A DNA stretch of 64,000 nt from Ornithodoros turicata (lineage: Eukaryota; Arthropoda; Arachnida; Ixodida; Argasidae). Position numbers and translations under genes: made by a program. The notes under the pieces are model-generated. The model ran no database searches and was not told the DNA's origin. It saw only the letters and a program-made list of their open reading frames with translations. The DNA lies in NCBI RefSeq assembly GCF_037126465.1, contig NC_088206.1, positions 72,977,687 through 73,041,686 of the forward strand, in the 5' to 3' direction. This document shows positions 1 to 64,000 of the stretch, one piece after another (position 1 is the first letter of the stretch; every line of letters begins with the position of its first letter).

Positions 1-337
1 ACAACTTTCGCTGCTCTGGTCTCGCAAGAGCCGTTTATTTCGCTGTTTTGGAGCTCTTCTCAATATTCCTCATGGAAGGTGAGTTGGAACATAGGGAAGG
101 AAGTAACTTGTTTTCACTACTGCCAGGGTAAGTCACATATATAGCCAACGAGAGCGAATAGTAGCCACTACAAGTGGCCAAAAATATTAGCAAAAAATAG
201 CCAACAATAGATGCACCAGTAGTGCATGGCCAGTAGTAGCCGAGCCTATATTACTCAGATAACGAACGTTCGAGGGTAGAAAGGGTATGGGTAGCCATAC
301 CCTAGCCATGTGCTAATCACGAGCGATGACATTGCAG
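1..337. other. no gene recognised; presumed intron of the ionotropic receptor gene
   Basis: Both strands were read for the upstream ligand-binding and first transmembrane exons expected before the ionotropic receptor exon at 338. None was seen. The stretch is probably intron, with the missing exons to the left of the window. Confidence 0.4.
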
Positions 338-3300
338 CCTCTCCACGAGTGACACACGGATCCGTGAAGCGGAGCCTGATTGGCGTTTGGTGGTTGACTG
401 CGTTTGTAATGGCGTCTGCCTTCACGGGTCACATGAAGGCCAGTCTGACCCAGAGGGACGAAGCACCACGCATGGACCGCATCGCAGACGTCGTCGCTAA
501 GCGTCACGTGGCGCCCGTCATCATCCGGGGAACCACGTACGAGGAAGTGTTTAAAGCAAGTATCATTCACCGGATTACCACAGTAGGCTATGTACAGGGT
601 GGGTGCAGGGCGGTTACGGAGCAGTTGCGTCTGGCTACCGCTAGGCGTACCAGATCTCGTTTTGTTTCTGTGTAGGTGGCACCCCTAGCGGTAGGGTGAT
701 GCGGTTTCGTCAACTGACCCTAAGAACGGCGTGGTTGAGAAGGAAAGCGAAACGGAAAGCAGAGAGGGGACTGATGACAGCGACGCTGTTGCATGCAAGT
801 TTAACGGATTTGACCAACTGCGTTTCAGATATAGCATATGCATATATATGATGCACCGCTTTGATTTGTTGTGCATACTGGTGGCAGTACAGCGGCTTGT
901 ATCGCACCATTGCGGTGCGCGTTATACATCGAATGTTTTTCAAATTCGGCCCGTTCTTAGGGGTGCGCGTTATACACCGGAAAATACGGTAGATTCTGTA
1001 TACCCGCTCTCGCGTAACTTAAAATGGTCGTAGATTATAACTAGTATACTTGTAAAAATAGCCCACAGATGGTGCCACAGTTCTCCGGAGAAGCGTCAAG
1101 CAGCCAAACACGTATCCCTCCAAAAGCAGCGCCGCAGCAGAGCTCGCGAAAATTCAAATCGAGACCATCGGACGCACTGGTGCGCCCATACTCTTCAAAG
1201 GGCTAATGTTCCGCATGAATCTAATATGTCTAAATGCTAGTAGAGAAAACTCCCTCTTCATCCATCGGCCGTGTAATGCAATACTGTGCTTGCGCTCAAC
1301 CTTTTGAAAAGCCTATCTATGCAATATAAAACTGTCTACAGAAGCTGAACGACAAATAGCTAAGCCCTAATTGAATACAGACAGCAAGCGCTATAAGGTT
1401 TGCGAAGGTTGGTATAAGGCGACAATGCAAATTCTTACAACATTCACACATTCACATTCTGCGTTGACTAGTTTCTTTCTTTTTTTTTCGAATGTATGGA
1501 GGGAGATCCACAACGTGCACCGCGAATTTTAGAAGGAGACACCATAAACAATACAGTAAATCGCGATCATGCCAAACATTTCAGACATCGAAAGACGACG
1601 ATGTCTGCTCGATCGAACGGTGACGATCGAGGACGTGATCCTACTTTCCACGTCAGGTATGCACTTCAGACAGGGGCATCGAAAAAAAAAACTATCAGGA
1701 ACTGTCTCGTTCGCTCGAAATCCAAATTCAATACAAGTCAATCCAATCAAATTTCAGAACACTCATGATCGAACCCAACAGCAACTCTGGGCCGTTGTCA
1801 AGCGCATGCGCAGTGTGCTTCCGGCTCGACAAGTCTTCACTCGAGAGATTTTTGACGATGTGCTGGCTGGCAAAAAGGTGCAACTGTCTCACACGTTGTT
1901 CATTCGTGAAAAAGACTACAACTTCGATAGCACTCACCGACTTCGAAAATTCCTGTTTTCTATTCAGGTCATATTTCTGGAGCCAACGCTATTTTTTCAC
2001 GCCGTCTCGACTCTGTACAAAGAGGCACCACAAGGGGAATTTTATCTCGCACGCGAGAAAGTGGCCTTTTTTATGATGGGGATGTTTGTGAATCGAGACC
2101 TGGATCCAGATCTTCGAAAAGCGCTGCACGTCAGGTAAGCCTACTTTCACTCCAGGCATGCATGTTTCGAGGGGCTTTTCCAAGTGAAGCGTCTGACAGT
2201 CTAAATGACCCGCCGAGTAATTCAACTGATCTATAGGCACTGTCCATGAATTGGACAGGAAATTACAAGTTCTAACCAATGGTGCTTACCTGAAGTGATA
2301 GCTGGAATTATAAGATGTATAGGGAGACACTAGCTATCAGGGTTAAGAACGGCGTGTTCAAGTGTGACCATCCGGCCCTTGACAACTGAAAACAGTAACT
2401 ACCCACCCCGCGATCACGGCCCTCCGGCATCAGCGTAGCTGTCGGCGTGTTCAAGTGTGACCATCCGGCCCTTGACTCCCGAAAAAAGCATCTACTCAGC
2501 CCGCGATCACGGCCACCCGACCTCAGCGTGGCTGTCGGGATGTTCCAGTGTGACCATCCGGCCCTTGACACCTAAAAACAGCATCTACTCAACCCGCGAT
2601 CCCTGTCATCCGGCCTCAGTGTGCTGTCGGGATGTTCCAGTGGAACCATCCAGCCCTTGACACCCAAAAACAGCATCTACTCAGCCCGCGGCCTCAGTGT
2701 GGCTGTCGGCGTGTTCAAGCATGGCCATCCTGCCGTTGACGCCCGAAAACAGTGACTATCTAGCCTGCGATTCTGCCATTCACATAATCTCCACCAGGTC
2801 CCGTGGCGTAGGGGTTAGGATGATCCACGTCTGTACGCCGCTCATGGCCACAGTTGCTTCGCGGCGCTAGCACGAAACAAAAAAAAAAACAACAGATGCC
2901 GCTTGCGTCTCCCCGTCGTGTGGATGTGTGTGCGAGAGAGAAAACATGTAAGGATGAAAGTGTGAGTGAGTGAGTTTGTCCCTTCAAGTGACGCACCCTT
3001 GGAAGTCACAGGAGAGGTTAGCTTTGCTGAATTGGTAAGTGCTCTGGACTGGTAATCCAGAAGATGTGGGTTCGATAGGACTCGAGCCCACATCTTCTGG
3101 TTTAACCTTTTCAGTTAACCTGGAGGCTAACCTTTTCAGTGACTTCCTTCTTTCAGCAGAGCAGTTGTAAGTTAGGTCCCGTATAGTCCCAAGACCCCAA
3201 GATGGAAAGTAAGTTGAGAGGTCGGTTGTCACGAGACCGGCAGTAGGTGTCACTTTCTTGTGTACCTTCAAGCAGGTACGCTGAGAACAGCATAAAACGG

Positions 3301-3672
3301 AAACCATGTGCATGATCTTAGTTGGCTGGTCTCCATGGGGCATCACCTTTCTCTTCTCGGGAATGGGGCTTTCCTTATTAATTATGAGACACGTTCACCT
3401 GTTGTGTGTCCCACAGGTCCCGTTGGATCATTGAGTCCGGCATGCCAGAAAAATTCCGCCTGGACACCATCGAGAAGAGCCGTCCACGCAGTTCTGACGA
3501 CGGTCGCTTTCAGCAGATGAGCATCGACGACATGTCTGGGCTGTTTTATCTTCATCTGGCCGGCGTTGGCGTCGCAACTGGAGCCTTAATTGCCGAGCGC
3601 CTCGTCTGCTGCTTCGCAAGGATATGTTGCCACCGTAACAGTCGCTCCGCAAATCACGTCACGGCAACGTGA
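338..3672 (+). CDS. divergent ionotropic receptor (iGluR superfamily), 3' end only
   Basis: Three exons are visible: 338 to 546 or 559, 1758-2134 and 3417-3672 (stop TGA 3670-3672). The first carries the iGluR third membrane segment and following region: VKRSLIGVWWLTAF, then FTGHMKASLTQRD. The second holds the S2 half of the ligand-binding lobe (RQVFTREIFDDVLAGK, then GEFYLAREKVAFFMMGMF). The third gives SRWIIESGMPEKFRLD and the last membrane helix, in the usual IR order. Exon 2 to 3 joins cleanly: donor GTAAGC at 2135, acceptor CCACAG at 3416, both phase 2. The first junction is odd. The best-looking donor (GTATCA at 560) is one base out of phase with the acceptor at 1757, whereas a weaker donor at 547 (GTGTTT) is in phase. 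Ionotropic receptors are cell-surface cation channels, chemosensory or thermo/hygrosensory in arthropods. The subtype is not assigned. The 5' exons lie outside the window. Confidence 0.82.
2351..2790. repeat. ~93 bp minisatellite, about 5 units, in the last ionotropic receptor intron
   Basis: The phrase GTGTGACCATCCGGCCCTTG and its surroundings recur with starts near 2351, 2444, 2537, 2629 and 2708. The first steps are 93, 93 and 92 bases. The last is 79, because that unit has a deletion. Copies differ by scattered substitutions. Open frames here on both strands are a by-product of the repeat. It sits wholly inside the intron 2135-3416. Confidence 0.85.
2798..2892 (+). mobile_element. short tRNA-derived SINE copy
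   Basis: A tRNA-like head (CCCGTGGCGTAGGGGTTAGG, box A type) is followed by a body ending GTTGCTTCGCGGCGCTAGCA and a 10-base A run. The same body end recurs at 29645-29795, and in the opposite orientation inside the SINE at 49056-49341. This copy lacks the middle of the element. Confidence 0.6.
3016..3145. mobile_element. tRNA-like SINE heads fused head-to-head (hairpin)
   Basis: The plus strand reads like a tRNA: box A-like TAGCTTTGCTGAATTGGTAA, an anticodon-arm-like CTGGACTGGTAATCCAG, then GTGGGTTCGAT. A perfect 14-base inverted repeat follows at once (3057-3070 against 3087-3100), and the minus strand of 3079-3145 again reads as the start of the same unit. It is not a functional tRNA gene, because no acceptor stem closes. 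Two opposed SINE copies or a palindromic tRNA-derived element are both possible. Confidence 0.55.
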
Positions 3673-4167
3673 AAACGCTTCAGAGTTGCACGGATAGTGC
3701 AGTTTTTCAAATGCCGAAGCGAATAATTGAATAGTCCTATCGAAGGAATAGCAGCTTCATTCGTAAGCTCAAAAGCGGCACCAGAGAGGGCATGATAAAA
3801 TAAAAGTGAGCGATGCTTCACATGATGCGAGTGTGTCTTTCCTCTTTGTTTGGTTCGGTTACTTAATTAGGCGCTTCCCCGGTTAAAAAACAAGTTTCTA
3901 TAATGTGATTCAATTCGGGGAAATATTTATGTAGGTAGTACTACAAATAGCACCCTCTCCCCCGGAACTCTTGTGTACTGTGGCCCCGCTGTGGTGCTAA
4001 ACCACGCGAGGGCCGTGGACATGGACGTCAAGGGCGAAGGGCTCGGATAGCTCCAAAGTCAACATGACTCTTGTAAGAGTTCGGAAGGCCAGGCTTGACC
4101 TGAGCCACGCCCACGCCCAATTCTTGTACACTGTTAACTGGTCCTGATTTAAGGATTGCTAAGGACT
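3673..4167. other. intergenic; 3' flank of the ionotropic receptor, no gene seen
   Basis: After the stop codon this holds the presumed 3' UTR with an AATAAA at 3799-3804. The rest is unremarkable sequence with no supported coding exon. Confidence 0.5.
3799..3804 (+). promoter_or_regulatory. poly(A) signal AATAAA for the ionotropic receptor
   Basis: Canonical AATAAA about 127 bases after the stop codon, on the coding strand. A TG/T-rich stretch (GTGTGTCTTTCCTCTTTG) follows as expected of a downstream element. Confidence 0.55.
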
Positions 4168-4169
4168 GA

Positions 4170-4430
4170 GGAATTGGGCTCGAAAAAATTCCGATTCCGA
4201 ACCCAATTACCTGCTTAAACTAAAGCGCAGTTCCTGCTGAGTATCTGTCCTTAATTTCGGCTCGATTGGAGCACTTTTATTTTTTCTCCAAGAACGCCAA
4301 AAAGTTCAGCCTTACTCCAGCAGGAACTGCGCGTTAGTTTAGGCAAGTAATTTGGTTCAAAATTGGACCTTCGAATTTTGACCTTAAAAAACACCCAGCG
4401 CTTACCTTTTCCGCCATTTTTGGCGAAAAA
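4170..4430. repeat. two diverged monomers of the 154 bp satellite in inverted arrangement
   Basis: On the minus strand of 4170-4280 one reads AATAAAAGTGCTC, then CAGATACTCAGCAGGAACTG and a diverged continuation, matching the start and middle of the satellite monomer. On the plus strand of 4312-4430 one reads CAGCAGGAACTGCGCGTTAG, then CTTCGAATTTTGACC and GCTTACC, matching its middle and end. The two stand back to back and are far more diverged than any unit in the array at 5755. Confidence 0.7.
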
Positions 4431-4525
4431 ATGAAAGGACATCACGTTCTACGTGACCTTAATAAGGATAAGTAATGAGGATAAAGTTAAAAAAAGAGGG
4501 TGTGGGAACTACAGAATATACGGAG

Positions 4526-4676
4526 CAGGGGCAGATTTAGGAGGGGGTCCGGATGTCCTGACCCCCCTCAATTCCAGACTTGAACATAGGGTTCAATGGA
4601 CCAATCCCAGCATGCACCTGGCACTTGTCCATAGCGCACCCCCCCCCCCCTCGGAAAAATCCTAGATCCGCCCTTG
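4526..4676. mobile_element. complete 151 bp hAT-type MITE with 8 bp target duplication
   Basis: The left end CAGGGGCAGATTTAGG and the reverse complement of the right end CAAGGGCGGATCTAGG match at 13 of 16 positions. The element is flanked on both sides by the identical octamer ATACGGAG (4518-4525 and 4677-4684). A CA-G start of the terminal repeat with an 8 bp duplication is the hAT hallmark. It has no coding capacity. It contains a run of 13 or more C. Confidence 0.85.
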
Positions 4677-4684
4677 ATACGGAG

Positions 4685-4884
4685 TACGCGGCTGCTGTAC
4701 TATGGTCTCATATAAGAATTGACAGTTGCTCTCTGTACATAAATAGTGGAAATTAAAAGAAAAAGCCCTGCTTGGGGGTCCAGGAGGCTATGCAGCGAGC
4801 GCCATCTGTCATGCAAAGAATTAAGCTTCGCGATACAGGCCAAGGGTTGCGTTGATAAGCCTCAGTTGATAAGGAATTTGTGAC
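4685..4884. other. no feature recognised
   Basis: AT-rich spacer between the MITE and the following SINE. No coding exon or repeat was identified. Confidence 0.4.
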
Positions 4885-5240
4885 ACGGTTGCGCTCGTGG
4901 GTGGGTAGCTCAGTGGGTTCGGCGTTTGCCTTCTGCACAGAAAGACCCTGGTTCGAAACAGGATCTCTCTGAGTAAGGTTCGGGGGTAGAAGCTGGTTAA
5001 ATGTGAGGGTTAGATTTAAAGGAGGGGTAATGGGGGACAGGAAGGATCCTAGGAGAGAGGGTGGGTCCGATAGGAGGAGGTCTGGCGGGAGTGCTCGCGA
5101 GGAGGCCCCGGGGGTGTGTTACGTGACCCTCGGGGCCACCGATGACCGGGTCCCCCCCCGGTTAGTTGCCTCATCCGGTAACTGGCCGCGGCGTCGTTTC
5201 AAGGATTCTCACCACGGTTATGGAAACCTGGTGTGCTCTT
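4885..5240 (+). mobile_element. tRNA-derived SINE
   Basis: The head (4890-4965) has a box A-like GGGTAGCTCAGTGGGTTCGG and a box B-like CTGGTTCGAAACAGG, with a pairing T-arm (CCTG and CAGG). There is no closing acceptor stem, so it is not a functional tRNA. A G-rich body follows. The 3' limit is approximate. Confidence 0.5.
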
Positions 5241-5754
5241 TTTTTTTTTCGCTGCAAAACCAGAAGATACTACACGCCTAAAAGGACCGTCAGATTCGAC
5301 CGCTTGCTCCACGACATAGTTGGCCTACTGCCACATTCTTCTGGCCATCGACAGATTTACGCGTTGGCCAGGGTTGGACGCCTCTCTATGAGGTATCTTT
5401 GTTCTGTGTCCCTCCCACTGTTACCACCGATCGTCCGAGGTGAATCCCCTTCACACCCTTTCTCTCTAAGTTTCCTCTGGTTGGACGTTTCGACCGCCAG
5501 CTCAAGGCTGCCATCGTGGCTCACGAAAATTCTCCCCACTGTTCTCCATCCACCGTTGTCCTTGTGGCACCTCTGCACCTGCCACCGTTCTCCTAGCTCC
5601 AGCAATCCCGTGCTTTGGTTCGGACAAGTTGGTCACACACCATTGACCTCGGATTGGGACGTCAGTTCGTCTGGATTTTCATCCATCGACCGAAACTGAG
5701 CACAGATAACACCAAGCACCAAAAAACATACACGCGAATTTTTGGCTAATAAAA
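5241..5754. other. spacer before the satellite; long ORF not believed
   Basis: A 177-codon frame is open on the plus strand (5166-5699). It starts inside SINE sequence and shows no recognisable domain, signal or codon pattern. Only spacer is annotated. Confidence 0.4.
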
Positions 5755-8700
5755 ACTAAAAAATAAAAGTGCTCAGATCGAGCTAAAAATGCGCACAGAT
5801 ATTCAGCAGGATTCGCCCTTTAATTTGAGCCCAAAATTTGTGCAGAAATAGGACTTTCGATTTTTGACCCGAAAAAACCCCAAGGGGTTAGCTTACCTTT
5901 TTTTCCGGCCAAAAAATAAAAGTGCTCAGATCGAGCTAAAAATGCGCACAGATATTCAGCAGGAATCGCCCTTTAATTTGAGCCCAAAATTTGTGCAGAA
6001 ATAGGACTTTCGATTTTTGACCCGAAAAAACCCCAAGGGGTTAGGCTTACCTTTTTTTCCGGCCAAAAAATAAAAGTGCTCAGATCGAGCTAAAAATGCG
6101 CACAGATACTCAGCAGGAATCGCCCTTTAATTTTAGCCCAAAATTTGTGCAGAAATAGGACTTTCGATTTTTGACCCGAAAAAACCCCAAGGGTGGCTTA
6201 CCTTTTTTTCCGGCCAAAAAATAAAAGTGCTCAGATCGAGCTAAAAATGCGCACAGATATTCAGCAGGAATCGCCCTTTAATTTGAGCCCAAAATTTGTG
6301 CAGAAATAGGACTTTCGATTTTTGACCCGAAAAAACCCCAAGGGTTAGGCTTCCTTTTTTTCCGGCCAAAAAATAAAAGTGCTCAGATCGAGCTAAAAAT
6401 GCGCACAGATACTCAGCAGGATTCGCCCTTTAATTTGAGCCCAAAATTTGTGCAGAAATAGGACTTTCGATTTTTGACCCGAAAAAACCCCAAGGGGTTA
6501 GGCTTACCTTTTTTTCCGGCCAAAAAATAAAAGTGCTCAGATCGAGCTAAAAATGCGCACAGATACTCAGCAGGAATCGCCCTTTAATTTTAGCCCAAAA
6601 TTTGTGCAGAAATAGGACTTTCGATTTTTGACCCGAAAAAACCCCAAGGGGTTAGGCTTACCTTTTTTTCCGGCCAAAAAATAAAAGTGCTCAGATCGAG
6701 CTAAAAATGCGCACAGATATTCAGCAGGAATCGCCCTTTAATTTGAGCCCAAAATTTGTGCAGAAATAGGACTTTCGATTTTTGACCCGAAAAAACCCCA
6801 AGGGGTTAGGCTTACCTTTTTTTCCGGCCAAAAAATAAAAGTGCTCAGATCGAGCTAAAAATGCGCACAGATNNNNNNNNNNNNNNNNNNNNNNNNNNNN
6901 NNNNNNNNNNNNNNNNNNNNNNNNNNNNNNNNNNNNNNNNNNNNNNNNNNNNNNNNNNNNNNNNNNNNNNNNCGATTTTTGACCTGAAAAAAACCCAAGG
7001 GGTTAGGCTTACCTTTTTTTCCGGCCAAAAAATAAAAGTGCTCAGATCGAGCTAAAAATGCGCACAGATACTCAGCAGGAATCGCCCTTTAATTTTAGCC
7101 CAAAATTTGTGCAGAAATAGGACTTTCGATTTTTGACCTGAAAAAACCCCAAGGGGCTTACCTTTTTTTCCGGCCAAAAAATAAAAGTGCTCAGATCGAG
7201 CTAAAAATGCGCACAGATATTCAGCAGGAATCGCCCTTTAATTTTAGGCCAAAATTTGTGCAGAAATAGGACTTTCGATTTTTGACCCGAAAAAACCCCA
7301 AGGGGTTAGGCTTACCTTTTTTTCCGGCCAAAAAATAAAAGTGCTCAGATCGAGCTAAAAATGCGCACAGATACTCAGCAGGAATCGCCCTTTAATTTTA
7401 GCCCAAAATTTGTGCAGAAATAGGACTTTCGATTTTTGACCCGAAAAAACCCCAAGGGAGGCTTACCTTTTTTTCCGGCCAAAAAATAAAAGTGCTCAGA
7501 TCGAGCTAAAAATGCGCACAGATACTCAGCAGGAATCGCCCTTTAATTTTAGCCCAAAATTTGTGCAGAAATAGGACTTTACCTTTTTTTCCGGCCAAAA
7601 AATAAAAGTGCTCAGATCGAGCTAAAAATGCGCACAGATACTCAGCAGGAATCGCCCTTTAATTTTAGCCCAAAATTTGTGCAGAAATAGGACTTTCGAT
7701 TTTTGACCTGAAAAAACCCCAAGGGGTTAGGCTTACCTTTTTTTCCGGCCAAAAAATAAAAGTGCTCAGATCGAGCTAAAAATGCGCACAGATACTCAGC
7801 AGGAATCGCCCTTTAATTTTAGCCCAAAATTTGTGCAGAAATAGGACTTTCGATTTTGACCTGAAAAAACCCCAAGGGGTTAGGCTTACCTTTTTTTCCG
7901 GCCAAAAAATAAAAGTGCTCAGATCGAGCTAAAAATGCGCACAGATACTCAGCAGGAATCGCCCTTTAATTTTAGCCCAAAATTTGTGCAGAAATAGGAC
8001 TTTCGATTTTTGACCCGAAAAAACCCCAAGGGGAGGCTTACCTTTTTTTCCGGCCAAAAAATAAAAGTGCTCAGATCGAGCTAAAAATGCGCACAGATAC
8101 TCAGCAGGAATCGCCCTTTAATTTTAGCCCAAAATTTGTGCAGAAATAGGACTTTCGATTTTTGACCTGAAAAAACCCCAAGGGGCTTACCTTTTTTTCC
8201 GGCCAAAAAATAAAAGTGCTCAGATCGAGCTAAAAATGCGCACAGATATTCAGCAGGAATCGCCCTTTAATTTTAGGCCAAAATTTGTGCAGAAATAGGA
8301 CTTTCGATTTTTGACCCGAAAAAACCCCAAGGGGTTAGGCTTACCTTTTTTTCCGGCCAAAAAATAAAAGTGCTCAGATCGAGCTAAAAATGCGCACAGA
8401 TACTCAGCAGGAATCGCCCTTTAATTTTAGCCCAAAATTTGTGCAGAAATAGGACTTTCGATTTTTGACCTGAAAAAACCCCAAGGGGTTAGGCTTACCT
8501 TTTTTTCCGGCCAAAAAATAAAAGTGCTCAGATCGAGCTAAAAATGCGCACAGATACTCAGCAGGAATCGCCCTTTAATTTTAGCCCAAAATTTGTGCAG
8601 AAATAGGACTTTCGATTTTTGACCCGAAAAAACCCCAAGGGGTTAGGCTTACCTTTTTTTCCGGCCAAAAAATAAAAGTGCTCAGATCGAGCTAAAAATG

Positions 8701-11700
8701 CGCACAGATACTCAGCAGGAATCGCCCTTTAATTTTAGCCCAAAATTTGTGCAGAAATAGGACTTTCGATTTTTGACCCGAAAAAACCCCAAGGGAGGCT
8801 TACCTTTTTTTCCGGCCAAAAAATAAAAGTGCTCAGATCGAGCTAAAAATGCGCACAGATACTCAGCAGGAATCGCCCTTTAATTTTAGCCCAAAATTTG
8901 TGCAGAAATAGGACTTTCGATTTTTGACCTGAAAAAACCCCAAGGGGTTAGGCTTACCTTTTTTTCCGGCCAAAAAATAAAAGTGCTCAGATCGAGCTAA
9001 AAATGCGCACAGATACTCAGCAGGAATCGCCCTTTAATTTTAGCCCAAAATTTGTGCAGAAATAGGACTTTCGATTTTTGACCTGAAAAAACCCCAAGGG
9101 GGCTTACCTTTTTTTCCGGCCAAAAAATAAAAGTGCTCAGATCGAGCTAAAAATGCGCACAGATACTCAGCAGGAATCGCCCTTTAATTTTAGGCCAAAA
9201 TTTGTGCAGAAATAGGACTTTCGATTTTTGACCTGAAAAAACCCCAAGGGGTTAGGCTTACCTTTTTTTCGGCCAAAAAATAAAAGTGCTCAGATCGAGC
9301 TAAAAATGCGCACAGATACTCAGCAGGAATCGCCCTTTAATTTTAGCCCAAAATTTGTGCAGAAATAGGACTTTCGATTTTTGACCTGAAAAAACCCCAA
9401 GGGGTTAGGCTTACCTTTTTTTCCGGCCAAAAAATAAAAGTGCTCAGATCGAGCTAAAAATGCGCACAGATATTCAGCAGGAATCGCCCTTTAATTTTAG
9501 GCCAAAATTTGTGCAGAAATAGGACTTTCGATTTTTGACCTGAAAAAACCCCAAGGGGTTAGGCTTACCTTTTTTTCCGGCCAAAAAATAAAAGTGCTCA
9601 GATCGAGCTAAAAATGCGCACAGATACTCAGCAGGAATCGCCCTTTAATTTTAGCCCAAAATTTGTGCAGAAATAGGACTTTCGATTTTTGACCCGAAAA
9701 AACCCCAAGGGGTTAGGCTTACCTTTTTTTCCGGCCAAAAAATAAAAGTGCTCAGATCGAGCTAAAAATGCGCACAGATACTCAGCAGGAATCGCCCTTT
9801 AATTTTAGCCCAAAATTTGTGCAGAAATAGGACTTTCGATTTTTGACCTGAAAAAACCCCAAGGGGTTAGGCTTACCTTTTTTTCCGGCCAAAAAATAAA
9901 AGTGCTCAGATCGAGCTAAAAATGCGCACAGATACTCAGCAGGAATCGCCCTTTAATTTTAGCCCAAAATTTGTGCAGAAATAGGACTTTCGATTTTTGA
10001 CCTGAAAAAACCCCAAGGGGTTAGGCTTACCTTTTTTTTAAGCCAAAAAATAAAAGTGCTCAGATCGAGCTAAAAATGCGCACAGATACTCAGCAGGAAT
10101 CGCCCTTTAATTTTAGCCCAAAATTTGTGCAGAAATAGGACTTTCGATTTTTGACCTGAAAAAACCCCAAGGGGTTAGGCTTACCTTTTTTTTAAGCCAA
10201 AAAATAAAAGTGCTCAGATCGAGCTAAAAATGCGCACAGATACTCAGCAGGAATCGCCCTTTAATTTTAGCCCAAAATTTGTGCAGAAATAGGACTTTCG
10301 ATTTTTGACCTGAAAAAACCCCAAGGGTTTAGGCTTACCTTTTTTTTAAGGCCAAAAAATAAAAGTGCTCAGATCGAGCTAAAAATGCGCACAGATACTC
10401 AGCAGGAATCGCCCTTTAATTTTAGCCCAAAATTTGTGCAGAAATAGGACTTTCGATTTTTGACCTGAAAAAACCCCAAGGGGTTAGGCTTACCTTTTTT
10501 TCCGGCCAAAAAATAAAAGTGCTCAGATCGAGCTAAAAATGCGCACAGATACTCAGCAGGAATCGCCCTTTAATTTTAGCCCAAAATTTGTGCAGAAATA
10601 GGACTTTCGATTTTTGACCCGAAAAAACCCCAAGGGGTAGGCTTACCTTTTTTTCCGGCCAAAAAATAAAAGTGCTCAGATCGAGCTAAAAATGCGCACA
10701 GATACTCAGCAGGAATCGCCCTTTAATTTTAGCCCAAAATTTGTGCAGAAATAGGACTTTCGATTTTTGACCCGAAAAAACCCCAAGGGGTTAGGCTTAC
10801 CTTTTTTTCCGGCCAAAAAATAAAAGTGCTCAGATCGAGCTAAAAATGCGCACAGATACTCAGCAGGAATCGCCCTTTAATTTTAGCCCAAAATTTGTGC
10901 AGAAATAGGACTTTCGATTTTTGACCCGAAAAAACCCCAAGGGTAGGCTTACCTTTTTTTCCGGCCAAAAAATAAAAGTGCTCAGATCGAGCTAAAAATG
11001 CGCACAGATACTCAGCAGGAATCGCCCTTTAATTTTAGCCCAAAATTTGTGCAGAAATAGGACTTTCGATTTTTGACCCGAAAAAACCCCAAGGGGTTAG
11101 GCTTACCTTTTTTTCCGGCCAAAAAATAAAAGTGCTCAGATCGAGCTAAAAATGCGCACAGATACTCAGCAGGAATCGCCCTTTAATTTTAGCCCAAAAT
11201 TTGTGCAGAAATAGGACTTTCGATTTTTGACCCGAAAAAACCCCAAGGGGTAGGCTTACCTTTTTTTCCGGCCAAAAAATAAAAGTGCTCAGATCGAGCT
11301 AAAAATGCGCACAGATACTCAGCAGGAATCGCCCTTTAATTTTAGCCCAAAATTTGTGCAGAAATAGGACTTTCGATTTTTGACCCGAAAAAACCCCAAG
11401 GGGTTAGGCTTACCTTTTTTTCCGGCCAAAAAATAAAAGTGCTCAGATCGAGCTAAAAATGCGCACAGATACTCAGCAGGAATCGCCCTTTAATTTTAGC
11501 CCAAAATTTGTGCAGAAATAGGACTTTCGATTTTTGACCCGAAAAAAACCCCAAGGGGTTAGGCTTACCTTTTTTTCCGGCCAAAAAATAAAAGTGCTCA
11601 GATCGAGCTAAAAATGCGCACAGATATTCAGCAGGAATCGCCCTTTAATTTTAGGCCAAAATTTGTGCAGAAATAGGACTTTCGATTTTTGACCTGAAAA

Positions 11701-14700
11701 AACCCCAAGGGGTTAGGCTTACCTTTTTTTCCGGCCAAAAAATAAAAGTGCTCAGATCGAGCTAAAAATGCGCACAGATATTCAGCAGGAATCGCCCTTT
11801 AATTTTAGGCCAAAATTTGTGCAGAAATAGGACTTTCGATTTTTGACCTGAAAAAACCCCAAGGGGTTAGGCTTACCTTTTTTTCCGGCCAAAAAATAAA
11901 AGTGCTCAGATCGAGCTAAAAATGCGCACAGATACTCAGCAGGAATCGCCCTTTAATTTTAGCCCAAAATTTGTGCAGAAATAGGACTTTCGATTTTTGA
12001 CCTGAAAAAACCCCAAGGGGTTAGGCTTACCTTTTTTTCCGGCCAAAAAATAAAAGTGCTCAGATCGAGCTAAAAATGCGCACAGATACTCAGCAGGAAT
12101 CGCCCTTTAATTTTAGCCCAAAATTTGTGCAGAAATAGGACTTTCGATTTTTGACCCGAAAAAACCCCAAGGGGTAGGCTTACCTTTTTTTCCGGCCAAA
12201 AAATAAAAGTGCTCAGATCGAGCTAAAAATGCGCACAGATACTCAGCAGGAATCGCCCTTTAATTTTAGCCCAAAATTTGTGCAGAAATAGGACTTTCGA
12301 TTTTTGACCCGAAAAAACCCCAAGGGGTTAGGCTTACCTTTTTTTCCGGCCAAAAAATAAAAGTGCTCAGATCGAGCTAAAAATGCGCACAGATATTCAG
12401 CAGGAATCGCCCTTTAATTTTAGGCCAAAATTTGTGCAGAAATAGGACTTTCGATTTTTGACCCGAAAAAACCCCAAGGGGTTAGGCTTACCTTTTTTCC
12501 GGCCAAAAAATAAAAGTGCTCAGATCGAGCTAAAAATGCGCACAGATATTCAGCAGGAATCGCCCTTTAATTTTAGGCCAAAATTTGTGCAGAAATAGGA
12601 CTTTCGATTTTTGACCTGAAAAAACCCCAAGGGGTTAGGCTTACCTTTTTTTCCGGCCAAAAAATAAAAGTGCTCAGATCGAGCTAAAAATGCGCACAGA
12701 TACTCAGCAGGAATCGCCCTTTAATTTTAGCCCAAAATTTGTGCAGAAATAGGACTTTCGATTTTTGACCTGAAAAAACCCCAAGGGGTTAGGCTTACCT
12801 TTTTTTCCGGCCAAAAAATAAAAGTGCTCAGATCGAGCTAAAAATGCGCACAGATACTCAGCAGGAATCGCCCTTTAATTTTAGCCCAAAATTTGTGCAG
12901 AAATAGGACTTTCGATTTTTGACCTGAAAAAACCCAAGGGGTTAGGCTTACCTTTTTTTCCGGCCAAAAAATAAAAGTGCTCAGATCGAGCTAAAAATGC
13001 GCACAGATACTCAGCAGGAATCGCCCTTTAATTTTAGCCCAAAATTTGTGCAGAAATAGGACTTTCGATTTTTGACCCGAAAAAACCCCAAGGGGTTAGG
13101 CTTACCTTTTTTTCCGGCCAAAAAATAAAAGTGCTCAGATCGAGCTAAAAATGCGCACAGATATTCAGCAGGAATCGCCCTTTAATTTTAGGCCAAAATT
13201 TGTGCAGAAATAGGACTTTCGATTTTTGACCTGAAAAAACCCCAAGGGCTTACCTTTTTTTCCGGCCAAAAAATAAAAGTGCTCAGATCGAGCTAAAAAT
13301 GCGCACAGATACTCAGCAGGAATCGCCCTTTAATTTTAGCCCAAAATTTGTGCAGAAATAGGACTTTCGATTTTTGACCTGAAAAAACCCCAAGGGGTTA
13401 GGCTTACCTTTTTTTCCGGCCAAAAAATAAAAGTGCTCAGATCGAGCTAAAAATGCGCACAGATATTCAGCAGGAATCGCCCTTTAATTTTAGCCCAAAA
13501 TTTGTGCAGAAATAGGACTTTCGATTTTTGACCTGAAAAAACCCCAAGGGGTTAGGCTTACCTTTTTTTAAGGCCAAAAAATAAAAGTGCTCAGATCGAG
13601 CTAAAAATGCGCACAGATACTCAGCAGGAATCGCCCTTTAATTTTAGCCTAAAATTTGTGCAGAAATAGGACTTTCGATTTTTGACCCGAAAAAACCCCA
13701 AGGGGTTAGGCTTACCTTTTTTTCCGGCCAAAAAATAAAAGTGCTCAGATCGAGCTAAAAATGCGCACAGATACTCAGCAGGAATCGCCCTTTAATTTTA
13801 GCCCAAAATTTGTGCAGAAATAGGACTTTCGATTTTTGACCTGAAAAAACCCCAAGGGGTTAGTTAGGCTTACCTTTTTTTCTGGCCAAAAAATAAAAGT
13901 GCTCAGATCGAGCTAAAAATGCGCACAGATATTCAGCAGGAATCGCCCTTTAATTTTAGGCCAAAATTTGTGCAGAAATAGGACTTTCGATTTTTGACCT
14001 GAAAAAACCCCAAGGGGTTAGGCTTACCTTTTTTTCCGGCCAAAAAATAAAAGTGCTCAGATCGAGCTAAAAATGCGCACAGATACTCAGCAGGAATCGC
14101 CCTTTAATTTTAGCCCAAAATTTGTGCAGAAATAGGACTTTCGATTTTTGACCTGAAAAAACCCCAAGGGGTTAGGCTTACCTTTTTTTCCGGCCAAAAA
14201 ATAAAAGTGCTCAGATCGAGCTAAAAATGCGCACAGATACTCAGCAGGAATCGCCCTTTAATTTTAGCCCAAAATTTGTGCAGAAATAGGACTTTCGATT
14301 TTTGACCCGAAAAAACCCCAAGGGAGGCTTACCTTTTTTTCCGGCCAAAAAATAAAAGTGCTCAGATCGAGCTAAAAATGCGCACAGATACTCAGCAGGA
14401 ATCGCCCTTTAATTTTAGCCCAAAATTTGTGCAGAAATAGGACTTTCGATTTTTGACCCGAAAAAACCCCAAGGGGTTAGGCTTACCTTTTTTTCCGGCC
14501 AAAAAATAAAAGTGCTCAGATCGAGCTAAAAATGCGCACAGATACTCAGCAGGAATCGCCCTTTAATTTTAGCCCAAAATTTGTGCAGAAATAGGACTTT
14601 CGATTTTTGACCCGAAAAAACCCCAAGGGAGGCTTATCTTTTTTTCCGGCCAAAAAATAAAAGTGCTCAGATCGAGCTAAAAATGCGCACAGATACTCAG

Positions 14701-17700
14701 CAGGAATCGCCCTTTAATTTTAGCCCAAAATTTGTGCAGAAATAGGACTTTCGATTTTTGACCCGAAAAAACCCCAAGGGGTTAGGCTTACCTTTTTTTC
14801 CGGCCAAAAAATAAAAGTGCTCAGATCGAGCTAAAAATGCGCACAGATACTCAGCAGGAATCGCCCTTTAATTTTAGCCCAAAATTTGTGCAGAAATAGG
14901 ACTTTCGATTTTTGACCCGAAAAAACCCCAAGGGGTTAGGCTTACCTTTTTTTCCGGCCAAAAAATAAAAGTGCTCAGATCGAGCTAAAAATGCGCACAG
15001 ATATTCAGCAGGAATCGCCCTTTAATTTTAGGCCAAAATTTGTGCAGAAATAGGACTTTCGATTTTTGACCTGAAAAAACCCCAAGGGGTTAGGCTTACC
15101 TTTTTTTCCGGCCAAAAAATAAAAGTGCTCAGATCGAGCTAAAAATGCGCACAGATATTCAGCAGGAATCGCCCTTTAATTTTAGGCCAAAATTTGTGCA
15201 GAAATAGGACTTTCGATTTTTGACCTGAAAAAACCCCAAGGGGTTAGGCTTACCTTTTTTTCCGGCCAAAAAATAAAAGTGCTCAGATCGAGCTAAAAAT
15301 GCGCACAGATACTCAGCAGGAATCGCCCTTTAATTTTAGCCCAAAATTTGTGCAGAAATAGGACTTTCGATTTTTGACCCGAAAAAACCCCAAGGGGTTA
15401 GGCTTACCTTTTTTTCCGGCCAAAAAATAAAAGTGCTCAGATCGAGCTAAAAATGCGCACAGATATTCAGCAGGAATCGCCCTTTAATTTTAGGCCAAAA
15501 TTTGTGCAGAAATAGGACTTTCGATTTTTGACCTGAAAAAACCCCAAGGGGTTAGGCTTACCTTTTTTTCCGGCCAAAAAATAAAAGTGCTCAGATCGAG
15601 CTAAAAATGCGCACAGATATTCAGCAGGAATCGCCCTTTAATTTTAGGCCAAAATTTGTGCAGAAATAGGACTTTCGATTTTTGACCTGAAAAAACCCCA
15701 AGGGGTTAGGCTTACCTTTTTTTCCGGCCAAAAAATAAAAGTGCTCAGATCGAGCTAAAAATGCGCACAGATACTCAGCAGGAATCGCCCTTTAATTTTA
15801 GCCCAAAATTTGTGCAGAAATAGGACTTTCGATTTTTGACCTGAAAAAACCCCAAGGGGTTAGGCTTACCTTTTTTTCCGGCCAAAAAATAAAAGTGCTC
15901 AGATCGAGCTAAAAATGCGCACAGATACTCAGCAGGAATCGCCCTTTAATTTTAGCCCAAAATTTGTGCAGAAATAGGACTTTCGATTTTTGACCCGAAA
16001 AAACCCCAAGGGAGGCTTACCTTTTTTTCCGGCCAAAAAATAAAAGTGCTCAGATCGAGCTAAAAATGCGCACAGATACTCAGCAGGAATCGCCCTTTAA
16101 TTTTAGCCCAAAATTTGTGCAGAAATAGGACTTTCGATTTTTGACCCGAAAAAACCCCAAGGGGTTAGGCTTACCTTTTTTCCGGCCAAAAAATAAAAGT
16201 GCTCAGATCGAGCTAAAAATGCGCACAGATATTCAGCAGGAATCGCCCTTTAATTTTAGGCCAAAATTTGTGCAGAAATAGGACTTTCGATTTTTGACCT
16301 GAAAAAACCCCAAGGGGTTAGTTAGGCTTACCTTTTTTTCTGGCCAAAAAATAAAAGTGCTCAGATCGAGCTAAAAATGCGCACAGATACTCAGCAGGAA
16401 TCGCCCTTTAATTTTAGCCCAAAATTTGTGCAGAAATAGGACTTTCGATTTTTGACCTGAAAAAACCCCAAGGGGTTAGGCTTACCTTTTTTTCCAGCCA
16501 AAAATTAAAAGTGCTCAGATCGAGCTAAAAATGCGCACAGATACTCAGCAGGAATCGCCCTTTAATTTTAGCCCAAAATTTGTGCAGAAATAGGACTTTC
16601 GATTTTTGACCTGAAAAAACCCCAAGGGGTTAGTTAGGCTTACCTTTTTTTCTGGCCAAAAAATAAAAGTGCTCAGATCGAGCTAAAAATGCGCACAGAT
16701 ACTCAGCAGGAATCGCCCTTTAATTTTAGCCCAAAATTTGTGCAGAAATAGGACTTTCGATTTTTGACCTGAAAAAACCCCAAGGGGTTAGTTAGGCTTA
16801 CCTTTTTTTCTGGCCAAAAAATAAAAGTGCTCAGATCGAGCTAAAAATGCGCACAGATATTCAGCAGGAATCGCCCTTTAATTTTAGGCCAAAATTTGTG
16901 CAGAAATAGGACTTTCGATTTTTGACCCGAAAAAACCCCAAGGGGTTAGGCTTACCTTTTTTTCCGGCCAAAAAATAAAAGTGCTCAGATCGAGCTAAAA
17001 ATGCGCACAGATATTCAGCAGGAATCGCCCTTTAATTTTAGGCCAAAATTTGTGCAGAAATAGGACTTTCGATTTTTGACCTGAAAAAACCCCAAGGGGT
17101 TAGGCTTACCTTTTTTTCCGGCCAAAAAATAAAAGTGCTCAGATCGAGCTAAAAATGCGCACAGATACTCAGCAGGAATCGCCCTTTAATTTTAGCCCAA
17201 AATTTGTGCAGAAATAGGACTTTCGATTTTTGACCCGAAAAAACCCCAAGGGGTTAGGCTTACCTTTTTTTCCGGCCAAAAAATAAAAGTGCTCAGATCG
17301 AGCTAAAAATGCGCACAGATACTCAGCAGGAATCGCCCTTTAATTTTAGCCCAAAATTTGTGCAGAAATAGGACTTTCGATTTTTGACCTGAAAAAACCC
17401 CAAGGGGTTAGGCTTACCTTTTTTTCCGGCCAAAAAATAAAAGTGCTCAGATCGAGCTAAAAATGCGCACAGATACTCAGCAGGAATCGCCCTTTAATTT
17501 TAGCCCAAAATTTGTGCAGAAATAGGACTTTCGATTTTTGACCCGAAAAAACCCCAAGGGAGGCTTACCTTTTTTTCCGGCCAAAAAATAAAAGTGCTCA
17601 GATCGAGCTAAAAATGCGCACAGATACTCAGCAGGAATCGCCCTTTAATTTTAGCCCAAAATTTGTGCAGAAATAGGACTTTCGATTTTTGACCCGAAAA

Positions 17701-20700
17701 AACCCCAAGGGGTTAGGCTTACCTTTTTTCCGGCCAAAAAATAAAAGTGCTCAGATCGAGCTAAAAATGCGCACAGATATTCAGCAGGAATCGCCCTTTA
17801 ATTTTAGGCCAAAATTTGTGCAGAAATAGGACTTTCGATTTTTGACCTGAAAAAACCCCAAGGGGTTAGTTAGGCTTACCTTTTTTTCTGGCCAAAAAAT
17901 AAAAGTGCTCAGATCGAGCTAAAAATGCGCACAGATACTCAGCAGGAATCGCCCTTTAATTTTAGCCCAAAATTTGTGCAGAAATAGGACTTTCGATTTT
18001 TGACCTGAAAAAACCCCAAGGGGTTAGGCTTACCTTTTTTTCCAGCCAAAAATTAAAAGTGCTCAGATCGAGCTAAAAATGCGCACAGATACTCAGCAGG
18101 AATCGCCCTTTAATTTTAGCCCAAAATTTGCGCAGAAATAGGACTTTCGATTTTTGACCTGAAAAAACCCCAAGGGGTTAGTTAGGCTTACCTTTTTTTC
18201 TGGCCAAAAAATAAAAGTGCTCAGATCGAGCTAAAAATGCGCACAGATACTCAGCAGGAATCGCCCTTTAATTTTAGCCCAAAATTTGTGCAGAAATAGG
18301 ACTTTCGATTTTTGACCTGAAAAAACCCCAAGGGGTTAGTTAGGCTTACCTTTTTTTCTGGCCAAAAAATAAAAGTGCTCAGATCGAGCTAAAAATGCGC
18401 ACAGATATTCAGCAGGAATCGCCCTTTAATTTTAGGCCAAAATTTGTGCAGAAATAGGACTTTCGATTTTTGACCCGAAAAAACCCCAAGGGGTTAGGCT
18501 TACCTTTTTTTCCGGCCAAAAAATAAAAGTGCTCAGATCGAGCTAAAAATGCGCACAGATATTCAGCAGGAATCGCCCTTTAATTTTAGGCCAAAATTTG
18601 TGCAGAAATAGGACTTTCGATTTTTGACCTGAAAAAACCCCAAGGGGTTAGGCTTACCTTTTTTTCCGGCCAAAAAATAAAAGTGCTCAGATCGAGCTAA
18701 AAATGCGCACAGATACTCAGCAGGAATCGCCCTTTAATTTTAGCCCAAAATTTGTGCAGAAATAGGACTTTCGATTTTTGACCCGAAAAAACCCCAAGGG
18801 GTTAGGCTTACCTTTTTTTTCCGGCCAAAAAATAAAAGTGCTCAGATCGAGCTAAAAATGCGCACAGATACTCAGCAGGAATCGCCCTTTAATTTTAGCC
18901 CAAAATTTGTGCAGAAATAGGACTTTCGATTTTTGACCCGAAAAAACCCCAAGGGAGGCTTATCTTTTTTTCCGGCCAAAAAATAAAAGTGCTCAGATCG
19001 AGCTAAAAATGCGCACAGATACTCAGCAGGAATCGCCCTTTAATTTTAGCCCAAAATTTGTGCAGAAATAGGACTTTCGATTTTTGACCCGAAAAAACCC
19101 CAAGGGGTTAGGCTTACCTTTTTTTCCGGCCAAAAAATAAAAGTGCTCAGATCGAGCTAAAAATGCGCACAGATACTCAGCAGGAATCGCCCTTTAATTT
19201 TAGCCCAAAATTTGTGCAGAAATAGGACTTTCGATTTTTGACCCGAAAAAACCCCAAGGGTGGCTTACCTTTTTTTCCGGCCAAAAAATAAAAGTGCTCA
19301 GATCGAGCTAAAAATGCGCACAGATATTCAGCAGGAATCGCCCTTTAATTTTAGGCCAAAATTTGTGCAGAAATAGGACTTTCGATTTTTGACCTGAAAA
19401 AACCCCAAGGGGTTAGGCTTACCTTTTTTTCCGGCCAAAAAATAAAAGTGCTCAGATCGAGCTAAAAATGCGCACAGATATTCAGCAGGAATCGCCCTTT
19501 AATTTTAGGCCAAAATTTGTGCAGAAATAGGACTTTCGATTTTTGACCCGAAAAAACCCCAAGGGGTTAGGCTTACCTTTTTTTCCGGCCAAAAAATAAA
19601 AGTGCTCAGATCGAGCTAAAAATGCGCACAGATACTCAGCAGGAATCGCCCTTTAATTTTAGCCCAAAATTTGTGCAGAAATAGGACTTTCGATTTTTGA
19701 CCCGAAAAAACCCCAAGGGGTTAGGCTTACCTTTTTTTCCGGCCAAAAAATAAAAGTGCTCAGATCGAGCTAAAAATGCGCACAGATATTCAGCAGGAAT
19801 CGCCCTTTAATTTTAGGCCAAAATTTGTGCAGAAATAGGACTTTCGATTTTTGACCTGAAAAAACCCCAAGGGGTTAGGCTTACCTTTTTTTCCGGCCAA
19901 AAAATAAAAGTGCTCAGATCGAGCTAAAAATGCGCACAGATACTCAGCAGGAATCGCCCTTTAATTTTAGGCCAAAATTTGTGCAGAAATAGGACTTTCG
20001 ATTTTTGACCCGAAAAAACCCCAAGGGGTTAGGCTTACCTTTTTTTCCGGCCAAAAAATAAAAGTGCTCAGATCGAGCTAAAAATGCGCACAGATATTCA
20101 GCAGGAATCGCCCTTTAATTTTAGGCCAAAATTTGTGCAGAAATAGGACTTTCGATTTTTGACCTGAAAAAACCCCAAGGGGTTAGGCTTACCTTTTTTT
20201 CCGGCCAAAAAATAAAAGTGCTCAGATCGAGCTAAAAATGCGCACAGATATTCAGCAGGAATCGCCCTTTAATTTTAGCCCAAAATTTGTGCAGAAATAG
20301 GACTTTCGATTTTTGACCTGAAAAAACCCCAAGGGGTTAGGCTTACCTTTTTTTAAGCCAAAAAATAAAAGTGCTCAGATCGAGCTAAAAATGCGCACAG
20401 ATACTCAGCAGGAATCGCCCTTTAATTTTAGCCCAAAATTTGTGCAGAAATAGGACTTTCGATTTTTGACCCGAAAAAACCCCAAGGGGTTAGGCTTACC
20501 TTTTTTTCCGGCCAAAAAATAAAAGTGCTCAGATCGAGCTAAAAATGCGCACAGATACTCAGCAGGAATCGCCCTTTAATTTTAGCCCAAAATTTGTGCA
20601 GAAATAGGACTTTCGATTTTTGACCCGAAAAAACCCCAAGGGTGGCTTACCTTTTTTTCCGGCCAAAAAATAAAAGTGCTCAGATCGAGCTAAAAATGCG

Positions 20701-23700
20701 CACAGATATTCAGCAGGAATCGCCCTTTAATTTTAGGCCAAAATTTGTGCAGAAATAGGACTTTCGATTTTTGACCTGAAAAAACCCCAAGGGGTTAGGC
20801 TTACCTTTTTTTCCGGCCAAAAAATAAAAGTGCTCAGATCGAGCTAAAAATGCGCACAGATATTCAGCAGGAATCGCCCTTTAATTTTAGGCCAAAATTT
20901 GTGCAGAAATAGGACTTTCGATTTTTGACCCGAAAAAACCCCAAGGGGTTAGGCTTACCTTTTTTTCCGGCCAAAAAATAAAAGTGCTCAGATCGAGCTA
21001 AAAATGCGCACAGATACTCAGCAGGAATCGCCCTTTAATTTTAGCCCAAAATTTGTGCAGAAATAGGACTTTCGATTTTTGACCCGAAAAAACCCCAAGG
21101 GGTTAGGCTTACCTTTTTTTCCGGCCAAAAAATAAAAGTGCTCAGATCGAGCTAAAAATGCGCACAGATATTCAGCAGGAATCGCCCTTTAATTTTAGGC
21201 CAAAATTTGTGCAGAAATAGGACTTTCGATTTTTGACCTGAAAAAACCCCAAGGGGTTAGGCTTACCTTTTTTTCCGGCCAAAAAATAAAAGTGCTCAGA
21301 TCGAGCTAAAAATGCGCACAGATACTCAGCAGGAATCGCCCTTTAATTTTAGGCCAAAATTTGTGCAGAAATAGGACTTTCGATTTTTGACCCGAAAAAA
21401 CCCCAAGGGGTTAGGCTTACCTTTTTTTCCGGCCAAAAAATAAAAGTGCTCAGATCGAGCTAAAAATGCGCACAGATATTCAGCAGGAATCGCCCTTTAA
21501 TTTTAGGCCAAAATTTGTGCAGAAATAGGACTTTCGATTTTTGACCTGAAAAAACCCCAAGGGGTTAGGCTTACCTTTTTTTCCGGCCAAAAAATAAAAG
21601 TGCTCAGATCGAGCTAAAAATGCGCACAGATATTCAGCAGGAATCGCCCTTTAATTTTAGCCCAAAATTTGTGCAGAAATAGGACTTTCGATTTTTGACC
21701 TGAAAAAACCCCAAGGGGTTAGGCTTACCTTTTTTTTAAGCCAAAAAATAAAAGTGCTCAGATCGAGCTAAAAATGCGCACAGATACTCAGCAGGAATCG
21801 CCCTTTAATTTTAGCCTAAAATTTGTGCAGAAATAGGACTTTCGATTTTTGACCCGAAAAAACCCCAAGGGGTTAGGCTTACCTTTTTTTCCGGCCAAAA
21901 AATAAAAGTGCTCAGATCGAGCTAAAAATGCGCACAGATACTCAGCAGGAATCGCCCTTTAATTTTAGCCCAAAATTTGTGCAGAAATAGGACTTTCGAT
22001 TTTTGACCTGAAAAAACCCCAAGGGGTTAGTTAGGCTTACCTTTTTTTCTGGCCAAAAAATAAAAGTGCTCAGATCGAGCTAAAAATGCGCACAGATACT
22101 CAGCAGGAATCGCCCTTTAATTTTAGCCCAAAATTTGTGCAGAAATAGGACTTTCGATTTTTGACCTGAAAAAACCCCAAGGGGTTAGGCTTACCTTTTT
22201 TTCCAGCCAAAAATTAAAAGTGCTCAGATCGAGCTAAAAATGCGCACAGATACTCAGCAGGAATCGCCCTTTAATTTTAGCCCAAAATTTGTGCAGAAAT
22301 AGGACTTTCGATTTTTGACCTGAAAAAACCCCAAGGGGTTAGTTAGGCTTACCTTTTTTTCTGGCCAAAAAATAAAAGTGCTCAGATCGAGCTAAAAATG
22401 CGCACAGATACTCAGCAGGAATCGCCCTTTAATTTTAGCCCAAAATTTGTGCAGAAATAGGACTTTCGATTTTTGACCTGAAAAAACCCCAAGGGGTTAG
22501 TTAGGCTTACCTTTTTTTCTGGCCAAAAAATAAAAGTGCTCAGATCGAGCTAAAAATGCGCACAGATATTCAGCAGGAATCGCCCTTTAATTTTAGGCCA
22601 AAATTTGTGCAGAAATAGGACTTTCGATTTTTGACCCGAAAAAACCCCAAGGGGTTAGGCTTACCTTTTTTTCCGGCCAAAAAATAAAAGTGCTCAGATC
22701 GAGCTAAAAATGCGCACAGATATTCAGCAGGAATCGCCCTTTAATTTTAGGCCAAAATTTGTGCAGAAATAGGACTTTCGATTTTTGACCTGAAAAAACC
22801 CCAAGGGGTTAGGCTTACCTTTTTTTCCGGCCAAAAAATAAAAGTGCTCAGATCGAGCTAAAAATGCGCACAGATACTCAGCAGGAATCGCCCTTTAATT
22901 TTAGCCCAAAATTTGTGCAGAAATAGGACTTTCGATTTTTGACCCGAAAAAACCCCAAGGGGTTAGGCTTACCTTTTTTTTCCGGCCAAAAAATAAAAGT
23001 GCTCAGATCGAGCTAAAAATGCGCACAGATACTCAGCAGGAATCGCCCTTTAATTTTAGCCCAAAATTTGTGCAGAAATAGGACTTTCGATTTTTGACCC
23101 GAAAAAACCCCAAGGGAGGCTTATCTTTTTTTCCGGCCAAAAAATAAAAGTGCTCAGATCGAGCTAAAAATGCGCACAGATACTCAGCAGGAATCGCCCT
23201 TTAATTTTAGCCCAAAATTTGTGCAGAAATAGGACTTTCGATTTTTGACCCGAAAAAACCCCAAGGGGTTAGGCTTACCTTTTTTTCCGGCCAAAAAATA
23301 AAAGTGCTCAGATCGAGCTAAAAATGCGCACAGATACTCAGCAGGAATCGCCCTTTAATTTTAGCCCAAAATTTGTGCAGAAATAGGACTTTCGATTTTT
23401 GACCCGAAAAAACCCCAAGGGTGGCTTACCTTTTTTTCCGGCCAAAAAATAAAAGTGCTCAGATCGAGCTAAAAATGCGCACAGATATTCAGCAGGAATC
23501 GCCCTTTAATTTTAGGCCAAAATTTGTGCAGAAATAGGACTTTCGATTTTTGACCTGAAAAAACCCCAAGGGGTTAGGCTTACCTTTTTTTCCGGCCAAA
23601 AAATAAAAGTGCTCAGATCGAGCTAAAAATGCGCACAGATATTCAGCAGGAATCGCCCTTTAATTTTAGGCCAAAATTTGTGCAGAAATAGGACTTTCGA

Positions 23701-26115
23701 TTTTTGACCCGAAAAAACCCCAAGGGGTTAGGCTTACCTTATTTTCCGGCCAAAAAATAAAAGTGCTCAGATCGAGCTAAAAATGCGCACAGATACTCAG
23801 CAGGAATCGCCCTTTAATTTTAGCCCAAAATTTGTGCAGAAATAGGACTTTCGATTTTTGACCCGAAAAAACCCCAAGGGGTTAGGCTTACCTTTTTTTC
23901 CGGCCAAAAAATAAAAGTGCTCAGATCGAGCTAAAAATGCGCACAGATATTCAGCAGGAATCGCCCTTTAATTTTAGGCCAAAATTTGTGCAGAAATAGG
24001 ACTTTCGATTTTTGACCTGAAAAAACCCCAAGGGGTTAGGCTTACCTTTTTTTCCGGCCAAAAAATAAAAGTGCTCAGATCGAGCTAAAAATGCGCACAG
24101 ATACTCAGCAGGAATCGCCCTTTAATTTTAGGCCAAAATTTGTGCAGAAATAGGACTTTCGATTTTTGACCCGAAAAAACCCCAAGGGGTTAGGCTTACC
24201 TTTTTTTCCGGCCAAAAAATAAAAGTGCTCAGATCGAGCTAAAAATGCGCACAGATATTCAGCAGGAATCGCCCTTTAATTTTAGGCCAAAATTTGTGCA
24301 GAAATAGGACTTTCGATTTTTGACCTGAAAAAACCCCAAGGGGTTAGGCTTACCTTTTTTTCCGGCCAAAAAATAAAAGTGCTCAGATCGAGCTAAAAAT
24401 GCGCACAGATATTCAGCAGGAATCGCCCTTTAATTTTAGCCCAAAATTTGTGCAGAAATAGGACTTTCGATTTTTGACCTGAAAAAACCCCAAGGGGTTA
24501 GGCTTACCTTTTTTTTAAGCCAAAAAATAAAAGTGCTCAGATCGAGCTAAAAATGCGCACAGATACTCAGCAGGAATCGCCCTTTAATTTTAGCCTAAAA
24601 TTTGTGCAGAAATAGGACTTTCGATTTTTGACCCGAAAAAACCCCAAGGGGTTAGGCTTACCTTTTTTTCCGGCCAAAAAATAAAAGTGCTCAGATCGAG
24701 CTAAAAATGCGCACAGATACTCAGCAGGAATCGCCCTTTAATTTTAGCCCAAAATTTGTGCAGAAATAGGACTTTCGATTTTTGACCTGAAAAAACCCCA
24801 AGGGGTTAGTTAGGCTTACCTTTTTTTCTGGCCAAAAAATAAAAGTGCTCAGATCGAGCTAAAAATGCGCACAGATACTCAGCAGGAATCGCCCTTTAAT
24901 TTTAGCCCAAAATTTGTGCAGAAATAGGACTTTCGATTTTTGACCTGAAAAAACCCCAAGGGGTTAGGCTTACCTTTTTTTCCAGCCAAAAATTAAAAGT
25001 GCTCAGATCGAGCTAAAAATGCGCACAGATACTCAGCAGGAATCGCCCTTTAATTTTAGCCCAAAATTTGTGCAGAAATAGGACTTTCGATTTTTGACCT
25101 GAAAAAACCCCAAGGGGTTAGTTAGGCTTACCTTTTTTTCTGGCCAAAAAATAAAAGTGCTCAGATCGAGCTAAAAATGCGCACAGATACTCAGCAGGAA
25201 TCGCCCTTTAATTTTAGCCCAAAATTTGTGCAGAAATAGGACTTTCGATTTTTGACCTGAAAAAACCCCAAGGGGTTAGGCTTACCTTTTTTTCCAGCCA
25301 AAAATTAAAAGTGCTCAGATCGAGCTAAAAATGCGCACAGATACTCAGCAGGAATCGCCCTTTAATTTTAGCCCAAAATTTGTGCAGAAATAGGACTTTC
25401 GATTTTTGACCTGAAAAAACCCCAAGGGGTTAGTTAGGCTTACCTTTTTTTCTGGCCAAAAAATAAAAGTGCTCAGATCGAGCTAAAAATGCGCACAGAT
25501 ACTCAGCAGGAATCGCCCTTTAATTTTAGCCCAAAATTTGTGCAGAAATAGGACTTTCGATTTTTGACCTGAAAAAACCCCAAGGGGTTAGTTAGGCTTA
25601 CCTTTTTTTCTGGCCAAAAAATAAAAGTGCTCAGATCGAGCTAAAAATGCGCACAGATATTCAGCAGGAATCGCCCTTTAATTTTAGGCCAAAATTTGTG
25701 CAGAAATAGGACTTTCGATTTTTGACCTGAAAAAACCCCAAGGGGTTAGGCTTACCTTTTTTTCCGGCCAAAAAATAAAAGTGCTCAGATCGAGCTAAAA
25801 ATGCGCACAGATACTCAGCAGGAATCGCCCTTTAATTTTAGCCCAAAATTTGTGCAGAAATAGGACTTTCGATTTTTGACCTGAAAAAACCCCAAGGGGT
25901 TAGGCTTACCTTTTTTTCCGGCCAAAAAATAAAAGTGCTCAGATCGAGCTAAAAATGCGCACAGATACTCAGCAGGAATCGCCCTTTAATTTTAGCCCAA
26001 AATTTGTGCAGAAATAGGACTTTCGATTTTTGACCCGAAAAAACCCCAAGGGGTTAGGCTTACCTTTTTTTCCGGCCAAAAATTAAAAGTGCTCAGATCG
26101 AGCTAAAAGTGCTCA
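5755..26115. repeat. ~154 bp satellite array, roughly 130 units
   Basis: Every unit contains GTGCTCAGATCGAGCTAAAA, CAGCAGGAATCGCCCTTTAA, GGACTTTCGATTTTTGACC and a CCCCAAGGGG mini-palindrome. Step lengths are mostly 150-158 bases, with short indels between CCCCAAGG and GGCTTACC (GGTTAGG, GGTTAGTTAGG, AGG, TGG variants). Units also differ at TACTCAGC/TATTCAGC, TAGCCC/TAGGCC, and CCGGCC/AAGCC/CCAGCC. One unit near 7575 is shortened by about 38 bases. Each unit carries an AATAAA. Identity between units is very high, pointing to recent amplification. The array is broken by an N run and ends abruptly at about 26115, where the unit decays after GATCGAGCTAAAAGTGC. No protein-coding role is suggested. 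Confidence 0.97.
6873..6972. other. assembly gap (100 N)
   Basis: Exactly 100 N inside the satellite array. A round number usually means a gap of unknown size, so the copy number of the array is a minimum or simply undetermined. Confidence 0.98.
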
Positions 26116-28766
26116 AATCGTGCTAGAATTGAACGTAGTCTTGAAGCCTTTCGGTAGTTTTACTTAGCCTTTCATTATTGCGGAATAGATATTTCTCATC
26201 GACCTTTTCTTGTAACTTTAATCAAGTCGTGGCTTAGACACTGCGTCTTCTCGACGTAGCGCGCCTACTTTCATTGTCGGAAAGTGGGAGTGAATAGGAA
26301 GAAAACCAAACGAAAACGAATTGGCCTCCCGAGCGGAATTGGGAATTGGCAACGCGAAATTTAGTCTGGAGTCAAACGGGACAGAAGAAGCTGCCTCGCC
26401 GATATGGTAAAGCCCCTATCCCTCAACTTGTACACACAGGCTCCGCTTTGGTGTCGCCCTCAGCCCACTCTTTAAACACAGGCTTGGTCGCTCTGACATC
26501 ATGTTATACTCCAGGGATGCTGTGTGAGTGGATGACAAATGTTGTCAAACCGACTCAAGTCAATCACTGCCGTTCACTATGGCACAGTCCTCCGCTCTGG
26601 GCAGACATTCTGTAACACCGTCTTCTGGATTTTCTGCGAGACCTCCTTTAGCCCTGATGTGCGGCTTCGCTATTGTCCCCTTCATTGTAAACTTGCAATG
26701 GCGCGTCGGCACTGTGGTTGTGGACCACAACCCAGGAGGCGAATTTCATCATCATTACTTTTCCATCCTTTATTGTTGCTGTTAGTCTTGAGTGAGAACT
26801 TTAATGCGGGTATTTTCCCGCGTTTTCCCAACTCAAGTTCACCGGATGTAGAATCTGGTGTCGTAGATGTGTCTGACCTCTCGTCCTTGACACAAGGGCG
26901 TACCTTGGCGAAGGTCTCAGGATATTGGATTCTGTGTGTCTGTCCACACACCTAAATGTAGGAGTAACCAACGCGAACGATCTGAACATGTAGGTACTGG
27001 GAGGACGCGTACAGTGGGCGCTGCTCTTATAGACGCCACGAGCTATGGCGGGTAAATGCAAAAGGAGGTTATTTACATTCATGCGAAGCTCAATTCCATG
27101 TTCTACAGCGAGGCAATAGACGAGCAGAAAAATCTGCGTCGCCAATAGCGAAACTGATCTGGTGCCACGCTTGCGGGCAATGTCGACCATCGCGTGCATC
27201 CTGGGCGGGAACTGGAACAGGAAAGCATCTGAGGAAAACCTAGGGAAAACGCACAGCTGGGTTCGAATCCTGCTCGGACGTCACAGCAGGCATCCCGGAG
27301 GCCTCGGGAGAAGTCACGTGCTTACTAGGGCCAATGGGAATGGCTCTTCTGACGTCAGAGCTAGAGTTCGTTCGAGGGTTTCTTGTCTATTCTTTTCGTG
27401 TCGAGCCGCGTGTACCATGTTATCGCTTAGTGTATGAGATGCACTGTAGGATATTTTCTCATGTTTTCGCGAGGCAGCCGATACCAGAAAATGAACGCAG
27501 CATAGGCTGCCAGGAGAAAATTCACTTTAATTAGAGTGCGAATTTTGACAGAAATAGTTTAAGCTTTCAAGCAATTTCAGCGAACAATAATTCTACTCAA
27601 ATTGAGTTATAATGAAGCGTAGATTGTGTGGAGGAAATGCGCTTTTAATGAAGCGAACCTCGCAGTTTTGAGACATTTTTAGCGAAAAGGGCCTCGAAGG
27701 ACATCGCACCCATGCCGTTTGAACAACAACTCCGCATCATGCTCCGAAAAACACAGAAGAAAAGGAAAAATAGCAGGAAGCCTTGTCACGGAGACACCTT
27801 TACGTCCTCACCCTCTGGTTACAAAAGATCTAACTGCAATGTATTGACGTCAAACGGGCCAAAGAAAAGCAGCCTTTGCGTTCCGCTTTCATTGGCCCAG
27901 TCGTCAAAGTGGCCCTTAGTGGGCAGACGACGGGGGTCGTAAAAGCCAAATAGCCGGCAGATGGCACCACAAAAGAAAATATCACTATATGTGGCCGTAT
28001 TGGACATTTCAGCTTTGTACGGTACGTTACCTCAACCTTAGCTTTTCGAATACCAAACGGATCCCCGATTTTTCGTTCTCGATGGGTGGATTCCTGACAT
28101 TCAATAGATTTGCTTGGATTGTATTCAATCGACACATTTGCTCAACGCTAAGTGATATAAATGTTCATCCAATTTGTATGCGTAGTACAATACAGGTGTG
28201 TGGGCGCGAGCCCTTATCCTCTTAAATTCCAACCACATGCCCTCGTGTATTTTGCCACCATTAAAAGCCTCGTTGAGCCAACTTCCTGAAAAACATGGCT
28301 CTCTATAATACTCCCTTATCGCTCTTCCATTTTCACTCTCTTCTCTTATCAGCTCTGTCCCTAAACAGCTTCGTCTTCTTTGTGTTCAAGAGACACTCGA
28401 GATCGACGTCTGGCCACTTTGCGTTTCATAAACAACCTCAAAGTGCGGGGAATGTTTAAGTGCTCCTCCTCTCCTCTTCCCCTTGACACTCGCTCACCCA
28501 AAAGGGTTAAAGAAATACGTACCTACCATCTTGTCAATTGAATTACTATAAGTTCGACGACGTTCAGTGTTACGTCCGACGTGCGCCCACTACGACGCAA
28601 AATAAGTAAAAACGCGAAAAATAATTAAAATACTTATTTTTCTTAACACTTCCTTCTCTCTCCCACCAAAAAGACGGGTATGCCGAAGTAACTCTATAGT
28701 TTGCTGCGTCTAATCTAATCTCCTTCGCGGCGGTTATGTTTACTATTATCTGAGAGGGGAAAAAAA
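26116..28766. other. no gene recognised
   Basis: Short open frames occur on both strands, but none shows a known domain, convincing splice borders or a secretion signal. Apart from the SINE-like piece at 27185-27285 nothing is supported. Confidence 0.4.
27185..27285. mobile_element. SINE body fragment
   Basis: GCATCCTGGGCGGGAACTG, then GAGGAAAACCTAGGGAAAAC and GGGTTCGAATCC correspond to the body of the SINE at 49056-49341, read in the same plus-strand direction. Diverged and truncated. Confidence 0.45.
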
Positions 28767-29102
28767 GTGCCTATACGGTCGGCTGACCATATACCTTTAA
28801 GAAAAAGAATGAGTTTTGCATTATGCGTATGCGTATTACGTGTATCATGCATGCGCCCGGCATCGGGATATTTACCTTCGCCAGCTTTAATATTCGAAGA
28901 AAAAACAAAACAAAAAAGGGCTATGGAAAAATTTTTTCGTTTTCAGAGGAAAAAATGTCCGGCAAATTGTAAATGCGTACATGGATCATTGAACTGTCCG
29001 CGTTTCATTGAATTCCTAGCTTTTTATGCTCCTGTAAGACGACTCAGACATCATTTGCCTGATAGACCGCAATGGCAAAGATCAAATAATCAGATGGCCT
29101 GA
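28767..29102 (+). CDS. weak candidate: small ORF/exon with LRRNT-like cysteine pattern
   Basis: Inside a 111-codon frame, 28947-29033 is bordered by a good acceptor (TTCGTTTTCAG) and a consensus donor (GTAAGA), phase 0 on both sides. It encodes KKCPANCKCVHGSLNCPRF. The spacing C-x3-C-x-C-x6-C is that of the cysteine cap before leucine-rich repeats (LRRNT). No leucine-rich repeats follow nearby, the DNA is AT-rich, and no partner exons were found. It may be a stray or decayed exon, or chance. No function is proposed. Confidence 0.2.
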   Translation: MPIRSADHIPLRKRMSFALCVCVLRVSCMRPASGYLPSPALIFEEKTKQKRAMEKFFRFQRKKCPANCKCVHGSLNCPRFIEFLAFYAPVRRLRHHLPDRPQWQRSNNQMA

Positions 29103-29644
29103 TGCAGACGTAGTTATATTCGTTTCTCTTACTTGTAGATCTGAATGCTAACTAACACTGTGTAAAAGAATTATTTGTTTTGTTGTTTCCTTCATTCATC
29201 CTGCTTTGGCTTCCACGGGAAGCTAGTGGTACGAATAAATAAAATAAATTAGTAGACGATTAGTAGACGAAGTATTAAAATAGATTAGTAGAGTGTGGTT
29301 TTATGCTTTTTCTTTCTGTTGTACCATTTAAAGCAGGTCATGTGCTTTGTAGGGCAACTTAATAAAAAGAAATGCAATGAAAGTAAGTTCGAATTAAGGT
29401 TTGAACGATCCAATGAATTTTTGAACCGCAAGTCTGCACTGCAATTCAATTTCAATTTTCAGCCTACCAAGAGCAATTCCCATCTGTCAACTATTGCCAG
29501 TTTTGGTGCCACAGTCCGTGTTCAGGGAGTACAAGACACTTACATAAACCTTGGATTATAAATTGATTAATGACTTTAACTCGCGTGAATTAAAAATCCT
29601 TCTTTTCACATTTCGATAGATTACGAGACGAAGGACACAGAAAA

Positions 29645-29795
29645 GAAGGGACCAGCTCCCGTGGCATAGTGGTTAAGATAATCGCTTTCCACGCCTCCGC
29701 TGTACGCACGTCACCGGCTGTGTTGTTGGAGGTTTTCATAGCCGCCATCTCCGCTCATAGCGACAGTTGCTTCGCGGCGCTAACATAGAACTAAA
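29645..29795 (+). mobile_element. tRNA-derived SINE copy
   Basis: It starts AGCTCCCGTGGCATAGTGG (tRNA-like box A) and ends CGACAGTTGCTTCGCGGCGC followed by an A-rich tail. This is the same family as the copy at 2798-2892 but with more of the central region. Confidence 0.6.
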
Positions 29796-30761
29796 GAAAA
29801 TAGGGGACCCTTTTTCTGTGTCCCTCGTCTCGGGGTTTCTTCAGTATCAGCATCGATAAATTATTTTGCACCTCTTCGTGGTACATATGTGCAGCAACCG
29901 GCCGTACCAATTAACTATGCCCGGAACAAGCTTTTTAATCGTCAATTAATAAATTGGCCCAATGTATTTATACCAGTATAACAAGTGGGGAAACTGTAAG
30001 CGTCTGCGGACTCGCGAAAAAAGTGCTTTCAGTTATTTAATCGCCAAGTTCGAGAGACTTTGGAGCTCTATCAGTATTTAGGAAAAAACCTAAAACTGAT
30101 TTATTTTTATTTTTTTTGACAGTCGCGCACGATGAACCCTATTTTGCATATACGTTCGTTGCGATTGTTATATATTTGTTGTTATATATATGTTATATAT
30201 ATATTTGTTATATATATTGTTATATGTTTGTTGTGATTGTAGTTTTTGGGACTGTGACGTTCTTTTCTTTGTTTTCATCAGTGCTCGCCTTGGACGCAGT
30301 TTTGTTGGCCCTGGAAGTGGGGGGGGGGCGAAAAAAATAAGCAAATTTTTTATTCCCTAGTAAAAATGAGTATGCGTTTGTTCAGCTTCAGGAAACCGCA
30401 TCGGCGGCACATCTTATACTTACTCAAAAGTTTATTTATTTAATTTTCCTTTTTGTACCTGACGCAAAGCAAGCATTGTAGGGAAACAACTGGCGTCCCC
30501 TAGTGGCCCTTTACTTCCCTAAGCCAGACGGCCGGCTAAAGTGCGTTGAACGGAGTAGACCAGGTGTTCAAACCGAATAAAGTGTTTTTGTCTACCTACG
30601 CTACAAGCTTCGGTTTCCGTCGCCCCTCGTGACGTAGTCGGGAGGCGTGGCTTCGATCTCCGCCAATCGTGAACCGCCACTATGAGCTACTTAAGAGAGA
30701 GAGAAAAAGGACATCGTCACAGTAGAGCACGACATTCGTGTTTGCACGACAAAGCAGGATC
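29796..30761. other. no gene recognised
   Basis: Holds an AT/TATATG simple repeat and, near 30480-30660, GC-richer sequence with AATAAA and a TACTTAAGAGAGAGA motif that could be the promoter side of the small exon at 30762. Nothing else is supported. Confidence 0.35.
30165..30232. repeat. TATATGTT-type simple repeat
   Basis: Interrupted runs of TATATA and TTGTTATATA over about 70 bases. Open frames crossing it are low-complexity artefacts. Confidence 0.7.
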
Positions 30762-30845
30762 ATGACACAGGTAAGGAAGAGGTTGCCAGACGTTTTGAAT
30801 TCTCTTAAAGGACTCCAAAGGAAGAAGGATGATTTGGTGGTTCAG
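30762..30845 (+). CDS. weak candidate first coding exon of an unrecognised gene
   Basis: An ATG at 30762 opens a basic 28-residue reading frame (MTQVRKRLPDVLNSLKGL and on). It ends at a donor-like GTGTGT at 30846. An even better donor, CAG|GTAAGG, lies at 30771, so the coding part may be only three codons. Upstream is a promoter-like stretch with CTACTTAAGAGAGAG. No acceptor exon was found downstream, and the product is not recognised. Confidence 0.25.
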
Positions 30846-31599
30846 GTGTGTCTCTACCCAATTTCCAGAACTTTAGGATAATCCTGACAGTAATTGAAAA
30901 ATTCCGAATTAAAAACTCGTCCAAATGTGGGCCCTATAAACGATATTCCATCGATGATGATTCCATCTTTGCTATCACCAACCTGTCTTTTGCAGTCATT
31001 CCGTCAGCTCATCATCAGTGTCAAGCTATATCACGCCAGGAATAATTTTCCCCTAGACTTATTCTAAGATTTGCATTCTGGTGTCACGCTAAATATTTCA
31101 TTCGCTATAGATTGGGTTCCGAGTTTTCGGAGTTTTCAAATTTTCTGAAATTCGGGGGTTAGTACGCGTCCAGGGCCGACTTCGCAAGGAAAGAAGTGTA
31201 AGAGTGACCGAGACCTCACGATATAGCGCACGGATGTTTCACTACCCAGAGCTATTGAAGTAAAAACGAGCGTATTTGTACAAATTGTGAATGGTGCCCA
31301 GGCTCAAAATGAGTAGCAGCTGTGACGTACACAGAACTGTTCTGTGCCAAACTAGCCCAGTGCCCGGGGACAGGGTCGATGATGCATAGAACAGATGGGA
31401 CAAGTGTGTGTACAAGTATTCTCCTTTCGGGCCATTCATGCGTGGATCAGTTTGAAGTCGAAAAGTAGGTGTGGAAGGAAGGGGACAAAGGAAGAAGGAA
31501 ACGGGAAAAACCGTAAGACCGCCACGTGGGCCTTGGAAGCATAGGAGTTAGTCGGATAAATCCGATTTTTTTGCAAAAAAAAAAAAAAAAACAGCGGAG

Positions 31600-31758
31600 G
31601 GAGTTTGTCCGAGTGGTCATAATGCGGAAGTGTCATATTAACGGGAGGGATTTGCGGAGGTTTCACTGCATTGTTCCCCAAGAGTATGGTCGTAAAGCAG
31701 AGGTTTCACTGCGCGTATGTCAGATTATCGGGGGTCATATTAACGAGGGTTCACTGTA
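31600..31758. mobile_element. DNA transposon/MITE end fragment
   Basis: The right edge, read on the minus strand, begins TACAGTGAACCCTCGTTAAT and continues ATGACCCCCGATAAT. The phrases CATATTAACG and GAGGTTTCACTG each occur more than once within it. Starts of the TACAGT-GAACCTCGTTA kind are common ends of arthropod cut-and-paste elements. The left end was not found, so the limits are approximate. Confidence 0.4.
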
Positions 31759-32612
31759 TTAGGAAGACGACCTTGCCTGGGGCCAGTAATGTCGCTCTGA
31801 AGTAAAAGTGGAATCTGAGCACTCGTTGCGGGCAACGTTGGGCGTTTGCGACTTTGCAATAAGGCTGTTTGTTAGATAGCGCGCGGGGTGTGCAGTGACG
31901 TGATTGGCCTAAGCCACTTTGGAGCGCCTTCTGGAGCAGGAACGCTTTTCTTTTTTACTTGAGTCCCGCGGTATAAATGATCCTAGCCGGTTAGGTATTT
32001 ATCTGTTCTTTTTCTTTTTCTACTTTCCCAAAGTAATTGCTAAATTATTCCCCCAGATGTGTTATTTTATCCCTGTTTTGGAACCCTCTATTTATTTGAG
32101 ACTGCATCACATCAGGCCCGTCCTCTGAGTCCCCATTTGACTTCGCGTGTTCCTTATTATAAATTAAATATTTTGATTCGTCGATTGAAACAGTTAAAGA
32201 AAATGCCAAAGCTAGCTTACTGGTGGGAAAGTATTGTGTGTGTTTTTAAAACTATGACATCTTTTTAGTTATTTCCGCGCTCAGTTGGTCCACTGTGCTT
32301 CCACATAGTGCTAGAACCACAACGTGTTCAATATTTATTTCACGTTTCCCGTTCCACAACACCAACTCATTGAATGTCTATTAAGAGCGTTATCGCAACC
32401 TCTTACGTTATCGCGTTAGTGACGTCATATGACGCCAGCGATAAGTTACGAGAACACAGCACGGAAACACCGCAATGGTTTAAAAACTGAAAGAAAGCGC
32501 GATAGCGATCGGAATTGCATCTTCCATCCTGTCATATTCCTAATCCTTCCGGTGATCCTAATATTCCGGAGATCTTATCGCTATCGCTTTACGATTGGCT
32601 AGCCGCAACAGA

Positions 32613-32635
32613 CCCATAAGCAAACTGCTTATGGG
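32613..32635. repeat. perfect 10 bp hairpin
   Basis: CCCATAAGCA at 32613-32622 and TGCTTATGGG at 32626-32635 pair perfectly round a 3-base loop. No T run follows, and the function is unknown. Confidence 0.6.
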
Positions 32636-33456
32636 CCTTCAAACAATGTATGTCAGGAAACGGTTTCCTAGCAGCAGGATACCGGATTAGCGCTTGCAAA
32701 ACAGGAACGAAACTGTACGCATAGGAGACGCGGCTACTGTCCCGCGGAGACTTGCGCTGCCCGGGGAGGACCTCGACATTCCCGGTTGCGAACGTTCCCG
32801 ATCTCGAAATTCATGGTCTCAAACAAAGAAAGTCTAGAAGGTTGCTTCGTCAGATTATATGCCGTTAGTACCGGCGTCTACTTTCCGCCTTCCCCGTATT
32901 TTTGCTCCCCGAAAGTTGTCATTCTATAGTCTCAAGAGTTTCCCTTATGCTTGACACGGTATTAAACGGAGGGCGAAACCTTTCTCGCCTCCTCAGCCAT
33001 CATATCCTGCTCACGAAACGTTTGTGCTCTCACATTCGTCCACTAAATCTATAGTGTCTCTCTCAACAATTAGGACAAACACGCCATAATTTCCAAGGAC
33101 GGAAGTCGATGTCAGTGAGCGCAGGTAATCCTCGGCCTGTTTTTAACGGACCCATTGGAACCTACGGAGCTCGATTGCTCTCAGGTTCAAATTTTGGCAA
33201 TGTGGAACTGGAGCCTCCTTTACTGGGTAGCGTCTTGCAGGTCGAGCCTACCGGACCGGCGCTCATCTAAGGGGGAGACTCCATCATAAATTTCTGTATT
33301 CACGTGATGTTTAATTGACCCCAGGGAGGAAATCCACACCCAGAGAAAAGAGCTTTTGTATGCATTGAATGGCCGTTTACTGAATACTCTCTCTTTTTCA
33401 ATGAACAGCCGTCCGTCCAAGCGCTGCTCCTTCTCTCTCTGTTCCTGCCCCCTGCA

Positions 33457-33723
33457 ATGTCCCGTACGACCACCGTTCGTGGTCCACCACCCAGCCTTCT
33501 GAGTCAGGACCTCGACTGGGACACCAGCAGCGAACTGGGTCGACGTTCTCAGTCCATCGAGCAGGTGGGCGTGGATGAATGTCCCAGCAACGCCATCGTA
33601 CGCGAGACATGTCAAGTGTGCGTCAAGATCGCCAAGATGTTCGAGATCTACCCTGCGTGTTGCAGGAACAAACGCAACGCGCGACACTGGTGCGAATTAT
33701 GGCTCGCTTATGGACTCAACTGA
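33457..33723 (+). CDS. candidate terminal exon of a six-cysteine secreted peptide
   Basis: The frame ends ...WCELWLAYGLN-stop and has cysteines spaced C-x9-C-x2-C-x12-CC-x9-C, the compact pattern of a disulphide-bonded peptide. The coding part probably starts either at the ATG 33457 or, more likely, at an acceptor-like CTGAGTCAG ending at 33507 (phase 0). There is no signal peptide in this piece; one would have to come from an upstream exon, not found here. Composition is more GC-rich and codon-like than its surroundings. I recall small arthropod neuropeptide-like precursors with a C..C/CC/WC tail but cannot name a family. Alternative: chance ORF. Confidence 0.45.
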   Translation: MSRTTTVRGPPPSLLSQDLDWDTSSELGRRSQSIEQVGVDECPSNAIVRETCQVCVKIAKMFEIYPACCRNKRNARHWCELWLAYGLN

Positions 33724-34448
33724 ACATGTCACTCCTAGAAGACAACAGAGGTCGTCTTTCACTTGCAAAGTTCAATTGGGTTCCAACTCCATCGTGAACG
33801 CTACGGTCACGTAGGTCGTTTCCAGGGAATGCACATATAATGACATGGCACAAAAATGACACTTGTTTTGCCCAATGAGTTTGTTCGCTTTTTCCAGGCA
33901 GTAAAAAGACCAACGTTAAATATTAATGTAAAAAACGCAACTTGAAAGTTGTCAACTGATAAGTGTTTTACGAGCTCGTTGATTTTTCGCACTAAAAGGG
34001 ACGGCACATTTTGTGAACCTTTCATTTCCTGTTAGTTTCAGCTTCGAGGCGGCCATATTTGTTTGTTGACGGCGTGCTCGGAACCTGTATATCTTCACGC
34101 TGTTTTTAAACAGTTTTTAAAAGTAGAAAAATCTTTGTACGATTTTATGCAGTCGTTACTTCCGAATGGCATTCTTGTTTTCGCTCTACGGAGCAGGAAC
34201 GTGTGCGACGATCGAGGATTGAAACCGTGACTCCGATAGTGGTTACAATTCCACGTAAAGTCATTGCTTCCTAAACTGCCTGCTCTATACCTTGTGGTTG
34301 CAGAACCCTTATTTTGGGGGCTGGCACAGTTTATTTATTAAAGTCACCGTGGGACTTTTTTCAAAATAAACATTCGCTATTTGCGCACTTTTAATACTTT
34401 TCTGGATGCAATGTCTGCACCGCGGAGCAGCAGTGGTCGTGCACGAAG

Positions 34449-34515
34449 GGGTTAGTGTGTGTCCTGGGACGGCTTCATAGGGAACTGTGTCGACATCCCC
34501 GAGAGAATGCTCAGC
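34449..34515. mobile_element. SINE body fragment
   Basis: GGGGTTAGTGTGTGTCCTGG, then GGAACTGTGTCGACATCC match the body of the SINE at 49056-49341 in the same plus-strand direction. Confidence 0.5.
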
Positions 34516-34834
34516 ATTGCCCAATGTATGCGTGTAGAATGCATCGTACACATGGGACAACCAATAGTTGGGTGCGAGAAACGCAAAAGGTTCGTTTATT
34601 ATGTCTCGCACATGCTCATTAGGCTTCAAGCTAGAACTGCAGAACCCCTTTTTATGTTAGTCGGCCCTATACCTGACATAACACGGACAATGACTGGTTG
34701 GTCGGTATAAAAAGAAAGATATGGCGCGTACAATATGGATTGAAAGCAATCCTGGATGGATAGAAAGCAGTTTCTTTGTCGGAGCGCGTAGTGGGGGAGG
34801 AGGGAGAGGGAAATTCAATGTATAAACTGACGTT

Positions 34835-34881
34835 TTGGGGGGTGGTAAACCCCCCCCCCCCTTCCCTTGGATCCGCCACTG
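34835..34881. mobile_element. end of a C-rich MITE (GTGGCGGATCC type)
   Basis: The right boundary, read on the minus strand, starts CAGTGGCGGATCCAAGGG, followed by a G homopolymer. It resembles the terminal repeat of the complete MITE at 4526-4676. No matching left end or octamer duplication was found, so this copy is truncated or its partner is diverged. Confidence 0.5.
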
Positions 34882-35798
34882 ACGGAGAGGCGATGACGGT
34901 GGCCTCTCTCCATGGCGGCGCCGGTGGAACTGAGGCCGGTGCTCCAGGCGCGTGGCCATCTCCGTCGTTGTCCACGGCCCGCTATACAGTGCTCCCCCCT
35001 CAGACGCTGCGAGAAAGAAGAACGAATAACCACGTCTACACTGGAGGGTGAGAGCAAGAGCGGCCGTGGATGACGCGCACTACTGGACATGTCCACGGCA
35101 CGGCAGGCCTCTTCAGTTCTTCTATGAAAAGCAGTAACATATGACGAATCTTTTGATTGACGTGTAAGGACAGAGTGCATGGAGGACGCACACAGGAAGG
35201 ACGTGTAAAAGCGCGGTGTCTCGGTTTTCCCGTCCTGGTATTCGTTGGCTAAAAATACCAAAATCCCAGTACTAAAAGAAAAAAAAAACAAAGACCCGTG
35301 GTTCCCAACGCAACCTACGACTGCCGACGGTTTCAAAGCCACCACGGGTGCAACGACCGCTTCCTGCATATTAGTGCTAGATGAAGCAAGCAACGCCGCA
35401 GTTTCATCGGTCGGCCGGAGCAATTAATACCTTTCAACGGTCAAACTTGCCGCCGAGTCTCGAACTCGAGTGGATCATTATTTTCGGAGCATATTCGCAA
35501 CTCTTGTGGCCATGGCGTTTCGTGCGGTATTACGAATAAAAATACGTGTACGTTGCTGAGAAATTAATCTCGTCCGAAGGTAAGCACGCACTGGAAGTCT
35601 GGGGCCACGCTGTACCGTCCGCGCTCGTCTTCTCCACAATTCCCTCGCACGCCATGTTTAGTCCCTTGGGGGGATGAAGGCCAGAAGAAAGAAGACGTGT
35701 TGAGGACGAAGAAGAAGGAACCTCTGCACGTTAGGAGAAATGTGTTAGGCGTGGCGGAATATAGTCGATGTGAGCTAGTCCTTTGGACCATCGAAGCC

Positions 35799-38700
35799 AT
35801 GAAGAAATTGGTGGCAATGGCCGCGTCTCTCTTATTCGTCACCATCGGCCTGGTCGGAATCATGTATTACATTTATTTTGTGGAGAATGGTGAGAATTTT
35901 TTCCTACTCGATACCACGTCCGTTTCCTATTGTGGAATGCGCTTGCCGTGTCTTCCTTTATATAGGGCGAGTCTCTACAACGTTCTTCCTATACGAACCG
36001 AACGCTAGTACGGGAAACACACTTTATGCTGTTAAGTTGATTATTCAAAATTAAAACGGTGTTTAAACCCTAATTCAGAGTTCGTAGAACAAAGCGCAAA
36101 GAGGCATCGCAAGAACTCACTTAAGTGTAAACACCCATGTATTTAGATGAATATTTCACAAACACGTGACAAATGACGTATCGGAATGAAAATGTGTAAG
36201 TTACTGCTAGATGACCATCTAAAACGTCCTCTCAGGTACAGGAGTCGTCCATGGTTGACCGAGCCTTTTGCTCGGTGAGTAAATAAAGACTTTCGGAGGA
36301 CCAAGTGCAATCCTTCGCAAGTCACGTGCAGCAATCATGGCGGTGAGCTGGGGAACAGCGATATACAGGGTGTCCCAGAAAACGTGGAATTAACTACGCC
36401 ACCTAGAATCACGCTTGGAAAAACATTTCTTCTTACTAGGTTTTTGCCACCTCCTGATGTGAATGGCCTCTTAAGTTTTATTATGTCATTTTTTTACAAA
36501 CTCAACTCGGAAATTTGCAAAGGAAAAGTCGCTTTTTACCCTACCAATGTGAAGCGCGTGCCGAATTTACTCATGTTCACGATAACTGTAAATAGTGAGG
36601 AGCTATGCCATCAGCGTTTCGGAGCGCAAACAACCTAGCGCTCGAACCTTTTCTGCGACCTCTCACTCCGAGGAAGGGTGGCTGCTAAACCCAGCTCACA
36701 GAGCCATTGTTTCATAGAGCCAAGCATTGCAACACGCCCCGATTATGAACCCCGAGGCTGGTATCCGGATGCAGTAGCTTAGACCATAGCCAAGAGAAGC
36801 CATTTGTACCCCTTGTGGCGACAGTGATGAGCCTCGCCATTTTGCAGTGCCTCCATTGCACTATCTATGACGCACCCAAAGAGTCACCCTCTATAACCAC
36901 TACCTATATTTCTTGCAAAAACAGAGCCCGAAACAGCAGTGACTTGGACTGCGAAGGCGACAAAGGTTCGAAGGGCACATGAAGGGAATCCGGGTCTTGT
37001 ATCACCCTCATACCCGGGCACCCAGCATAGCCCGAGACACGAACCATCGTCTACTTTTTCCGAAAACTTCAGAAAAACAAGCTCTCCATTGACACTCCAA
37101 ACCGAAACGGAATATTTAAATGAGACGACATACGTGGACCAAACGTTCTGGGTGCCAGGCTCCACGACAGGTGCAAGATCGATGTCACGTCCAACTATCA
37201 AGTCGAGAGAACTGTCTCACGACGCAACAATCGACAAGAACCAAAGTAACGCTGTTACGTCGACTGGAAGTAAAACTATAGAGGTGACAAGTCCGAACGC
37301 AACGTACGTCCAGGATATTGATAACTTCACCGATAATGCGTTGCCGCGGAACAGCAGAATGTTGAATTATGTGCCTGGTACAAACGTTTTCGTCAAACAC
37401 TGGTCGCATAAAAACACTACAGCTGCAGGGCGGACAAAGCAACACGGTTTCACAGCAGACATTACAGGGATAAAGTTCAAAGCCTACTCTCTTAACGCGA
37501 GTAACTTGGACGCGCTAATGCGAAACAAAAGCAACGCGAGGGAGGACACTGAAAAAGTGGTCGCGAACATATCTGGTTATCCCGAACACCTGTTGGGAAG
37601 CCGTCGAAAAATTACCTTGAAGCATTACTTCATCACTATTACTAATGGCCCGACAAACGGGAACTCGGGAGAGGCTTCGACCGAGGACATCAAAGAAGTT
37701 GATATAGCCACATACACAGAGAGATCTATCCAGGCAGGAGATTTATTTAGCACCGCAATTACTACCACCAACCGTGACGTTCTTACAACCACGAAGCGTA
37801 CTGGAGGCGCGGCGTACAGGACTTCCGAGGACGTCCAGGGTGACACTGTGGAAGACACTGGAACGTTGGAGGCTGATACAAGTCACGTTCTCAGGACTGT
37901 AAGGCACGATGATTTCTCCGATACAACCAACACCGCTACAGAGGAAATTGACACGACCGTGGTTGCCAAGAGTAGCAGCACGTCCTCTGACAAGGCTCAA
38001 GATCCCTTGCACGGGACAAGCAGTCAGATTAACCAGAATGTTCTCACGACTGCAGATTCTGAAAAAAACACATTTGAGGGTGCAACATTCTGGGTACCCG
38101 AAGACCTGACGGACACGTTGACAAAGGGTGCTGGGATGGCAATGAGCACCAACACGACATCTGTGAAGGCTGACTACCTCTCGGGTATTAGCAGTAGTCC
38201 AATGGACCGAAACGTTCTCACTCCTGGAGATCAAGAAAAAAGTATGCCTGTCGAGGTGACTACCTTGGTGATGGAAGAAGCTGCCCCAAATAGAAGCAAG
38301 AAGACTACAACTACGGAGTTTATCGAAAGGGCCCGGCGGGCGCAAGACGGCACCGTTGACATCCGGCATATTACGTCCCAGTGGACCTCTAGTACCCCAA
38401 GAGCAGGAAAGGTTATGGTGAGCAGCTCCGTTGGAGCTACAACGACAGAACACAAGAGCACACCGTCAGGACTGCCTGTCTTGGCCACTACAGGTAATCA
38501 GTTGTCTTATGATCGAAGAAGTATTATGCGGTAGAGCCCACTGCCTCCACTCCAACGTCATGTTAATGATTTCTCGGGCATTTCTGGCAGAGTTGGTCCT
38601 TAACGCTCATAGCCACATTTGCTCCGTGGTGCACAGAGATACGGTAAAAGGTATACTGATTACTGTTTCAGCTCATCAAGCATAGATAACGGATAGTTCG

Positions 38701-41700
38701 TTGGTTTACGTCGCGCGGAAAGTGTGGTCATGGGTTAGGTCATAATGGTGGACTAACTTTGCCCCACCGACATATCTTACACCAGCTGCACAGCTTATTG
38801 ACAAAGCGGCAATAAAGCAGTTGCAGGTGCGCCGGAGCATGTCATAATTAATTATATGCGCAGCGGCGGCCATTTTACGAAGCTTAATGTTTCAGTATGA
38901 CGTCTATGAATCACATTATCGACTGCAATGCATGGTCCCTTCAGGTGCAGAGACCTCGCCTCCGCAGGAGCGCCTCTTACTGTGCACCCTGGGCGGCAAG
39001 ATCCCCGAAGCACATTTCCCGAAAGATGGTCTCTGTGACTTTCTCTTTTACACGCACGTGTTTCTCGACCTCAGTCGTCTCGATGTAGTTTCGACATCGG
39101 ATGACGATTCGTTTACTCACTTCAAGAGGATGGCCGCCAGGAGGGGAAAACGCACGTCTTTCGCTTTCTCTTTCCATATCGAGTGAGTTTTTCTCGTCCT
39201 GCTGTCCATATGTCATTGACTGGGTTCCTCTTCCAGCTTTGTCATGAATGTGGCTCTAAACAGTGGCAATTTCTCCCGTTCGGAATATATCACGCACCAC
39301 GGGATCCTCAACGTCATCGGTGACTCCAATCAGATTGACCGTTATGTCGACAACATCCGAACCGTACTGCCGGTATGTAGGAGTGTATTGCTAAGTGTCT
39401 GCAGCATGCATTGTTGTGCTGAAGACTGACAGGTTGCCAATGAAGTCGGCCCAGAATGTATACTAACTACACTGAATAACAATGGTCGCCGGTACACTTC
39501 TTGAGATAGTTATAGGAAATCAGCAGGTAGTTTGCTAAGCATCTAATCTGTGAATGCAGAGGGGCATATAGGAACTGATAGTTAGAGCTGAGCGCGGGTA
39601 CGTATACCCGCGGGTACCCGCACATCGTCACGATTTGCGAGTAGGAATTCGCAATCGCTGCGGGTAGTGAGTAACATGCGGGTGTACCGCAATGCGACCG
39701 CGGGTATACCCGCATTACCCGCACTCCATGGCCGAGTAAGTGATCCCTCTCTGTCAAACGCGAGCTCAGCAGTGCCTTATGTCGTTGGCTGTATAAATCC
39801 ATGTGCCAGACTGCGGCAGGCAAGTGCTGGCAGGCGAGCTCGATTATTAATGCAGACAGATATGGCTCTCTGTTGAATTGCAGTTTTACTGGCATATGAT
39901 TGAAGCCGTCCGAGACACGTAGCCAACCCTCAGAATTTCCATTGTTTTAAAATAGAAAAGCGGTAAAGTGGACGAGTAGCACTTCCCCTGCGGGTCCCAA
40001 TGCGGTTATGCGGGTATACAGACAGCACTGCAGGTGCGGGTCGCTCAGATGAAATTCTTGCGGGTGCCGGTCACACACGCGCGGGTACTGTGCGGGTCCA
40101 AGTTTGCTTACCCGCACTCACCTCTACTGATAGTGTCACGTCTTTTTCCCTTCAAAACGAGTAGCATCATCGACATCTAATCTGGCATCTGTGAGCAATT
40201 ACCGCGGAGACTGCTCGAAAGAATAATGGCGTCACATTCATCATTAGAGGGCTACCTCTTCAGGATCACCCAGGAGATTGCATACGACGATCATGCCAAA
40301 TAGGATCACCTTAGATCATCCACCAGTTTCGAACATATCAAGTCCTCAAACCTATTTCACAAGAGCATAGTTTCCCTTTCGAGACCCTCAGGTAACACGC
40401 ACTGCAACAGCCCACTCAGCTCAAAGATTGATATAAGGCTATCGTCAAAAAGACAGAGGTGGCACTCGAACAATCTCTTCTTGACTGTCTGTAGAGCGCG
40501 CTGACAACCATATTTAGAATGCTAATTGCTTAGCATCACACGCACTACTATGAACTATGTGAGGGTGCAACTTACGTAGTAGGTGCCGAACGACTTCAAA
40601 ACGCAGGTCTTGAGGAATCTCCAGAAGCAGCCCAAAAACCCTGTGGCCATCGCTGTAGGAGTCCTCAAAAAGGTTGACTTGCCTCAACTGCCAAGACTCA
40701 TCAAGGACATCGTGAAGTAAGACATCGCAATACACTCTTCTTTCGGCAGCATTTCAGAAAGACGCCCATTTTATGCAGGGCAGGAGCTGACATAGTGGTC
40801 GTCAGAACACACGTTTCCCACTGGAATGTAAACGAGAGCATGGCCACTGTAGGCGCGACCAGTTGGAAAAATTCTTGGATGGCCGAACACCCTTCCATGG
40901 TAAGTGTGTCCCTCGTGCTGGGTCTGAGAGAATGCGAGAAACCATTCTGCTATGCTACAGGTTTCAAAGCATTTAGGGTATAGTGACAGCCTTCTGCATC
41001 ACTCCATAGGAACAATATCCAATCCTCCGTCTAAAGCGATCCGCCTACAGGTCTCGCAGTATTCAGGGTATAGCAGAAGAACAATGGCAGCCCTCTGCAT
41101 CACTCCATAGGAACAATGCCCAATCCTCCGCCTAAAGCGATCGGACTTTGTTCTATGGCTCATCTGTGTCCATAGCCAACAGGCAATGTATCACAGAAGA
41201 ACGTACCATCATTCTGCTATGCTAGAGGTATCACAGTATTTAGGGTATAGCTGAAGAACAATGGCAGCCCTCTGCATCACTCCATAGGAACAATGCCCAA
41301 TCCTCCGCCTAAAGCGATCGGACTTTGTTCTATGGCTCATCTGTGTCCATAGCCAACAGGCAATGTATCACAGAAGAACGTACCATCATTCTGCTATGCT
41401 AGAGGTATCACAGTATTTAGGGTATAGCTGAAGAACAATGGCAGCCCTCTGCATCACTCCATAGGAACAATGCCCAATCCTCCGCCTAAAGCGATCGGAC
41501 TTTGTTCTATGGCTCATCTGTGTCCATAGCCAACAGGCAATGTATCACAGAAGAACGTACCATCATTCTGCTATGCTAGAGGTATCACAGTATTTAGGGT
41601 ATAGCTGAAGAACAATGGCAGCCCTCTGCATCACTCCATAGGAACAATGCCCAATCCTCCGCCTAAAGCGATCGGACTTTGTTCTATGGCTCATCTGTGT

Positions 41701-44700
41701 CCATAGCCAACAGGCAATGTATCACAGAAGAACGTACCATCATTCTGCTATGCTAGAGGTATCACAGTATTTAGGGTATAGCTGAAGAACAATGGCAGCC
41801 CTCTGCATCACTCCATAGGAACAATGCCCAATCCTCCGCCTAAAGCGATCGGACTTTGTTCTATGGCTCATCTGTGTCCATAGCCAACAGGCAATGTATC
41901 ACAGAAGAACGTACCATCATTCTGCTATGCTAGAGGTATCACAGTATTTAGGGTATAGCTGAAGAACAATGGCAGCCCTCTGCATCACTCCATAGGAACA
42001 ATGCCCAATCCTCCGCCTAAAGCGATCGGACTTTGTTCTATGGCTCATCTGTGTCCATAGCCAACAGGCAATGTATCACAGAAGAACGTACCATCATTCT
42101 GCTATGCTAGAGGTATCACAGTATTTAGGGTATAGCTGAAGAACAATGGCAGCCCTCTGCATCACTCCATAGGAACAATGCCCAATCCTCCGCCTAAAGC
42201 GATCGGACTTTGTTCTATGGCTCATCTGTGTCCATAGCCAACAGGCAATGTATCACAGAAGAACGTACCATCATTCTGCTATGCTAGAGGTATCACAGTA
42301 TTTAGGGTATAGCTGAAGAACAATGGCAGCCCTCTGCATCACTCCATAGGAACAATGCCCAATCCTCCGCCTAAAGCGATCGGACTTTGTTCTATGGCTC
42401 ATCTGTGTCCATAGCCAACAGGCAATGTATCACAGAAGAACGTACCATCATTCTGCTATGCTAGAGGTATCACAGTATTTAGGGTATAGCTGAAGAACAA
42501 TGGCAGCCCTCTGCATCACTCCATAGGAACAATGCCCAATCCTCCGCCTAAAGCGATCGGACTTTGTTCTATGGCTCATCTGTGTCCATAGCCAACAGGC
42601 AATGTATCACAGAAGAACGTACCATCATTCTGCTATGCTAGAGGTATCACAGTATTTAGGGTATAGCTGAAGAACAATGGCAGCCCTCTGCATCACTCCA
42701 TAGGAACAATGCCCAATCCTCCGCCTAAAGCGATCGGACTTTGTTCTATGGCTCATCTGTGTCCATAGCCAACAGGCAATGTATCACAGAAGAACGTACC
42801 ATCATTCTGCTATGCTAGAGGTATCACAGTATTTAGGGTATAGCTGAAGAACAATGGCAGCCCTCTGCATCACTCCATAGGAACAATGCCCAATCCTCCG
42901 CCTAAAGCGATCGGACTTTGTTCTATGGCTCATCTGTGTCCAGAGCCAACAGGCAATGTATCACAGAAGAACGTACCATCATTCTGCTATGCTAGAGGTA
43001 TCACAGTATTTAGGGTATAGCAGAAGAACAATGGCAGCCCTCTGCATCACTCCATAGGAACAATGCCCAATCCTCCGCCTAAAGCGATCGGACTTTGTTC
43101 TATGGCTCATCTGTGTCCATAGCCAACAGGCAATGTATCACAGAAGAACGTACCATCATTCTGCTATGCTAGAGGTATCACAGTATTTAGGGTATAGCTG
43201 AAGAACAATGGCAGCCCTCTGCATCACTCCATAGGAACAATGCCCAATCCTCCGCCTAAAGCGATCGGACTTTGTTCTATGGCTCATCTGTGTCCAGAGC
43301 CAACAGGCAATGTATCACAGAAGAACGTACCATCATTCTGCTATGCTAGAGGTATCACAGTATTTAGGGTATAGCAGAAGAACAATGGCAGCCCTCTGCA
43401 TCACTCCATAGGAACAATGCCCAATCCTCCGCCTAAAGCGATCGGACTTTGTTCTATGGCTCATCTGTGTCCATAGCCAACAGGCAATGTATCACAGAAG
43501 AACGTACCATCATTCTGCTATGCTAGAGGTATCACAGTATTTAGGGTATAGCGGAAGAACAATGGCAGCCCTCTGCATCACTCCATAGGAACAATGCCCA
43601 ATCCTCCGCCTAAAGCGATCGGACTTTGTTCTATGGCTCATCTGTGTCCATAGCAAACAGGCAATGTATCACAGAAGAACGTACCATCATTCTGCTATGC
43701 TAGAGGTATCACAGTATTTAGGGTATAGCAGAAGAACAATGGCAGCCCTCTGCATCACTCCATAGGAACAATGCCCAATCCTCCGCCTAAAGCGATCGGA
43801 CTTTGTTCTATGGCTCATCTGTGTCCATAGCCAACAGGCAATGTATCACAGAAGAACGTACCATCATTCTGCTATGCTAGAGGTATCACAGTATTTAGGG
43901 TATAGCTGAAGAACAATGGCAGCCCTCTGCATCACTCCATAGGAACAATGCCCAATCCTCCGCCTAAAGCGATCGGACTTTGTTCTATGGCTCATCTGTG
44001 TCCAGAGCCAACAGGCAATGTATCACAGAAGAACGTACCATCATTCTGCTATGCTAGAGGTATCACAGTATTTAGGGTATAGCAGAAGAACAATGGCAGC
44101 CCTCTGCATCACTCCATAGGAACAATGCCCAATCCTCCGCCTAAAGCGATCGGACTTTGTTCTATGGCTCATCTGTGTCCATAGCCAACAGGCAATGTAT
44201 CACAGAAGAACGTACCATCATTCTGCTATGCTAGAGGTATCACAGTATTTAGGGTATAGCGGAAGAACAATGGCAGCCCTCTGCATCACTCCATAGGAAC
44301 AATGCCCAATCCTCCGCCTAAAGCGATCGGACTTTGTTCTATGGCTCATCTGTGTCCATAGCAAACAGGCAATGTATCACAGAAGAACGTACCATCATTC
44401 TGCTATGCTAGAGGTATCACAGTATTTAGGGTATAGCAGAAGAACAATGGCAGCCCTCTGCATCACTCCATAGGAACAATGCCCAATCCTCCGCCTAAAG
44501 CGATCGGACTTTGTTCTATGGCTCATCTGTGTCCATAGCCAACAGGCAATGTATCACAGAAGAACGTACCATCATTCTGCTATGCTAGAGGTATCACAGT
44601 ATTTAGGGTATAGCTGAAGAACAATGGCAGCCCTCTGCATCACTCCATAGGAACAATGCCCAATCCTCCGCCTAAAGCGATCGGACTTTGTTCTATGGCT

Positions 44701-47700
44701 CATCTGTGTCCATAGCCAACAGGCAATGTATCACAGAAGAACGTACCATCATTCTGCTATGCTAGAGGTATCACAGTATTTAGGGTATAGCTGAAGAACA
44801 ATGGCAGCCCTCTGCATCACTCCATAGGAACAATGCCCAATCCTCCGCCTAAAGCGATCGGACTTTGTTCTATGGCTCATCTGTGTCCATAGCCAACAGG
44901 CAATGTATCACAGAAGAACGTACCATCATTCTGCTATGCTAGAGGTATCACAGTATTTAGGGTATAGCTGAAGAACAATGGCAGCCCTCTGCATCACTCC
45001 ATAGGAACAATGCCCAATCCTCCGCCTAAAGCGATCGGACTTTGTTCTATGGCTCATCTGTGTCCATAGCCAACAGGCAATGTATCACAGAAGAACGTAC
45101 AATCATTCTGCTATGCTAGAGGTATCACAGTATTTAGGGTATAGCTGAAGAACAATGGCAGCCCTCTGCATCACTCCATAGGAACAATGCCCAGTCCTCC
45201 GCCTAAAGCGATCGGACTTTGTTCTATGGCTCATCTGTGTCCATAGCCAACAGGCAATGTATCACAGAAGAACGTACCATCATTCTGCTATGCTAGAGGT
45301 ATCACAGTATTTAGGGTGTAGCTGAAGAACAATGACAGCCCTCTGCATCACTCCATGGGAACAATGCCCAGTCCTCCGCCTAAAGCGATCGGGCTTTGTT
45401 CTATGGCTCATCTGTGTCCATAGCCAACAGGCAATGTATCACAGAAGAACGTACCATCATTCTGCTATGCTAGAGGTATCACAGTATTTAGGGTATAGCT
45501 GAAGAACAATGGCAGCCCTCTGCATCACTCCATAGGAACAATGCCCAGTCCTCCGCCTAAAGCGATCGGGCTTTGTTCTATGGCTCATCTGTGTCCATAG
45601 CCAACAGGCAATGTATCACAGAAGAACGTACCATCATTCTGCTATGCTAGAGGTATCACAGTATTTAGGGTATAGCAGAAGAACAATGGCAGCCCTCTGC
45701 ATCACTCCATAGGAACAATGCCCAATCCTCCGCCTAAAGCGATCGGACTTTGTTCTATGGCTCATCTGTGTCCATAGCCAACAGGCAATGTATCACAGAA
45801 GAACGTACCATCATTCTGCTATGCTAGAGGTATCACAGTATTTAGGGTATAGCTGAAGAACAATGGCAGCCCTCTGCATCACTCCATAGGAACAATGCCC
45901 AGTCCTCCGCCTAAAGCGATCGCACTTTGTTCTATGGCTCATCTGTGTCCATAGCCAACAGGCAATGTATCACAGAAGAACGTACCATCATTCTGCTATG
46001 CAGGAGGTTTCACAGCATTTATGGTATAGATGAATGATGGCAGGTCTGTGCACCACTCCATAGGAAATTAGGCAATGTACCACAAAAGAACGTGCAACCT
46101 TTCTACTATGCTAGAGGTCCCACAGCATTTAGGATATAGGTGAAGAACAATGGCAGCCCTCTGCATCGAGCATGGGAAACAATGTCCAACCTCCTCCAAA
46201 GGCCATCACGTTGGGGTCTACATGGCTCATCCGTGTCCATAGCCAATGGGCCATGTACCACTGAGGAATGTACCACTATGCATGGCTCATCCATGCCCGT
46301 AGCTAATAGGCAATGTACCACATAAGAGCATACCATCGTTCTGCTATGCTAGAGGTCAAACAGCATTTAGAGTATAGCAGAAGAACAATGGTTGCCATTT
46401 TCATCACTCCATAGGAAACAATGCTGAGTCTCTTCCTAAGGTGATCACACTTTGGCTTATAGCTCATTTGTGTCCTTAGCCAATACGTAACATTTGGTGA
46501 TGTCAAGCATGTGACTTTGAGGATGCTGTATATGGCCGGCCACAATCATACGTGCGTGCAACAAGTTGTGGCCATGGTTCGAGAACCTGGTGACTAGTCA
46601 AACCAACCATTATCTGCGTAGTGGGTGTATTGACATGCTCAAGAGCCAGGTGTAGTTTGTGAGAGAAGTGATAAAGGATACTGCTTCAACTCGTGGCCTG
46701 GAACCGAAAGAACTACTCCTGTCCACGTATATGCCACCCGATTGGTTTCACATTTCGTCACCAGATGCCCAAAATGTGTCAGGTGCCACAGCTCGCATGT
46801 TGCACACAAGCATGATTGTGACTTTGTGACTGTACAATAAGAAGAGACTCATTTTGCAGCTGGACACTCTAGAGCTACTAGTCAGTCTGGTTCCCATTCC
46901 AGCTGTACTGATGATGTCTTTCACAATGGGGGTGGCCTTGTTTGAGATGCCTCCTAGTTGGAAAAATGAAACCAGCAGGAACGTAGTACACTACAAACCA
47001 ACCAGTTTTGCACTTGTCAGTTACAGTCAGGTAAGGCAATCTTAGACTACTTCACTTCCATCGCTGCTGTATTAGACAACGATCCTAATCTGCAGTCTAT
47101 TTTGCACCCTTGCAAACTACAGTAGCGTACCCACAGCTTACACAACAGATCACAATGGCAACTGCTTCACGAAGCCCTGCTTATAGTCCAACCAATCACA
47201 GTCACTGGCTGGTGGAGAGCAACCAAACCACATGCTATACAAAATTTTCGCAACATTGCCACAATCATAAACATGCTTTTAATGATCACACCCTACAGCC
47301 GCACTGGCAGCAATTTGTAGCAATCTTCCGCAGGTGTCACAGAGCAGGCCTCGTTTAACCTAGAGGATATTGCAGCGGCACAATTACTCCTGCTGAGCTT
47401 AGCATGAAGAAGTGATGATAATTTCAGCTGAATTATCGCGATCTTATCAACTTACTTTTAACAACCAGTGATGTGCCCTCTGTTTTCATCGCAGGTGTGC
47501 ACCACACCATTTAGCAAAACGCAAGTGCTGTACCCTGAAGAATTTGTTGTTAGTGGGAACCGATACACCCACGAGCAGTACATATATGACACTGAAAAAA
47601 CGATTTCTCAAAAAGTAAGCGGAATCATCATCTTGAGAACCACCACCACCATCATTTAGAGAGCAGATAAAAACAAAGGTATATGCGAACACACTTTTTT

Positions 47701-47860
47701 CCAGCTTGTATACGCTGATCACACATTGTCCGCGCACTATGTGTCGCCCAACAAATTGAGCTGGGCAGTCTTCAACACAGAGCTGGAAGACTACCAGGGT
47801 GCATGTGGGCCAAACACTGATTTTCAACGTCTCCGCCGTCTCCGATACGAGCTTGGTTGA
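35799..47860 (+). CDS. membrane-anchored mucin-stalk protein with degenerate GH18 (chitinase-like) ectodomain
   Basis: Nine exons: 35799-35889, 36925-38493, 38945-39182, 39237-39372, 40583-40716, 40779-40899, 46860-47030, 47495-47614, 47705-47860. They total 2736 bases, 911 codons plus stop, and every junction agrees in phase. Residues 5-28 are a hydrophobic signal-anchor (type II). Residues 31-553, mostly one exon, form a Thr/Ser-rich stalk with NXS/T sites and repeated NVLT and TFWVP phrases. Residues 554-911 resemble a GH18 barrel: CTLGGKIP...DGLCDFLFYTH (first strand), VKAGADIVVVRTHVSHW (about 722-738), YDTEKTISQK (851-860) and SWAVFNTELEDYQGACG at the last strand, like the chitinase W-A-x-D-x-D-D-F-x-G signature. 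The catalytic DxxDxDxE motif is absent, so a carbohydrate-binding or signalling role is more likely than hydrolysis (inference). I associate this kind of protein with ticks; the GH18 link is by eye. Intron 6 carries a satellite and intron 4 a hAT element. Confidence 0.82.
36369..36640. mobile_element. transposon end in intron 1 of the GH18-like gene
   Basis: TATA followed by CAGGGTGTCCCAGAAAACG is the same kind of terminal sequence as the foldback element at 54189-54856 (CAGGGCGTCCCACG). The matching right end was not found, so the 3' limit is a guess. Confidence 0.4.
38605..38640. mobile_element. SINE 3' fragment in intron 2 of the GH18-like gene
   Basis: CGCTCATAGCCACATTTGCT followed by CCGTGGTGC is a diverged match to the shared SINE tail (GCTCATGGCCACAGTTGCTT) seen at 2798-2892. 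Confidence 0.35.
39583..40126. mobile_element. 544 bp non-autonomous hAT-type element, complete, with 8 bp target duplication
   Basis: The left end TAGAGCTGAGCGCGGGTA and the reverse complement of the right end TAGAGGTGAGTGCGGGTA match at 16 of 18. The element is flanked by identical octamers CTGATAGT (39575-39582 and 40127-40134). Both ends are rich in GCGGGTA/TACCCGC motifs, repeated in both directions. There is no transposase. It lies in intron 4 of the GH18-like gene. Confidence 0.85.
40943..46480. repeat. 177 bp satellite array inside an intron, 28 good units plus decayed edges
   Basis: Units starting with CTGAAGAACAATGGCAGCCC (variants CAGAAG, CGGAAG) step by 177 bases from 41074 to about 46029, giving 28 near-identical copies. 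A partly rearranged unit precedes them (from about 40943), and several diverged units follow to about 46480. The whole block lies within intron 6 (40900-46859) of the GH18-like gene. Unit identity is very high in the centre and falls at both edges, as expected of an array homogenised by unequal exchange. It is unrelated in sequence to the 154 bp satellite. Confidence 0.97.
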
Positions 47861-48252
47861 CTGACCTCTGATTACACGTTTTTGAAAATACAATAATAAA
47901 TGGTATATTTTAGAAAGGGCTGAATGTGGCATTGAAGGTACGAATAACTAAAACTGGGATAACGAGAGAAGGGCCTGAGCTTCTACTATGCAGGCACCAT
48001 GGGGTACATGTTTGCCATGAACAGTGACATGATTTTGGCTACCTGTGTGACTGGGATTGGGGGGACAACTAAGCATTTGTCAGTCTAGGTAGCATTGGCA
48101 TAATGCCACACATGTGGTAGTTCAGCAATGAGGGTGTCTGGAAGCATGGATGCTGGATGGACAGTTTTTAACCAGTGTGCACAATGTTTGTTCCTTTTGA
48201 AATGTATTTCGCATACTTTTAATCACAGGCCGAGATTTGTACAAAATGTGAG
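47861..48252. other. convergent intergenic stretch between the GH18-like gene and MED17
   Basis: About 390 bases carry the 3' UTRs of both genes. The plus-strand poly(A) signal is at 47895-47900. On the minus strand an ATTAAA lies 30 bases after the MED17 stop (48218-48223). No other feature. Confidence 0.55.
47895..47900 (+). promoter_or_regulatory. poly(A) signal AATAAA of the GH18-like gene
   Basis: Canonical AATAAA 35 bases after the TGA stop at 47858-47860, on the coding strand. Confidence 0.65.
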
Positions 48253-51200
48253 TTAGGTTGTTAGTGCTGCCATGAGCAGCTCCATCTTTGCGAGAAATGA
48301 CTTGCCATGCATACGCGAGAGGCAAACCTCTCTGAAGGAGCCACTCAGGTTGTGCCACTTTCGATCCCGGACCAGCGTTGATGGGTAGAAGTCTTGTTGC
48401 TGTGGGGACGAAGAGACGGACACGTGCGCACCAGACTGTGGGCTGCATCGTACAGAGATCACCCTGCACCAAGAACAACAGCTATCTGGTGACGCTTCTA
48501 AACTTGCGACAAGTCCAGACTGTTCTGACAACCGAAAGTGACACTATAAGCAGCTACAATTTTCAAAGATAGAGAGAGGTAGAGATTGACAAGGGCAGGG
48601 CCACACATAGCTGTTTGGCTCCAGGCCTGGATTGTTCTATGCATCGTGAAAATCCTTTATTTTGAAAGCAGGAGCCACAAGGGCAGCGCAACAAATAAAA
48701 CAACTTGGAAACAGTTAAACAACGTATGACAATTTCAGGACTCATCATTAGGAATGAAAAACTGACAATCAGACAATCGGTTATTATTTATTGTTCATTA
48801 TTTATTATCACTGCGGTGTTGTGGGCTGACAATGAACAAGGCTGACAATGCCGCAAAAGCAGCTCTCTTACATCAAAGATGGTCGAATATTGCACTTGCA
48901 AAACTGCTTGGTCCATCGCCATATTCAGGCCGCCAACGTCTCCTGACCATATTGGACACTGTAGGACTGTGAGGTGATTCATTCCCCACATCACCACCAG
49001 TAATGCAGTAAGGTAATGCCCCTGGCGATGAAACTCCCTAATCATCATCATCAATTTTTTTTTTTGATTGCGTGTTAGCGCCGCGAAGCAACTGTGGCTA
49101 TGAGCGGCATACAGATGTGGACAGCAGGAAGGAGTGGGGGACAGGGGGATTAGTATGCGTCCTGGGCCGACTTCAGGGGGAACTGTGCCGACATTCGTCT
49201 GGAAAGTCTTCGGAAAACCCAGGGAAAACCTCAGACAGCACAGCCGGCGGTAGGATTCGAACCCACCACCTCCCAGTCTACAGCACGACCTTGGTTACCA
49301 CCAACGAGCGGACGCCTTAGCCCACTCAGCCATGCCGCTGGTTTCATCATCAAATGCAGGCAGTCCGGAGTGTAACAATGTTTCAACTGTTTTTATTTGT
49401 TGCGGTGCCTCGTGTTTTCGGAATAATTAATGTCCACCCCTACCTGGTGGGCGGGCCATGGGCAGGTGCGGTTATTCTCTGATCGGGGAAGGCCGAAAAA
49501 TAGAGGCCCGTGTCAATCTCTACATCAGAGTTGTTCGGAACAATTCATTCATTCGACAACATACACGTACTTCCCCTATGGACATTATTCGATTCAACAA
49601 GTTGAGTGAATCAAATGGGTTGAATGAATTAAAATCACCCGTTTTAATTGTTGAACTTAAAACGTGGCCCCACATTGACAGGAACCTCGAGCAAAGTTTG
49701 AGCACGATAATTCCAGGTTGATTTGAGTACTTCTCATGAAAACATGTGATGACATGTGACAACAACGTGTGACATGTGAAAACAAAACAGCTTATGAAAA
49801 TAACACCATGTTCACCACATTGAAAGACACAGTGTTGCACGTTCTAATTTTGTTCTAAGTAGAGTTGTCCGAATAGCAAAACTTCCAGAATTGAATATGA
49901 ATACCACACACACACACACACTGTGAATCCAATTCAAATACTATTCACAAAAAGCCCAATTCATATATTTCAAACATCTTGCTCTAAAAAATTTCACAAC
50001 TTCCTGCCCACTACGAGAACTGCTGCCTCTAATTTGTTCAGTTTTTCAGTCAGAATAAAATATCATCAGGAAAAGAAGTCTATCGCACATATTCAGATAT
50101 ACTGCCTCTAGTTTCTGCACTTTTTACAAACTGCAAATATAACGTAAGTAACGATAATGTAAGCACAGAAGACCCCTTCCAATCACTGGGTGAGTGTTGT
50201 CGTGAGAACCCGTCTAGGTGCATTTTGCGAGCACAATTTGTTACAGGAGAGGTTGCGGACTGAGTGAAGCTTTCCGTCACTGAACACCAATGCGGGTGGT
50301 CCCACGTGCGTTCCGTGACATTTTCAAAAACCCTCGTTTGCGCTTTTTAATTTCGCTTTGGCACAGTAACGCGGGAAAAGGGCTGCTCTTGAAGGCAGAG
50401 TGTAATCAGGGACAAACGGAGGTCGAATCATATTTTTGCAACCTCGCCATCTTTGCATTTCGCTGCAGATTTCTTTCTTTCCACTGCTTGTTCTCTCACT
50501 GGTAACTCTCGATAATGGTTGCATGCATGACAAGAGCCCAAGCATCACCCGTTGTTGTCTCGCTGTTGCCCAGCTGCCTTGGAGTATACTCAAAGAACTT
50601 GCACACGTAGCTGCTCTGCTCCCTCGGTAGTCCGTTCAGCGTCTCAATATTTCGTGCACCTCTCGACACCCGGTAGTGGAAGTGGAAGGAAATCACTTTT
50701 CAGGGTCACAGAGCCAGCTACACTCCCATTTTCGGTTTCCAATCCACTCTGCATCGACACCGGGACAGACACGATGGACAGAAATGCGATCATCACCGTG
50801 GTGATCGAGTGGATTACGTACTTGGGGGGGGGCATAAAATGTGACGCACTGCCACTCCTATCGTGCGACACGCCCACAACGCTGACGTGAAAGTGCGGCA
50901 ACGAAGGTGCTACACCTTCTTTCATTAATATTTTAAAAATAGTCAAAAATCCACAAAATTGCCAGCGAATACTGCACAAAACAGTATTTCTTTCGAATAT
51001 TTGCGCAGCTCCATTTCAAAGATATCACTTACTTATCACCAGTTGGAGATGCCATGAGAATGGAGCAGGAATTCCCCACGGATTCTACCGGTCCAACGCC
51101 GACGTTGCTGCATGTCGACATCACTTTCCAGCTGACAAATTTTGCCAGTGTCTGGACGGCATTTACCTGATGTTGTGCCACCTGGATACGACACGGAAAG

Positions 51201-54200
51201 CTTACGAGCGGTTTCCCGTCGCATTTCGTCGACGGTGCTTCAGCATCATTCGCGACACATTCTCGATTCGTTCTGCTAACGCGCGAGCTGTGAAATCAGA
51301 CCCAAGCTTAACTTAGGTCATGGGAGGCTAACGGCACGCTTCCAATAGGAACTTTTTATTACTACTATTAGGGCCGTATCAATAACAAAATTATCGTTCT
51401 AATCAATAAATAATTCAACAATTACCAATCAAATATTGTTATACATAGACATATATTTTGTGTCAGTAAATGTAGTAGGCAAAAAAAGAGCAATTAACGT
51501 AGTTACTGTCATTTGCTGCGATTTGTGTCTATTGCTGTGCCAGTAGCTCCTGCATGCTGCCTGAGAGCAAGAAGGTCATGTGGCAGGAAATGCCTAGGCT
51601 ACCTTTACTTTGAGTGAAGAATCATTGTTACCTTTCATTTTCATGATACTAATACTACTACTGATAGTACTGCTATACTACAGATCAGGTCCTCCTTGGG
51701 CAGTTCTGAGGCAGGAAAAAAAAAAGAACGGCTACGTTCTAAATAGGGTTTGACGCGCAACCTTCTAGCTCGTGTATGGAACTACAGCCCATATCATAAA
51801 CAATTCAGATTCTACCGGATTCGACATGTTGTTTTCCACCACAACTTCTCACTTGAGGACACTTTCAAACCGACAACGATTATAGAAACACCCAAGTGTG
51901 GAGGTTTCTTCTCAAAGTTTTGTCTCACCTGACACATGAGTAAGTAACGTAACTCTTGCGGCTCATAGGAGAGGTTGATGACTCGACCATCGCGGCAGAT
52001 GGCCTTGAGATTTTTTTCCTCAATTTGGATCACGAGCGGCGTTCTGCACGGGACAACATGAACGTCATCAGCTGCAACCACTTTCCCTCGTGTCACCAAT
52101 CACCTGCAGATGACTTCGTATCCCTGTGACAGGATGTTGATTTTGACGGAGTTATTGATGGGGCTGCTCATGCACATCCAATGGGCAACCACCAGGGGAT
52201 CTTTCACTTCGCTAGCAAACTGGTCTATCACTGACATTGTCCTGCAAAGCACCGACGCTACAGTGCGTAACTACCAACGGACTGCGACTATCAGAGACTA
52301 CTCTGTTACGGTTGACTCTGCACTCACCTCAGGCGCATGACGACGTGTTGAGTTTGCGCAATGATCTTCTCCAGAAGTGTCTCACTGAAAGGTTTCAACT
52401 TTGTTTCATTACTCATTGTCCGTACTGCGACAACCAGTACAAACTGGTTGTCGCAGCAAAATGTGCAAGTGTCTTTGTAATAGAGATCAGTTTCCATCGA
52501 GTTTAATTTAATTCAAAATAAAGTTTTTTACAGTTCGTAATGTTTTGTCAACTTCTTTCGTGTTCAACGCCTGATGTTTTTCTCGTGCATTTTTGCACTT
52601 TGCTTCTCATTCTATCTCGTATGTTCAGCTCGTAGTGATACCCTCGAACCACTGCACTCCATGTCGTCTGCACGCAAAACTTTCAAACGCTTCAAAGCAA
52701 ATCTTATTTGCTGTTGTGTTTTTCCAACTGACTAAATACCAACCAAACGTTGTTTCCAAATGCCCACAGCGAGAACAAATGTGTTTTTCGCTGTAGACAT
52801 CATCGGCAAAACGCCTTCACGGATACTGTCCGGCAGCCTCCCACGGCTTAAGGCCGTATTCCAGCCACGACCTTTTCGTAAGGCCATTAGTCTTAAGGCT
52901 GTAAGTGTGCACAGGCGTATAAGCCTGACAGTATTATCGCAGCAGTAACTCGCTTGAGCATCGCAATAAGTTTTGGAAAAAGTGTTCAGAAGTTGCGCCC
53001 ACCTGTGAAGAGTTTCGGCCAATCGTGCTCGGTCGTACGCGTGGGGACCTGCGAGTCGTCTCCTGCGGCCAAGTCCCATGACGGCCGACGCAGGACGCGG
53101 TGCAGAGTGGTGAAGGGCAGAATAATGGTATTCCCGCAAAAGTTGGTGCAGGGAGTGCTCCAAGACATGCTTGTGGTCCAGACGCGCTGGAGGGGGTACC
53201 GGTTTGCGATCCTGCGTCGAGTGGACCATCATTCGAGATTATAAATATTCTCAACAGTGTGTGACAGACCTAAAAAGCTCCCAGTGGGAACAGAAAAATG
53301 TTGCTGCTTAATATTTTCGCCGTAAACATGCTGAGTAACAGAAAAACTAAGTATAGGTAATTGTGGAGTACCTGAAGGGTACGATGACAGAGTCCAATGC
53401 AGAGCTGAATACCCGGAAACAAGGATGTCGTGATTTCGTTTCCCACCACCAAGTTTGGAATTGATGGCTGGAGTTGAACAGCCTCACGGGCCAGCTGAAA
53501 TTAATTCGTAAACCATTCTCGTGTTAACCCTCGGTGCATTCTCGCATCAAAACCAGGACCCCAAACGCCATCAATTAGATTTTAAAAAAATGTCAAATTC
53601 TATTGGAGACGAGGTGATGCCCAACACAGTCCCACCAAGGTGAATTTAGCAGTTATTATAACGTAAAGCCCCTCCCTAGCTTTCTGCGGTGGAAAACGGA
53701 CATTTCAAACGAGGGAAGGTAGGCATTAAGCAGGCTTTGTTTGATGAGCAGGAAGAAAATCCCTCGAAGCCTCATAGATGGCTCTGGTTTAGCCTACAAC
53801 ATGAACAGCAGACAAAAAAGGATAGCTGCCGTTCTACCTGAGAGAAGAGTTCCCTGCAGAAGAGCACATTCTGAGCGGCTTCCAGTCGCTGTTGCCATGC
53901 GCTGTCTGGATTAGAAAATGCGTTCTGCGGCAGGTTGATGCTGAGCTGGCCGCTCGCTATTGTCTCCGTATCTGTTAGGAGAAATGGGCTCGGTATAAGC
54001 CAAGCTTCCTTCCGTTCTTTCGGACAATGTCACATAGAGATGTCCAACACTGTGTCTCTAGGCATTCCAATGGTTCATCAGAATTGTATACTACGTGAAA
54101 TAAAAAAAAGGAGCTCGGCTTTCCCGTAGTGAAGCAAACACGCTAATTTGCGAGACTGTTATCCTCCGCAAATTTAATTGCAGACATGCAGGGCGTCCCA

Positions 54201-57200
54201 CGTAACAGTCGCCGAGCTTTAAAGAAAAAAGTTGTATTTGTGGATGAAACCAACTGCATGTCGTTAAGAATCGCCGAAGGCTGATAGTCAATATTTTTCA
54301 TTTACACTCATCGGCTTATTAATTAAAATTAACAAACTTTTTAATTAGGGACTCGAGAGCCAAAATGTCAATGGGCAGGTCATAGAGTAAGTTGATGCAT
54401 TTTCGAATAAGCTGTCCTAAACAAAGTAAATGCTAAACAAAGTAAATGTCCTAAACAAAGTAAATGCTCTGCCAGACAGGGTTTATTTTTCACGTTAGCC
54501 TCGGAATAAACGTTGCTGTGGCAAATGCGTGAGTGTGTTACAAGGGTGACGCATGAGCCGGCAGTCCGGCAGTACTCTTTTAAATTTCACTGGCTTTCTT
54601 TTTCAGCAGGAAAAAAGAAACCCCTAACGCTTTGAGGACACTTTATTCGAAAGTGTCCCAACTTACCCCGTAACCTGTTCACTGACACTTTGGCTCTCGA
54701 GTGACTAAATAAAAAGCTATTTAATTGACTTCTAGTTAGCTAATTTGCATAAACAAGAAAATACTGGTTATCAGCTTTGAGGACTCTCAACAACATGCAC
54801 TTGGTTTCATCCACGAAACCGTGCGCGTTTAGGCGACTGTCAAGTGGGACAACCTGTATAATATGATGCCACTCTAAGGAGACTGCAAAGATAAACTGGC
54901 GCCATTTCGTCTTTTCAGGTTTATCCGACTGTGGGTCCAAATCCCTACACCATGCTTCAGGAAGCATTCACAATCAAAGGAGACAGATGATGACTGCAGA
55001 AGGCAGGCAGAACGTGTAAGCTATCTGTTCCCTCAGGACAGCAGTCCCACAGCACAGGATGCTGACAGGATACATGCTGGGGGGGACAAGCTAAGTCAGA
55101 TAATATATCATATAATCTGTATCAAATAGTATAGGACAACTACGCTAGGAACTTTTGCAAAGGATGACAAAGACAAAACGTTCTCAGTACGGATGCAATA
55201 TAGAGAAGCGAGACACCTTTCTGGATGGTGACTTGGATGTAGGAAATGCCCTCGAGCTCCGAGGGCAGGGTCACCTTGAGGGAGCTGCCTCTCGGGGGAG
55301 CACCAGAAGTCCCAATTTCGGGGGTTGTTGGCTGTTTGGTGATGGCCAGAGCCTGGGCACTCTTGGAAACCTCGAAGGTACCGCTTTGCCAGAAGCGGGA
55401 ACCAGCTGCAATGCTTCAAGATTAGTCTCTCGCTAGCTCTTATTAGTTGGCTCACAGCAATGATCGTAACCTCGTAAATGCGTTCAGCCGGAGAATGGCA
55501 CAAAATGCTTAAATCTCTAATAGGATTGAGCTCGTGCTAACAGCGCTAAAGTTGGACAAGACGGAACACGAATCACACACACCGAGGCACCAACAAATGA
55601 CTGGGGCACGGTACAAGAAAGAAAGAAAGGACGGGAAATTTACTAGGCGTTTCTAATCGAGAGGGCAGAGGACCGATGTGTGAGCACTGCTTCCATTTTA
55701 TTGGGTGAAGATGAGATAAGCTTGAGGTCGTCTCTATCTCCGCTGGTTCTGTTAGTAAACTGTTGAGAGTCGTGTTGAGGTTCGTGCCTCATCCTGTCCA
55801 ATTTTAGCGCGTTTACCGCAAGTTCAATGTTGCATCAACAGGCTCAAAGAGGAGTCTTATATCCCTAATCAAGGTTACCCTGCTGAAAAAATCCTACTCT
55901 AGCATCTCCACTTATAGGGCTCCTATACTAGTTTTGGCATACTGCTTGTTGCAACATAGAGTAATAAGACGAGTCATTGCAGTCAGTAGCAACAATGTAA
56001 CATTCTTAGGTTGTCAATATCCTGATAGTGTTTAAGATTTGTTTACCTTTTAGCGGATATCTTTTTAAAATCGTGTCACATCACAGAAATCACTTCACTG
56101 TAGCACGTGCCTAAGGCACTACGTACTAAGGCTACTGAGGACAGCACCGAGGATCCTCCTTCACCATTTAACTCCAGATGGATACACGAGTAAAGAAACC
56201 CGTTAAAAGTCCGACAATCAGCAACATCCTGCGACACACATTTTTCGCCAATCGAGTCTCGCATCAGATTGACTTTGTAATTCTCGATATCTCATCTAAG
56301 ATATTAAAGAAACAGTTATGCTCCAGCAACAGGAATAAAGGCATTACCACTACGATACGAAAGGTCTCCCAAAATGGTGTTGCCGACTTTTTTAAGTCGC
56401 CAATTCTGGCGCATGTGCAGCAGCTCAACGTGAAAATCAGGCACAAGACGCATCCTTCCGGCCGCCTCCGCCTGGGATGTCCGCAGGCACTCCGCACCAT
56501 TGAGAAGCGTCGTTGCCGCTGATGCCAAAGCCTGAAAAAAAAAAAAAAAAAAACGCGGATTACAAACGACGATATTTTCTCGTAAACACGACACCAAGAA
56601 GACATCCTCGAGGATAAACAGATACCACTATGTTCAGCATCGACCGACAATCTACATTGGCCCCTTTTCTCGAGGCCATGGAATTCCAGCATACTCTCAA
56701 CATCTGCCACGTGCTCCATCAAATTGCGTCACTATTTCGTGTGCAACTCTCAATACCTTGGTCAGCAAAGGAATAAAATGACACCACAGTTTCCAAGTCG
56801 ACTGGAATGGATGTGCCCATCCCTTTAAACCTGCAGTTTCAAAAATGCTTACAACCCTCCCTTTGTGAGACATCTAAGTATAGGAAACTGCGAGAGGAGA
56901 AAGGTCTTTACCTTTTTCTTTGCCAACATCATGGCTACTGGTTTATGCTCGGGTTGTTCTTGCGACACCGGATCCAACACCATGTAGTGCTTCTGTTTGG
57001 CAATGTTGAGGACATCCGACAGGACACTCACTTCAGTCAGGGCATTTCTGAGTGGAAAAGACTAGTTTAACCATAATTACGTGGCTTAATAATAATAGGC
57101 AACCACGAGAAGCACCACAGTCGTATTTTGTCGCAGGTTCCATAACGCACATTCAAACCTCTGCCCATGGAACCCGTGACGGAAGATGACACGTTTAAAA

Positions 57201-57966
57201 TGACAGCCTCATACTGAAGCTAAACAAACCCATGCTCCGAGTGCCCAGTAATTTATCGTCAGTGTTAGCGGATCATGCGGAAGAATCACTTTTTGACGAA
57301 GAAGATGAAGTTGTGTCGCTAGATGATGACAACGAGGACAGGGTACAAACCGTAGCTTTGAGCGGACAGAATCCCACGGCCAGAGAGAAGGCTGGAAAGA
57401 GGCCTTTTGCTCTTCACCGGAAGCGGACGTGTCCATGGCTGAATCCAGTGAACTGCCATCCGTCTTCCCAAAGTCGATCTTCTGGGCCAACTTGGTGAGG
57501 TTCTCGGACATGGAACATGGCCTGCAAGGGACATCATGAACAAGGAGTACTTGAGCTTTTCTATTAATGTTATTGTTAATTACCTCCTCTCCCTTTTTTC
57601 TGTCCACTGATATCTCTCGATCTTATCTCATGCAACTTTCATCTCACACACAAATTTTATCACAGTGACTGCAATGAATGGGGTAGGCTTTGCAAACATG
57701 TTCAGAAGCATACACAAAACGTGAAAGATTTGTATAATGTCGATATATCTGCGCCAATCTAGCTGAAATAAAGCACTTTAAACCACATACAATTAAACTA
57801 TTGTGAAACATTCTAAATTGAAAGCAACTTGTTGAGTAGTGTTCGTAATACCGGCTGGCGATACTTACTGAACGTAAATTTCTTGTCCATCGTACGCTAT
57901 CTCTTGCACTTGATACTCCTGCCCAGCTTCAACGCTTATGTTAACCGATGTTGCAGGTGTAGACAT
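48253..57966 (-). CDS. MED17: Mediator of RNA polymerase II transcription subunit 17
   Basis: Thirteen minus-strand exons: 57966-57869, 57521-57351, 57047-56912, 56531-56348, 55405-55217, 53971-53838, 53494-53372, 53211-53003, 52384-52328, 52241-52104, 52043-51929, 51181-51033, 48463-48253. Total 1914 bases, 637 aa, close to the human protein's ~650; all phases agree. Family landmarks in order: SMSENLTKLAQKIDFGKTDG (residues ~35-55), FQPSLWPWDSVRSKL, MVLDPVSQE, WRLKKVGNTILGDLSYRSAG, LEAAQNVLFCRELFSQLARE, VLEHSLHQLLREYH, RRRRLAGPHAYDR, CRDGRVINLSYEPQEL, QHQVNAVQTLAK and the C-terminal KMELLMAAL. MED17 is a core head-module scaffold of Mediator, bridging transcription factors to RNA polymerase II in the nucleus. 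Introns range from 60 bases (52044-52103) to 2.6 kb. The start ATG is the first in frame and aligns with the family N-terminus. No defect is seen. Confidence 0.97.
49056..49341 (-). mobile_element. full-length tRNA-derived SINE in the last MED17 intron
   Basis: Read on the minus strand it starts CAGCGGCATGGCTGAGTGGG (box A) and has GGTGGGTTCGAATCC (box B). The body recurs as fragments elsewhere in this window, and the element ends CGCAATC plus a run of A. The flanks CATCATCAA on the left and right look like a target duplication. The head resembles a class II (Leu/Ser-like) tRNA with a long variable arm. It is in the same orientation as MED17. Confidence 0.75.
49905..49921. repeat. (CA)n microsatellite
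   Basis: About eight CA repeats in the last MED17 intron. Confidence 0.8.
54189..54856. mobile_element. 668 bp foldback (long-TIR) DNA element in MED17 intron 5
   Basis: The left arm begins CAGGGCGTCCCACGTAACAG. The right arm, reverse complemented, begins CAGGTTGTCCCACTTGACAG. The arms stay alignable inward for roughly 240 bases, through GTGGATGAAACCAA, GACTCGAGAGCCAAA and TTCGAATAA phrases, leaving a short unpaired centre of about 190 bases. The right flank is TATA; the left flank is not a clean match. There is no ORF. An AAACAAAGTAAATG phrase is repeated three times in the left half. Confidence 0.75.
55542..55810. repeat. inverted-repeat element in MED17 intron 4
   Basis: AGCGCTAAAGTTGGACAAGA at 55542 and the reverse complement of 55781-55810 (GCGCTAAAATTGGACAGGAT) match over about 31 bases with a few differences, enclosing some 210 bases. 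This could be a small transposon or a retroelement fragment; the family was not identified. Confidence 0.5.
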
Positions 57967-59157
57967 GATTGTGACGGGTCGAGGAGTTTTCGGCGCACGA
58001 CGAACTTGCAGCGATTAGTTGAGCGGTGATGAAGCTTTACCGTTTAGACAGGAAGACCTCTACACCGATTCAGTTGGATGAAAGAGGCATCGTAAGAAGT
58101 GGAACTTAAAAGCTGCAACATATTTGTATTGGGATTAAACAGTCATTCGTGAAAAACTAGCAAAAGGGGTATTTGACAGACAATGCAGCGCGAAACTCGC
58201 CAAGCGGCGCAATCACAATGTAGAAATTAAAATGAACGCCTATCCAGCCTATCTTAGAATTACCCATATGCGCGATAAAAAATAGTTCTCAACGGGAAAA
58301 AGTGCCGCTTCTGCTTTGAGGTTCATGGGTTCATGGGTTTATGGACTCACTAAAAAAAATAATTGTCAACACAGAAAAAATTTGTTTTCAATTTTTTGTT
58401 TTGTTGCTAAGCGTATGCTGCACTGCACTTGTGAGTTATAACGTTATAACTGGTTATGACGTTGTGACGGTTGTGAAGTTGTGAAAGTTGTGACATTGCA
58501 AATGAATAATTTTTACACACAAGTTCGCGTTTTTCCAATGAACAAGAGAGAGAGAGAGATACTAGAGATTTTCAGGACACACTTTAGATTTTACATTTAC
58601 ACTTTACATGGATGGATGGGGATGAGCCGTAAGCTCGTAACCATAGCAATCACGATGACAACCGTTTGCAGGAATCTGTGTTGTGCCAGGTTGTGCACAT
58701 GACATTTTTCGCTTTCGATTTGCGTACTCTTGTGTAGACACTGAGTGTAAGGAGCCACGAATCATCAAGTGAGGTCCGTTTTTTGCTTTTCAACGAAATT
58801 CTGTAGCGACAAAGGTTATCCTGGCAAGGGCAAGTGAAGGCAAACCATTGGGCAAACTACAAGAAATCGACTCAAGTTTCAGACTCAACTAGTGCTGGTG
58901 GCGTTGCCAGCAGAACTCCATTTCGAAAGATATTCATTATGAGTATTTATCGATGTTTACTCTCCCGTGAAATTAGAAATTACCCGATAATTTCTGTATT
59001 TTTATCCTTGGAGGAATTCTGTACGTTCCTGCTATACTGAAGTGCAGGTTGCACGAAATATATTCGTACAAGAAAACTGTGGGGGGTTTTGTCGTAAGAT
59101 CTATGAGAGGGGAAGTTGCTGGGAGAGCTTGTACCTTACATTGACATTGTTTTGCAG
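57967..59157. promoter_or_regulatory. divergent upstream region shared by MED17 (-) and PCNX4 (+)
   Basis: The two genes start head-to-head about 1.2 kb apart, counting from ATG to ATG. No coding exon was found between them. An acceptor-like TTGTTTTGCAG ending at 59157, 53 bases before the PCNX4 ATG, suggests that PCNX4 has a non-coding first exon further left in this stretch. No clear TATA box was picked out. A GA microsatellite lies at 58548-58559. Confidence 0.45.
58435..58450. repeat. 16 bp perfect palindrome in the divergent region
   Basis: GTTATAACGTTATAAC is its own reverse complement and is followed by further diverged GTTATGACGTTGTGACGG copies. It lies about 470 bases upstream of MED17. 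It may bind a dimeric factor or simply be a degenerate short tandem repeat. Confidence 0.55.
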
Positions 59158-59210
59158 TCTTCCAGTGGAGCTTCTGATCCCTCGTGAAATGACAACTCCG
59201 ACCAACGGGA

Positions 59211-62200
59211 ATGATGGCTCCACCAATCAGCGGATACAAGTTGAAGTTTGTCGCTCGTCGACTCGCACAGACTCTCTGTGGAGGGCTGCATGTCGGTTGT
59301 CGGAATGTTTCCCCCGCATTCCACGGTGCCCAGGCCGTCCTCTTCCTCTGGCCATTGTTCGTTGGAGGAGCCCTGACAATATTTGTCGAAGGAGAGCTCC
59401 TAGAACCGTATTTGGCTCTGGGAATGGCCGGAGCTCTCGGAGCCGTTGCTGTTGTCGCCGTTGAAGTCGCGGTTCTCGTGCTGCGGAGTAAGAGCATCGA
59501 AGCCTTTGAGGACCCCAGTAAGGTAGAGATTTGCCCGCAAACCTTGCACTATAGCCATTTTCGTAGATACGGGCTACCTCCAATCGTCTGCGGCAACACT
59601 GTGACATTGCATGTCCACAATTTGAGAGGGGGGGGAGGAGGTACCGAGTGGGAAGGGTTGAGGCTTGGGCTAGTCGGTTATGAGACATCTGAACTGAGAG
59701 CGCAAGAAGTGTTATATAGGCCAAACTGGGCGATGCATTAATGATCGCTTGCGCGAACACCGAAACCACGTGAACAACAAGAAAAAAGAGGGGTGGTTGG
59801 CTTATCATTGTAACACTCATGGATGTGAACCTATCTATCGAGATTGCCATATCATTGCAAGAGACAAGACTAAACTAACGAGGGAAATAATAGCAGCAGA
59901 AAAGACCATCAAGATGCGTGCGTAACCACACCTGCTGAACTGTTCTTCCTCGGAACCCGTGTGCACAGAACCGGTGTGCCCAGAAAGTGACACGTGTGCT
60001 GTGAAGGTGATTTCTTCTTTTTTTTTTTTTTTTTTGCTCATTTTCTTCAATAAACTTAGTTGGAAGTTAGCGCCCGTCCTGTCTGTTTCTCCGTTCTTTG
60101 TCCGTGTTTCTTGCGCTCTCAGTTCAGATGTACCGAGTGGGCCAGTCAAGCATTGGCAGAGCCTCTCAGTCAGGAACCTCCATTACTACTTTTAACTGAG
60201 ATTGTTAATAGGACTGTCTCTGTTTCAAATATCTGGAGTCCCTCGATTCTGTCTTTACTAAACACGATCATCCACGAGCGCGTAGCGAATTTCCGTTAAA
60301 TGTCCCGTCAAGGTCTGTTCTAAAAAATAGTCCAAACACAGACACATCCTTTAAAACTCAACACGTTAACAATTATTTAATTGTTGCGTACACTGGTGCG
60401 TTGGATTTTAAATGACAAGGTCTGTTCCTTTCTCCAACCCACCTCTTTCCCTTTCTTTTCAGTCGGATGTTGTCACCTACACCTCAGCAGACGACAACCG
60501 ACAACCACCACTAAAGACGAAAGGCGCAGCCGTTCGATTCCTTTTTCCGGCGACCAAGCCCGTAACATTGGTCTTGTCCTGCTCTCTGGTGTCTGGTCTC
60601 GCAATGCTGGGCCTACTAGATGTGGCCTTACCTTCTCAGGTAGAATTAGAGAACCGCACGGGCTTACCCAAAGGCCCGAGCCCAGCCCCTTGGACTGGGC
60701 TCGGATTTGACATTGTGGGCCCGAGCCCATGTTACCCCACGGTCAGTTAGCCACTGTCAAGTTTGACGGCCCACTCCAGTGGTCCGGGAAACCTAGAGAT
60801 TCTTCAGGCTTGAGCCATTGGGCCGGGCAGGTAAATCGAAGGAAAGCTGCCGAGTAAACCATTAATGTCCAGGGGATGTCCCAGATTGCTCCCAAACATC
60901 CTGGATATCACTTATGTCGAGGGGATGTCCCAGAGTGCTCCCAAACATCCTGGATATCACATATGTCCAGGGGATGTCCCAGATTGCTCCCAAACATCCT
61001 GGATATCACATATGTCCAGTGGATATCCACTGCATGTCCAAGAAGCGACATCACAGTTGTCCCACACAGGATATCCTATGAACATACCATGGATATCGAG
61101 GTGCAGCATGTACAGTTTTACATGTGGCTAAACATGTGGCTCGTGCGGTGCTCTAGGTACAATAACTGCTGGTGTCTAAGCTATGGTGGCCAAATCCTTC
61201 TGTCTCCACATAGCTGTCGACGCATTGGCACAGCCCGCTGCTGGGATATCTATTCTGTCTGTTGTGCTGGGTGTCGTCCTGCACAGTGTTGTGGTCGCTG
61301 GTAGTGAGCCCTCCTCCAGAAGTGGCCACGTACGTCCCAAATCCGAGTCACATCTTGGCAACAATGTTTCGTCCCTTCTACCTGCTGGTTTTGATTGTGG
61401 TTGCCCGAACTGCCAGGTAATAATTGCAACGTGCTGATGACCGTTAACTGATCTCCTCTGTACACATTGTTATCTGCTCTGAAAATTTTGTTACTCTCTT
61501 TTGCTATGTTTGCGCTTGTCTTTTGTTTTAGACCTGGAGCACAAACAGTGGGAAAAGTTAATAAAAGTAAGTTATAAGCTAAAACAAACAAGTAAATTGA
61601 AGCATTGTCATTTTCGTTTAACTTCAAGTACATACCCTACTTTGTTGTGAGTCGATATCTTTTGCTGCATTATCATTTATTAGCGCACACAAAGAGGTTC
61701 ATTGACAGGTTTCGTTCATTTATCTCGCTAAATTGAAAGCAATAAGCTACCATTAGGGTTCTTCATGCTCGGGTTTTACTATTTTCGAAATTGGGGGGGG
61801 GTAAAAATCGGGTAATTTTTTCAGAAGCAAATTCGGGGAAAGAATGTGATGTTTTCTGTCACGTGACCTATGTTATCGGGAGTTTCTAGGTGAAACTAAA
61901 ATTGTGTTGATAATGAAAATTAATTATTAATTTAAAAAAATTAATGAAGCTGCCAAGATGATTGCATTTTTTTTTTGCACACTATTTTTATTGTATCCCG
62001 ATTGCAACACCCTGACCTTGACAGAATACAAAAGATAAGACGCTACACATTTACGAGCGTTTCACACTGATTCATTTACATACATAATTGACGTAGACAA
62101 CGAAAATTAGATGAGGCAGGCCAACAAGTATGGACGACACAAACACGTAAGCCTCGAACGCCCAGGAATTAAGCAACTCAGGGAAAAGGTGCTGACGCCA

Positions 62201-63196
62201 GGAATCAAACCGGGGTCTTCCGATTTCCAGACAGATGTGTAGCGGTAGCATATCTGACCTGAAATCAGAAGACTCATGTTCGATTCCTGGCATCAGCACC
62301 TTTTCCTTGGGTTACGTAATTGCTCGCATGCAAAGCAAATCATCATTCATTCAGGGCCTGTCTGGCCTCTGAACAGCTGAGAGAACATTCTTTCGGCATC
62401 ACAGCTGCCATGAGGCAGGCACAACAAAACGGGCTAAAGCCAGAAACTGATCATTCCAAAATGCACAGGTATTTCCTTGGGTGCTAAAGAATCGAGGTTG
62501 ATGACGTGATTGATCCCTTTCGTGCCTTACTGTGGCAATATCTGAAGTTGAAGAACCTCGTGGAATGTGGGGAGAAATCGGGTTACATCCGAATTTCAGA
62601 AAGTTGGTTCCGGGTGCAAATATCGCGAAAAATCGGGTTTCACCCAAAGACGAAGAACCCTAGGTATAATTTCTAATGAACAAGAACACAAAGTGAAAAT
62701 CAGAAAGATATGAAGAATGAAGCGCATGAACCAATAAATCATTTAATGCGACGATTTATTTGTTAACCTGCTTCATTATTCTTATCTTTCTGATGTTCTA
62801 ATGGAAAGTGATTTGTGACTTTCGTTTATCAGGGTGATCTTCTATTATATCCTACCGATAGAGCGACAAAAATAGGACAAACCCAGCTTTTTGAGGTTCA
62901 TAAAATAGAACAGCGAGTTCCGATGTATGAATGCGTCGATCTAAAGCCGTCACATTTTTTAACTTGGATCGCTGTCATCACATGAGAATTGACTGGTGGT
63001 GTCATTCCAGGAGTACTGTAAGCAGCGATACCTGGTGGATGTCTGCCGTTGAACGCAATGCAGTGCTGTGCATTGCCAGCCTACCTTTGCTCTTTCTGCT
63101 GGGCGTATTACCACCAATAGAGGCTCTGCTTTATTGGCTGCCGGAATGGATAAACACACACTTATTTGGCGGATCACCATCTCCGCACGTTGTCAG
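59211..63196 (+). CDS. PCNX4: pecanex-like protein 4, N-terminal exons (continues past the window)
   Basis: Four coding exons: 59211-59522, 60463-60639, 61214-61416, 63011-63196 (phases 0, 0, 2, 2), 292 codons so far. The start ATG follows an in-frame TGA at 59190 and aligns with the vertebrate start. Landmarks: a YKLKFVARRLAQTLCGG N-terminus; membrane helices near residues 42-60 and 68-91; GAAVRFLFPATKPVTLVL; a helix in exon 3 around FCLLCWVSSCTVLWSLVV followed by TMFRPFYLLVLIVVARTA; and LGVLPPIEALLYWLPEW with FGGSPSPHVVR in exon 4. Pecanex family members are large multipass membrane proteins of the secretory pathway; the molecular role of PCNX4 is poorly defined. The next exon was sought in 63197-64000 and not found. 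The MM start could equally be the second ATG. Intron 1 holds a Penelope-like fragment. Confidence 0.88.
59640..60165 (+). mobile_element. 5'-truncated Penelope-like retroelement (GIY-YIG endonuclease end)
   Basis: From 59713 a frame reads YIGQTGRCINDRLREHRNHV and continues to a TAA at 59923-59925. It contains the GIY-YIG start (Y-I-G-x-T), the conserved R-x-x-x-H pattern and a CxxHxC-like stretch. A 3' UTR with a T-tract and AATAAA follows at about 60050. GIY-YIG at the C-terminus of a reverse transcriptase is typical of Penelope-like elements; the polymerase part is missing. The phrase ACATCTGAACTGAGAGCGCA precedes the frame, and its reverse complement occurs at about 60108-60128. The fragment lies in PCNX4 intron 1. 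Confidence 0.7.
60866..61020. repeat. 49 bp tandem repeat, three units
   Basis: TGTCCAGGGGATGTCCCAGA, then GCTCCCAAACATCCTGGATA recur at 60866, 60915 and 60964, with a decayed fourth start at 61013. The unit contains GGATATCC-type palindromes and lies in PCNX4 intron 2. Open frames here are by-products. Confidence 0.9.
62182..62306. repeat. 51 bp inverted repeat of tRNA-like ends
   Basis: The left arm 62182-62232 (GGAAAAGGTGCTGACGCCAG...) and the right arm 62256-62306 pair at roughly 43 of 51 positions round a 23-base centre. The right arm carries GTTCGATTCCTGGC, a box B-like motif. It resembles the opposed tRNA-like heads at 3016-3145. It lies in PCNX4 intron 3. Confidence 0.65.
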
Positions 63197-64000
63197 GTAC
63201 GTTAGTGTACCTTGTACTAGGGTTAATAGACGATTTCAGGAAATCCCAGTGCTCCTCGTGTATGTGTTGCATCCTGGGAGATTACTGTCGTGAGGAACAG
63301 ACCCTCACATTTCACTTTTGCTGACCTTGACGCCTCGTGGGCAATGGACCCAGAGATGAGAAACGGTTTGGATACCTCCTCTTCTATCTGATAAACAATT
63401 TCCCATAGTTCACAGCAACGCTACGCTCTCTGGGATTTTCTCCAATCATCTATTGCGTTCGGTGACGATCGACACGCACAGGATTTGATGTACACTCTTA
63501 TACGTACAGAAAATTATGAGATTGAGGAATAATCTGACATTTTTCAACAATGCCTCGGAACTTTCAAAGATTTCTTCCGTAATACTGACAAATAAAATTT
63601 CAGTTTAGTCTCGGAATCTGTGAGAGGGTACGAGACCTTTAAAAGGCAAAGGTTCTATCAAGAACACACATACATACCAGGATCAAATGTACATTGTCAG
63701 AGGATGGAAGCATAAGAAAGGGCTAATAAAAAGAGGTCAAATCTGCCAAGTGGAAACATCAATGGAAGGTTATAAACGGCTGCAAGTTTAAAAAAATTTT
63801 TACAACTGTAAGTTGTACTCTACTGCTCCGTCTCACGCTGCTTCGACGCTGACTTTCTTTTTGGTAAATATCCTTCGGACACCGGCCAAGAAATGGGGGG
63901 AAAATACCGCATCTACACTTAGTGTGTGCATCCCCTTGCTTAAAGTAGCACAGAAGCCGTTTTAACACCCTGTTTTCGTTCCGTAAAACTGTTAAGTAGG
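63197..64000. other. PCNX4 intron 4, right edge of window; no exon found
   Basis: It begins with a donor (GTACGT). Candidate acceptors (for example CCCATAG near 63410) do not open a frame resembling the next pecanex segment. Nothing else is supported. Confidence 0.5.

Follow-up and report, generated by a model that had tools for sequence, protein, structure and literature searches.

A predicted type II-anchored, stalked protein with a GH18-like domain lacking the chitinase motif, and its large family in the tick Ornithodoros turicata

The stretch of Ornithodoros turicata DNA analysed here (the window, 64,000 nucleotides of contig NC_088206.1) contains a nine-exon gene whose product is probably a type II surface protein: after a signal-anchor would come a stalk that is long, flexible and glycosylated and then, at the C-terminus, a domain of GH18-type fold that lacks chitinase chemistry. 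The exon structure, the missing catalytic motif and the size of the family are observed; the anchor and the disorder of the stalk are predicted, and so is the GH18 fold, on the model of a relative. We infer that the stalk is glycosylated and that the head binds a ligand, and likewise the tissue and a role in adhesion or shielding in preference to signalling.

The initial annotation had joined the nine exons into one chain at 35799-47860, and this chain was recovered in full, with eight GT-AG introns, 911 codons plus stop and no internal stop (Table 1). An alternative exon 8 running through 47334 (VTEQASFNLED...) was rejected; exon 7 would have to use a GTCAGG donor, and the frame of this alternative ends shortly after. 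A tandem array of 28 copies (28.4) of a 177-base unit, 98% alike, fills most of intron 6 (41045..46066, no strand assigned), and a 20 kb satellite array with a 154-base unit (about 132 copies) lies at 5758-26112.

Table 1. Coding features of the gene and its alternative last exon (window coordinates)
Feature	Position	Strand	Remark
Exon 1: start codon, 3-residue cytosolic tail (MKK), predicted signal-anchor (hydrophobic ~4-28)	35799..35889	+	
Exon 2: Thr/Ser-rich stalk, ~523 residues, 10 N-glycosylation sequons, predicted disordered	36925..38493	+	
Exon 3: barrel strands 1-3 (LLCTLG, LCDFLFYTHVFLD, FAFSFHI)	38945..39182	+	
Exon 4: barrel strand 4	39237..39372	+	
HHGILNVIG, family pattern HxGxLN, at the putative place of GH18 DxxDxDxE	39295..39321	+	correspondence by strand order
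Exon 5: strand 5	40583..40716	+	start in public model 40607 (24 bases later)
Exon 6: strand 6, RTHVSHWN...GATSWKN	40779..40899	+	
Exon 7: strand 7	46860..47030	+	
Exon 8: domain part between strands 7 and 8	47495..47614	+	absent from isoform X2
Exon 9: strand 8 (SWAVFNTELEDYQGAC) and stop	47705..47860	+	absent from isoform X2
Alternative last exon of isoform X2 (VYPTVGPNPYTMLQEAFTIKGDR)	54919..54990	+	borders by counting; replaces exons 8-9

A spliced-alignment script was run on the window and ten paralogous regions, and the exon layout of the domain is similar in several paralogues. First-round scores were 324.5-591.5 for five regions and 131-200 for the remaining five, against 77.5-95.5 for reversed controls (made for 4 of the 10 regions). 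In the second, whose profile also contained the five best regions, the two groups reached 419-744 and 119-156, with controls at 38.0-40.6. The row of the window itself is not independent, because its sequence is part of the profile. Recovery was partial for the five low-scoring regions (three on C9, two at C6:58.7 Mb), which were left out of later alignments; single exons from four of them were used in the dN/dS comparisons below.

A protein search with the family profile returned 'uncharacterized protein LOC135397324 isoform X2 [Ornithodoros turicata]' (P0003, 835 aa). Up to and including exon 7, this model agrees with the window chain at every residue, except that it lacks the eight residues PNDFKTQV at the start of exon 5; with this later start, the chain would comprise 903 residues if exons 8-9 are kept. 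Because P0003 matches the window chain, the anchor, the stalk and most of the domain (to exon 7) stand in one independent gene model, as expected from the earlier claim that stalk and ectodomain belong to a single gene. Exons 8 and 9 are supported by homology to the ends of the relatives P0001, P0002 and P0006 rather than by transcript. With the X2 last exon strand 8 would be lost, and the X2 product may therefore fail to form a barrel. Two of the relatives, P0002 and P0004, are listed by name as O. turicata paralogues.

The signal-anchor, also proposed at the outset, is borne out by a peak 19-residue hydropathy of 2.45 at residues 4-22 and by a structure model of X2 with one helix at 2-30. 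Residues 4-22 (to about 28 by reading) are the sole stretch outside the domain with a mean hydropathy above 1.6; a second peak, at 773-791, is barrel strand 7. Hydropathy likewise finds an anchor in five of the eight proteins P0001-P0008, P0003 included. In P0001, P0002, P0006 and P0008 it is of the same kind and follows tails of about 28-60 residues, whilst stalk length and composition vary; by reading, the locus L049 also has an anchor after such a tail. P0004 has a stalk of 43% Ser/Thr, but no anchor in the isoform seen, and P0005 and P0007 begin at the domain. Residues 1-30 could alternatively be a long signal peptide that is cleaved, so that the protein would be secreted. The very short n-region (MKK) is indeed like that of signal peptides; however, about 25 continuous hydrophobic residues with no small-x-small site afterwards (by reading), and the residues ahead of the hydrophobic stretch in the four proteins and L049, are unlike signal peptides and make secretion quite improbable. 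Cleavage and secretion as in chitinase-like proteins are not predicted for the window protein; hydropathy and the long-tailed relatives indicate a signal-anchor, and the predicted type II topology is supported. A cytosolic tail of about three residues leaves little room for signalling by this protein on its own, and so argues against an autonomous signalling sensor.

The term 'mucin' used in the initial annotation fits the Ser/Thr-rich stalk in kind, but with 16% Thr and 11% Ser (27%) and just 5% Pro the composition falls below that of a textbook mucin. Membrane mucins are type I proteins with a SEA or EGF domain. They share with the window protein a single membrane anchor and a long Ser/Thr-rich ectodomain; the window protein differs in its predicted type II orientation, its low proline content, the absence of SEA and EGF domains and the folded barrel predicted at its distal end.

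The proposed PF00704 check was negative: neither the window protein nor its domain has a Pfam match, even at E 10, and PF00704 matches none of P0001-P0008 at the same limit. A PDB sequence search with the single window domain likewise returned nothing of GH18. Two family profiles were used for protein searches, both scoring the 7998 candidates sharing most words. With the first, built from six members, one of six rows was GH18 (CHI3L1, E 0.58), ranked under ribosomal protein rows; with the second, to which P0005 was added, 21 of 26 rows were GH18. An eight-sequence domain profile compared with a profile of six GH18-like frames from the same genome scored 61.6, where all 30 column shuffles gave 23.0 or less and the reversed alignment 18.7; the profile comparison with GH18 gave E 4.7e-11. 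As to the barrel, a GH18-type fold was obtained in the predicted model of the full-length relative P0001, but not on the truncated X2 isoform of the window gene, whose model was too poor to settle the fold (pTM 0.34), with a barrel other than GH18 ranked first in a tie. The profile comparison, the shuffle control, the missing motif and the predicted P0001 fold together indicate that the domain descends from GH18 and has lost the catalytic glutamate.

As initially noted, DxxDxDxE is missing from the window protein, and it is also missing from P0001-P0008 (P0008 being a fragment). The P0001 model has HYGVLNMI on its strand 4 (225-235), where the window protein has HHGILNVIG, and by strand match every acid of the motif is lost. 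The four fixed positions of HxGxLN (H, G, L, N) show no variation in 6/6 rows of each of two alignments, A1 and A2; the G that follows is kept in A1, but not in P0005 (LNIID) or P0007 (LNVID). The substitute motif is not universal: P0006 has HYGILDIRG and L049 GFGTLGTRW, the fragment P0008 has no match, and three C9 copies, which are partial predictions, read HHGLVSVT, HHGLLSVT and NYGLLAVTG. GH18 proteins carry MxYD on strand 6 and Trp on strand 8. Where strand order would place these, the window family has RTHVSHW (TSINSW in P0005, SSVSSW in P0007) and a strand 8 ending in AVF/ALF, with Phe for Trp. With both positions changed, classical binding of chitin oligosaccharides by the window domain is doubtful, as judged from these residues; its ligand may be other than a glycan. 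Conserved His residues lie near strand ends; a metal site was considered, and no claim is made.

The early suspicion of an expanded family proved right for this tick genome, which holds 34 loci including the window (rows merged within 8 kb). Genome searches gave, at E <=0.001, 22 rows for the window domain, 28 for P0001, 10 for P0007 and 44 for P0006, of which 11, 15, 10 and 34, respectively, cover strands 1-3 (hand-picked). The loci are spread over contigs C1-C7, C9 and C87, with the window on C6; C87 is small and may repeat a placed locus, and some of the 34 may be pseudogenes. The window locus, ten others and the C4 copy were examined at sequence level. This C4 copy (L049:21-1310, + strand) is a single-exon member, anchor included, with a changed strand-4 motif, and may be a retrocopy; because the reading frame runs off the left edge of the retrieved sequence, the start is not fixed, and 24-1310 was used for analysis. 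Another, at C6:70.57 Mb (L034-L035), is near-identical to the gene at C6:61.18 Mb, with the frame broken in the first domain exon. A PF00704 genome search gave 126 exon-level matches. Visual comparison, part of it verified by script, placed none of them within about 263 kb of any of the 33 loci on C1-C9, and by eye there is none on C87, the contig of the 34th locus.

Three recent pairs inform on constraint. C6:61.18 versus C6:70.57 Mb gives dS 0.044 and dN 0.007 over 308 codons, the frame break in the second copy preceding the compared part. C9:26.68 versus C9:26.75 gives dS 0.099 and dN 0.129 over 65 codons, and C6:58.70 versus C6:58.65 gives dS 0.045 and dN 0.071 over 69 codons. In the last two, each compared in a single exon, nonsynonymous changes outnumber synonymous ones (18 vs 4; 11 vs 2), and because these counts are small, neutral and diversifying change are not separable. 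It is very improbable that the window gene is a decaying, functionless relic of a GH18 gene: the strand 8 lost in X2, the broken C6:70.57 Mb copy and the two pairs with dN > dS would fit decay, whereas the gene is open across its 911 codons and eight GT-AG junctions, and family-specific residues remain conserved. Somewhat less remote, though unlikely, is a passive surface coat in which stalk and glycans do the work and the dead barrel is a mere folded cap without ligand. The long stalk with its 10 sequons, the three-residue tail and the replaced canonical GH18 binding residues agree with such a coat; against it, paralogues share conserved residues in the barrel but not in the stalk, whose length ranges from about 53 residues (P0001) to about 523 (window protein), and the C6:61.18/70.57 Mb pair, one copy of which has the upstream frame break, has a dN well below dS.

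The simplest reading, we infer, is surface binding or shielding by a tethered dead barrel. The stalk would hold the head off the membrane, and a repurposed barrel groove would bind a ligand, be it a glycan, a glycoprotein, or a microbial or host surface, much as a chitinase-like lectin does in solution, but here tethered. Alternatively, within the same proposal, the head would coat the surface.

This genome holds at least two sets of membrane-bound, dead GH18-like proteins. Six single-frame PF00704 genome matches, from the best eight loci, were read. Five of them (L001, L002, L005, L007 and L008) have a predicted anchor, and all five, when tested, match PF00704 at E 2.7e-26 or better; L006 has no anchor within its 332-residue frame. 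The motif reads DGINIEWM, DGLHIDWR, DGVVINWN, DGVVLHKV and HGVVLNWL in the five, and KGLLIYWK in L006; the catalytic Glu is lost in 6/6. L004 keeps DGLDMDWE, so ordinary chitinase genes are present as well. A genome search with L005 gave 65 matches at E <=0.001, 48 of them in open frames of at least 340 codons. The region C1:233.7-234.1 Mb contains 15 further PF00704 matches, of which 12 belong to frames of 544-569 codons. Like the window family, this second set combines a type II anchor with a GH18 domain that has lost the catalytic glutamate; unlike it, it consists of single-exon frames with a strong PF00704 match and other motif residues. Only tentatively, the Pfam-invisible family (34 loci) and the Pfam-visible intronless set might form one tick surface repertoire of type II-anchored dead chitinase-fold proteins, their grooves diverged copy by copy, and act as a joint recognition or shielding system.

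Among the closest known counterparts are the chitolectins CHI3L1/YKL-40, YKL-39, IDGF2 and AgBR1, secreted proteins in which more of the chitin-binding groove is preserved. The window family has in common with them a GH18-type barrel (as predicted for P0001), the loss of the catalytic acid and, towards the C-terminus, a conserved segment with D(Y/F).G.C at its end; it is unlike them in its type II anchor, its stalk, the lack of a Pfam match and a different conserved strand-4 motif. In ticks, a multigene set of chitolectins from haemocytes of Ixodes ricinus (at least seven, IrSigP-218555 among them) is described as having a GH18 chitolectin domain of the kind found in catalytically inactive lectins (PMC4430169). 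Compared by description, these resemble the window family in being multigene and in a GH18 domain described as of the inactive kind; they differ in being CDD GH18-positive, and the parts of the paper seen describe no anchor or stalk (PMC4430169). The same source reports a chitolectin-domain protein 25-fold over-expressed in I. ricinus haemocytes, and a chitinase-like lectin is listed among the lineage-variable genes of tick haemocytes (PMC10808623). Both concern other genes; by analogy, and as far as these partly seen sources go, an immune-cell role for the window gene is plausible. A literature search, mostly of the beginnings of abstracts, found no paper on a membrane-anchored, stalked chitinase-like family in ticks, and the large family of the window gene is apparently described nowhere that we found.

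None of the members tested is recognised by Pfam, so that a sizeable group of surface proteins in ticks goes by the label 'uncharacterized'. The window family would represent a dead enzyme fold that exchanged secretion for membrane attachment before expanding in number. Should its heads have glycans or proteins from blood, gut or microbes as ligands, they would be candidates for tick immune recognition, protection of the gut surface and vaccine antigens.
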